IMG/VR virus record: IMGVR_UViG_3300037247_000256
Coordinates: 1-30,824 of that record
Direction: 5' to 3' (one strand)
DNA: 30,824 nt
From: a virus
How positions within the stretch are numbered: the first letter of the stretch is position 1; every line of letters starts with the position of its first letter. Of this stretch, positions 1-30,824 are shown one piece after another. The position numbers were made by a program, and so were the translations under genes. The notes beneath the pieces are model-generated. The model did no database searches and was not told the DNA's origin. It saw nothing but the letters and a program-made list of their open reading frames with translations.

Positions 1-746
1 GGATCTTCCTCGTCAACTGCCGCTTCCTCGGCGGTGATGGCGTGCTTGGTTAGAGCGGTGGATTCAGTTGGAACCAGCACCCGATCCAGCGATGTCGGGA
101 AGATGTTCGCCCCCGCCCTGCGGATCACGCTCATGTCGTCACGCTTTGCAACGATGGCGTTCCAGAAGTCGTCGGGAACCAGATAGCCTCCTTCGGAGTC
201 ATTCTGTCCCTGAAGTGCTTTCCCGGTCGCCAGAACGCTCTTAACCGCGGGCTCATTCTTCCAAAAGCCGATGGTCTTCGCGGCTGCATCCTTCATATCT
301 GGCCCATATCCCGGTTTCCCGGTGCGGAGCCAATAACCAAAGGAGCTCATCCCGCCGTCGTTGTTATCCCCGAGTTCGATCTCGGTCGGGGTGAAAAAGC
401 CACCCTTCCAGTTCGGCTGCTCTGCTTCCAGCTTGACGATTTCCTCTTCGCGGATTTCCTCCCGCATTTCTGCGAGACTCTTTGCCGCTTCGACTTCGGC
501 TTCGCGCTCCGCATTGATCTCCGCCTTGGCTCGGGCCACGATTGAATCAGCACTAAAATCAACACTGATTTCTGTATCGCTCCCAGCTTCCAGAATTTCC
601 AGGGCCTTGATCTTGGCCTGCAATCCTTCCGCCTTCGCAAGCATCTCATTGAGCTGCTTGGTCTCATCGGCGGTTGTACTTTCCTTGTCGGAAAGCGCCT
701 TGATTTCCCCGCGCAGTTTTGCGAGTTCTTTCTTTAGCTTTTTCAC
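1..746 (-). CDS. HK97-family major capsid protein (N-terminal 248 codons, cut by window edge)
   Basis: Reading leftward from a GTG start at 746, the frame stays open to the window edge. The first ~100 residues are charged and helical (KKLKKELAKLRGEIKAL and following), as in the delta scaffolding domain of HK97-type capsids. They are followed at about residue 185 by SEGGYLVPDDFW and then RRAGANIFPTSLDRVLVP, the conserved N-arm and start of the HK97 fold. The neighbouring protease would be expected to remove the N-terminal part before the N-arm. GTG is chosen because GGAGG lies at 753-757 and the protease stop codon is one base upstream. The C-terminal part of the capsid lies outside the window. 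The family call is firm; the cleavage site is inferred. Confidence 0.93.
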   Translation of the reverse strand, partial: MKKLKKELAKLRGEIKALSDKESTTADETKQLNEMLAKAEGLQAKIKALEILEAGSDTEISVDFSADSIVARAKAEINAEREAEVEAAKSLAEMREEIREEEIVKLEAEQPNWKGGFFTPTEIELGDNNDGGMSSFGYWLRTGKPGYGPDMKDAAAKTIGFWKNEPAVKSVLATGKALQGQNDSEGGYLVPDDFWNAIVAKRDDMSVIRRAGANIFPTSLDRVLVPTESTALTKHAITAEEAAVDEED

Positions 747-747
747 T

Positions 748-1386
748 TTATTCCTCCAGTAAAAAGATGCGGGCTTTTAATTGCGCCCGTTCTGCTTCGC
801 GTTCGGACTCTTCCGCCACCTTCTGCCTCTCGGCCTCATTGAAGGTCTCTGGCATCTCAAGCCCAGCCGCGTCAAACAGCGATTTGATCTGCTGAACCCC
901 AAGAGTTCTAGGTTCAGCGGGAATAGGCGTAACGGCAAATTCTACAATCGGCCAGCGCGTAATCTTGCCCTGGCGATCGGAAGTTACAAAGGCCGGCGCT
1001 GTGCTAGATGAAAGACCAATCAGCCCGCGCTTTGCTATTTCTTTTACATATTCCAGATATTCCTTGCTGGTCTCAATCGTGGCTTCTATCCATATTCCCA
1101 CATCGTCCATAGAGATGTTTTTGTTACTCACCAATCCGATAGGGTCTGGAATATGAGGAAGTTTCCCTGCCATCTCTTGAAATTGCGACGGGACTAAATC
1201 AGATATGTTCTTAGTATGGTTGTAGGTGATCGGTTTGACAGGAACCAGATCCATCATAAAATCTGTATTCTTATCAAAATAATCTCCCTCCAAATCACGA
1301 CCACCAAAGACAACCCCGTAGCCTGCCAAGGTTATAGAACCATCGTCTTGTGACTTGATGTAAATCTTACCCGGTTCCTTTTTCAT
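748..1386 (-). CDS. HK97-family prohead (capsid maturation) protease
   Basis: The 212-residue protein has the features of the S78/U35 prohead protease family, which processes the capsid delta domain and portal-bound scaffold during head maturation. The N-terminal part carries YGVVFGGRDLEGDYFD, then a histidine in TYNHTKN, and a serine in the conserved GLIGLSSSTAP segment (about residues 141-151), followed by ITRWPIVEFAVTPIPAEP, which is typical of the family. The charged C-terminal helix (about residues 180-212) is probably scaffold-like. The ATG overlaps the stop of the gp10-like gene in an ATGA arrangement and is preceded by GGAGGG. Its position directly before the capsid gene supports the role. 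Confidence 0.93.
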   Translation of the reverse strand: MKKEPGKIYIKSQDDGSITLAGYGVVFGGRDLEGDYFDKNTDFMMDLVPVKPITYNHTKNISDLVPSQFQEMAGKLPHIPDPIGLVSNKNISMDDVGIWIEATIETSKEYLEYVKEIAKRGLIGLSSSTAPAFVTSDRQGKITRWPIVEFAVTPIPAEPRTLGVQQIKSLFDAAGLEMPETFNEAERQKVAEESEREAERAQLKARIFLLEE

Positions 1387-1850
1387 CTTCCCTCCAATGC
1401 TCGATCGACTACTTGCTTCACAATGTGGTTTATTTTTGGTTTCATTTTAACGACATCCTGGTCTGTATCCTTCCAACCAGTCTTCTTATGGTAGGTGATC
1501 TGTTCGACCGGGCTTTTTACCATAGGCCCATAGCTTGCATCATTGCCTATGATCCACGTTAGGCCGCCATGCCTTGATTGAACCGTCCAGCTCTGTCGCA
1601 GTCGCTCCGATTTCCTGTTGATCCCACGATAATAAGGCACTTCAATCTCGCCTGATCGCAACTTAGCAAAGAATCCCCTGCGCTGTTTATCGCTCCAGAA
1701 CTGCGCCTGCGGCCTTCGGGATACCGGCGGCTCCTTGGCAACCTCCCGCTTTAATTCGGCCGCGCCAGCCTTCAAGCCAGTCTTTACGGGTTCAAGGGAA
1801 CCTAGCTTCTTCATAATCTCCCGAAGCTCTCCTAACCCTTCAACCCTCAT
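1383..1850 (-). CDS. HK97 gp10-like head-tail/tail-completion protein
   Basis: From the ATG at 1850 the 155-aa product begins MRVEGLGELREIMKKLGSL, the usual opening of HK97 gp10-like proteins, which act in head-tail joining or tail-terminator positions. The middle holds a basic region with PYYRGINRKSERLRQSWT and a beta segment (LTWIIGNDASYGPMV) that fits the family. The open frame extends upstream to 1970, but that part overlaps the MuF gene on another frame; an alternative ATG at 1889 has only a weak TGAGG. The 1850 start lies 4 bp beyond the MuF stop. In most phages this gene follows the capsid, so its place before the protease is a rearranged order. The family assignment rests on sequence pattern only. 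Confidence 0.72.
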   Translation of the reverse strand: MRVEGLGELREIMKKLGSLEPVKTGLKAGAAELKREVAKEPPVSRRPQAQFWSDKQRRGFFAKLRSGEIEVPYYRGINRKSERLRQSWTVQSRHGGLTWIIGNDASYGPMVKSPVEQITYHKKTGWKDTDQDVVKMKPKINHIVKQVVDRALEGR

Positions 1851-1854
1851 GCCA

Positions 1855-2547
1855 CTAGCCAATGCGTTCTCCCACGGCCAAAAACTCATGTGCCTCAGAG
1901 CAACGACATCGCGGGTGCGCCGGAGGCCCCTCCGGGTACTCTGAGATCCACTCTTCAGACGGCAGTCCATTCAGCGGCGAGCATATCGGGCAGACCAATT
2001 CGTCCTGCGATGTCACCCAAAACTTCTTCATTCGTACACCCATTCTTTGCAGCTCCGCAATAAACGCTCTCTCGCCCTGTACTGCCGATCTTGTAACTTC
2101 GGTGCTTGCAATCATCTCCGCCCTTACGGGCCCAAAGGTTTGTGCAAGTGCGGCCCGCAAATCCCCGATAGTCTGCTGGTCTTCAAAGAAGGCTGATACC
2201 GCCCTCGATACCGCGTTTCGGGAAGTCTGATTGAGCCCCTGAACTAGATCGAAGGAGTATCCTTCGGCCCACGTGATCGCCTCCTGGTTGATAAGCCCCC
2301 AATCCACTCCAATAGGTTGAGCTGCAAGGATCTGTTCGGCGCTTTCGATATATATGTCTCGAAAGTGGCGGCTCATAGCCGCCTGCATCTCCACCCCCGA
2401 TTCCTCCCAGAAGGTCATCGGTACATTGTTAAGGTTCGGGGGATCTCCTAAGAACTCAAGGAGTTGCCCCATTTGCGCCCGGAGAAGTTTCGCCGCTTCC
2501 TTGCCAACGATTCCCTCCCAATCCGCACGATCCGAAAAGTCGGCCAC
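1855..2547 (-). CDS. MuF/SPP1 gp7-like minor head protein
   Basis: The 230-aa protein carries the C-terminal hallmark of the Mu F / SPP1 gp7 head-morphogenesis family: EMIASTEVTRSAVQGER followed by a cysteine/histidine cluster, DELVCPICSPLNG ... PPAHPRCRC (about residues 180-218), which likely binds metal. Such proteins join the portal and a few copies enter the head, sometimes travelling with the DNA. The N-terminal half is helical and has no recognised domain. The start is GTG, overlapping the TAG of the preceding gene (TAGTG). No toxin or ADP-ribosyltransferase domain is fused, unlike some MuF proteins. Confidence 0.9.
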   Translation of the reverse strand: MADFSDRADWEGIVGKEAAKLLRAQMGQLLEFLGDPPNLNNVPMTFWEESGVEMQAAMSRHFRDIYIESAEQILAAQPIGVDWGLINQEAITWAEGYSFDLVQGLNQTSRNAVSRAVSAFFEDQQTIGDLRAALAQTFGPVRAEMIASTEVTRSAVQGERAFIAELQRMGVRMKKFWVTSQDELVCPICSPLNGLPSEEWISEYPEGPPAHPRCRCSEAHEFLAVGERIG

Positions 2548-2822
2548 TATTCGTCCGAGCGTCGTTTACGTACAAAGAAATGACCCTCAGTAGCCGCGAC
2601 TACCGCTCCCGTCCCAACCCATCGGTAATACCAGGCTCCAGCTTCATCTACGATTGCATCCACTAGATAGACCCCGTCCGTTCCACTCCCAACCGCAGGT
2701 GTAGTGACGACCTCCGATGGATCTGTCAGAGATAGGGTCGCGGTTGTGTTAGTCCCAGATCCCGAAATGGTAAAGGTTCCGGTCAGTTGGATTCCGTCGC
2801 CCACGTCGTAAATGTTAGCCAC
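2547..2822 (-). CDS. Small Ig-like structural protein, hypothetical
   Basis: This 91-aa product starts with GTG and is rich in Thr, Ser, Gly and Val, with alternating beta strands (IQLTGTFTISGSGTN, TATLSLTDPS, GVYLVDAIVDEAGAWYYRW, GHFFVRKRR). The pattern suggests one Ig-like or beta-sandwich domain, often seen in small phage head or tail decoration proteins. It overlaps the gene on each side by a few bases, so it is probably translated in step with them. The role in the virion is inferred from position among head genes only. Confidence 0.72.
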   Translation of the reverse strand: MANIYDVGDGIQLTGTFTISGSGTNTTATLSLTDPSEVVTTPAVGSGTDGVYLVDAIVDEAGAWYYRWVGTGAVVAATEGHFFVRKRRSDE

Positions 2823-3048
2823 TACTGTCGCTCCCTCTCACGTGATAGATTCCAGAGTCGCCACCAACTGCCCTGTGTTCATCTGTATCACCGCCAACCC
2901 CCATAAAGACTGAGGCATCTGAAGCTGTCACATCTCCAATAACACTGACTACTCCTACCCCTATGTCCAATCCAACCGTCAGAAAGAACTTGATTGAGCC
3001 TGGAGCTGATCCTATTCCCAGAGTGATGATATTCTGTACGTCGGCCAT
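2815..3048 (-). CDS. Small glycine-rich structural protein, hypothetical
   Basis: The product is 77 residues and opens MADVQNIITLGIGSAPGSI, followed by a hydrophobic stretch (KFFLTVGLDIGVGVVSVIG) and a Gly/Asp-rich tail (MGVGGDTDEHRAVGGDSG). It looks like one of the short proteins often found beside repeat-rich phage structural genes. The ATG overlaps the TAA of the 618-aa gene (TAATG). I cannot assign a function. The hydrophobic part could be mistaken for a membrane segment, but its Gly content and context favour a virion component. Confidence 0.65.
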   Translation of the reverse strand: MADVQNIITLGIGSAPGSIKFFLTVGLDIGVGVVSVIGDVTASDASVFMGVGGDTDEHRAVGGDSGIYHVRGSDSSG

Positions 3049-4904
3049 TAACTAGCTCTTGTTATGCTCGTCGGATCGGTCGCGTCATCAAGAGTGAAAA
3101 CCATCAGGCTTGTACTTCCATCGACTTTCTTCACCGTGACCGTCGTGCCAGATACCGCTCGCTCGCTCAAGAATTGCAGGAGCATGTAGAGTGCTTGTTC
3201 TCGCGTGGCAATCGCTCCATCAGCGGAAACTGAGTCGGCCATCTGTGTCGTGAAGGCAGTGTCAACCTCTGCGTTTACTTGGGCCGGCGTCGCCAGTAGC
3301 GCGTGGGCGGTATCCATCTCGGCCTTCGTCGGGCCGGCGTAATCAGCCAGAGCCGTATCAGCCTCTGTATTGATCTTGGTCATGTTGACCAATGACGTCT
3401 CGGTCAACGACGACATTCCGGCCGTGTTATCGGTGATCGATCCAATACCACGTACGCTGACGTTCGCGTTGACATTGCAATTGGCGTTAAAAATGACCTG
3501 ACCGATGCCTTCCCACGTGACGTTGTGCGAAGCTGACAGCGCCTTGAACTCCAACCCGCCGCTGTAATGCCTTACCGATATTGTGCCGGCCGCACCCGTT
3601 GCAATAATTGCAGGAGCAGCCGTGCCCGCGACCAGCGAAAAGCACTGGTCGAACACATTGTCGTTGCTCGCGTCTACCTCAATCTCGTCAACGAATCCGC
3701 ATCTCTCAGCGAAGATGTGAAGCGTCGTAGCACCTGCGCCTGGATCTTGAAGCGCGCAGTCGCGTGCGGTGACCCTGCCTGCGCCGCCCTGCGTACCTTC
3801 GAGCGTCAGATTTCGGAACAAGGATCTGCTCACATCTTGGCTTCCGAGATTGACAATATTATCGGACACACTACCTTTGCCTATGAACTCCCAATCAATA
3901 TGTGTGGCCGCGAGTGTGATGTCGGAGTTGCCTTCGATGTAGTAAATGTTCATGCCCAATTCATCGGCCAACGTACGAGCGGCAACGAACGTCGAGACAG
4001 GATTGATCTCAGTTCCATCTGTACCGACGACGGTGCTTGTATTCGCTGCTCCGCTGTCAATGAAAATGCCTGGACCGTCAGGACCGGCGTACACACCAAG
4101 CGCCACTGCCCAACCCGCGGTCCCCTGCGTGTCGTGATCCTCGATAGCCTCATCCCAGTTATCATCGACCAGTTGTGCGCTGGTAGCGGTTGCAGACAGA
4201 AGGACGCCCGACGTTCCAGTGTCGTCCAGAATGGCCTGAACTAATCCGAAGCTATCGCCCGACTGCGGAGTGTGGTTCGTGAGCGTTGTAACGGTAGCGA
4301 CCGTTTGAGCTCCAGCTATCTGTACCCCAGAAGTTCCCGTATCATCAAGAACGGCTTGCACCAGCGGGAAGCTGTCACCTGATTGTGGGGTGTGATTCGT
4401 TAAGGTCGTTACTGTTGCCACCGTCTGTGCTGAAGCGATCTGCACCCCTGCCGTTCCCGTATCTGCCAGTGTAGCCTGCACATAGTTATCGACCGTTGTG
4501 AATCTTGCCGGGTAATCGTCCTGTTGCATCTCATCCGTATCGGCCAGGATCAATGCAACGTCTGTGTCAGGCGATGCCCCAGAAGCCATCAGGAACTCAT
4601 AGGTGTCTTCCTCGACTACCTGAAACTCGCGCCACACTGGAAGGGCTCCGGTTCCGTGAATCGCCACAATCAGAGGGCCAACGGTGTTCGCATCCGTTCC
4701 GTTATAGGGAACGTCATACCACCCGAACTCATCGTGAGAAGCAGAGGTTCCGCTGTCTTTCTGGGCAAAGTTTCCCCCGAGCTTTGTTAATCTGACCGCG
4801 CTCTGGGGGATAGTCAGACCCGTCTCGGTGGTCTTGCCATCGGTCTCGTCTAAGAACGGTCCTATCTTGAGAGTCCCGCCTGTGGATTGTTTCAGGATAA
4901 TCAT
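3048..4904 (-). CDS. Repeat-containing structural protein (fiber or decoration candidate)
   Basis: The 618-aa protein has an N-terminal beta-rich domain (about 1-120, with FGWYDVPYNGTDANTVGPL), a central block with two full copies and a partial third of a 40-residue repeat (about 145-240, DTGTSGVQIAGAQTVATVTT), and a region resembling a parallel beta-helix (about 270-480, Asn/Gly/Val-rich turns such as NLGSQDVSRSLFRNLTLEG). A helical C-terminal part follows (TKAEMDTAHALLATPAQVNAEVDTA). This layout fits a trimeric fiber, spike or capsid appendage. It sits between portal and protease rather than in the tail module, so attachment to the head is possible but unproven. Confidence 0.78.
   Translation of the reverse strand: MIILKQSTGGTLKIGPFLDETDGKTTETGLTIPQSAVRLTKLGGNFAQKDSGTSASHDEFGWYDVPYNGTDANTVGPLIVAIHGTGALPVWREFQVVEEDTYEFLMASGASPDTDVALILADTDEMQQDDYPARFTTVDNYVQATLADTGTAGVQIASAQTVATVTTLTNHTPQSGDSFPLVQAVLDDTGTSGVQIAGAQTVATVTTLTNHTPQSGDSFGLVQAILDDTGTSGVLLSATATSAQLVDDNWDEAIEDHDTQGTAGWAVALGVYAGPDGPGIFIDSGAANTSTVVGTDGTEINPVSTFVAARTLADELGMNIYYIEGNSDITLAATHIDWEFIGKGSVSDNIVNLGSQDVSRSLFRNLTLEGTQGGAGRVTARDCALQDPGAGATTLHIFAERCGFVDEIEVDASNDNVFDQCFSLVAGTAAPAIIATGAAGTISVRHYSGGLEFKALSASHNVTWEGIGQVIFNANCNVNANVSVRGIGSITDNTAGMSSLTETSLVNMTKINTEADTALADYAGPTKAEMDTAHALLATPAQVNAEVDTAFTTQMADSVSADGAIATREQALYMLLQFLSERAVSGTTVTVKKVDGSTSLMVFTLDDATDPTSITRAS
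4160..4480 (-). repeat. Tandem 120-bp coding repeats
   Basis: Inside the 618-aa protein, a 40-residue unit occurs twice in full and once in part, at a 120-bp period. A core of 18 residues (AQTVATVTTLTNHTPQSG) is identical in the two full units (about 4261-4320 and 4381-4440), yet most codons differ at the third base, for example GTG/GTC, GCA/GCT, ACA/ACC, GTA/GTT and CTT/CTC. The repeats are therefore old or kept different at DNA level, not a recent slippage product. Confidence 0.88.
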
Positions 4905-5122
4905 TAGCCAACCCTTCTCCGGTACATCAGATCCATCGATTGAGGCATTGCGTTAGCCCCCACCGCAGCGTCTGCTTCTGCATAGGCGACCATGAATATC
5001 CTGTCGGCTATCCAGTTTTCCATCTTCCCTACGTCCTGAGCCGTTGCCTTGGGCGCAGCCACATCAATGTTGATTCTGTCTGCTATCCAGTTCTCCATCA
5101 AGCCAGCGTCTTGGTATGCCAT
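4904..5122 (-). CDS. Small protein with duplicated MENWIADRI motif, hypothetical
   Basis: The 72-aa product holds two copies of a short unit: QDAGLMENWIADRI at residues 4-17 and QDVGKMENWIADRI at about 29-42, followed by an Ala-rich stretch and a basic end (DLMYRRRVG). It lies between the beta-helix protein and the repeat protein and shares stop/start overlap with both, so it is probably made with them. The duplicated amphipathic helix suggests an adaptor or oligomerisation peptide. No family is recognised. Confidence 0.7.
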   Translation of the reverse strand: MAYQDAGLMENWIADRINIDVAAPKATAQDVGKMENWIADRIFMVAYAEADAAVGANAMPQSMDLMYRRRVG

Positions 5123-6513
5123 CAGCTCACATCAAAGGTATCAAAGAATGTGGCGAAGTTGCCGCTGGTAGCTGTGTTTAGGCTTCTCAGTATCACAACC
5201 ACATAGGGCGGATTGGCCGCAGGCGTCAGAGTGGTAGTTAATGTGTTGAACTGGGATGCCGCTGCCCCATCCGTAGTCACATCGTCTGCAACTCCTGGTT
5301 GTCTGATAATCATCCTCGGATTCGTTCCTGCGTAGTCCGCCTCTCGGTGTACCTCACAAGAGAAAGTTGTAGAAGCATTGGTGGTGGGAACGTATATCTG
5401 GTGATCGCCTGCGTCCGCGAGCTTGAGAGATACGCTCCCGGCGTCAACGGTTCCCGTCTCGCGCTCGCCTTCTCTAAGTTGGATTCCGCCCCATGAGTTT
5501 TTGGCTGCGGTTGAGGGGCGAAAGATTCCATAAAGGTCTTCTGTCTGTTCGTTAGAACCCACTATGCGCCCCACTCCGCTATGTTCGCTCAGTTCACCAT
5601 AACGCCACGGCAGCATAAAGCCATCCTTTAGAAGCGGAGGAACGAACAACGGCGGATACACTACGCTGTTTGCACCCGTATCAACATTTGATCTATCCCC
5701 GCTCCCGTTCTCCCAAAACGTGTTGTAGTCCTCTAATACATCGCCAGTTGCCGTTGCTTCGATTCCGAAATTGTCGTGGCCGCTGATAATACAGTTATTG
5801 ATTAGTACCTGATGGCTTGCATTGGGCGCTCCTTGTATATCAATGCCATCGTCCATCGACCCCATAATTGTGCAGTTCCTAATGATCGAATCTCCAGCAA
5901 AATCAATGATGATGGAATCGTCGTTCCCCCCAGAGCCTATAAGTAGGCAGTTGTAGATTTCAAATCCGGCATTGTCCACCGCGGAACCAACATCAAAACG
6001 AATGTTTGCGCCTCCATTATTGTAGAAGACAGACCTGCGGACGACCCAGCTCCGAGTCGAAGCGTGGACAGCATAGATAGCAGTTCCTCCGTTGTCGTGA
6101 AGTACGCAATCCTCTATCGTCCAGTTTGTAGAACCAGAGTCTGCTCGAATGCACGTTGAAGAGGACATATCCATCGAAAAGCCTCGAAATGTTCGGTAGT
6201 CAATCCCCGAACCATCGTTGATGCAGTTACCTCGCGCCATAGATGTGTCATTGTCGCTCCCGGTAATTCTGACTTCTCCGCCAATGCCATCGGTGTTTTC
6301 TCCAGTCACGTCCCCAATGTAGGTAATAATGTTCCCCGAAGTACCGTCCACGTCGCACGTTAAGTCCTCCCGATATACTCCCGGCCCCACGTACACTGTA
6401 TCGGCGGCGGCAACAGGCTCATCCTCAGCCCCATTCAGGGTCAGGAAGCGATTGCCCCAAGAGAGGCCATCATTGACGTCGTTTCCGCCGGGGCCTACGT
6501 AGTAGGTAGCCAT
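5122..6513 (-). CDS. Right-handed parallel beta-helix structural protein (pectate-lyase-like fold)
   Basis: The 463-aa protein opens with MATYYVGPGGNDVNDGLSWG and ADTVYVGPGVYREDL, a common start of phage and bacterial pectate-lyase-like beta-helix proteins. It continues with many short beta rungs separated by Asn/Gly turns (NWTIEDCVLHDNGG, SWVVRRSVFYNNGG, FEIYNCLLIGSGG, IIRNCTIMGSMDDG) up to about residue 290. The C-terminal ~120 residues (from about 340) are a separate beta-rich domain. Proteins of this fold in phages often bind or cut polysaccharides; no catalytic residues can be assigned here. Its location next to the portal is unusual for a tailspike. Confidence 0.85.
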   Translation of the reverse strand: MATYYVGPGGNDVNDGLSWGNRFLTLNGAEDEPVAAADTVYVGPGVYREDLTCDVDGTSGNIITYIGDVTGENTDGIGGEVRITGSDNDTSMARGNCINDGSGIDYRTFRGFSMDMSSSTCIRADSGSTNWTIEDCVLHDNGGTAIYAVHASTRSWVVRRSVFYNNGGANIRFDVGSAVDNAGFEIYNCLLIGSGGNDDSIIIDFAGDSIIRNCTIMGSMDDGIDIQGAPNASHQVLINNCIISGHDNFGIEATATGDVLEDYNTFWENGSGDRSNVDTGANSVVYPPLFVPPLLKDGFMLPWRYGELSEHSGVGRIVGSNEQTEDLYGIFRPSTAAKNSWGGIQLREGERETGTVDAGSVSLKLADAGDHQIYVPTTNASTTFSCEVHREADYAGTNPRMIIRQPGVADDVTTDGAAASQFNTLTTTLTPAANPPYVVVILRSLNTATSGNFATFFDTFDVS

Positions 6514-6812
6514 CAGTCGCCAGGTGAGGTCAGTCCCTCGCGCCTAAATCCTGACAATATGCCCAGCTCATAAAGAAAGTCCTCAGCTTTATCGGCATCC
6601 AGATCGTCTAGTCCCTGCGGGAATTGAACATACGCATGCTCAAATGCCGGGTCAGTAGTTCTGGCGGGAACATCGGCCAACGTGGTTCCGAAGTAATGCC
6701 ATTCTTTGCTACCGTCATCAAACACGACAAGCGCCTGGAAATACATACGCTTAACGTTTCCTACGGATTCAATTTGGTCCGTGAACATGCCTTCTACGTG
6801 GCTAATAGTCAT
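6513..6812 (-). CDS. Hypothetical protein downstream of portal
   Basis: The product has 99 residues: an N-terminal beta-rich part (KRMYFQALVVFDDGSKEWHYFG) and a helical acidic C-terminal part (DDLDADKAEDFLYELGILSG). The ATG is preceded by GGAGGTGGAG about 6 bases upstream, a strong ribosome-binding site, and its end abuts the beta-helix gene. It may be a small head-associated adaptor. No family is recognised. Confidence 0.7.
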   Translation of the reverse strand: MTISHVEGMFTDQIESVGNVKRMYFQALVVFDDGSKEWHYFGTTLADVPARTTDPAFEHAYVQFPQGLDDLDADKAEDFLYELGILSGFRREGLTSPGD

Positions 6813-6855
6813 CAGTTACTCCACCTCCATCCAGAGGATGTCGTCGCCAGCTTCT

Positions 6856-8244
6856 TCACGGATACGCCTTCCAAGCCTCAGCCGCGCGCAATATCTCGGT
6901 TACGTCTCGGGGTGCTTGCGCGACCTCTAATTGCCCCTCAATGGATCGCTTCAGCGAGAGCGGAATGTGCTCGGTGTTGAACTCCCGCCGCTCCCGCCCG
7001 TTCTTCATGCGGTTGATTTCAAATCGTTCCCATTGCCTCAATTCCTGTATCAAATCCTGCTCCTGTGCGAATACCGGGAACTCTCTCCGTGGAGGTTCAG
7101 CGGCAGGCACAACCTCCAGCTCTTCGGCTGCGGCCACACGATCTTCTATCCCCTGTCTCACCAATATCGCGTGACGTTCGGCCTCGATCAGTTTGTCCTC
7201 AGCCATCACCTCCAGCTTGTCGAAGCGCCATTTCATCTTCAGCCCCGGTTGAAACTCATCAAATAGCTCTGCCTCTAAAACGCCGCTCATGTATTCGCAT
7301 CGGGGCTTCAGGGTGTTGTTGTAGAGGAACCTCAGTTGAGCCGCGGAGGTCGCAAAGTTGGCCGCTTCCCAGGCCCCCGCCAATGCAGGAGGCACTCGGA
7401 ATACCGCGCATATATCTCTACGCACCCCGTCCATGAGTTCCTGCATAGCGAGGTCTTTAGTGGGGTAGCCGATCACGGTCGGCTTCATGCCATGCGTTGT
7501 CCATGCGGTCTTGTGCTGTTTCTTTGTCCCGCGGAACCATCTATTCCATGTGTCCCTGAGCTTCGAAACTTCCTCGCTATCCATCGGCTGATCGGTCGTG
7601 AACACCAACGGGGGGATAGCGTAATTCTTGAAGAAAGCCGCGGTATATTCCGCGGTATTGATTCCTGCACTCGCAGCAGCCATCGCGACGGACAGCTTCG
7701 AGAGTCCACCCAGGTCATTGAGCGGGTCGTACTCTCTGAAATAGATCACATCCTCCCTGGCATAAAATCTCGGTGATTCCCCGGATAGATTCAGCTTCCA
7801 TCCCTCAATCCCAGACGAGTCAGCAACCATCTCCATGAGAGCAGGATTCAATCGGAACAATCCTCTAGGTCTGCCACCCGCCCCCGATCGTTCCTTCAAC
7901 CAATAACCCCTGCCGTAGATGTTGAGATCCGATTCCCCTGCACGGATAAGATCGTTCCAGTTCAGCTCAGGGTTGACCTCATTCAACAAGGTGACAAGCG
8001 GGTGTCTTGGCGCAAGCGGCGCATCCTCGTCCGTCTCAGGGACAATCTCCCAATCAATCATCGCCATCGCATCAGCCCTGATGGTGATGCAGGCATAGGT
8101 CCACACTGAACTTGTATATATCTTCGCCAGCTCAGTCGGGCTCTGCCCCGTCTCTCCCCATACCTCGTCAGCCTGCCAGCCGGGGATCGTGACGATCGCT
8201 TTGTAGTCCCGCCCATCAATACGGCCCAGATCAATGACGCTCAC
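6856..8244 (-). CDS. HK97-family portal protein
   Basis: The 462-aa product matches the HK97-type portal, the dodecameric ring at the head vertex through which DNA is packaged. Visible signatures are SSVWTYACITIRADAMAMIDW (about 45-65), the HPLVTLLNEVNPELNW region, LNIYGRGYWLKER, the ENVIYF-like segment DVIYFREYDPLNDLGGLS, AEYTAAFFKNYAIPPLV and the typical DICAVFRVPPALAG ... AANFATSAAQLRFLYNNTLKP segment. It lies directly after terL with a 4-base overlap and precedes the structural block. Length is normal for the family. Its charged C-terminal tail (after about 380) is variable. Confidence 0.96.
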   Translation of the reverse strand: MSVIDLGRIDGRDYKAIVTIPGWQADEVWGETGQSPTELAKIYTSSVWTYACITIRADAMAMIDWEIVPETDEDAPLAPRHPLVTLLNEVNPELNWNDLIRAGESDLNIYGRGYWLKERSGAGGRPRGLFRLNPALMEMVADSSGIEGWKLNLSGESPRFYAREDVIYFREYDPLNDLGGLSKLSVAMAAASAGINTAEYTAAFFKNYAIPPLVFTTDQPMDSEEVSKLRDTWNRWFRGTKKQHKTAWTTHGMKPTVIGYPTKDLAMQELMDGVRRDICAVFRVPPALAGAWEAANFATSAAQLRFLYNNTLKPRCEYMSGVLEAELFDEFQPGLKMKWRFDKLEVMAEDKLIEAERHAILVRQGIEDRVAAAEELEVVPAAEPPRREFPVFAQEQDLIQELRQWERFEINRMKNGRERREFNTEHIPLSLKRSIEGQLEVAQAPRDVTEILRAAEAWKAYP

Positions 8245-9509
8245 GAAAGCACCATGACCGGAGTACCTATCAACAGGAGATCAGTCATCGCCCATACCAT
8301 CGCATCCATTCGATCCGGTGAGTCCTCGCCCGGAACCCAGGTACACATTTGGTCTTCCAATTCTGGGAACGATCCGACATGATGGATTCTCCCCTGCTCA
8401 TACATTGCCGCAATAGGCTCCGCTCTGGTGTGTTTCCCACGGGATGCCCTTATCCGTTTGACGTTCACCGCCACCTGCATGTTCTTAGCCGCGATTCTGA
8501 TCGTTGACTCCACCATTTCCCCGCCGTTGTTATCTTCCGCAATAATCAGATCCGCCTCGTGATCCAGATAGGCATTGATCGCTGCGGTTGCCCATCCTTC
8601 CGGGGAAGCCCTGAGCGTCTTGTCCTCTATCACGTATCCCTCATTCCCCACCTTGCCGGCCACAACGATTCCGGTTTGGTTGGCCTCATCCCCTGATGTA
8701 GCCGCGGGATCCACCCCTACAACCACCCTCGCCAGATCGGGATGCTTCTGTACTCTTGGCGTTTCAATGTCAGCCCGAGTCCATAGCGCACCGGGAACTT
8801 CGTCTAAAAGGATCGCCTCGAGCTCTTGCTGGCCGAGGCGTGTTCCTTCGTACTGCCTGATGATCTGGTCTTTGAACGTCGGGGCGAGGTTGTGAAGGTT
8901 CTCATAGGTAGTTCCCCTAACGACGACAACATCCTCACCATCACGTTCCAAGAGCCCACGAATGAGACTGATCGGCCTTGGTGTAGTGGTGGTAACTATC
9001 CTCGGCTTTCGTCCGATTCTGAGCCCAAGCATAAGGTTGTCCCATGCTTCTTGTGCATATTTCCAGGTAGCGAGTTCGTCAGCCCATGCAAGGTCGTGTT
9101 GTGGCCCCCTCAGCTCATCGGGCTTTTCTGCTGAATAGGTTTTCGCTATGGCTCCATTCGGCCAAGTCAGTTTTCTTTTAGAGGGTTCGTAGATTGGTCG
9201 AAACCGGGGCGGAGAGATTGCCAGTATTCCAGATTCGCCCTCGACCATTACGTCACGCACATCGCTGGTGATTCGACCAACAAGCGCGATACGGCGCGCC
9301 CCATGATTCTCAACTTCGTCTCGGATGTACTCAGCGCCAGTGCGTGTCTTGCCAAAGCCCCTCCCGGCCATGAGCAGCCAGATTGTCCAATCACCCTCGG
9401 GTGGGAGCTGTTTACTTCTTGCCTTTAGTGTCCACCGATACCTCAGTTCCGTTGCCAGTTCTCGTAACCTCTGCTGTTTCGGCTTCGGCAACGATTGAAA
9501 TAAACTCAT
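8241..9509 (-). CDS. terL: Terminase large subunit (ATPase-nuclease)
   Basis: TerL drives ATP-dependent DNA packaging and cuts the concatemer. From ATG 9509 the 422-aa protein shows Walker A MAGRGFGKTR (about residues 48-57), Walker B with catalytic glutamate HDLAWADE (138-145), a coupling motif TTTTP (173-177), and RNase-H-like nuclease acids: GVDPAA (Asp267), IIAEDNN (Glu325/Asp326) and DRMDAMVWAM (Asp402). The open frame extends to 9584, but the 9509 start gives a normal family N-terminus (a basic RWTLKARSKQLPPEGDW lead-in). The gene overlaps terS by about 98 bp, which is long, and no clear ribosome-binding site is visible. Confidence 0.95.
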   Translation of the reverse strand: MSLFQSLPKPKQQRLRELATELRYRWTLKARSKQLPPEGDWTIWLLMAGRGFGKTRTGAEYIRDEVENHGARRIALVGRITSDVRDVMVEGESGILAISPPRFRPIYEPSKRKLTWPNGAIAKTYSAEKPDELRGPQHDLAWADELATWKYAQEAWDNLMLGLRIGRKPRIVTTTTPRPISLIRGLLERDGEDVVVVRGTTYENLHNLAPTFKDQIIRQYEGTRLGQQELEAILLDEVPGALWTRADIETPRVQKHPDLARVVVGVDPAATSGDEANQTGIVVAGKVGNEGYVIEDKTLRASPEGWATAAINAYLDHEADLIIAEDNNGGEMVESTIRIAAKNMQVAVNVKRIRASRGKHTRAEPIAAMYEQGRIHHVGSFPELEDQMCTWVPGEDSPDRMDAMVWAMTDLLLIGTPVMVLS

Positions 9510-9879
9510 TGACAACTTCGGTATCGGTGAGGTTGTGTTTGTGCTCAATGGTTCCTGAGTGCTCCATTCTTTGAACGAGCGCACCGTGGTTCCTCATCAG
9601 GAGATCAAGGCCCCATTCGCGATCCCTGATCTTAGCTTCGGGATCTTCACCCGACGCTATATGCACAATGCGGGCTAATGTCTGATCAAGGGACATAGCC
9701 CGCTTCTTGTATTCCTTTTCGATTGCTTCTAAGATCGTAGCATTTGATAGCGCGCGGATAGCGGCTACATTCGCCCCTCTCTCTGAGTAGCCAGCGCGAA
9801 TAGCGGCCTTTGTTCCATTGAAGTCTTGGGGATACTCAAGCACAAAGGCCCGCTGCTTCGCGGTGAGCTGATCCGCCAT
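9412..9879 (-). CDS. terS: Terminase small subunit
   Basis: The 155-aa product begins MADQLTAKQRAFVLEYPQDFNGTKAAIRAGYSERGA, the helix-turn-helix pattern of the Terminase_2 small-subunit family that recognises the packaging site and regulates TerL. The middle part (SLDQTLARIVHIASGED and following) is helical and should form the oligomerisation core; the C-terminal ~40 residues are acidic/Thr-rich and probably disordered. It lies directly upstream of terL. The ATG sits 7 bases after a good -10 box and has no Shine-Dalgarno sequence, so the message may be leaderless. Confidence 0.93.
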   Translation of the reverse strand: MADQLTAKQRAFVLEYPQDFNGTKAAIRAGYSERGANVAAIRALSNATILEAIEKEYKKRAMSLDQTLARIVHIASGEDPEAKIRDREWGLDLLMRNHGALVQRMEHSGTIEHKHNLTDTEVVNEFISIVAEAETAEVTRTGNGTEVSVDTKGKK

Positions 9880-9886
9880 GCAAAAT

Positions 9887-9914
9887 ACTATACTACAAAT
9901 GTGGGGGGTTGCAA
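9887..9914 (-). promoter_or_regulatory. Promoter of terS (probable leaderless late transcript)
   Basis: Read on the minus strand, TTGCAA (9909-9914) is separated by 16 bp from TATAGT (9887-9892). Only seven bases (ATTTTGC) lie between the -10 box and the terS ATG at 9879, so transcription would begin at or within a base or two of the start codon. No ribosome-binding site is present, in line with leaderless translation. Confidence 0.6.
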
Positions 9915-9948
9915 AATATCTTACATAGATGCGGGGGTGGGAAGTTGC

Positions 9949-10333
9949 AGATAGGCAGGCAGCCTACTTAAATTCTTACCGTGTCAATCGTCGCACCGCT
10001 CTCGTTCATAAAGTAGACCAGGGAATTCCAGAGCAGATACGTCTCGTAGTCCCGGCTGTCCACCTCCGTGTTGCGATGCACTGTAACTCGTAGCCAACGC
10101 GTGCGTGGGTTCTTCTCCCAATCCCACCCCTCATCCAGTGGGTCAACGTCACCTACATTCGTGTATGACTTTAGCTGCTTTGTTAGCGCTTGCAGCTCCT
10201 CCCGTGAGTCCAAGAAGTACTTCTCTCGGATTGCCGTGTCGCACTCCGTTAGGTGGATTATGCGACGCTCGCTGTTCGATATTACCTTCATGTACATATC
10301 TGTCTACCTTTCTGTCTATCTGCCTGCCTATCT
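9949..10333. repeat. 14-bp inverted repeat of tetranucleotide-like sequence flanking one gene
   Basis: AGATAGGCAGGCAG at 9949-9962 recurs as its exact reverse complement CTGCCTGCCTATCT at 10320-10333. The right copy lies in a longer low-complexity tract (about 10296-10337) made of CTGT/CTAC/CTAT/CTGC-like units. The pair encloses exactly one gene (9968-10297). The left copy can also fold on itself (TAGGC/GCCTA). The arrangement suggests an inserted or mobile cassette or slippage tracts. Confidence 0.75.
9968..10297 (-). CDS. Hypothetical protein between inverted repeats
   Basis: The 109-aa product (MYMKVISNSERRIIHLTECD...) is mixed alpha/beta and rich in charged residues and Trp (DEGWDWEKNPRTRWLRVTVHR). 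No family is recognised. An ATG at 10291 is also possible; AAAGG sits 9 bases before 10297. The gene is isolated: 48 bp after the GT2 gene and 88 bp before terS, and it is enclosed by the inverted repeat pair. It may be a late-acquired single-gene insertion (moron-like), which is inference from layout. Confidence 0.65.
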   Translation of the reverse strand: MYMKVISNSERRIIHLTECDTAIREKYFLDSREELQALTKQLKSYTNVGDVDPLDEGWDWEKNPRTRWLRVTVHRNTEVDSRDYETYLLWNSLVYFMNESGATIDTVRI

Positions 10334-10345
10334 ACCTAAATAATA

Positions 10346-11038
10346 CTATGGGTATCTCATCCTTGCGGTAAGGGTTTCCGATGCCCCGATTCCTTCCCTT
10401 CCGAATCGCTGCTCGGCTTGATCGTCCCGACGTAAATATATACCGAGTACCTCCCGAAGATGATGAAACTTAACACCCGCCTTAGCGAGGCGTAGCCAGT
10501 ACTCGTAATCTCCAGCGGATTGAAATTGCGGATCAAAATATCCGTACTTTTCATGTAACGATTTCCTCCACATCGGCATCGGCCCTAAGAAGCACTGCTG
10601 CAAGAGCTCTTTGTGTCCACCCTCGGCCCATCGGAAATATCCTTCTCTCCAGGCCGAATTGAATCCACCTTCTAAGCTCTCCACAATATCAACGTCGGCA
10701 TAAACTAGGCCAACCTCCGGGCGTTTATCCAGTTCGTGGGCGAGCTTGAAGATCCCATAATCGGCCAGTCGGTCGTCGGAGTTGGCGTTGGTGATGTACT
10801 CGCCCTTCGCTGCTTTGATGCCGAGGTTCCAAGCTTTGTATATCGTCGGAACATCAGGCGTAATAACATAGGTGTCTATCAGCGGATCACAAAGGTTCTC
10901 AGCAATTTCCAGCTCCTGACTCCAGTCCTCCGCAACGACTACAATCTGCGGCCTGAGCGTTTGAGCTTTCAAGTTTTCAATACGCCCCTCAAGATACTCC
11001 TCGCAGAAATAGGCGCTGATGATCGCGCTAACTTTCAT
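10346..11038 (-). CDS. GT2-family glycosyltransferase
   Basis: The 230-aa protein has a GT-A fold: MKVSAIISAYFCEEYLEGRIENL at the N-terminus (nucleotide-sugar binding strand), WNLGIKAAKGEYITNANSDDRL (about 70-92) with the acidic NSDD motif in the metal-binding DXD position, and a C-terminal acceptor part with GDYEYWLRLAKAGVKFHHL, where the ED/DYE-type catalytic acid is expected. The length fits a single-domain cytosolic GT2. Its start overlaps the 93-aa gene by 11 bases. It is one of several glycan genes in this cassette; donor and acceptor are unknown. Confidence 0.88.
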   Translation of the reverse strand: MKVSAIISAYFCEEYLEGRIENLKAQTLRPQIVVVAEDWSQELEIAENLCDPLIDTYVITPDVPTIYKAWNLGIKAAKGEYITNANSDDRLADYGIFKLAHELDKRPEVGLVYADVDIVESLEGGFNSAWREGYFRWAEGGHKELLQQCFLGPMPMWRKSLHEKYGYFDPQFQSAGDYEYWLRLAKAGVKFHHLREVLGIYLRRDDQAEQRFGREGIGASETLTARMRYP

Positions 11039-11309
11039 CTAGCTCCAGAACTGCGTTGATAAGTTCTTGCTTGACCATAAGATCCAAGCTGCGTACTCGT
11101 TGTACAAAACGCTCATGACGGAGGGGCGTTACCCGCCTCGCCAGCTTCCACCACCAAGAATACAAGCGTTGCTTGGCTTCGGTATATGCTTCCCAAGACG
11201 GAAGCGAATCCATAGGTACTCGTAATCCTATGTTTTTTGACAGCATAAGAGAATGCGCCTTTATGTCTATGGCGAACTCTTCTGGTACCAAATAACCGCC
11301 TTCGCTCAT
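11028..11309 (-). CDS. Small protein with capsid N-arm-like opening, hypothetical
   Basis: From ATG 11309 the 93-aa product begins MSEGGYLVPEEFAIDIK. This is very close to SEGGYLVPDDF in the capsid protein of this window, and to the general HK97 capsid N-arm consensus. The rest (WEAYTEAKQRLYSWWWKLARR, then a basic helical region ending MVKQELINAVLELDES) does not look like a capsid. The start is set by GAGGAGATGA just upstream and lies 2 bp after the FkbM gene. The DNA in the shared motif differs at most third positions, so it is not a recent copy. It may be a capsid-binding mimic, a relic or convergence. Confidence 0.78.
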   Translation of the reverse strand: MSEGGYLVPEEFAIDIKAHSLMLSKNIGLRVPMDSLPSWEAYTEAKQRLYSWWWKLARRVTPLRHERFVQRVRSLDLMVKQELINAVLELDES

Positions 11310-11310
11310 T

Positions 11311-12057
11311 TCATCTCCTCGCAAATATCGTGCTGTGCGTTGTCCATTCCGTTCCGATCTGATAAGGCTCAACCACCATCTTGTCGCGGTTGACCCAATC
11401 CAACTGATAGCCGGCCTCCTTCAACAGGTTGGCGGTGATGTCGGGCGCTTCCTTGATGTTGTGGCCTGAGTGAAATTCGATGATCCAGCTCTCGACGTTC
11501 ATCGTCTCAAGCGCCTCGGGGATCACCACATATTCAGACCCTTCGATGTCCAGCTTGACCACCTCGGCCTTAAGGTCTACATCCTTCAACCTCAGCGCAT
11601 CGACCTCGACTCCTCCCTCCTGGTTAATCATCAATGCGCCATTGGGGTGTCCGTCGTACCTGACCTTCCCTTTTTCGTTCCAGAGCGCGGCGGTCAACAT
11701 CTGCCAGGGCTTGAAAGAGTTAAGCACCAGATTGACCTCGGCTGCGTCCATGTTGGGGTCGTGTGTATCAATCAGCGAAAGTCGATGCGGGTATTGAGAA
11801 GCTAAGACGACTGAGTAATGGCCGTGATGCGATCCAGCGTCCACTACATTCTTTCCCTTGATGGCGATGTTGGCCGCGACCCATCGGTATTCAAGAAGCA
11901 CATAATTCTTGGGCGGGTCGTACCAGTCCCGCGCTTGTTCGGTCGTGATGTAGAAGTCCAAATCTGAGAAGCCGTGTTTGATGATATAGGGTTCCACTGG
12001 TTTATCTACCTTCCTTGGACGTATAACGCTGTCGCATTTAAGTCCTATCTCGATCAT
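11311..12057 (-). CDS. FkbM-family methyltransferase
   Basis: The protein (248 aa from ATG 12057; up to 280 aa if an upstream start at 12147 or 12153 is used) has a Rossmann SAM-binding motif KNVVDAGSHHGHYSVVLA and, later, AEVVKLDIEGSEYVVIPEAL, the diagnostic VKLDIEGSE block of FkbM methyltransferases, followed by WIIEFHSGHN. These enzymes O-methylate sugars or related polyketide and glycan groups. The upstream extension overlaps the preceding small gene on another frame, so 12057 is favoured, although no clear ribosome-binding site precedes it. The context suggests methylation of a sugar added by the adjacent transferases. Confidence 0.88.
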   Translation of the reverse strand: MIEIGLKCDSVIRPRKVDKPVEPYIIKHGFSDLDFYITTEQARDWYDPPKNYVLLEYRWVAANIAIKGKNVVDAGSHHGHYSVVLASQYPHRLSLIDTHDPNMDAAEVNLVLNSFKPWQMLTAALWNEKGKVRYDGHPNGALMINQEGGVEVDALRLKDVDLKAEVVKLDIEGSEYVVIPEALETMNVESWIIEFHSGHNIKEAPDITANLLKEAGYQLDWVNRDKMVVEPYQIGTEWTTHSTIFARR

Positions 12058-12292
12058 CTTGGGTGATGGCAATTTGGTGCTCCTTCCACGCTGCCTGAGC
12101 GCGGGTTCGGTAATGCCCTTCGGGAATGTGCCAAGCAAAGTTGCCATCTTCAAGGGTGTAGCCGCAACGCGTCACCCGCCCCCCCACACGCTGAGGGCGA
12201 AGAAAGACAGGATTCCACTTAGCCGACAAATGTTCCGGCGTTCCCATGTAATAGAGTCCTCTTTCATTCGTGCCATGCCCAGGCTCAAACAT
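12038..12292 (-). CDS. Hypothetical protein in glycan cassette
   Basis: The 84-aa product from ATG 12292 (MFEPGHGTNERGLYYMG...) has aromatic and Gly-rich beta segments (RCGYTLEDGNFAWHIPEGHY) and a helical acidic/basic end. The ATG overlaps the TGA of the 57-aa gene (ATGTTTGA), which favours it over a TTG at 12322. It overlaps the FkbM gene at its 3' end. No family is recognised. Confidence 0.6.
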   Translation of the reverse strand: MFEPGHGTNERGLYYMGTPEHLSAKWNPVFLRPQRVGGRVTRCGYTLEDGNFAWHIPEGHYRTRAQAAWKEHQIAITQDDRDRT

Positions 12293-12458
12293 CTTCCAGC
12301 TCGGCGCGCATTTCTGCGTCAAACTTGGCTTGTTCCTTTTTCATTCGCTTCCGCCACTCCTCAGTATGGACAATGCCCCGCGCTCTCTCTGTGTTGTATT
12401 CTGCTAGCGCGGCAAAGCGGTACTCTTCGGTAGGTTTGAGGCTAAATGGAAACTTCAT
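12285..12458 (-). CDS. Small charged helical protein (57 aa), hypothetical
   Basis: The ATG at 12458 overlaps the TGA of the nucleotidyltransferase gene in an ATGA arrangement, and the frame runs 57 codons to a TGA at 12285. The product begins MKFPFSLKPTEEYRFAALAE and continues with a highly charged predicted helix (EEWRKRMKKEQAKFDAEMRA). Both ends are tied to neighbouring genes by overlap, which supports translation. No function can be given. Confidence 0.68.
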   Translation of the reverse strand: MKFPFSLKPTEEYRFAALAEYNTERARGIVHTEEWRKRMKKEQAKFDAEMRAELEDV

Positions 12459-13087
12459 CCCAACACCTTTCGATAATCATCAAAACTAGAAAAGTCGTGA
12501 TAGTAGGCCATCATAAAAGTCTCGAAACCTACTTCAGCAATCGCCACATTGAACGCATCGGTGTGTTCTTTAAGATACGTCTCGCGGATAACGTTCATCG
12601 CGGCGCGAGGCCAACCAAGAAGGCCCCAAGCCTGACGCTCCTTTCCTTCGTTCTTGGAGTTCTTGTCATCGATCCAACCGCCATCCTCGTCCTCCCCCCA
12701 AACGCCAAATTTCTGTCCCTCAGTGGTGTCAAATAGGCCAATCTGGAATACGTCCTTATCAAACACGCCCCCTTGCGGGAACGCATCCAGCGGGAATACC
12801 GTATCGGGCATGGCGAACAGGTAGTAGTCGGAATCCCATGTAATTGACTTGAGCCCGGATAGAAGATTGTCACCTTCTTGAAGGATGAATGTCGCTCCGT
12901 ATCCGTCAAGAGCTTGCGCGTGTTGCATGATCTTCTCGGGCCTTGTCAGCACGATCACGTTGTCGCAATGCTGCTGAAGGATCGTGACGGTATTCCCTAA
13001 AAGAGATCCCCCATTCCACGGCAATAATTCTTTTAAGAGTCCACCGAAGCGTTCGGCTTTGCCGGCGGCTGGAACTATGCCGATCAT
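12455..13087 (-). CDS. Nucleotidyltransferase (sugar-1-phosphate nucleotidylyltransferase-like)
   Basis: From ATG 13087 the 210-aa product begins MIGIVPAAGKAERFGG, followed by KELLPWNGGSLL, the N-terminal nucleotide-binding motif (GxG..xRF..KxLLP) of enzymes that make NDP-sugars. A second conserved region, YYLFAMPDTVFP (about 90-101), fits the metal-binding Asp strand. These enzymes activate a sugar phosphate with NTP to supply glycosyltransferases. The ATG overlaps the previous stop (ATGA). The protein is shorter than typical RmlA/GalU enzymes (about 290 aa), so it is a compact form. Sugar and nucleotide specificity cannot be read. Confidence 0.85.
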   Translation of the reverse strand: MIGIVPAAGKAERFGGLLKELLPWNGGSLLGNTVTILQQHCDNVIVLTRPEKIMQHAQALDGYGATFILQEGDNLLSGLKSITWDSDYYLFAMPDTVFPLDAFPQGGVFDKDVFQIGLFDTTEGQKFGVWGEDEDGGWIDDKNSKNEGKERQAWGLLGWPRAAMNVIRETYLKEHTDAFNVAIAEVGFETFMMAYYHDFSSFDDYRKVLG

Positions 13088-13293
13088 TCTTCCTCCAAGA
13101 GTGCCAGTACGTCGGAGCTTACCTCGTCTCGCCATGCGTAATCGACGGCAGTGTCCAGCACCTGCGCCATCGCACCCAACTCCTTCACTGCACGGACTAA
13201 TAGCATCCCGTTATAGCGTATCTTCTGCGCGTCCCAGTGAATTGCAGAGCCGCGCATTGCCATTACTTCCTCTATCTCGCTCAATGTCTTCAT
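13084..13293 (-). CDS. Hypothetical helical protein
   Basis: The 69-aa product (MKTLSEIEEVMAMRGSA...) is almost wholly alpha-helical, with an acidic C-terminus (DVLALLEEE). ATG 13293 is preceded by GGAGG at a spacing of about 12. It ends in an ATGA overlap with the nucleotidyltransferase. No family is recognised. Confidence 0.65.
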   Translation of the reverse strand: MKTLSEIEEVMAMRGSAIHWDAQKIRYNGMLLVRAVKELGAMAQVLDTAVDYAWRDEVSSDVLALLEEE

Positions 13294-13296
13294 CAA

Positions 13297-13488
13297 TCAA
13301 ACACCCTCCAAGCTGGAATTATCCCTATCATCCATCGCCTCCAACATTCTTAATCTGGCAACTTCACTAATGGACATCCTGCCTTCGGGCGCGGTCCTCA
13401 TAAGTGCCGATGCGTCACTTTTGGTTAATCGGTAACTGATTAACACGGTTTTCTTTTCAATGTATTTAGCTTTGCGGTCCTCGGGCAT
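13297..13488 (-). CDS. Ribbon-helix-helix-like small protein
   Basis: The 63-aa product contains a beta strand (KKTVLISYRLTKSDASAL, about 12-29) followed by two helices (SISEVARLRMLEAM), the order seen in CopG/Arc-type ribbon-helix-helix DNA-binding proteins. GGAGGGCAACG precedes the ATG. It overlaps a second protein of the same general shape (13466-13663). A role as a regulator is inferred from shape only. Confidence 0.6.
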   Translation of the reverse strand: MPEDRKAKYIEKKTVLISYRLTKSDASALMRTAPEGRMSISEVARLRMLEAMDDRDNSSLEGV

Positions 13489-13663
13489 CGTTGCCCTCCA
13501 ATACTAAGGTAAGCAAATATCGAATCGTATATGAGATCGTCGGGTGTCCAAGCTCCTGCTGTATCGCTTCAAGACGATCCCTTTCTTTTTGCATCACCCG
13601 AAAGTGAAGCGTTGCCGTGGCTCTTTCCTCTTCGGGCTTATAGCGACCCCTCTGAGTGGTCAA
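13466..13663 (-). CDS. Ribbon-helix-helix-like small protein
   Basis: The 65-aa product has a basic N-terminus, a strand (TATLHFRVMQKERDRLEAI) and a second helix (ISYTIRYLLTLVLEG). This fits the ribbon-helix-helix fold, with the strand at about residues 16-23. It overlaps the GT2 gene upstream by ATGA and the next RHH-like gene by 23 bp. The two may form homodimers or a heterodimer that controls the cassette; no operator is visible. Confidence 0.58.
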   Translation of the reverse strand: MTTQRGRYKPEEERATATLHFRVMQKERDRLEAIQQELGHPTISYTIRYLLTLVLEGNDARGPQS

Positions 13664-14298
13664 TTAAACACCTTCCAATCTTCGTGTTCACCGATCTTGA
13701 TTTTGTGCTTCTCTTCCAGCCTGATCTTGTTCGCTGCCCTGATTTCGGGGTAGCCTGGGATCCCCCATCTTGTTTTTCCCCAGAAGTGTTTGAAAGGCAG
13801 GTTGCATTTCTCGATGGAGATGCCTAGATGCTGCGCCCTTATACAAAAATCCGCGTCGTCAAATCCGCAAACCTCGAACTGCTCATCGAACCTTCCGACC
13901 ATATCCCAGACATGCTCCGAGATCGCAAACAGCCAGAGGCCCAACCAGCGGAACCCCTTGAAAACGATTAATTGATTTCCATAAAGCGCAGAGGAGTTCA
14001 TCCATTCAAGCTGCTCGATGAATGGCCCCTGACAGAGAACGTCGTTATTTAAGACGATCGTCCAGTCGGTGCTTGAGACTTCCATGCCCAGATTGATCGC
14101 CGCGCTGTATGGCACTCTCTCGTCCAGGTGGATCAGCTTGTAGCCGTGCCCGGAGGGTCCGTGGGGATAGCGACCGAAGGACTTGTTGTCAACCACGATA
14201 ATGTTTACAGAAGGTTCGTGCTTCTGGATCGACTCAATCAAGGGGAAGGTGAACTCCTCCCATTGGTCGATTCCGACGATGACTACTGACGTATCCAT
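13660..14298 (-). CDS. GT2-family glycosyltransferase (rhamnosyltransferase-like)
   Basis: The 212-aa protein has MDTSVVIVGIDQWEEFTFPLIESI at the N-terminus, then VNIIVVDNKS, YSAAINLGMEVSSTDWTIVLNNDV (about 62-85) with NNDV as the DXD-type metal motif, and FDEQFEVCGFDDADFCIRAQHLG, the (E/D)DxDF acceptor motif common in rhamnosyl- and galactosyl-transferases. It is distinct from the 10346-11038 GT2 in sequence, so the cassette likely builds a glycan of more than one sugar. It overlaps its neighbours by a few bases. Substrates are unknown. Confidence 0.88.
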   Translation of the reverse strand: MDTSVVIVGIDQWEEFTFPLIESIQKHEPSVNIIVVDNKSFGRYPHGPSGHGYKLIHLDERVPYSAAINLGMEVSSTDWTIVLNNDVLCQGPFIEQLEWMNSSALYGNQLIVFKGFRWLGLWLFAISEHVWDMVGRFDEQFEVCGFDDADFCIRAQHLGISIEKCNLPFKHFWGKTRWGIPGYPEIRAANKIRLEEKHKIKIGEHEDWKVFN

Positions 14299-14594
14299 TT
14301 GCTCTCCAATATCTCGCCCGCCGCTTCGCTTATGGCCTCGCCCATCTCAATCATGGCTCTGCCCGTTGTCTTAACGTCTCCCACAAGTTCATCAACACAG
14401 TCCAATAAGTCCAGACTGAATTGTCGCCAAGGTTCGCTTATCGGTTCGTGAACCGGAACCCGTGCCATGACATTCTTGGCGTGCTGCATGTGCGTGATGG
14501 TCTGGTCGGGAAGATTCAAATGGCGATCAACGATCTTATTGATCTTTGTATATAGACCGTCAATGTGCTTTAGGGCCTCATCTCGTTCACTCAT
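14283..14594 (-). CDS. Hypothetical helical protein
   Basis: The 103-aa product (MSERDEALKHIDGLYTKINKIVDRHLN...) is predicted to be largely helical. GGGAGATTGGAAAG lies just upstream of the ATG, within a 29-bp sequence repeated at 14832-14860. The 3' end overlaps the GT2 gene by 16 bases. No family is recognised. Confidence 0.65.
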   Translation of the reverse strand: MSERDEALKHIDGLYTKINKIVDRHLNLPDQTITHMQHAKNVMARVPVHEPISEPWRQFSLDLLDCVDELVGDVKTTGRAMIEMGEAISEAAGEILESKWIRQ

Positions 14595-14631
14595 CTTTCC
14601 AATCTCCCTTCTCGAATACTGCGACGTTCAT
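14587..14631 (-). CDS. 14-codon micro-ORF, possible remnant of duplication or leader peptide
   Basis: The ATG at 14631 overlaps the TGA of the 68-aa gene (ATGA), and the frame reads MNVAVFEKGDWKDE to a TGA at 14587-14589, inside the next gene. The last ten residues closely match the C-terminus of the 455-aa glycosyltransferase (VFEKGDWNDA). It may be translated for coupling, or simply be the relic of a duplicated gene end carrying the ribosome-binding site. Confidence 0.4.
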   Translation of the reverse strand: MNVAVFEKGDWKDE

Positions 14632-14860
14632 CGTAGCTTTTGTAACTGGTCCGCGGCGTAGCGATTGACTATGTTGTCTTCATAATCAATGTGAATAATC
14701 GGCGTATAAAATCCTTCATCGTCAGGCTCGCCCCATTCAAATATAAGACGATTGCCATCCCTGTCTCGAGTAGCCCAGCTTTCCATTAGTTCGGGCGTCA
14801 TCTTCACCTTGCGAAAGACATCACCTTCAGGCATCGTTCCAATCTCCCTTTTCGAATACT
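14592..14860 (-). repeat. Direct repeat of a gene junction (29 bp, 27 identical)
   Basis: The plus-strand sequences at 14592-14620 and 14832-14860 differ at only two of 29 bases. Each copy holds the end of a VFEKGDW-coding stretch, the ribosome-binding site AAGGGAGATTGG and the following ATG. This suggests that a 3' end plus translation start was copied when the small gene between them was inserted or duplicated. Confidence 0.85.
14628..14834 (-). CDS. Hypothetical acidic protein
   Basis: The 68-aa product (MPEGDVFRKVKMTPELMESWATRDRDG...) has mixed strands and is rich in Asp, Glu and aromatic residues (FEWGEPDDEGFYTPIIHIDYED). The ribosome-binding site AAGGGAG belongs to the duplicated junction. 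It overlaps the 455-aa glycosyltransferase by 8 bases and the micro-ORF by an ATGA. No family is recognised. Confidence 0.66.
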   Translation of the reverse strand: MPEGDVFRKVKMTPELMESWATRDRDGNRLIFEWGEPDDEGFYTPIIHIDYEDNIVNRYAADQLQKLR

Positions 14861-16194
14861 TCTAAAGCTGAATTTGGAGTCACATTAATAATCTGACGCC
14901 CGTCCTTTTCAAAAGCTTCCCTCGCCATCTGGTAAGCCTCCTCCGATTTCTTTAGGTCAGGCGCGTTCCATTTGGCCCCATTGGAAAAGTAGTTCTCATC
15001 GGCATGATTGAGGTCCGGCCCTTGGGCTATAAGTTGTTCGTTCGGGCTCCCCTCGAACCTGTAGCGGTGATCGACCCCGACCAATATGACCTTAGAAAAG
15101 CCCATGTAGTAGGCGAGCTGCAAACAGACGAACGTGACTGTATGCCCTTCGTAAATCTCTTGAGTGGGGTCATCAAAAAAGCGTTGAGCTCCCGAGGAAA
15201 TCAGCGGGACAACGGCCGGCTGTTGTCCTAAAGCCGCGCCGCTGACATAGGCACCCCTTAAGAAGAATCTTAGTACCTTGCCTTTGTATTGCTGGAGCAT
15301 CTCTCGCCCGAACTGATCCAGCACTAACGGATTGACTGCCGCGTAATAGGTTGGGTGAAATCCCTCCAGGTGACGGATAGCATAAATTCTGTTCGTGCCG
15401 AAGGTCGGGTACTTCTTCAAGAAGTCGATCGGGACTTCTTTAAGGGAAGGGCCGTTGCCAATGATGATACAGGTCTCGCCCTTGTGTTTGTCCTTGAGGT
15501 CGCCCCATTTCTCTTCGGCCTCCTGGTGGGATGCCTGCCAGTGTTCCTCCCCAATCCAATCAATAGTCTGATGCGGCGCGACCAGCCCCATATCGGCGTG
15601 CATCTTTATTCCAGCCGCCATGCAGAGCGTTCCGAAATACCAATCCTCCCCCAGAAGTATGTCTGACTCGTCCTCATACATCATGCGGAACCACGGATAG
15701 TGATAGTCTTTTTCTTCCAGCTCCGTAAAGACCTTGCGTTGGATGCACAGCGCAGCGGCCCCAACAATGTCCCACTCGAACACCCCCGGAGTCCAGGTAG
15801 CGGGTTGGAAAGATCCATCACCATCAATCTTGTAGGCTTGCGGATCGAAGGGGTAACTGCGGCGAAAAGCTAAAGCCCCAACGATCGGGAGCTTATGGGA
15901 AAGAAGTCTATGAACTGTCTCCGGCTTGTGCGCGTGATCCGTGTCGAGCATCGTCACCGTCGATTCGGGGTGCTGCGTCATTTCACAGAACTTCTTTGCG
16001 ATCCGATTCCGCGCAAAGTCCACCCGCGCGTAGGGGTGTCTGATCCTGCGGATCCCGTTCATCGCGTTGTAGGCCGATATATCCTCTCGAATATCGACAA
16101 CCTCGGCCGCGATGTAGCGTTCGTTCAAGAAGGCGAAGTAGTGCTCGGGCTGTTCCTCCCGCGTACGCTGAGGCCGGCGCTTACGTTTGCTCAA
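14827..16194 (-). CDS. Two-domain glycosyltransferase: GT-A domain plus DUF115/MAF-like domain
   Basis: The first ~220 of 455 residues look like a GT-A domain, with HPESTVTMLDTDHAHKP (LDTDH in the DXD metal-binding position, about 82-86), GALAFRRSYPFDPQAY and ILLGEDWYFGTLCMAAG, where GEDWYF fits the ED-type acceptor-side acid. From about 235 onward GETCIIIGNGPSLKEVPIDFLKKYPTFGTNRIYA is the signature of DUF115 (motility accessory factor/MptE-like) or CST-like transferases, with VILVGVDHRY and NYFSNGAKWN following. Proteins of the DUF115 group transfer nonulosonic acid-type sugars in flagellin glycosylation. A fusion of both kinds is unusual and would allow two linked transfer steps. The role is inferred. 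Confidence 0.8.
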   Translation of the reverse strand: MSKRKRRPQRTREEQPEHYFAFLNERYIAAEVVDIREDISAYNAMNGIRRIRHPYARVDFARNRIAKKFCEMTQHPESTVTMLDTDHAHKPETVHRLLSHKLPIVGALAFRRSYPFDPQAYKIDGDGSFQPATWTPGVFEWDIVGAAALCIQRKVFTELEEKDYHYPWFRMMYEDESDILLGEDWYFGTLCMAAGIKMHADMGLVAPHQTIDWIGEEHWQASHQEAEEKWGDLKDKHKGETCIIIGNGPSLKEVPIDFLKKYPTFGTNRIYAIRHLEGFHPTYYAAVNPLVLDQFGREMLQQYKGKVLRFFLRGAYVSGAALGQQPAVVPLISSGAQRFFDDPTQEIYEGHTVTFVCLQLAYYMGFSKVILVGVDHRYRFEGSPNEQLIAQGPDLNHADENYFSNGAKWNAPDLKKSEEAYQMAREAFEKDGRQIINVTPNSALEVFEKGDWNDA

Positions 16195-16582
16195 GTGCTT
16201 CTTCCTCTCCTGCTAGAACCTTATCTCTCCACGCACGCAGATTCTTCTTCACAATTGGCCCCGGCCCACCGAACCTATAAATGCTCTCAATACTTATGGC
16301 CGCATTGGGAAAATGTAGCCAAACAGTCCCGTCGCTGATTCGTATTTCCAATCCCTCCATCTTGGAGAGCCTTGCTTCGAGGGCGGCTTCGGTAGCGGCA
16401 TTCTCCATCATCTGAATTTCGCCCTGTTCAATACATTGGTCAAGCTCCCGCTGAAGACTATCGAGGGCGTCAAGCAGAGGCTCAATGTCGGAGACATATG
16501 CCTCAAATTGTTCGTCCTCTCGCCCCGCTACTTTGACCTCGTTTATCGCTTTCCGCAAATCAATTCGAGATTCACTCATCAC
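16181..16582 (-). CDS. Coiled-coil protein, hypothetical
   Basis: The 133-aa product has a long helical region (YVSDIEPLLDALDSLQREL and AALEARLSKMEGLEIRIS, about 30-85) likely to form a coiled coil, then a beta part with VWLHFPNAAISIESIYRFGG and a tail ending EEALEQT. It shares EARLS(K/R)ME and LAGE segments with the next upstream gene, and a 31-bp stretch of DNA with one mismatch (16354-16384 and 16688-16718), so the two are paralogs or have recombined. Function unknown. Confidence 0.68.
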   Translation of the reverse strand: MMSESRIDLRKAINEVKVAGREDEQFEAYVSDIEPLLDALDSLQRELDQCIEQGEIQMMENAATEAALEARLSKMEGLEIRISDGTVWLHFPNAAISIESIYRFGGPGPIVKKNLRAWRDKVLAGEEEALEQT

Positions 16583-16718
16583 TCTCTCCTGCTAGGGCCT
16601 CTTCAAGCCACTCAATCATGCTCTCGTCGGTATGTCTCCCATCCGCATCGTATCCGTGAAGAACAGCAATTACGTTTCTTGCTGCCTCCTCCATCCTGGA
16701 GAGCCTTGCTTCGAGGGC
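16354..16718 (-). repeat. 31-bp direct repeat in two paralogous coiled-coil genes
   Basis: The plus-strand sequences at 16354-16384 and 16688-16718 match at 30 of 31 bases, and both encode the EARLS(K/R)ME segment of adjacent coiled-coil genes. The rest of the two genes has diverged much more, which suggests gene conversion or a recent exchange in this part. Confidence 0.85.
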
Positions 16719-16799
16719 TTCTATGTCGTCGGCCACATCGCCTAGTGTATTTTCCCCACACCGTAGACTTCGCACATGCTCACTCAGTTTGTCACTCAT
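16572..16799 (-). CDS. Coiled-coil protein, hypothetical (MSDKLSE family)
   Basis: The 75-aa product starts MSDKLSEHVRSLRCGE and contains IEALEARLSRMEEAARNV and the acidic end EWLEEALAGESDE. The start at 16799 is fixed by an ATGA overlap with the 29-aa membrane peptide upstream, although the open frame extends farther. The opening resembles MTDKLSDRIEDA of the 22260-22541 product, so three small coiled-coil proteins of this phage may be relatives. Confidence 0.7.
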   Translation of the reverse strand: MSDKLSEHVRSLRCGENTLGDVADDIEALEARLSRMEEAARNVIAVLHGYDADGRHTDESMIEWLEEALAGESDE

Positions 16800-16885
16800 T
16801 TCAACACCAAAACAACGGCGATGATTACCAACCATAGCAACCCGCCTAGGCAACAGCCGTTCCGGAACCCGATCAGTGTTCTCAT
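16796..16885 (-). CDS. 29-aa single-span membrane peptide
   Basis: A strong ribosome-binding site (GGAGGAG, ending about 3 bases before the ATG at 16885) leads a 29-codon frame, MRTLIGFRNGCCLGGLLWL then VIIAVVLVLK, ending with TGA overlapping the next ATG. Residues ~12-28 are almost all hydrophobic, and one basic N-terminal patch fits a single membrane span. Such tiny membrane peptides in phages can act as lysis regulators, superinfection factors or toxins; nothing decides between these here. Confidence 0.72.
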   Translation of the reverse strand: MRTLIGFRNGCCLGGLLWLVIIAVVLVLK

Positions 16886-16904
16886 ATCTCCTCCACTTAC
16901 GAAA

Positions 16905-17183
16905 CTAAGCCGGCTCGTAGGTCGCGACGAATATGTCGGGTTTACAGGGATAGATTTCCCCTTGAACCCCCAGAATGATCCAATCGCCTTGATCGGCGCG
17001 CATGATACCTTCCAGTGTTTTGATTAGTACGTGGGGCTTGTCGCCGCCTAGCCCATCATGCTCCCTTGCATTGCCAAGCTTGGTGCTGTCTCCAATACCA
17101 AGTGATGCGCGCCACCAGATGGGCGGATCGTCCGAAGGCCACTGAAACGCATCTATCACTACTGGCTTCTTTCTAAACTTCAT
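16905..17183 (-). CDS. Conserved phage small protein (PGDYG/GDWII-type)
   Basis: The 92-aa product starts MKFRKKPVVIDAFQW and ends with GIMRADQGDWIILGVQGEIYPCKPDIFVATYEPA. This start and end are widespread in small phage proteins, usually annotated as hypothetical or PGDYG-domain. The GDWII...GE.YPCKPDIF pattern is very characteristic. It may fold as a beta-rich domain. The biological role is unknown. Confidence 0.85.
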   Translation of the reverse strand: MKFRKKPVVIDAFQWPSDDPPIWWRASLGIGDSTKLGNAREHDGLGGDKPHVLIKTLEGIMRADQGDWIILGVQGEIYPCKPDIFVATYEPA

Positions 17184-17195
17184 ACTTCCTCCACT

Positions 17196-17498
17196 TCAAT
17201 TCACCCTCAGCTTCTTTGCTTTCGCCTTCAATGCTTCGTAGCGTTTGAGTCCCAACTTCTCTGTAATCCATTCGTGAAAATCCAAAGGATTTCTATGTGC
17301 CCACATATGGCAGCCAAAGTCGAGAGCCAAGGCGTTCTCGGGGTCGTGCCGCGTCGCTTTGAATCGTCGGCTGAAAATATGCGCCGCATGAAGGCCGCGC
17401 GATTTCGGCAGGTACTTTTTTTGGCATCGCTGGCAAGTCCACTTGTCGCGATCCTTAATGAGCTTCGCGAATTCAACGTCTTTCTTGGAGAGCTTCAC
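17196..17498 (-). CDS. HNH-type (NinG/Lar-like) nuclease fold protein
   Basis: The 100-aa product has a zinc-binding pair CQRCQKKY (about 22-29), followed by a His-containing region (LHAAHIFSRRFKATRHDPENALALDFGCHMW, residues ~36-66) in the ββα-metal arrangement of HNH nucleases, and a basic helical end. NinG-like proteins act in phage recombination; the role here is inferred from fold. It is linked to its neighbour by an ATGA overlap at 17495-17498. The position in an early/middle operon fits a DNA-processing role. Confidence 0.75.
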   Translation of the reverse strand: MKLSKKDVEFAKLIKDRDKWTCQRCQKKYLPKSRGLHAAHIFSRRFKATRHDPENALALDFGCHMWAHRNPLDFHEWITEKLGLKRYEALKAKAKKLRVN

Positions 17499-17764
17499 TT
17501 CTCCAACAGCCAGTCGGGGAGGGCGTCTATTGCATCAACTATGTCTTGTGTCCACTTGGGAGACTTGCCTAATGGCCCAGCCGCTTGCAATAACTGAAGC
17601 CGCACAACAGCAGGCTTCGCCGCTCTCGCCACCTCCCGTAAGGCTTCGATGGTTTCCATGAGACTTATAAAGTCAGGCGCGCCACAGTGAAAGTGGAACG
17701 GTTGCCCAACAGCATCTACCCCCATCTGCAACATGCGTTCGTGCTCTTCCTTTGTGTCTATCAT
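17495..17764 (-). CDS. Hypothetical protein
   Basis: From ATG 17764 (ATGA overlap with the zinc-finger gene) the 89-aa product begins MIDTKEEHERMLQMGVDAVG and has helical and hydrophobic parts (SLMETIEALREVARAAKPAVV), ending DAIDALPDWLLEK. The upstream extension of the open frame to 17863 is rejected on the basis of the overlap. No family is recognised. Confidence 0.65.
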   Translation of the reverse strand: MIDTKEEHERMLQMGVDAVGQPFHFHCGAPDFISLMETIEALREVARAAKPAVVRLQLLQAAGPLGKSPKWTQDIVDAIDALPDWLLEK

Positions 17765-18012
17765 TCCGCCTCCATAATCCATCTCAGGTCGTCCAGGTAG
17801 TACATCTCGTCCATGATCCGACCGTCTGGATAAATGCCCCTGGTGTACTTGCACCCAGGCCAATTCCGACAGCCATAAAAAGGATCAAAGTAGCGCCCCG
17901 GCTTAGGAACGCGCTTGATCATTATCGCCCCGCACTCGATACAAAAGATGTGCGGTCGCCAGACCCTAGGCCGATCTCTTGAGGGCAGTCGAAGTTTCAT
18001 TTGCTTCGTCAC
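17761..18012 (-). CDS. Topoisomerase-type zinc-finger protein (C4)
   Basis: The 83-aa product has CIECGAIMIKRVPKPGRYFDPFYGCRNWPGCKYT (about residues 24-57), in which two CxxC-like pairs are spaced as in the C4 zinc ribbons of topoisomerase I C-termini. The basic N-terminus (KLRLPSRDRPRVW) and the finger point to nucleic-acid binding. A GTG start overlaps the previous stop (GTGA); an ATG at 18000 is also possible. It lies two genes from the Spo11-like TOPRIM gene, and may act with it, but that is inference. Confidence 0.78.
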   Translation of the reverse strand: MTKQMKLRLPSRDRPRVWRPHIFCIECGAIMIKRVPKPGRYFDPFYGCRNWPGCKYTRGIYPDGRIMDEMYYLDDLRWIMEAE

Positions 18013-18359
18013 GCAAACATCCGTCGCTGTGCTACCTCTACGTTCTGCCCCAGTAAATCCCGCTGCTTCCTCAAGCCCGTCATCATCTGCAAGGCCCTCG
18101 ATCTTTGCTCCCGATAAAAGTCCTCAAACTCATCATAGCTTCCTAGCATCCAGTAACCCTGCCAGCCAGACGAGCTCATAATCCTGGCCCCGCGTTCGCT
18201 CGTCTGACGTAGGTTCTCGATCGCCTCCCTTATGGCCCGATCCCCTACTTTCTGATCGATCAGGAGATTGACCTCGTAGACCAGTCGATCCCTTGAGAGG
18301 GCGGAGCCTTTGGTGCGTCCTTCTAAGAGCTTGAGGATTGCAAGCTCGATGTCATTCAC
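18009..18359 (-). CDS. Winged-helix-like phage protein
   Basis: The likely start is GTG at 18359, just before the TGA of the TOPRIM gene; the 116-aa product begins NDIELAILKLLEGRTKGSALSR, a helix-turn-helix/winged-helix pattern in which the next helices are VYEVNLLIDQKVGDRAIREAI and the wing is about ARIMSSSGWQGYW. The C-terminal half is helical (YREQRSRALQMMTGLRKQR). It is probably a DNA-binding partner or regulator. The ATG at 18392 lies in a different context, inside the upstream gene. Confidence 0.7.
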   Translation of the reverse strand: MNDIELAILKLLEGRTKGSALSRDRLVYEVNLLIDQKVGDRAIREAIENLRQTSERGARIMSSSGWQGYWMLGSYDEFEDFYREQRSRALQMMTGLRKQRDLLGQNVEVAQRRMFA

Positions 18360-19185
18360 GTTTAAGTAGTTCCATTGCCTTGCTGATAGCAAGACGCTCT
18401 TGCTCTAGCTGCTCATAATAGACGACTCGGGCCTCTTCCGGCCATGCTTGAAGTAGCCGATTTCTGAGAATTTCTCGCAAGCGTTCGACAGGTAGGGCCT
18501 CAACTTCCCATGCCCTAGCCCCATAGCGAGCTTCGTATCTTGGCGTTCGACTATCGGTTGGCTTAAGATCAAGATGTGGTAGACCTTGAGCTTGTTCCCA
18601 AGTTAGGGCTATTCGTTCAACTTCCCAGGACACTCCAAAGTCGTTTATCAAGTTTGTTTCCAAACTTTCATCAATCACCATACCGCTCGGATCGTGATCA
18701 CCTATGAACAAAACCCGTTCAACGTTTGTGTCCAAATTGAGGGCAACCTTGCGAATGTGCGAAAGCCCGGAGAAACCACGCCCAGAAACCAGCGGACAAA
18801 CGAAATCCCTAGCAAGATCCTCTACTGTCGGAACAATTGTGTCTTTTTCGACCCAAAGCAAACACCCGTGTTCGGCCATCGGCGTGTAATACAAATGGGC
18901 ATTCTTGGCGAAGTCCTCTAGATTTTTCTCGGTGAAATTCCGCTGATAGATTCGCCCAACGTCGGTTATCCATTCCCACGGAATAACATCCCGGCGACGA
19001 CCCTTTTCTAGTGCAGTTTGAATGGCCTTATAGGATCGACGCTTGGTATCCTTAGTGTCTGGCGGAAGCCACCCTTCAGAGATCGCCACATAATAGACTT
19101 GACGGACAGTCTGTGGATAAAATGCGGACAAGACCTTTGCCGCCCAATCTATTCGCTCGTTCAGTGATTTGCTACCAGTAGTCAT
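18352..19185 (-). CDS. Spo11/topoisomerase VI A-like protein with TOPRIM domain
   Basis: The 277-aa protein shows the two parts of type IIB topoisomerase A subunits. The N-terminal winged-helix/CAP region has QTVRQVYYVAISEGW (tyrosines at residues 31-32, matching the R.YY catalytic-tyrosine motif of Spo11 and Topo VI A). The C-terminal TOPRIM domain has CLLWVEKDT (Glu113), and VLFIGDHDPSGM (Asp163, Asp165). No B-subunit (GHKL ATPase) is visible in the window. Families of orphan A-like proteins in mobile elements have been described (I recall Mini-A and Topo VIII). The protein may nick or break DNA for replication or recombination. The ATG has no ribosome-binding site and follows an 8-bp hairpin. 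Confidence 0.82.
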   Translation of the reverse strand: MTTGSKSLNERIDWAAKVLSAFYPQTVRQVYYVAISEGWLPPDTKDTKRRSYKAIQTALEKGRRRDVIPWEWITDVGRIYQRNFTEKNLEDFAKNAHLYYTPMAEHGCLLWVEKDTIVPTVEDLARDFVCPLVSGRGFSGLSHIRKVALNLDTNVERVLFIGDHDPSGMVIDESLETNLINDFGVSWEVERIALTWEQAQGLPHLDLKPTDSRTPRYEARYGARAWEVEALPVERLREILRNRLLQAWPEEARVVYYEQLEQERLAISKAMELLKRE

Positions 19186-19203
19186 TGGTTAAGCTGCGGG
19201 GAA

Positions 19204-19226
19204 GGTTCAGCGGACTTTGCTGAACC
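19204..19226 (-). promoter_or_regulatory. Hairpin upstream of TOPRIM gene
   Basis: GGTTCAGC and GCTGAACC form an 8-bp stem with a 7-nt loop, between the 59-aa gene and the TOPRIM ATG at 19185. No T-run follows on the minus strand, so it is not a good terminator. It could protect an mRNA end or influence translation of the TOPRIM gene. Confidence 0.55.
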
Positions 19227-19242
19227 AAGCCGTAGCACCTGT

Positions 19243-19422
19243 TCAAGATTCATTAGCCATTCGTTCTTCTTGCTCAATTGTTATCAATACAACTGTTGCG
19301 TCACTCGCTAATTTTAGGCAGGCTTCCGCATAAGAATAGCTGTTGTCTTCTGCGTGTTTTTCAGCGAGCTTGAGCATTGCGACAATGAAATCTGAATATG
19401 TTAGATCGGGCACATTCTTCAT
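19243..19422 (-). CDS. Small protein (59 aa), hypothetical
   Basis: An ATG at 19422 preceded by AGGAGGG starts a 59-codon frame: MKNVPDLTYSDFIVAMLKLA and onward, ending ERMANES. The product is amphipathic, with a helical middle (SYAEACLKLASDATVVLITIE). It has no recognised family. It is the only gene between the structured non-coding region and the TOPRIM gene. Confidence 0.75.
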   Translation of the reverse strand: MKNVPDLTYSDFIVAMLKLAEKHAEDNSYSYAEACLKLASDATVVLITIEQEERMANES

Positions 19423-19440
19423 AACTCATCCCTCCTCATT

Positions 19441-19862
19441 TCGGGCGGTTTTTTTCAAACGCTTGCAACGCTAGTCCCTTTCGGGTGTGGCCCAGGCCCT
19501 TCAATTTACCCTCACGTTGCACCCCATACTAAGGTCAAGGAGCGGTCGCTCTTCGGAGCTTTTCTTCTCTGGGATCGTGTCTCGGTGGCCGCAAGCAAGA
19601 GGTCACGCGGCCATATTAGGAGACTATGGCCGCGTAAGTTGTTCCTTAAACGACTTACGCCCACTGCGCTGGCGGTATGCGGTGGAATCGAGGGTTGCCC
19701 TTCGGCTTTCCGCAAGCCCACCAGCGCGGTAGGCGTAAATGTATGCGCGAATAACGCATGGCCTCGATTCCATAATCTAATCATAATCCTAAATCCTTTC
19801 GGTATCAAGCGTCAATCGCCACATTTAGGTGAACAGCTACAACACGCCCCACATGCGCGGCA
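19441..19862 (-). ncRNA. Structured non-coding region with interleaved long helices (ncRNA candidate)
   Basis: No credible protein frame is present over about 420 bp. The DNA has several strong complementary arms: 19605-19615 with 19625-19635 (11 bp, perfect); 19633-19642 with 19650-19659; 19655-19672 with 19721-19738 (18-nt arms, 16 matches plus one wobble); and 19684-19693 with 19762-19771 (10 bp, perfect). The last two interleave, so they form a pseudoknot or alternate states. On the minus strand a CCC-GAAA-GGG hairpin (19476-19485) has a GNRA loop, which favours an RNA read in the operon direction. It matches no RNA class that I can recognise. A replication origin or a hairpin-rich element is an alternative. 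Confidence 0.55.
19605..19771. repeat. Cluster of inverted repeats in the non-coding region
   Basis: Besides the arms listed for the RNA candidate, 19704-19708/19714-19718 (5 bp) and 19743-19747/19755-19759 (5 bp) also pair. Several arms compete for the same bases (for example, 19633-19635 in two stems), which implies that the structure could switch. Confidence 0.8.
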
Positions 19863-20009
19863 TCACGGTTCGAAATCAAGCCAACCGATGAGTCGGCACA
19901 GCCATGCAAACAGCCATCCCAAATGCCGTCCGCGAAATTCTTGCGACAAGAACCCCCCAGGTGCTCTCCAGTAATAAAAGTTAAACTCGCCCGCCCAAAC
20001 CAATTTCAT
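19863..20009 (-). CDS. Small membrane protein (48 aa)
   Basis: ATG 20009 with AAAGGAGATGCTGAA just upstream leads a 48-codon frame, MKLVWAGEFNFYYWRAPGG... ending GWLDFEP. Residues ~29-44 (RHLGWLFAWLCRLIGWL) are Trp/Leu-rich and likely lie on or in the membrane. It is the last gene before the structured region. Function unknown. Confidence 0.68.
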   Translation of the reverse strand: MKLVWAGEFNFYYWRAPGGFLSQEFRGRHLGWLFAWLCRLIGWLDFEP

Positions 20010-20022
20010 TTCAGCATCTCCT

Positions 20023-20208
20023 TTACGGTTTCCATGCGACCCCCTTGTAAGTCTCAACCGGAAGCCAAGCCTTCGCTCGCTTCTTGTCGTCAAGGCCAAC
20101 CGTCTTAATCTTCAGGCGTTTCCAGGTTGCCAACATGACATTCGCGGGCATGAGGTTGATCCTGCGGAACGCTTCTCTCATACTGGTGCGGGTCGTTTTC
20201 TTAGCCAT
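20023..20208 (-). CDS. Small basic protein, hypothetical
   Basis: The 61-aa product from ATG 20208 (MAKKTTRTSMREAFRRINLM...) is very basic and helical, with a C-terminal YKGVAWKP. It could bind nucleic acid. It overlaps the preceding membrane gene by 8 bases (TAA inside the start region). The longer upstream frame lies inside that gene and is not used. Confidence 0.62.
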   Translation of the reverse strand: MAKKTTRTSMREAFRRINLMPANVMLATWKRLKIKTVGLDDKKRAKAWLPVETYKGVAWKP

Positions 20209-20431
20209 CTGTAAGCAGTCCAATCTTAAAATAATTCGCCAATCCAATTCCGAAAACCGCGAGCAACAAGCCATGCATAATGTCAAGCTGATCGCCATCC
20301 CAAAGTTCGCTAAAAATAAACGTGGCCCATACAACCGCAAAACTCATCCATAAGAAAAGGTGGGGCACTATCCGTTTCCATTTCATATCGGAGCCGGCCG
20401 CGTCTGGTGTCTTTTCAGTTCGATCGTGCAT
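20201..20431 (-). CDS. Two-span membrane protein (76 aa)
   Basis: AAAGGAGATGTAAAGG precedes the ATG. The product has two hydrophobic segments, IVPHLFLWMSFAVVWATFI (about 21-39) and IMHGLLLAVFGIGLANYF (about 51-68), with a short polar loop. The shape resembles phage holins or small inner-membrane proteins, but the position among early genes argues against a lysis role. Function unknown. Confidence 0.68.
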   Translation of the reverse strand: MHDRTEKTPDAAGSDMKWKRIVPHLFLWMSFAVVWATFIFSELWDGDQLDIMHGLLLAVFGIGLANYFKIGLLTDG

Positions 20432-20580
20432 CCTTTACATCTCCTTTTCAGATCGCCCGGGTACAACTTCCACTCTTCCCGCCACATCCCACAGATGGAT
20501 CGATAAAATCGAGCATAGGGATATTTGACATCGAAGGCATGGAAAACCTTGCCCTTCGGAAGTCGCGCCCAGGCAATCAT
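20383..20580 (-). CDS. Small zinc-finger-like protein, hypothetical
   Basis: From ATG 20580 (GGGGAGG upstream; ATGA overlap with the previous gene) the 65-aa product is MIAWARLPKGKVFHAFDVKYPYARF... It holds FYRSICGMWREEW and KRRCKGCTIELKRH; the C...CxxC spacing (about residues 33, 50, 53) with a nearby His is like small phage zinc-binding proteins. It overlaps the 76-aa membrane gene by 49 bases, an unusual amount. Confidence 0.66.
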   Translation of the reverse strand: MIAWARLPKGKVFHAFDVKYPYARFYRSICGMWREEWKLYPGDLKRRCKGCTIELKRHQTRPAPI

Positions 20581-20738
20581 CCAAAGAAGCCTCCCCACCA
20601 CAGCAGGGCGACTTCCGCCAAGATGGCGACAGATGTCAGGCCAATGCTATACTTTCCCTTTGACTCGCCGTCCTTTGCCAGCGCGACAGCCCAAGTCATA
20701 GCCAATAGGGCAATCATTATTATCTGCGGTGCGTTCAT
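20577..20738 (-). CDS. Two-span membrane protein (53 aa)
   Basis: ATG 20738 overlaps the TGA of the LuxR-like gene (ATGA) and has GGAGATCCTGAA upstream. The product MNAPQIIMIALLAMTWAVAL continues with a short charged loop (AKDGESKGKYS) and IGLTSVAILAEVALLWWGGFFG, so two membrane spans are likely. The stop overlaps the next ATG. Function unknown. Confidence 0.72.
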   Translation of the reverse strand: MNAPQIIMIALLAMTWAVALAKDGESKGKYSIGLTSVAILAEVALLWWGGFFG

Positions 20739-20992
20739 TTCAGGATCTCCCATATCCGCATAATCACAAACCAGCCAAGCTCCGACTTTGAGATACCGAG
20801 CTTCTTCAGGGCGCGGAGCGAGTAAGCGTTGACCGTTCCCATCGGCTTGTTTGTGTTCTTGGCAATTGAGGCATTGGATTCGCCCCGCAGCGCCAGCATC
20901 AAAATTTCCTTCTCCGAGCTGGACAGGCCATATCCCTCGAAAGGTCGTTTCAGAATAGCCCTGATCTGCAAGACTTTATGTATCGGATTCAT
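20735..20992 (-). CDS. LuxR/GerE-type helix-turn-helix protein
   Basis: The 85-aa product contains GYGLSSSEKEILMLALRGESNASIAKNTN and MGTVNAYSLRALKKLGIS (about residues 20-68), which fit the LuxR HTH: EKEIL helix, SIAKNTNKPMGTVNAY recognition helix and the following LxxLKKLG. It has no receiver or autoinducer domain, so it is a solo regulator. ATG 20992 overlaps the TGA of the previous gene by one base (TGATG). It probably controls expression of this cluster or a host gene. The target is unknown. Confidence 0.8.
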   Translation of the reverse strand: MNPIHKVLQIRAILKRPFEGYGLSSSEKEILMLALRGESNASIAKNTNKPMGTVNAYSLRALKKLGISKSELGWFVIMRIWEILK

Positions 20993-21117
20993 CACCACAC
21001 CCCTATCGCATCAAGATACCTTTCCAACGCCAGCCCCAAGAAAACGCCCATGAATACACCAGCTGCCATAAAGAACGCTGTTGCCAAGAGCGATTCGCGT
21101 TCGTCAGTCTTTAGCAT
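20992..21117 (-). CDS. Single-span membrane peptide (41 aa)
   Basis: AAGGAGTGACCG precedes ATG 21117. The product (MLKTDERESLLATAFFMAAG and VFMGVFLGLALERYLDAIGVW) has a charged N-terminus and a hydrophobic helix at about residues 10-31. Its stop TGA shares a base with the LuxR-like ATG. A membrane regulator or lysis-modifying peptide is possible; no family is recognised. Confidence 0.7.
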   Translation of the reverse strand: MLKTDERESLLATAFFMAAGVFMGVFLGLALERYLDAIGVW

Positions 21118-21445
21118 CGGTCACTCCTTGGGCAGTTTCATGTTCGGCCTGCCGTTGCATTTCTTCTTCGTATTCGATCTGTTGTTGTTCTCGATATTCC
21201 CTTTCTTCTTGGGCGAGCCACGCTTGATGTTGGGCTTCTCGTTCTTCTTCTTCGCGTCTACGATCTTCGCCCGCATACTTACCGAAGCGCCATGCTTGGT
21301 CGGCTTCTTCGCAGTAGGGTTGATCTCGGTTTTCTCTTGCTCGTTCCGAATATGGATTTGATGGTCCCCATCCTCTGTGACCGGCTTCCTCGCCTTCACG
21401 ACGAGCTTTCCAAGGATCTGGACATTCATCGTCAAAGTAGCTCAT
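21104..21445 (-). CDS. RMF-like small protein with charged coiled-coil tail
   Basis: The 113-aa product begins MSYFDDECPDPWKARREGEEAGHRG. The pattern GxxAGxxG...NPY...C..ADQAWRFGKYAGE (about 18-60) resembles the ribosome-modulation-factor-like motif found in some phages. Residues ~62-105 are Glu/Arg/Gln-rich and likely form a coiled coil. GGAGGTGGAGG precedes the ATG. The last 14 bases overlap the next gene. The RMF relation is tentative. Confidence 0.65.
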   Translation of the reverse strand: MSYFDDECPDPWKARREGEEAGHRGWGPSNPYSERARENRDQPYCEEADQAWRFGKYAGEDRRREEEEREAQHQAWLAQEEREYREQQQIEYEEEMQRQAEHETAQGVTDAKD

Positions 21446-21473
21446 CCTCCACCTCCTATAAACCTACCGTGAC

Positions 21474-21665
21474 CTAGAACCTGCAACTTCTTTCGTAATC
21501 AATATCCACCAACAGCTTTTCCAGTTGGTTCTTCTTGTGCTTGCCCATTGGCTGGCCTTTGCGCCTGTCGAAGCGCAGCTTATTCGAGATTCTGACGTAT
21601 GCGCTATCTAGCTGGGCGGCGCTGAAGTGTCGATAGGTGCGGATCTTAGGCTTTAGGTCCGCCAT
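21474..21665 (-). CDS. Small basic protein, hypothetical
   Basis: From ATG 21665 (GGGAGG upstream) the 63-aa product MADLKPKIRTYRHFSAAQLDSA... is rich in Lys/Arg (KLRFDRRKGQPMGKHKKNQLEK), so nucleic-acid binding is plausible. It overlaps the ERF gene by 20 bases and likely belongs to the same recombination unit. Confidence 0.65.
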   Translation of the reverse strand: MADLKPKIRTYRHFSAAQLDSAYVRISNKLRFDRRKGQPMGKHKKNQLEKLLVDIDYERSCRF

Positions 21666-22263
21666 GCTGCGCCTCCCATTCTTCCAGGGCCTTGTCGTAA
21701 TCCCCGTCGTAGGCATCGACAAACTCTTTCATCTGTTCTTCGTCCCATTGCGCCTGCTTCATCTTGTTGTAGAGCTTCGATCGTGCGTCAGACTTCGGCG
21801 TTTGCTTATCCGCGAATGCCTGAGCTCTTTCCATCTCAGCACTTGAGTTCGCATCTGGATCGTCGCCGGTTTCAATAAGGAACGTCTGCCGAAGTGCGTA
21901 CTTCAATAGTCCAGTCGCGGCCTTGTTGCCGGCCTTATCGCCCGCATCCATCCCCTCGCCCATTGCGTGAACGTCAATGTGAGTATCGCTGATCGGATGA
22001 TCGAAGCGCACAATCCCGTGGGCGGTGACATGGTTCATCACCGTTCCGCTCTTGGCGGTAAAACTCTCCTGGTTAATTTCCACGATGTCAGCAACGTAGC
22101 AATGGATCCCGGCCTTAATCATCGCGGGACGCAGGGCTCTAATCAATGCAGCCTCGCCAGCGAAGGTATAAGGTAGCCCGCCCTTCGCTTCCTTCTGGAC
22201 GTACCCGACCTCCTTCATTACCTCGAGAATTGCTTTTCCGATGTTACCTTTTGCTTCTGTCAT
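21646..22263 (-). CDS. erf: ERF-family single-strand annealing protein
   Basis: The 205-aa product contains the ERF-type core: LPYTFAGEAALIRALRPAMIKAGIHC (about 29-54), and HIDVHAMGEGMDAGDKAGNKAATGLLKYALRQTFLIETGDDPD (about 95-137). ERF proteins anneal complementary single strands and mediate phage recombination, replication restart or circularisation. The C-terminal part (about 150-205) is an acidic helical tail. It overlaps the coiled-coil gene upstream (ATGA). No paired exonuclease or SSB is obvious nearby. Confidence 0.88.
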   Translation of the reverse strand: MTEAKGNIGKAILEVMKEVGYVQKEAKGGLPYTFAGEAALIRALRPAMIKAGIHCYVADIVEINQESFTAKSGTVMNHVTAHGIVRFDHPISDTHIDVHAMGEGMDAGDKAGNKAATGLLKYALRQTFLIETGDDPDANSSAEMERAQAFADKQTPKSDARSKLYNKMKQAQWDEEQMKEFVDAYDGDYDKALEEWEAQHGGPKA

Positions 22264-22541
22264 GCTTCCTCCTGTGAGGCGAGGGCTTCAAGCCACTTAT
22301 TATTGATAAGCCAATCCCAATCAGCAAGATCGCCATTTAGGTGAAGGCCGTCTACTCCCCTGCTCTCAGCTATCAGGTCATTTATCTGTCGCTCAAGTTC
22401 CTCCAATCCCTCCACCCGCTGTTCGAGTTGGCGCACCTCTTCTACATCCAGCCTGTTTAGCGTCGCCCCTGTTGCATTTTCCAGCCAAGAATAGGCATCT
22501 TCAATTCGGTCGCTCAGTTTGTCAGTCATCGATCCCTTCAT
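22260..22541 (-). CDS. Coiled-coil protein (MTDKLSD family), hypothetical
   Basis: The 93-aa product has MTDKLSDRIEDAYSWLENAT then EEVRQLEQRVEGLEELERQIN (about 33-53, coiled coil) and ends DWLINNKWLEALASQEEA. Both ends resemble the 16572-16799 product (MSDKLSE... and WLEEALAGESDE). GAGGAG precedes ATG 22541; a downstream ATG at 22529 is also plausible. Function unknown. Confidence 0.66.
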   Translation of the reverse strand: MKGSMTDKLSDRIEDAYSWLENATGATLNRLDVEEVRQLEQRVEGLEELERQINDLIAESRGVDGLHLNGDLADWDWLINNKWLEALASQEEA

Positions 22542-22716
22542 CCTTCCCTAGCTCCTCCCCAAAAGCGTTCAGCGAATCGACGATCATCTGTGCATCAATC
22601 TCGTCATAGACCTCCGCTACAAACTTCGCCTGATACTTACTGGACACAAAGAACTTCCGCGTGTCGCCGTAGCGCATCTTGCTTAGATAGAACGGCCTCA
22701 TCAGCTTGTCAGTCAT
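22522..22716 (-). CDS. Small hypothetical protein
   Basis: The 64-aa product (MTDKLMRPFYLSKMRYGDTR...) is a beta/alpha mix: FFVSSKYQAKFVAEVYDEIDAQMIVDSLNAFG. It overlaps the coiled-coil gene and the 99-aa gene by a few bases. The opening MTDKL is shared with the neighbouring coiled-coil gene. No family is recognised. Confidence 0.62.
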   Translation of the reverse strand: MTDKLMRPFYLSKMRYGDTRKFFVSSKYQAKFVAEVYDEIDAQMIVDSLNAFGEELGKDEGIDD

Positions 22717-23008
22717 CGACCTTCGCTATCGCCTTGTCTAGTGCTGTCATTACCCCGAAGTCTCCATTACCTACTAGCGTCAACTTACCGATCATGTTGC
22801 GCGCCAGCTCACACGCATTCAGCAGCTCAGGCGCTGCCGCTTGCAACCGTGCGTTAGGCCACAGCTCGTCATCTCTACCTATCTCCGCATATGCTGTGCC
22901 TACGCGCCCCCAACCTGGACCTTCTGGCCCGAATATGGGAACTGTCTGTATCCCGTCATCGTCCAACTGAATCTCTTTGCCCGCTATCCACGGTCCCTTT
23001 GTAAACAT
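22709..23008 (-). CDS. Conserved small phage protein (NARLxAAAPELL-type)
   Basis: The 99-aa product carries NARLQAAAPELLNACELARNMIG at about residues 52-74, a motif common in many phage hypothetical proteins of similar length. The N-terminal half is beta-rich (IQTVPIFGPEGPGWGRVG). AGGAAGGGACAATA leads the ATG, which overlaps the HNH gene stop (TAATG). Function is not established for the family. Confidence 0.78.
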   Translation of the reverse strand: MFTKGPWIAGKEIQLDDDGIQTVPIFGPEGPGWGRVGTAYAEIGRDDELWPNARLQAAAPELLNACELARNMIGKLTLVGNGDFGVMTALDKAIAKVDD

Positions 23009-23394
23009 TATTGTCCCTTCCTGTTCTTTGCTAGTCCCGCTTTTATTGCTTGACTATGGCTTTCACCCCTAGACGTTCGCCCGTGCAGTTCCCTGTCATT
23101 TGCATTGTCTTGTGCTGTGCCCCAAGCAAGATTATCGGCACGATTGTTTTCTTTGTTTCCGTCAAGATGACGCAAATCAGTAACGCCAATTGGGGCTTCA
23201 GACAAATGATGGAATGCTACCAGCTGATGCACTTTCCGCGGCCGACGCTCGCCCCCTATCGTCAAGCGAACTCGCAAGTAACCACCCCGGTCCATGTCTT
23301 GAATAAGCTTGCGGCGACCATAGCCGCGCCAGTTGTGAGCAATTGAATATACCTGCCCGTCTTTTGTCACTTCGTATCCCTTAGTGTGTGTCAT
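23008..23394 (-). CDS. NUMOD4/HNH-type endonuclease (homing-endonuclease-like)
   Basis: The 128-aa product has the NUMOD-like start (YEVTKDGQVYSIAHNWRGYGRRKLIQ), followed by the HNH core VHQLVAFHHLSE...LRHLDGNKENNRADNLAWGTAQDNANDRE (about 55-103), with the H-N-N pattern intact. Such stand-alone HNH nucleases in phages often act as homing endonucleases or packaging nicking factors. The C-terminal end (GESHSQAIKAGLAKNRKGQ) is short compared with relatives, so the DNA-binding tail may be lost. It sits among early genes. Confidence 0.86.
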   Translation of the reverse strand: MTHTKGYEVTKDGQVYSIAHNWRGYGRRKLIQDMDRGGYLRVRLTIGGERRPRKVHQLVAFHHLSEAPIGVTDLRHLDGNKENNRADNLAWGTAQDNANDRELHGRTSRGESHSQAIKAGLAKNRKGQ

Positions 23395-23612
23395 CGTAAG
23401 CCTTGAGGTACACCGACAAAATCAAGTGCCTCTTTCTTGGTTTTGACTCCGCACACTGACATATCTCTGCTTTCAATGTCTTGAGCAAACCAAAGTAGCG
23501 GATTGCCATACTCGGGATCGCTGTAGACTTCATCCTGAAGATGAGCGCGCCATACGGCGACCTTTTTTCCATCAAAGTGATAAACAGTTTTCATCCCGAC
23601 TGTACTAGGCAT
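23391..23612 (-). CDS. Hypothetical protein
   Basis: The 73-aa product (MPSTVGMKTVYHFDGKKVAVWRAHLQDEVY...) is beta-rich at its start, with a helical end. An internal ATG at 23594 (MKTVYHF) is an alternative start. It overlaps the first gene of the operon by 8 bases and the HNH gene by 4. No family is recognised. Confidence 0.6.
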   Translation of the reverse strand: MPSTVGMKTVYHFDGKKVAVWRAHLQDEVYSDPEYGNPLLWFAQDIESRDMSVCGVKTKKEALDFVGVPQGLR

Positions 23613-23793
23613 CCAAGCCCTCCTTATTCAACCCGTAATCCTTATAAATGGAATGCAGCGCGGCCTCGTCAAGCGCCGGCAGATTCTTATAAAAGGCAAT
23701 GATCTTCCGCGCCTCCTCCTGGGTCATAAGCTTCCTCAAGACAAGTGCAGAGATTCCGTCAACTAATTTCTGATGGGGTTCGTTGGTTATCAT
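23605..23793 (-). CDS. First gene of leftward early operon, hypothetical
   Basis: The 62-aa product (MITNEPHQKLVDGISALVLR...) is helical and mixed in charge. Its ATG lies 9 bases after a -10 box (TAGAAT) with no ribosome-binding site, so its message would start about 3 bases before the codon, i.e. effectively leaderless. Being first after the promoter, it may be made early and in quantity. Function unknown. Confidence 0.68.
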   Translation of the reverse strand: MITNEPHQKLVDGISALVLRKLMTQEEARKIIAFYKNLPALDEAALHSIYKDYGLNKEGLDA

Positions 23794-23802
23794 TGTGCAT
23801 AA

Positions 23803-23831
23803 ATTCTACATCATATTGACACACTTGTCAA
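23803..23831 (-). promoter_or_regulatory. Leftward early promoter
   Basis: On the minus strand TTGACA (23826-23831) and TAGAAT (23803-23808) are 17 bp apart, a near-consensus sigma-70-type promoter. The next ATG is 23793, nine bases from the -10 box. The -35 box forms one arm of the shared palindrome. Confidence 0.78.
23816..23831. promoter_or_regulatory. Palindromic operator shared by the two promoters
   Basis: TTGACA-CACT-TGTCAA is a perfect palindrome (6-bp arms, 4-bp centre), made of the two divergent -35 boxes themselves. One bound dimer would block both promoters. The adjacent ribbon-helix-helix gene product is the obvious candidate binder; that is inferred. Confidence 0.6.
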
Positions 23832-23844
23832 CACATGTTATCAT
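23816..23844 (+). promoter_or_regulatory. Rightward early promoter
   Basis: TTGACA (23816-23821) and TATCAT (23839-23844) are 17 bp apart. Only six bases (GCTGGC) lie between the -10 box and the ATG at 23851, so this transcript would also be leaderless. The -35 box is the other arm of the shared palindrome. Confidence 0.7.
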
Positions 23845-23850
23845 GCTGGC

Positions 23851-24027
23851 ATGGACAAGACACAATCCAAACGCAAGAGCCTGCATTTACATCTTCGGTG
23901 GAGCCCACAAGACGAAGAACGATTGGCGAAGGTTATGGAAGTCTATAATCTCAACCGCTCCGAAGCTGTGCGCGCGTGTGTGCGGTTGACCGCGGATCAA
24001 ATCAAGATCCGCGAACTTGCGAAATGA
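23851..24027 (+). CDS. Ribbon-helix-helix (CopG/Arc-like) regulator, leaderless
   Basis: The 58-aa product (MDKTQSKRKSLHLHLRWSPQ and onward) has a strand KSLHLHLRWS at about residues 9-18, helix QDEERLAKVMEVYN, and NRSEAVRACVRLTADQIK as the second helix. This is the ribbon-helix-helix layout of small dimeric repressors. It starts six bases after the -10 box with no ribosome-binding site and controls, or is controlled by, the palindrome just upstream. It is the first gene of the plus-strand operon. A role as early switch or autorepressor is inferred from position. Confidence 0.82.
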   Translation: MDKTQSKRKSLHLHLRWSPQDEERLAKVMEVYNLNRSEAVRACVRLTADQIKIRELAK

Positions 24028-24060
24028 AAAGATGGGAATATCCGAAAGGAAGTTGTTCAC

Positions 24061-24627
24061 ATGAAATTCGTCCCAGATGATCCAGATCAACAATCCGATG
24101 TCCCATTCCTAGAAGACGCGCGCGCAGATGATGGTTGGAAAGGTCAGAGTACCAGCAAATCTATTGAGCAATTGCGCGCTGAAATATCGGCAGAGATCGG
24201 ACGGCTTGGCGGAACCATGACGCGTTTCATGCGCGGAGAATATGAGATCCAAGGACAGAAGCGTCCAGGAGCAATCATCGAATACAACATCGTTTCTCTC
24301 GACGGTCAGGGATTTCGGGGCCGAATCGATGTCGCAGGATTGCCGTTTGAGAAATCGAAAGGCCGACAAGATTCAGAACGCACGAATCGAAACCGTCGCG
24401 ACAAGAGCCTGCAGATGGCACTCTTCAATATACGGGAAGGGTTACAGGGTAGCCGAATTCTCCAAACGCTTTCGCCAGGATATGCGGCGTTGGTTCCCTG
24501 GCTTCTCACTGATAGCGGCCAAACTTTCGGGCAGCTTTGGAGGGAAGGACTTGGAACGGCGGCTCTGCCAGCGCCGACAAAAGATGGCGAAGTGGTCGAA
24601 GCCGAATTCACGGAAATCGATGACTAA
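24061..24627 (+). CDS. Hypothetical phage protein (188 aa)
   Basis: The product has an acidic N-terminus (FVPDDPDQQSDVPFLED), a helix (SIEQLRAEISAEIGRLGG), a beta segment with GAIIEYNIVSLDGQGFRGRIDVAGLPF, and a helical region (RDKSLQMALFNIREGLQG). It ends with SGQTFGQLWREGLG and an acidic tail (EVVEAEFTEIDD). AAGGAAG precedes the ATG. No family is recognised. Being second in the short early operon next to a regulator, it could be a host-takeover or defence-blocking protein, which is speculation. Confidence 0.78.
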   Translation: MKFVPDDPDQQSDVPFLEDARADDGWKGQSTSKSIEQLRAEISAEIGRLGGTMTRFMRGEYEIQGQKRPGAIIEYNIVSLDGQGFRGRIDVAGLPFEKSKGRQDSERTNRNRRDKSLQMALFNIREGLQGSRILQTLSPGYAALVPWLLTDSGQTFGQLWREGLGTAALPAPTKDGEVVEAEFTEIDD

Positions 24628-24657
24628 CTCTGGCGCGCTACGTGATAAAATAGCCTT

Positions 24658-24674
24658 CGTAACGCTTTGTTACG
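24658..24674 (+). promoter_or_regulatory. 17-bp palindrome before HTH gene
   Basis: CGTAAC-GCTTT-GTTACG is a perfect 6-bp inverted repeat, lying 7 bases before the ATG of the small HTH protein. It could be an operator of that protein or a hairpin in the message. Confidence 0.5.
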
Positions 24675-24681
24675 CCCTTCT

Positions 24682-24900
24682 ATGCCTACAAAAGCCGAAA
24701 TCAAGGAACTATATCAAGAATTGAAATCATGGCGCAAGGTAGCCGCCTTGGTAGGAGTTCATCCTTACACCGCTTGGCGCTATGCCTTGACTGATTGGGA
24801 GCCGAAGCGCGACGATCTTAGAGAAGCGTTCGGGCTCGATCCGTTTCCAAAGATAGACTTCATACGACAGATCAGAAACGAAGAAGGACGGTTCACATAA
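24682..24900 (+). CDS. Small helix-turn-helix protein
   Basis: The 72-aa product (MPTKAEIKELYQELKSWRKVAALVGVH...) shows a helix-turn-helix in SWRKVAALVGVHPYTAWRYALTDWEPKRDDL (about 17-47), with a basic and aromatic recognition helix. The ATG is preceded by a 17-bp palindrome rather than a clear ribosome-binding site. It may regulate the operon. The Cro/excisionase-like shape is suggestive, not proven. Confidence 0.7.
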   Translation: MPTKAEIKELYQELKSWRKVAALVGVHPYTAWRYALTDWEPKRDDLREAFGLDPFPKIDFIRQIRNEEGRFT

Positions 24901-24913
24901 GGTTGGAGGAGAG

Positions 24914-25261
24914 ATGCCCAACCATCCACAAATGAGCGAGCTTGCCGACGAACACGGGATGGATCTTCATTACGGGAGGGAAGCAATGCCTGAGCATGTG
25001 CATGAGTGGGGACAGGTCATAACGACTGTTGTGAATTATTCAGGTGCGACAATCGGCGGGCCAGATATAACAACCATATGCGATTGCGGAGAGACGATGC
25101 CATTAGCAGAGACCCTACGTCACTTCAACGCTGTGGAAAGGTTGAGCGGGAGGCAGGCCACCTACACAGGAAAGAACCATAGGGAATATATCGGCGACAT
25201 AGCGGCTGACGCTCTTTTGGCCTACGCCGCCGCATTAATTGGAAAAGCCCTCACGCCGTGA
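24914..25261 (+). CDS. Hypothetical protein
   Basis: The 115-aa product from ATG 24914 (GGTTGGAGGAGAG just upstream, an excellent ribosome-binding site) contains HVHEWGQVITTVVNYSG, TTICDCGETMPLAETL (two Cys, possibly metal-binding with the His) and an Ala-rich C-terminal helix (AALLAYAAALIGKAL-like). The TGA stop lies inside the terminator hairpin. No family is recognised. Confidence 0.76.
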   Translation: MPNHPQMSELADEHGMDLHYGREAMPEHVHEWGQVITTVVNYSGATIGGPDITTICDCGETMPLAETLRHFNAVERLSGRQATYTGKNHREYIGDIAADALLAYAAALIGKALTP

Positions 25262-25268
25262 GGGCCTT
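25243..25268. terminator. Bidirectional hairpin terminator between convergent operons
   Basis: GCCCTCAC (25247-25254) and GTGAGGGC (25258-25265) form an 8-bp stem with a 3-nt loop. On the minus strand the stem is followed by TTTTCC (25246-25241), a good intrinsic terminator. The plus strand has only CTTCCCC after it, so it is weaker there. It lies between the plus-strand early operon and the end of the late operon. Confidence 0.72.
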
Positions 25269-25310
25269 CCCCATCAAGAAAGAACGCGTGATTACTTTTC
25301 TTATTCTACA

Positions 25311-25640
25311 TCATGCTTCTAGCACTTCCTTTCCGATCACATCGTAAATCTTCTGTGCGGCCTTAAACGCAGTTGTAGCGTATCCGGCGAGCAAAATCCC
25401 AAAGGCAGAAAATGTACTTGGATCGTTTAGATCAAGCGGCGGAATGACTGTGCTTGCTGCGGTGAACCAAACGGCCAGTCCAAGAGCCACGAAAAAGATG
25501 ACCGCCTTCTTGAGATCCAACAGCGGCTCAAGTTTCGGCCAACGTTTCACCAAAACCTTGAAGACCTGATTGAACAGGAATCCCACGAACAACGTCACCG
25601 TTGTTACGATAGTCCAATTGATAACAATCTCATCTAACAT
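25311..25640 (-). CDS. Holin-like membrane protein
   Basis: From ATG 25640 (GGAGGTAAGC upstream, near-ideal) the 109-aa product has three hydrophobic stretches: NWTIVTTVTLFVGFLFNQVF (about 8-27), KKAVIFFVALGLAVWFTAAS (about 44-63) and TFSAFGILLAGYATTAFKAA (about 75-94), separated by short loops. This suits a class I-type holin, making membrane holes for peptidoglycan hydrolases. It follows the lytic transglycosylase and is the last gene of the late operon before the terminator. No sequence family is recognised, so the call is by shape and position. Confidence 0.68.
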   Translation of the reverse strand: MLDEIVINWTIVTTVTLFVGFLFNQVFKVLVKRWPKLEPLLDLKKAVIFFVALGLAVWFTAASTVIPPLDLNDPSTFSAFGILLAGYATTAFKAAQKIYDVIGKEVLEA

Positions 25641-25642
25641 GC

Positions 25643-26293
25643 TTACCTCCAACAGAAACGCGGTCTGAACCGCCGCGTCGGTAGCGCCGTACATTCTTCT
25701 TCGATTTCAGGCATCACCTCCCACTGTCCTAAACCCTCCCGATAGCCGAGAGTTGCGAGCCACTCCCCAATCAAATCATCTTCCCCTGCACGAACGGTAA
25801 GCTCGGCCCGAAAGACTGGAAGCCAGTAATCCAACACCCTATCGGCATATGCCCATCCTCCATGTCTTCCGCAAAGACCATCGGCCAACCTCTTTAGACC
25901 ACAATTATAGCCCGCTAATGCGTGACGTATGTTCTCCGACTGGCGCAAGGTATCGGCCAGCAAATCCATTCCCTTATAGATATTGTACGCGGGGTCGCGT
26001 AGCTGCTCGCGAGTACCGATCCACGGCCGAGGCCCAATCTGCAAAAGCCCCATCGATCCCCAGGTATCATCGGCCTCCGCATAAGGATTCCCCTGACTCT
26101 CCTGCGCCATCACCGCTAGAATCCAGGCGGGATCTAATTGAGGGAAGTCGGGATGCCATCTGTGGACAAGTGGAAGCCACCGAACGACATTGTGAATTAG
26201 CCATTCGGGAGGATTTTCTGGTGCTGGCGGTTGATAGAGCGGAGCCCTTGCTGCGGTAACTGCCAGCCATACCGCAAGCAGGGCGCGGGTCAA
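25643..26293 (-). CDS. Lytic transglycosylase (SLT-type)
   Basis: The 216-aa product begins with an export-type stretch (MTRALLAVWLAVTAARAPLY; the start is TTG), followed by the SLT core: LDPAWILAVMAQESQGNPYAE with catalytic Glu65, DDTWGSMGLLQIGPRPWIG, and HALAGYNCGLKRL with an AYN-type motif. These enzymes cleave peptidoglycan with 1,6-anhydro product. The C-terminal part (about 160-216) is additional. The signal-like start suggests Sec export, which differs from holin-dependent release, though a holin-like gene follows. The exact start is uncertain: GGAG is 15 bases upstream. Confidence 0.86.
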   Translation of the reverse strand: MTRALLAVWLAVTAARAPLYQPPAPENPPEWLIHNVVRWLPLVHRWHPDFPQLDPAWILAVMAQESQGNPYAEADDTWGSMGLLQIGPRPWIGTREQLRDPAYNIYKGMDLLADTLRQSENIRHALAGYNCGLKRLADGLCGRHGGWAYADRVLDYWLPVFRAELTVRAGEDDLIGEWLATLGYREGLGQWEVMPEIEEECTALPTRRFRPRFCWR

Positions 26294-26320
26294 CAGAACC
26301 CGCGTATCTCCAGACTTTCA

Positions 26321-27205
26321 TCATCGGTCATTGATCGTCTCCCTCATCCACTCGCGCAGATCGGTGTCGGCAATCATGCCCCGCATCGGTTTCTCATCCT
26401 GAAAGATTGGAGTGTCACCTCTGATAATGTACGGCTCTTCAAGTTGAACCCAACGCACATCATAGTCAGAAGTTTTGATCTTCCACCCCAACCGGAATAA
26501 CCAATAAAGCTGCTCGATATTTGAAAGATCGGTTTCAAACAGATCACCCCATCGCGAATAGACTACATTAGCCGCCGCCCTGGGATCTTCTAGGAAGAAG
26601 GTACTACCCCGCGCCCACAGCTCTGCAAGCACCTGAAACACCCGTTGGCCCGCATCATAGCTTCCCATCCCCCAATTGTTTTCATTATCTCTGAGATAGG
26701 CCAGTGTCTCTGTTCCATCCATTCCCAGATCGTCAACCAACAGCTCGAAGGAATCCATGTTGATGTAGTGGATCCCCTGAATAGAAACCCCGAAGGCTCT
26801 TTGGAAATAATTGTGCAGCCCCTGCCATCCCTCGCGATCCCAAACCCCGAATAACCATTGAGCGGATAAACCGGAAACTGGTACATACAGGTTTCGTGGA
26901 AATTGAACTACCGTGATCTGCATCGGATCAGTCTCGAGTACAGATACAAGCACGATCACATCCGTCTTGTCGCCCCAATCTGTACCCTCGCGGTGTGCGC
27001 GGTAGTCACCACCAAGTAAGAGCCAATTCGTTCGTTCAAAAGCCGGTACAGGGGTTAGTGTAGGCTCGGGAATTTGAGTCGGAGCAAACTCCGTCGCCAT
27101 AATCTCGGTCTGTATTGGCCCAATAAAAGCAGGCTCTTCAGGATCGGGAATCGGCGCGGCAACACAAGCCGTTAGCAGCAAGGCAAAAACTAGGATTGTT
27201 TTCAT
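26321..27205 (-). CDS. LytR-CpsA-Psr (LCP) family lipoprotein
   Basis: The 294-aa product has a lipoprotein signal MKTILVFALLLTAC (Cys14), a Pro/Thr-rich linker (EFAPTQIPEPTLTPVP), then the LCP core: NWLLLGGDYRAHREGTDWGDKTDVIVLVSV and ITVVQFPRNLYVPV (Arg104 in the position of the conserved PR-D motif), IHYINMDSFELLVDDLG, and LRDNENNWGMGSYDAGQRVFQVL. LCP enzymes join glycopolymers (teichoic acids, arabinogalactan, capsule) to peptidoglycan outside the membrane. It lacks the usual N-terminal transmembrane helix, being a lipoprotein instead. A phage copy within the lysis/late region is unusual. No ribosome-binding site is visible before the ATG. Confidence 0.85.
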   Translation of the reverse strand: MKTILVFALLLTACVAAPIPDPEEPAFIGPIQTEIMATEFAPTQIPEPTLTPVPAFERTNWLLLGGDYRAHREGTDWGDKTDVIVLVSVLETDPMQITVVQFPRNLYVPVSGLSAQWLFGVWDREGWQGLHNYFQRAFGVSIQGIHYINMDSFELLVDDLGMDGTETLAYLRDNENNWGMGSYDAGQRVFQVLAELWARGSTFFLEDPRAAANVVYSRWGDLFETDLSNIEQLYWLFRLGWKIKTSDYDVRWVQLEEPYIIRGDTPIFQDEKPMRGMIADTDLREWMRETINDR

Positions 27206-27229
27206 GGGGGGGATGAAGCTATGAAAGTC

Positions 27230-27547
27230 TCATTGGGCACTGGCGAACGCAGCGGCGATTATCAGGCTGGCGACTATCAATACAATCGGGAGCAGTAGCT
27301 TTTCGGTGAACCACTTGAAGGTAATCGGCTGTCCGTTTCCAGGCGGCAATGTTACGCCGCATCCATTGATGACGTTCTTCATTCGCTTCTCGATTTCATC
27401 AGGCATCTTCGAAAGCGTATCGCTGTTTTTATCTACCTTGGTTTCGATGACTGGAATACGAGAAAGCTTTACGTCTACGCCTCCTCGCCACTCAAACCAT
27501 TCTGGCGGAACGTCGCCCGCTTGTCGTGGTTGATCTGGTAATCCCAT
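27230..27547 (-). CDS. Membrane protein with C-terminal anchor, hypothetical
   Basis: The 105-aa product has a soluble N-terminal part with a likely helical coil (RIPVIETKVDKNSDTLSKM, DEIEKRMKNVI) and a C-terminal hydrophobic segment (FTEKLLLPIVLIVASLIIA, about 80-100). A coil plus C-terminal anchor next to a muramidase resembles XhlA-type holin partners. ATG overlaps the TAA of the GH25 gene (TAATG). The role in lysis is inferred from position. Confidence 0.72.
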   Translation of the reverse strand: MGLPDQPRQAGDVPPEWFEWRGGVDVKLSRIPVIETKVDKNSDTLSKMPDEIEKRMKNVINGCGVTLPPGNGQPITFKWFTEKLLLPIVLIVASLIIAAAFASAQ

Positions 27548-28383
27548 TATTCATTCTCCCTTAATCCAACGTCTATAACCCCCGCGAATGTGTCTCCCTT
27601 GAATGGAATTTTCTCACCTACAGGCGGCGGAGGCGGCGGTGCTTCATCATCCCAGGTGTCGTCAGCCCACTTCTTTAGGAAGTAATTGAGATCGGTCTTT
27701 GGCCTCTCGTTCGGGCGCGCTATTGGCGAAACAATCCCTGAGCTGGTGAACTGCCAGCCGATTTCGTTCTCCACTTTAAACCCCGTAGGTATCCGCGGGG
27801 TGAAATTGTTGTGAATAGGAAGTAACGGGTCCATCTCGGAAAAACGCTCTGCGGGAACCCATTGTCCATTCTCGTTCTGCTTTACGAAGATGTAGTGAGC
27901 GATCCAGACATCTTCATTCTCTTCCCACCCATGCTCTACCTTGCTGTTCCAGAACCACGCAGCAGTATAAATCACAACCGGAACGTCGTAGGTCGATCTC
28001 AGGAAGTCCAGCCCGTCCCGAATGTCCTTAGTGATTACCGAAGGGCTGCGCCCGAAGTGGCTCTCGCAGTCATAGACAATCAGCTTGTGGTCTTTCCCGT
28101 CAAGGGCCTTCTTCCACATCGACCTTTGGTTCCAGGTCGGATCGTTGTTGACATAAGCAGCTCGTCGGAAGGCCGACGCACTCGACCAGTTGTATTCCCA
28201 ATCTGCGTCAATGTAGCTGGTAGCGCAGGCTCGTAAGATGACGATCGGAACATCGGGATTCGCAGCTCTTAGCCGCGGGAAATCAATCCTGCCCTGCTCC
28301 CGATTGCTAAGGGAGTTCGCCCAGTTGTTATATTGGGAGAGATCGAAGCCCTTTTCGTTCTTAGCTAACTCAGGCCAACTCAT
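27547..28383 (-). CDS. GH25-family muramidase (endolysin)
   Basis: The 278-aa product has the GH25 barrel order: GFDLSQYNN (Asp14), RIDFPRLRAANPDVPIVILRA, LIVYDCESHFG (Asp105/Glu107, the DxE catalytic pair), VPVVIYTAAWFWNSKV, DVWIAHYIF, and IGWQFTSSGIV followed by DLNYF. GH25 enzymes cut the N-acetylmuramyl-beta-1,4-N-acetylglucosamine bond. The C-terminal end has a run of six prolines (about 250-255) and a short tail that could bind the cell wall or just be a linker. It overlaps the hub gene by ATGA. It is the best candidate for the lysis enzyme of this phage. Confidence 0.9.
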   Translation of the reverse strand: MSWPELAKNEKGFDLSQYNNWANSLSNREQGRIDFPRLRAANPDVPIVILRACATSYIDADWEYNWSSASAFRRAAYVNNDPTWNQRSMWKKALDGKDHKLIVYDCESHFGRSPSVITKDIRDGLDFLRSTYDVPVVIYTAAWFWNSKVEHGWEENEDVWIAHYIFVKQNENGQWVPAERFSEMDPLLPIHNNFTPRIPTGFKVENEIGWQFTSSGIVSPIARPNERPKTDLNYFLKKWADDTWDDEAPPPPPPVGEKIPFKGDTFAGVIDVGLRENE

Positions 28384-30011
28384 CCTCTGGTCCTCTCTAA
28401 TTCTAGCTGCTGCTGTGCCAGAATCACATCAAGTTCGTTCGGCTTTCCGGTTGTGATCGTACAGATTTCTTTACGGTCATCGTAGCTTGTTTTGGTAATC
28501 AAGAAAACAAGGTCATCGGTTCCTAGCGCGGGGTCTCTCAGGAAATTCTCTACGCGTATTCGCTTGCCCGCTTTTATCTCTGAGGCCGGGATTAAGTTCC
28601 CGCTCTTAGCTCGGATAGAACCCTTTATCTTGATGCGCCGCGTCATGTGCCACACGGGGTCTTTATGAGACGCCAGAAACCTCCGCCCGAAATTCGTAGC
28701 CGTGGTTACGTCGCCGTGCCGGATCCTCAATGGGTAATCTCTTTGGCCCCAATCGGTTATAGAGTCGGTGTCCTTCAGGTTGGCGTCGTCGTCCGGGGTC
28801 ACAAATTGCGTAAAGCCCTGCTCGTCGCGGTACTCAACTACGATCCAGTTCCAGACGTTGTTCTCGTCGGAGCCTATGTAGCCCTCCGAGATGTCGAAGG
28901 GCGGCTCTAGTGTCTCTTCATCCACCCGCACCGCATAGTCGTAATCTGTAAGAACGGGGTACTGCTCCACAAATAAAAGCGGCTTGGCATCAGTGGATAA
29001 TTCAGAAGCCAGCACTCCCACCGCCCAGCGGTTTTGTGAGGAGTCCCCGTAGCTTGCCGCGTTCATCAAGATGTCTGCTACGGTAGGAAACCTATCCGCG
29101 ATGAACGGAACCAGACTTAGCGTGTTGTCGTCAATCTCGAATTCGTCAGAACTAAGGTCCGTCAACTCCGCCCGGATGTCCTTAGCGATCTCTGTGAGGT
29201 TCACGGTAGCTAAACTCGCTGGCGCGTGGTTCATGGTGGCGTACACAACAATGTTTGAGAACTCGACGTACACGCTCTGATCTGCGGGCGTTGTCTGTGC
29301 GCCGTTCGAAAAGAATTGGATCTCTAGCACCTCACAGCCTGAGGCGGGTTCTTCGTTTTGGTTGGCCGCGTTCGCGGTTGCCGTGAGCGTAAGTAAATCG
29401 GTCGCGTTAGTGATGTCTCGAATCTTCGCGGTCCATTGTTGAGCACCTTCCGAGAAGTCATAATCAAAATCAATACGCCGGATCTCCTCGCCGGTCGGGG
29501 CCTCGTATCTCAGCCGCGTGCGATCGAGATCCCCCCAATCCACTCCCGACTGAGGCACCATACGCAACAGGTTCTTTGAGTTTTCATGATCGTATCGAGA
29601 ATAGCTTGTCTGCTCGGCATGGAAGTCAGCTTCAGTCGCGTTGAGCCAAACATCCGCTGAGGTACGCATGTCCGCGTAGAGCCTTCGCAATCTCCGCGAC
29701 CCCAGATAAGCCCCCCAATAGCCCAACGCCTCAATCTTTATTCCCTCGGTGTTTTGTTGAAGAGCTCTGTCTAAGTCTCCGATCTTGCCCTCGAATACCG
29801 TCGTGAGGCCGTTTCGGATCACAAGACGTTGCGCGCCTTTGACGAGCCACGCGCGAGCAATATCTCGGGGCACGAGCATCGAAGCGTTAAGATACAAGCC
29901 TCCGGGATAGCCTGTGGAAAATCGGAGGTTCTCTGCTAGATCAAACTCGCCCGTTATGTCCGTGATCTGAGTGGTTCCAGAAGAAAAGATTGCTATGCGA
30001 AGATCGCTCAT
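28380..30011 (-). CDS. Minor tail/baseplate hub protein
   Basis: The 543-aa product has an N-terminal beta-rich domain with RLVIRNGLTTVFEGKIGDLDRAL (about 65-90) and ALGYWGAYLGSRRLRRLYAD, characteristic of siphovirus tail proteins (hub, ReqiPepy6 gp37-like or Dit-adjacent). A central beta domain (about 180-270) is followed by FPTVADILMNAASYGDSSQNRWAVGV, a gp27-like hub part, and the C-terminal part (about 430-543) has SEIKAGKRIRVENFLRD, typical of hub proteins that end with property-checking beta barrels. Its position before the GH25 gene is usual. Exact name uncertain. Confidence 0.78.
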   Translation of the reverse strand: MSDLRIAIFSSGTTQITDITGEFDLAENLRFSTGYPGGLYLNASMLVPRDIARAWLVKGAQRLVIRNGLTTVFEGKIGDLDRALQQNTEGIKIEALGYWGAYLGSRRLRRLYADMRTSADVWLNATEADFHAEQTSYSRYDHENSKNLLRMVPQSGVDWGDLDRTRLRYEAPTGEEIRRIDFDYDFSEGAQQWTAKIRDITNATDLLTLTATANAANQNEEPASGCEVLEIQFFSNGAQTTPADQSVYVEFSNIVVYATMNHAPASLATVNLTEIAKDIRAELTDLSSDEFEIDDNTLSLVPFIADRFPTVADILMNAASYGDSSQNRWAVGVLASELSTDAKPLLFVEQYPVLTDYDYAVRVDEETLEPPFDISEGYIGSDENNVWNWIVVEYRDEQGFTQFVTPDDDANLKDTDSITDWGQRDYPLRIRHGDVTTATNFGRRFLASHKDPVWHMTRRIKIKGSIRAKSGNLIPASEIKAGKRIRVENFLRDPALGTDDLVFLITKTSYDDRKEICTITTGKPNELDVILAQQQLELERTRG

Positions 30012-30012
30012 C

Positions 30013-30824
30013 TTATAGCAGCGACCATCGGGGCCTGACGTTGATCGTGTATGTCATTCCCCAAGTAATTAGCGTTTCTTCGTGGATGTCTCCAGCTACG
30101 GAAATTAGAATGTTTAACTTGTTCGGTCTCAATTCCAGCGCGTCACCCGATACCGGCGCAAGCTCTTGAATTATGTTATTAGCACCATAGACTACGGCCT
30201 GATGTAATCTATACCGAACATTCGGTTCCGCGCTTGCCACAGCCGTTGGCCCGATCTTCACAACGGGGCGCGGCAAGACGCTTATATAGTCAATATCAGC
30301 CGCCGCAGAGCCGGTTGTCCGTTTGAGTAGAAGATTTAGCGACGCTCCGGAACCTATCAAATCCGGCGGCCATATTTTCGCCTGAACGGGTATAGCTAGA
30401 GTCAGTGTTTTTTCAAGCTCGAAGGTGGATGCATCCGGGGTAACGGATATAAAGTCTGGATCAACCGTTGGGCCGCCCGTTAATTCAAGCTGGGCCTGTA
30501 AATCTGATCCCGCGTCGCGCATCCGCAAAAACGCGATAAGCTCTCGGCCCCAAAGAGCGTCAAATTCTTGTCGAGATAGACTGCTCCACGCATCTATTGA
30601 AGTTTCAGATGTATCGATAGTGATGTTTCGGTAGAAGGCGTTCGATGAACCAGCGTCCGCGGTAACCTCGCCAGCACCCTCGCTGTATAGAAATCCAGGG
30701 TCTAGATATTCATTCTCGTTTAAATCAAGTAGGCCAATAAATACCGCCCTTAGCACATTCATGTCGTCGTCTAACACTAAATCGAACTGCGTATCAGCAT
30801 CGGCTGATCCTGGAATTCCTCCTA
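30013..30824 (-). CDS. Tail protein (N-terminus beyond window edge)
   Basis: The frame is open to the window edge. The part in the window reads GGIPGSADADTQFDLVLDDD, then MNVLRAVFIGLLDLNENEY, and contains strands such as NITIDTSETSIDAWSSL and VVKIGPTAVASAEPNVRYRL. It ends with TLITWGMTYTINVRPRWSLL. Internal GTG (30777) or ATG (30762) starts are possible, but no good ribosome-binding site supports them, so the gene probably starts upstream of the window. Likely a distal or minor tail protein that works with the hub. Not firmly assigned. Confidence 0.68.
   Translation of the reverse strand, partial: GGIPGSADADTQFDLVLDDDMNVLRAVFIGLLDLNENEYLDPGFLYSEGAGEVTADAGSSNAFYRNITIDTSETSIDAWSSLSRQEFDALWGRELIAFLRMRDAGSDLQAQLELTGGPTVDPDFISVTPDASTFELEKTLTLAIPVQAKIWPPDLIGSGASLNLLLKRTTGSAAADIDYISVLPRPVVKIGPTAVASAEPNVRYRLHQAVVYGANNIIQELAPVSGDALELRPNKLNILISVAGDIHEETLITWGMTYTINVRPRWSLL

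Follow-up and report, generated by a model that had tools for sequence, protein, structure and literature searches.

What is an apparently gene-free interval of about 420 bp doing inside a minus-strand stretch of phage genes? The window (the whole stretch of DNA that was analysed) is a linear virus record of 30,824 bases, and a sequence-only reading of it had proposed that positions 19441-19862 carry the interleaved helices of a possible new phage ncRNA, with a replication origin as the main alternative. Judging from comparison with related phage contigs, the locus probably encodes a structured phage RNA which keeps its shape, not its sequence, among these phages.

The gap and its coding capacity

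The gap proved to be genuine. It runs from a 48-aa open reading frame (ORF), whose stop lies near 19863, to the start at 19425 of a 59-aa ORF (19246-19425, minus strand, start region GAGGAGGGATGAGTTATG). The latter, the next gene downstream of the RNA, had a codon log-odds of +0.178 and no family in Pfam or PHROGs; beyond it lies a topoisomerase-like gene (18352-19185, phrog_6247). The mechanically called ORFs within the gap matched nothing in Pfam or PHROGs, and their codon log-odds were neutral (-0.015 to -0.083), whereas almost every neighbouring gene scored between +0.07 and +0.29; the 48-aa neighbour was likewise neutral (-0.003). Elsewhere in the window, glycosyltransferase-, nucleotidyltransferase- and methyltransferase-like genes, recognised by eye from their translations, occupy 10346-16194, with the terminase on one side and the early genes on the other, a block common to the phage group. 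A LytR_cpsA_psr-like protein at 26321-27205 (E 3e-4, under Pfam's cut-off) is unusual for a phage and hints at the host's cell wall. A search for the host with the portal protein, run over 400 genomes from a single phylum, gave a match of only 30%.

Related copies

A search with the ERF recombinase led to loci L003 and L004, and the 44-bp promoter block led to interleaved helices in L004, written in mostly different letters. A pattern built from the few shared bases yielded L136, and alignment of the neighbouring glycosyltransferase-like protein gave L257-L265, with L260 and L258 included. All copies belong to a single group of related phage contigs; portal and terminase alignments supplied about 100 additional loci, including 80 from more distant terminase relatives, with zero further copies. 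The window's own copy, L004, L136 and L260 have the same promoter spacing and architecture in largely different sequence, and all show the pseudoknot of helices P1 and P2 with its covariation. L258 is probably a further member on the basis of its topology and promoter phasing (0 of 2000 shuffles), and fell below covariance-model detection with 12.1 bits. L257 is possibly a further, diverged member: at about 5000-4830 on its minus strand it has a promoter-like TTGACA-N17-GATAAT, a P1 of GGCCAGGG and CCCTGGCC, the same helix order and a U-run past P2, but its P1 stands away from the predicted start, unlike that of the other members. This intergenic pseudoknot lies immediately ahead of a DnaD-like replication gene.

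Wider searches gave little. Viral and genome collections searched with loose DNA patterns (GGTGGNCTTGCGG plus a gapped CCGCA; ACCGN4GGTGGNCTTGCGGA) returned chance-level matches only, a BLAST search of annotated phages and plasmids with the RNA brought up nothing meaningful, and the first covariance model, R1, found one match (E 0.007) in about 700 bacterial genomes, which P1 did not confirm. At L283 (about 11400-11560), a GAATGCCAGAGAA-type array of direct and inverted repeats scored as a pseudoknot too.

Anatomy of the RNA

The conserved core consists of P1, a small hairpin (hp1) and P2, and spans about 122 nt on the minus strand (19651-19773), as located by a leave-one-out covariance model and by a descriptor score of 99.6. 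The 5' arm of P1 (TGGAATCGAGG, 19762-19772) stands at the predicted 5' end of the RNA and pairs perfectly over 11 bp, where 10 bp had been reported, with its 3' arm (CCTCGATTCCA, 19683-19693). This 3' arm, identified by pairing and covariation, lies within the apical loop of P2 and makes the structure a pseudoknot. hp1 (ATGCG/CGCAT, 19743-19759) is placed between the 5' arms of P1 and P2. The outer helix of P2 joins ATTTACGCCTAC (19729-19740) to GTGGGCGTAAGT (19653-19664) and the middle helix joins GCGCTGGTGG (19718-19727) to CCGCCAGCGC (19666-19675), all four arms being supported by the descriptor and covariation and the first also by a stem search; the inner helix joins TGCGG (19710-19714), invariant in the window copy, L004, L136 and L260, to CCGCA (19678-19682), which adjoins the 3' arm of P1. 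This is the long-range stem formerly described with 18-nt arms, which are actually 21 nt long (86%, 19718-19738 / 19655-19675). Across members, a P1 of 10-13 bp brackets a small hairpin together with the 5' arm of P2, and P2 is built in two or three parts; the 3' arm of P1 ends 0-1 nt ahead of that of P2 in the window copy, L004 and L260. Directly past P2, UUUAA (19646-19650, minus strand) is kept in the window copy, L004, L136 and L260, and is a weak terminator at best because it has three U only. L258 has TTTTGCTT instead, and in L257 a U-run (TTTTTCG) follows P2.

Beyond the core, arms at 19625-19637 and 19603-19615 form a hairpin (19603-19637, minus strand) of 13 bp including G-U pairs, previously given as 11 bp. 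It is present in the sequence, but homologues did not confirm it; it is possibly the counterpart of P3, a hairpin region beyond P2 common to L004, L136 and L260, though not alignable with it. The minus-strand GNRA hairpin (CCCGAAAGGG, 19485-19476) also exists as described, again with no confirmation from homologues, and belongs to the remainder of the interval (19441-19600, minus strand), for which sequence searches found no homologue. The original extent of 420 bp was therefore too large: about 160 bp including the promoter are supported, in a shifted position (promoter to 19808, core 19651-19773), and the 3' half (about 19440-19600) has no homologous support.

Two of the related loci carry other elements nearby. 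In L260, a GIY-YIG-type ORF (MUG113/T5orf172, with HTH; MUG113 E 2e-11) lies between P2 and P3 at about 4052-3682 on the minus strand. Just downstream of the RNA in L136 (about 3640-3735, minus strand) is a degenerate tRNA-like sequence with good T-arm (GAGGGTTCGATTCCCTC) and D-arm, a bulged acceptor and an enlarged anticodon region that contains an additional hairpin; ARAGORN called no tRNA there, and Rfam only a tmRNA T-arm fragment.

Compensatory changes in the helices

The helices had been called strong, and they exceed chance: a 178-nt minus-strand stretch folded with z = -7.4 and the entire interval with z = -3.5, and none of 2000 dinucleotide shuffles reached the window copy's anchored pseudoknot score. 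Both the interleaved and the long stem showed compensatory changes in their two arms. L004 and L136 are identical in their P1 and P2 letters, so that the comparison effectively rests on four alleles for P1 and three for P2. In P1, whose fourth distinct allele is L258, 40 of 40 cells were paired and 7 of 10 positions had changed on both sides. Sliding the partner by 1-3 nt left 12-18 of the 40 cells paired, and combining arms from different alleles left 4-8 of 10. These cells were counted by script; MAFFT offsets P1 by 2-3 columns. For P2 and hp1 together (alignment A8; the window copy, L004, L136 and L260), 90.6% were paired with 11 doubly changed pairs (0 of 500 shuffles), and slid controls reached at most 50%. 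hp1 was paired in 4 of 4 aligned copies, with one pair doubly changed, and both P2 and hp1 tolerated G-U pairs.

A covariance model built from L004, L136 and L260 alone matched the window at 19772-19651 with 63.5 bits (E 3.3e-12), a score that is partly due to sequence because GGTGG-CTTGCGG is common to the window copy and L004. With the promoter-anchored descriptor, members scored 83-100 (99.6 for the window copy) and the best non-member 57.9 among 2770 anchors in 3.6 Mb; no member was equalled in 2000 shuffles. The first descriptor was drawn up in knowledge of the window copy, L004, L136 and L260; it then picked out L258, and only after this was the TGG anchor introduced. The anchored scores thus depend in part on the members themselves.

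The same comparison bears on whether the interval is a short protein-coding gene whose helices are a mere by-product. A 98-aa minus-strand ORF does span the core, and each copy has an in-frame ATG at or near the -10. However, codon usage in the gap ORFs is neutral, and no conserved reading frame was found across the homologous regions. The frame is broken by P1 spans of 90, 86, 87 and 59 nt and by single-base indels between L004 and L136, and the letters change while helix pairing is retained. Such a gene is extremely improbable, and the protein reading was dropped on these grounds.

Promoter phasing

A consensus scan (10/12) predicted a sigma-70-type promoter on the minus strand at 19780-19808, with -35 TTGATA (19808-19803), a 17-nt spacer and -10 TATGAT (19785-19780). 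The predicted transcription start is at about 19773, and the core starts 7 nt past the -10. The window's promoter block (19780-19822) has a 44-bp counterpart in L004 with 86% identity, and the window copy, L004, L136, L260 and L258 give the promoter-like consensus TTGNNN-N16/17-TA(T/A)(G/A)(A/C)T. In all five of these copies the -10 is followed, after exactly 7 nt, by TGG, the first bases of P1.

This spacing is the main point against an element acting at the DNA level, namely an inverted-repeat replication origin or a recombination site. The strong inverted repeats, the adjoining topoisomerase-like gene and the DnaD-like replication gene that follows the possible copy in L257 would all suit such an element. 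However, a DNA-level element does not predict that P1 starts exactly 7 nt past the -10 in five copies, and P2 and hp1 accept G-U pairs. The cumulative GC-skew shows no turn at the site, and no origin-type direct repeats were seen, the search here having covered inverted repeats only. The origin, once the main alternative, is thus disfavoured by the promoter-P1 phasing, and the pattern can be explained without it; we regard a DNA-level element of either kind as quite improbable.

The sequence comparison leaves us with high confidence in the predicted anatomy: a P1 phased to the promoter, and a pseudoknot conserved through compensatory change. The proposal of a new pseudoknotted phage ncRNA on the minus strand is supported by the compensatory changes, the lack of an Rfam match and the absence of a conserved frame.

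Possible role of the RNA

Transcription from the predicted promoter and the mode of action are what we infer. The reading that we prefer, tentatively, is that of a phage-encoded structured RNA with its own sigma-70-type promoter, directed leftward and acting in cis as a promoter-proximal leader. The RNA would be transcribed leftwards (minus strand) from this promoter, and its first 11-12 nt would pair into the loop of the long hairpin to give a compact 5' pseudoknot of about 122 nt, folding once clear of RNA polymerase. The pseudoknot may then, like the put RNA of HK022, modify the elongation complex and thereby allow read-through of the following operon, or it might alternatively protect the operon mRNA against decay at its 5' end. 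A cis leader is favoured because of the position at +1 inside a gene series, the same-strand followers, the changing downstream genes and, mostly, no good terminator. All copies point into same-strand genes, which differ from locus to locus (a 59-aa ORF, a 282-aa ORF, a GIY-YIG ORF and a glycosyltransferase operon), though orientation is weak evidence because the surrounding genes are nearly all on one strand. A strong terminator after P2 was sought in the window copy, L004, L136 and L260 and none was found, so the transcript should continue into the operon there.

Close behind ranks a free-standing small RNA acting in trans, a distinctly possible reading in which the pseudoknotted RNA would be ended or processed after P2 or P3 and would target a phage or host protein or RNA. 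The U-run directly past P2 in L258 and L257 means that P2 could double as a terminator and end a separate small RNA there; moreover, the downstream genes are unrelated from phage to phage and the RNA has its own (predicted) promoter. The lack of a strong terminator after P2 in the other four copies speaks against such a small RNA, as does the P3 region beyond P2 common to L004, L136 and L260.

The RNA might also belong to a mobile element, being homing-endonuclease-associated or intron-like, since the MUG113/T5orf172 (GIY-YIG-type) ORF with its HTH directly follows P2 in L260. However, this ORF resembles, and is most simply explained as, a homing endonuclease insertion between P2 and P3, and no nuclease lies directly downstream of the RNA in the window copy, L004, L136 or L258. 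Group I/II introns gave no Rfam match, and the promoter phasing would be unexpected for an intron. We consider a mobile-element RNA improbable.

There are few structured phage RNAs, and most of them lack an explanation; the present one is compact, and its covariation is unusually clean despite the handful of copies. With a 5' end predicted to the nucleotide, the RNA lends itself to in vitro transcription and to assays of folding, read-through or binding partners. Promoter-anchored pseudoknot descriptors can detect RNA families that are too diverged for sequence search.

Comparison with known RNAs

Rfam covariance models gave no match at the gathering threshold in the window or its relatives, and otherwise chance-level matches only. 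GOLLD, ROOL, Phage_pRNA, group I/II introns, tmRNA and riboswitches all stayed below that threshold, and no likeness was found to GOLLD or ROOL, which the sequence-only reading had cited as precedents while naming no match. By analogy, the RNA would work like a phage regulatory or scaffold RNA, and it is outside every family testable here. The pRNA of phi29 is a compact promoter-driven phage RNA; the present RNA is likewise compact and, as predicted, promoter-driven, but has no Rfam match and lies away from the packaging genes. In HDV-like nested pseudoknot ribozymes, a 5'-terminal P1 strand pairs into a loop and is interleaved with a second helix. The interleaved topology is the same here, whereas P1 has 10-13 bp compared with about 7, no Rfam match was obtained, and the J4/2 and P4 elements are absent because the 3' arm of P1 abuts that of P2.

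GOLLD and ROOL are ornate RNAs of 600-800+ nt (PMC12286853). They are phage-encoded structured RNAs with pseudoknots as well, and L136 even has a tRNA-like stretch beside the RNA; however, the core here has about 122 nt and matches nothing in Rfam, in the window or the relatives. The put RNA of HK022 is about 70 nt long, with two stem-loops and no pseudoknot (PMC9378689). Like putL and putR, the present RNA is a phage RNA predicted to fold just past a promoter, an early one in HK022 (putL pairs from nt 3), with no gene product needed. The anatomy is different: a long P1/P2 pseudoknot shapes a core of about 122 nt, and the short put RNAs without a pseudoknot count against the put-type cis reading (PMC9378689). 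put suppresses termination through the zinc-binding domain of the RNA polymerase beta' subunit. It is rather unlikely that the RNA represents a new family of phage RNAs which are protein-free and promoter-proximal and modify the host elongation complex via a pseudoknot; if true, it would be a second structural solution to put-type antitermination.
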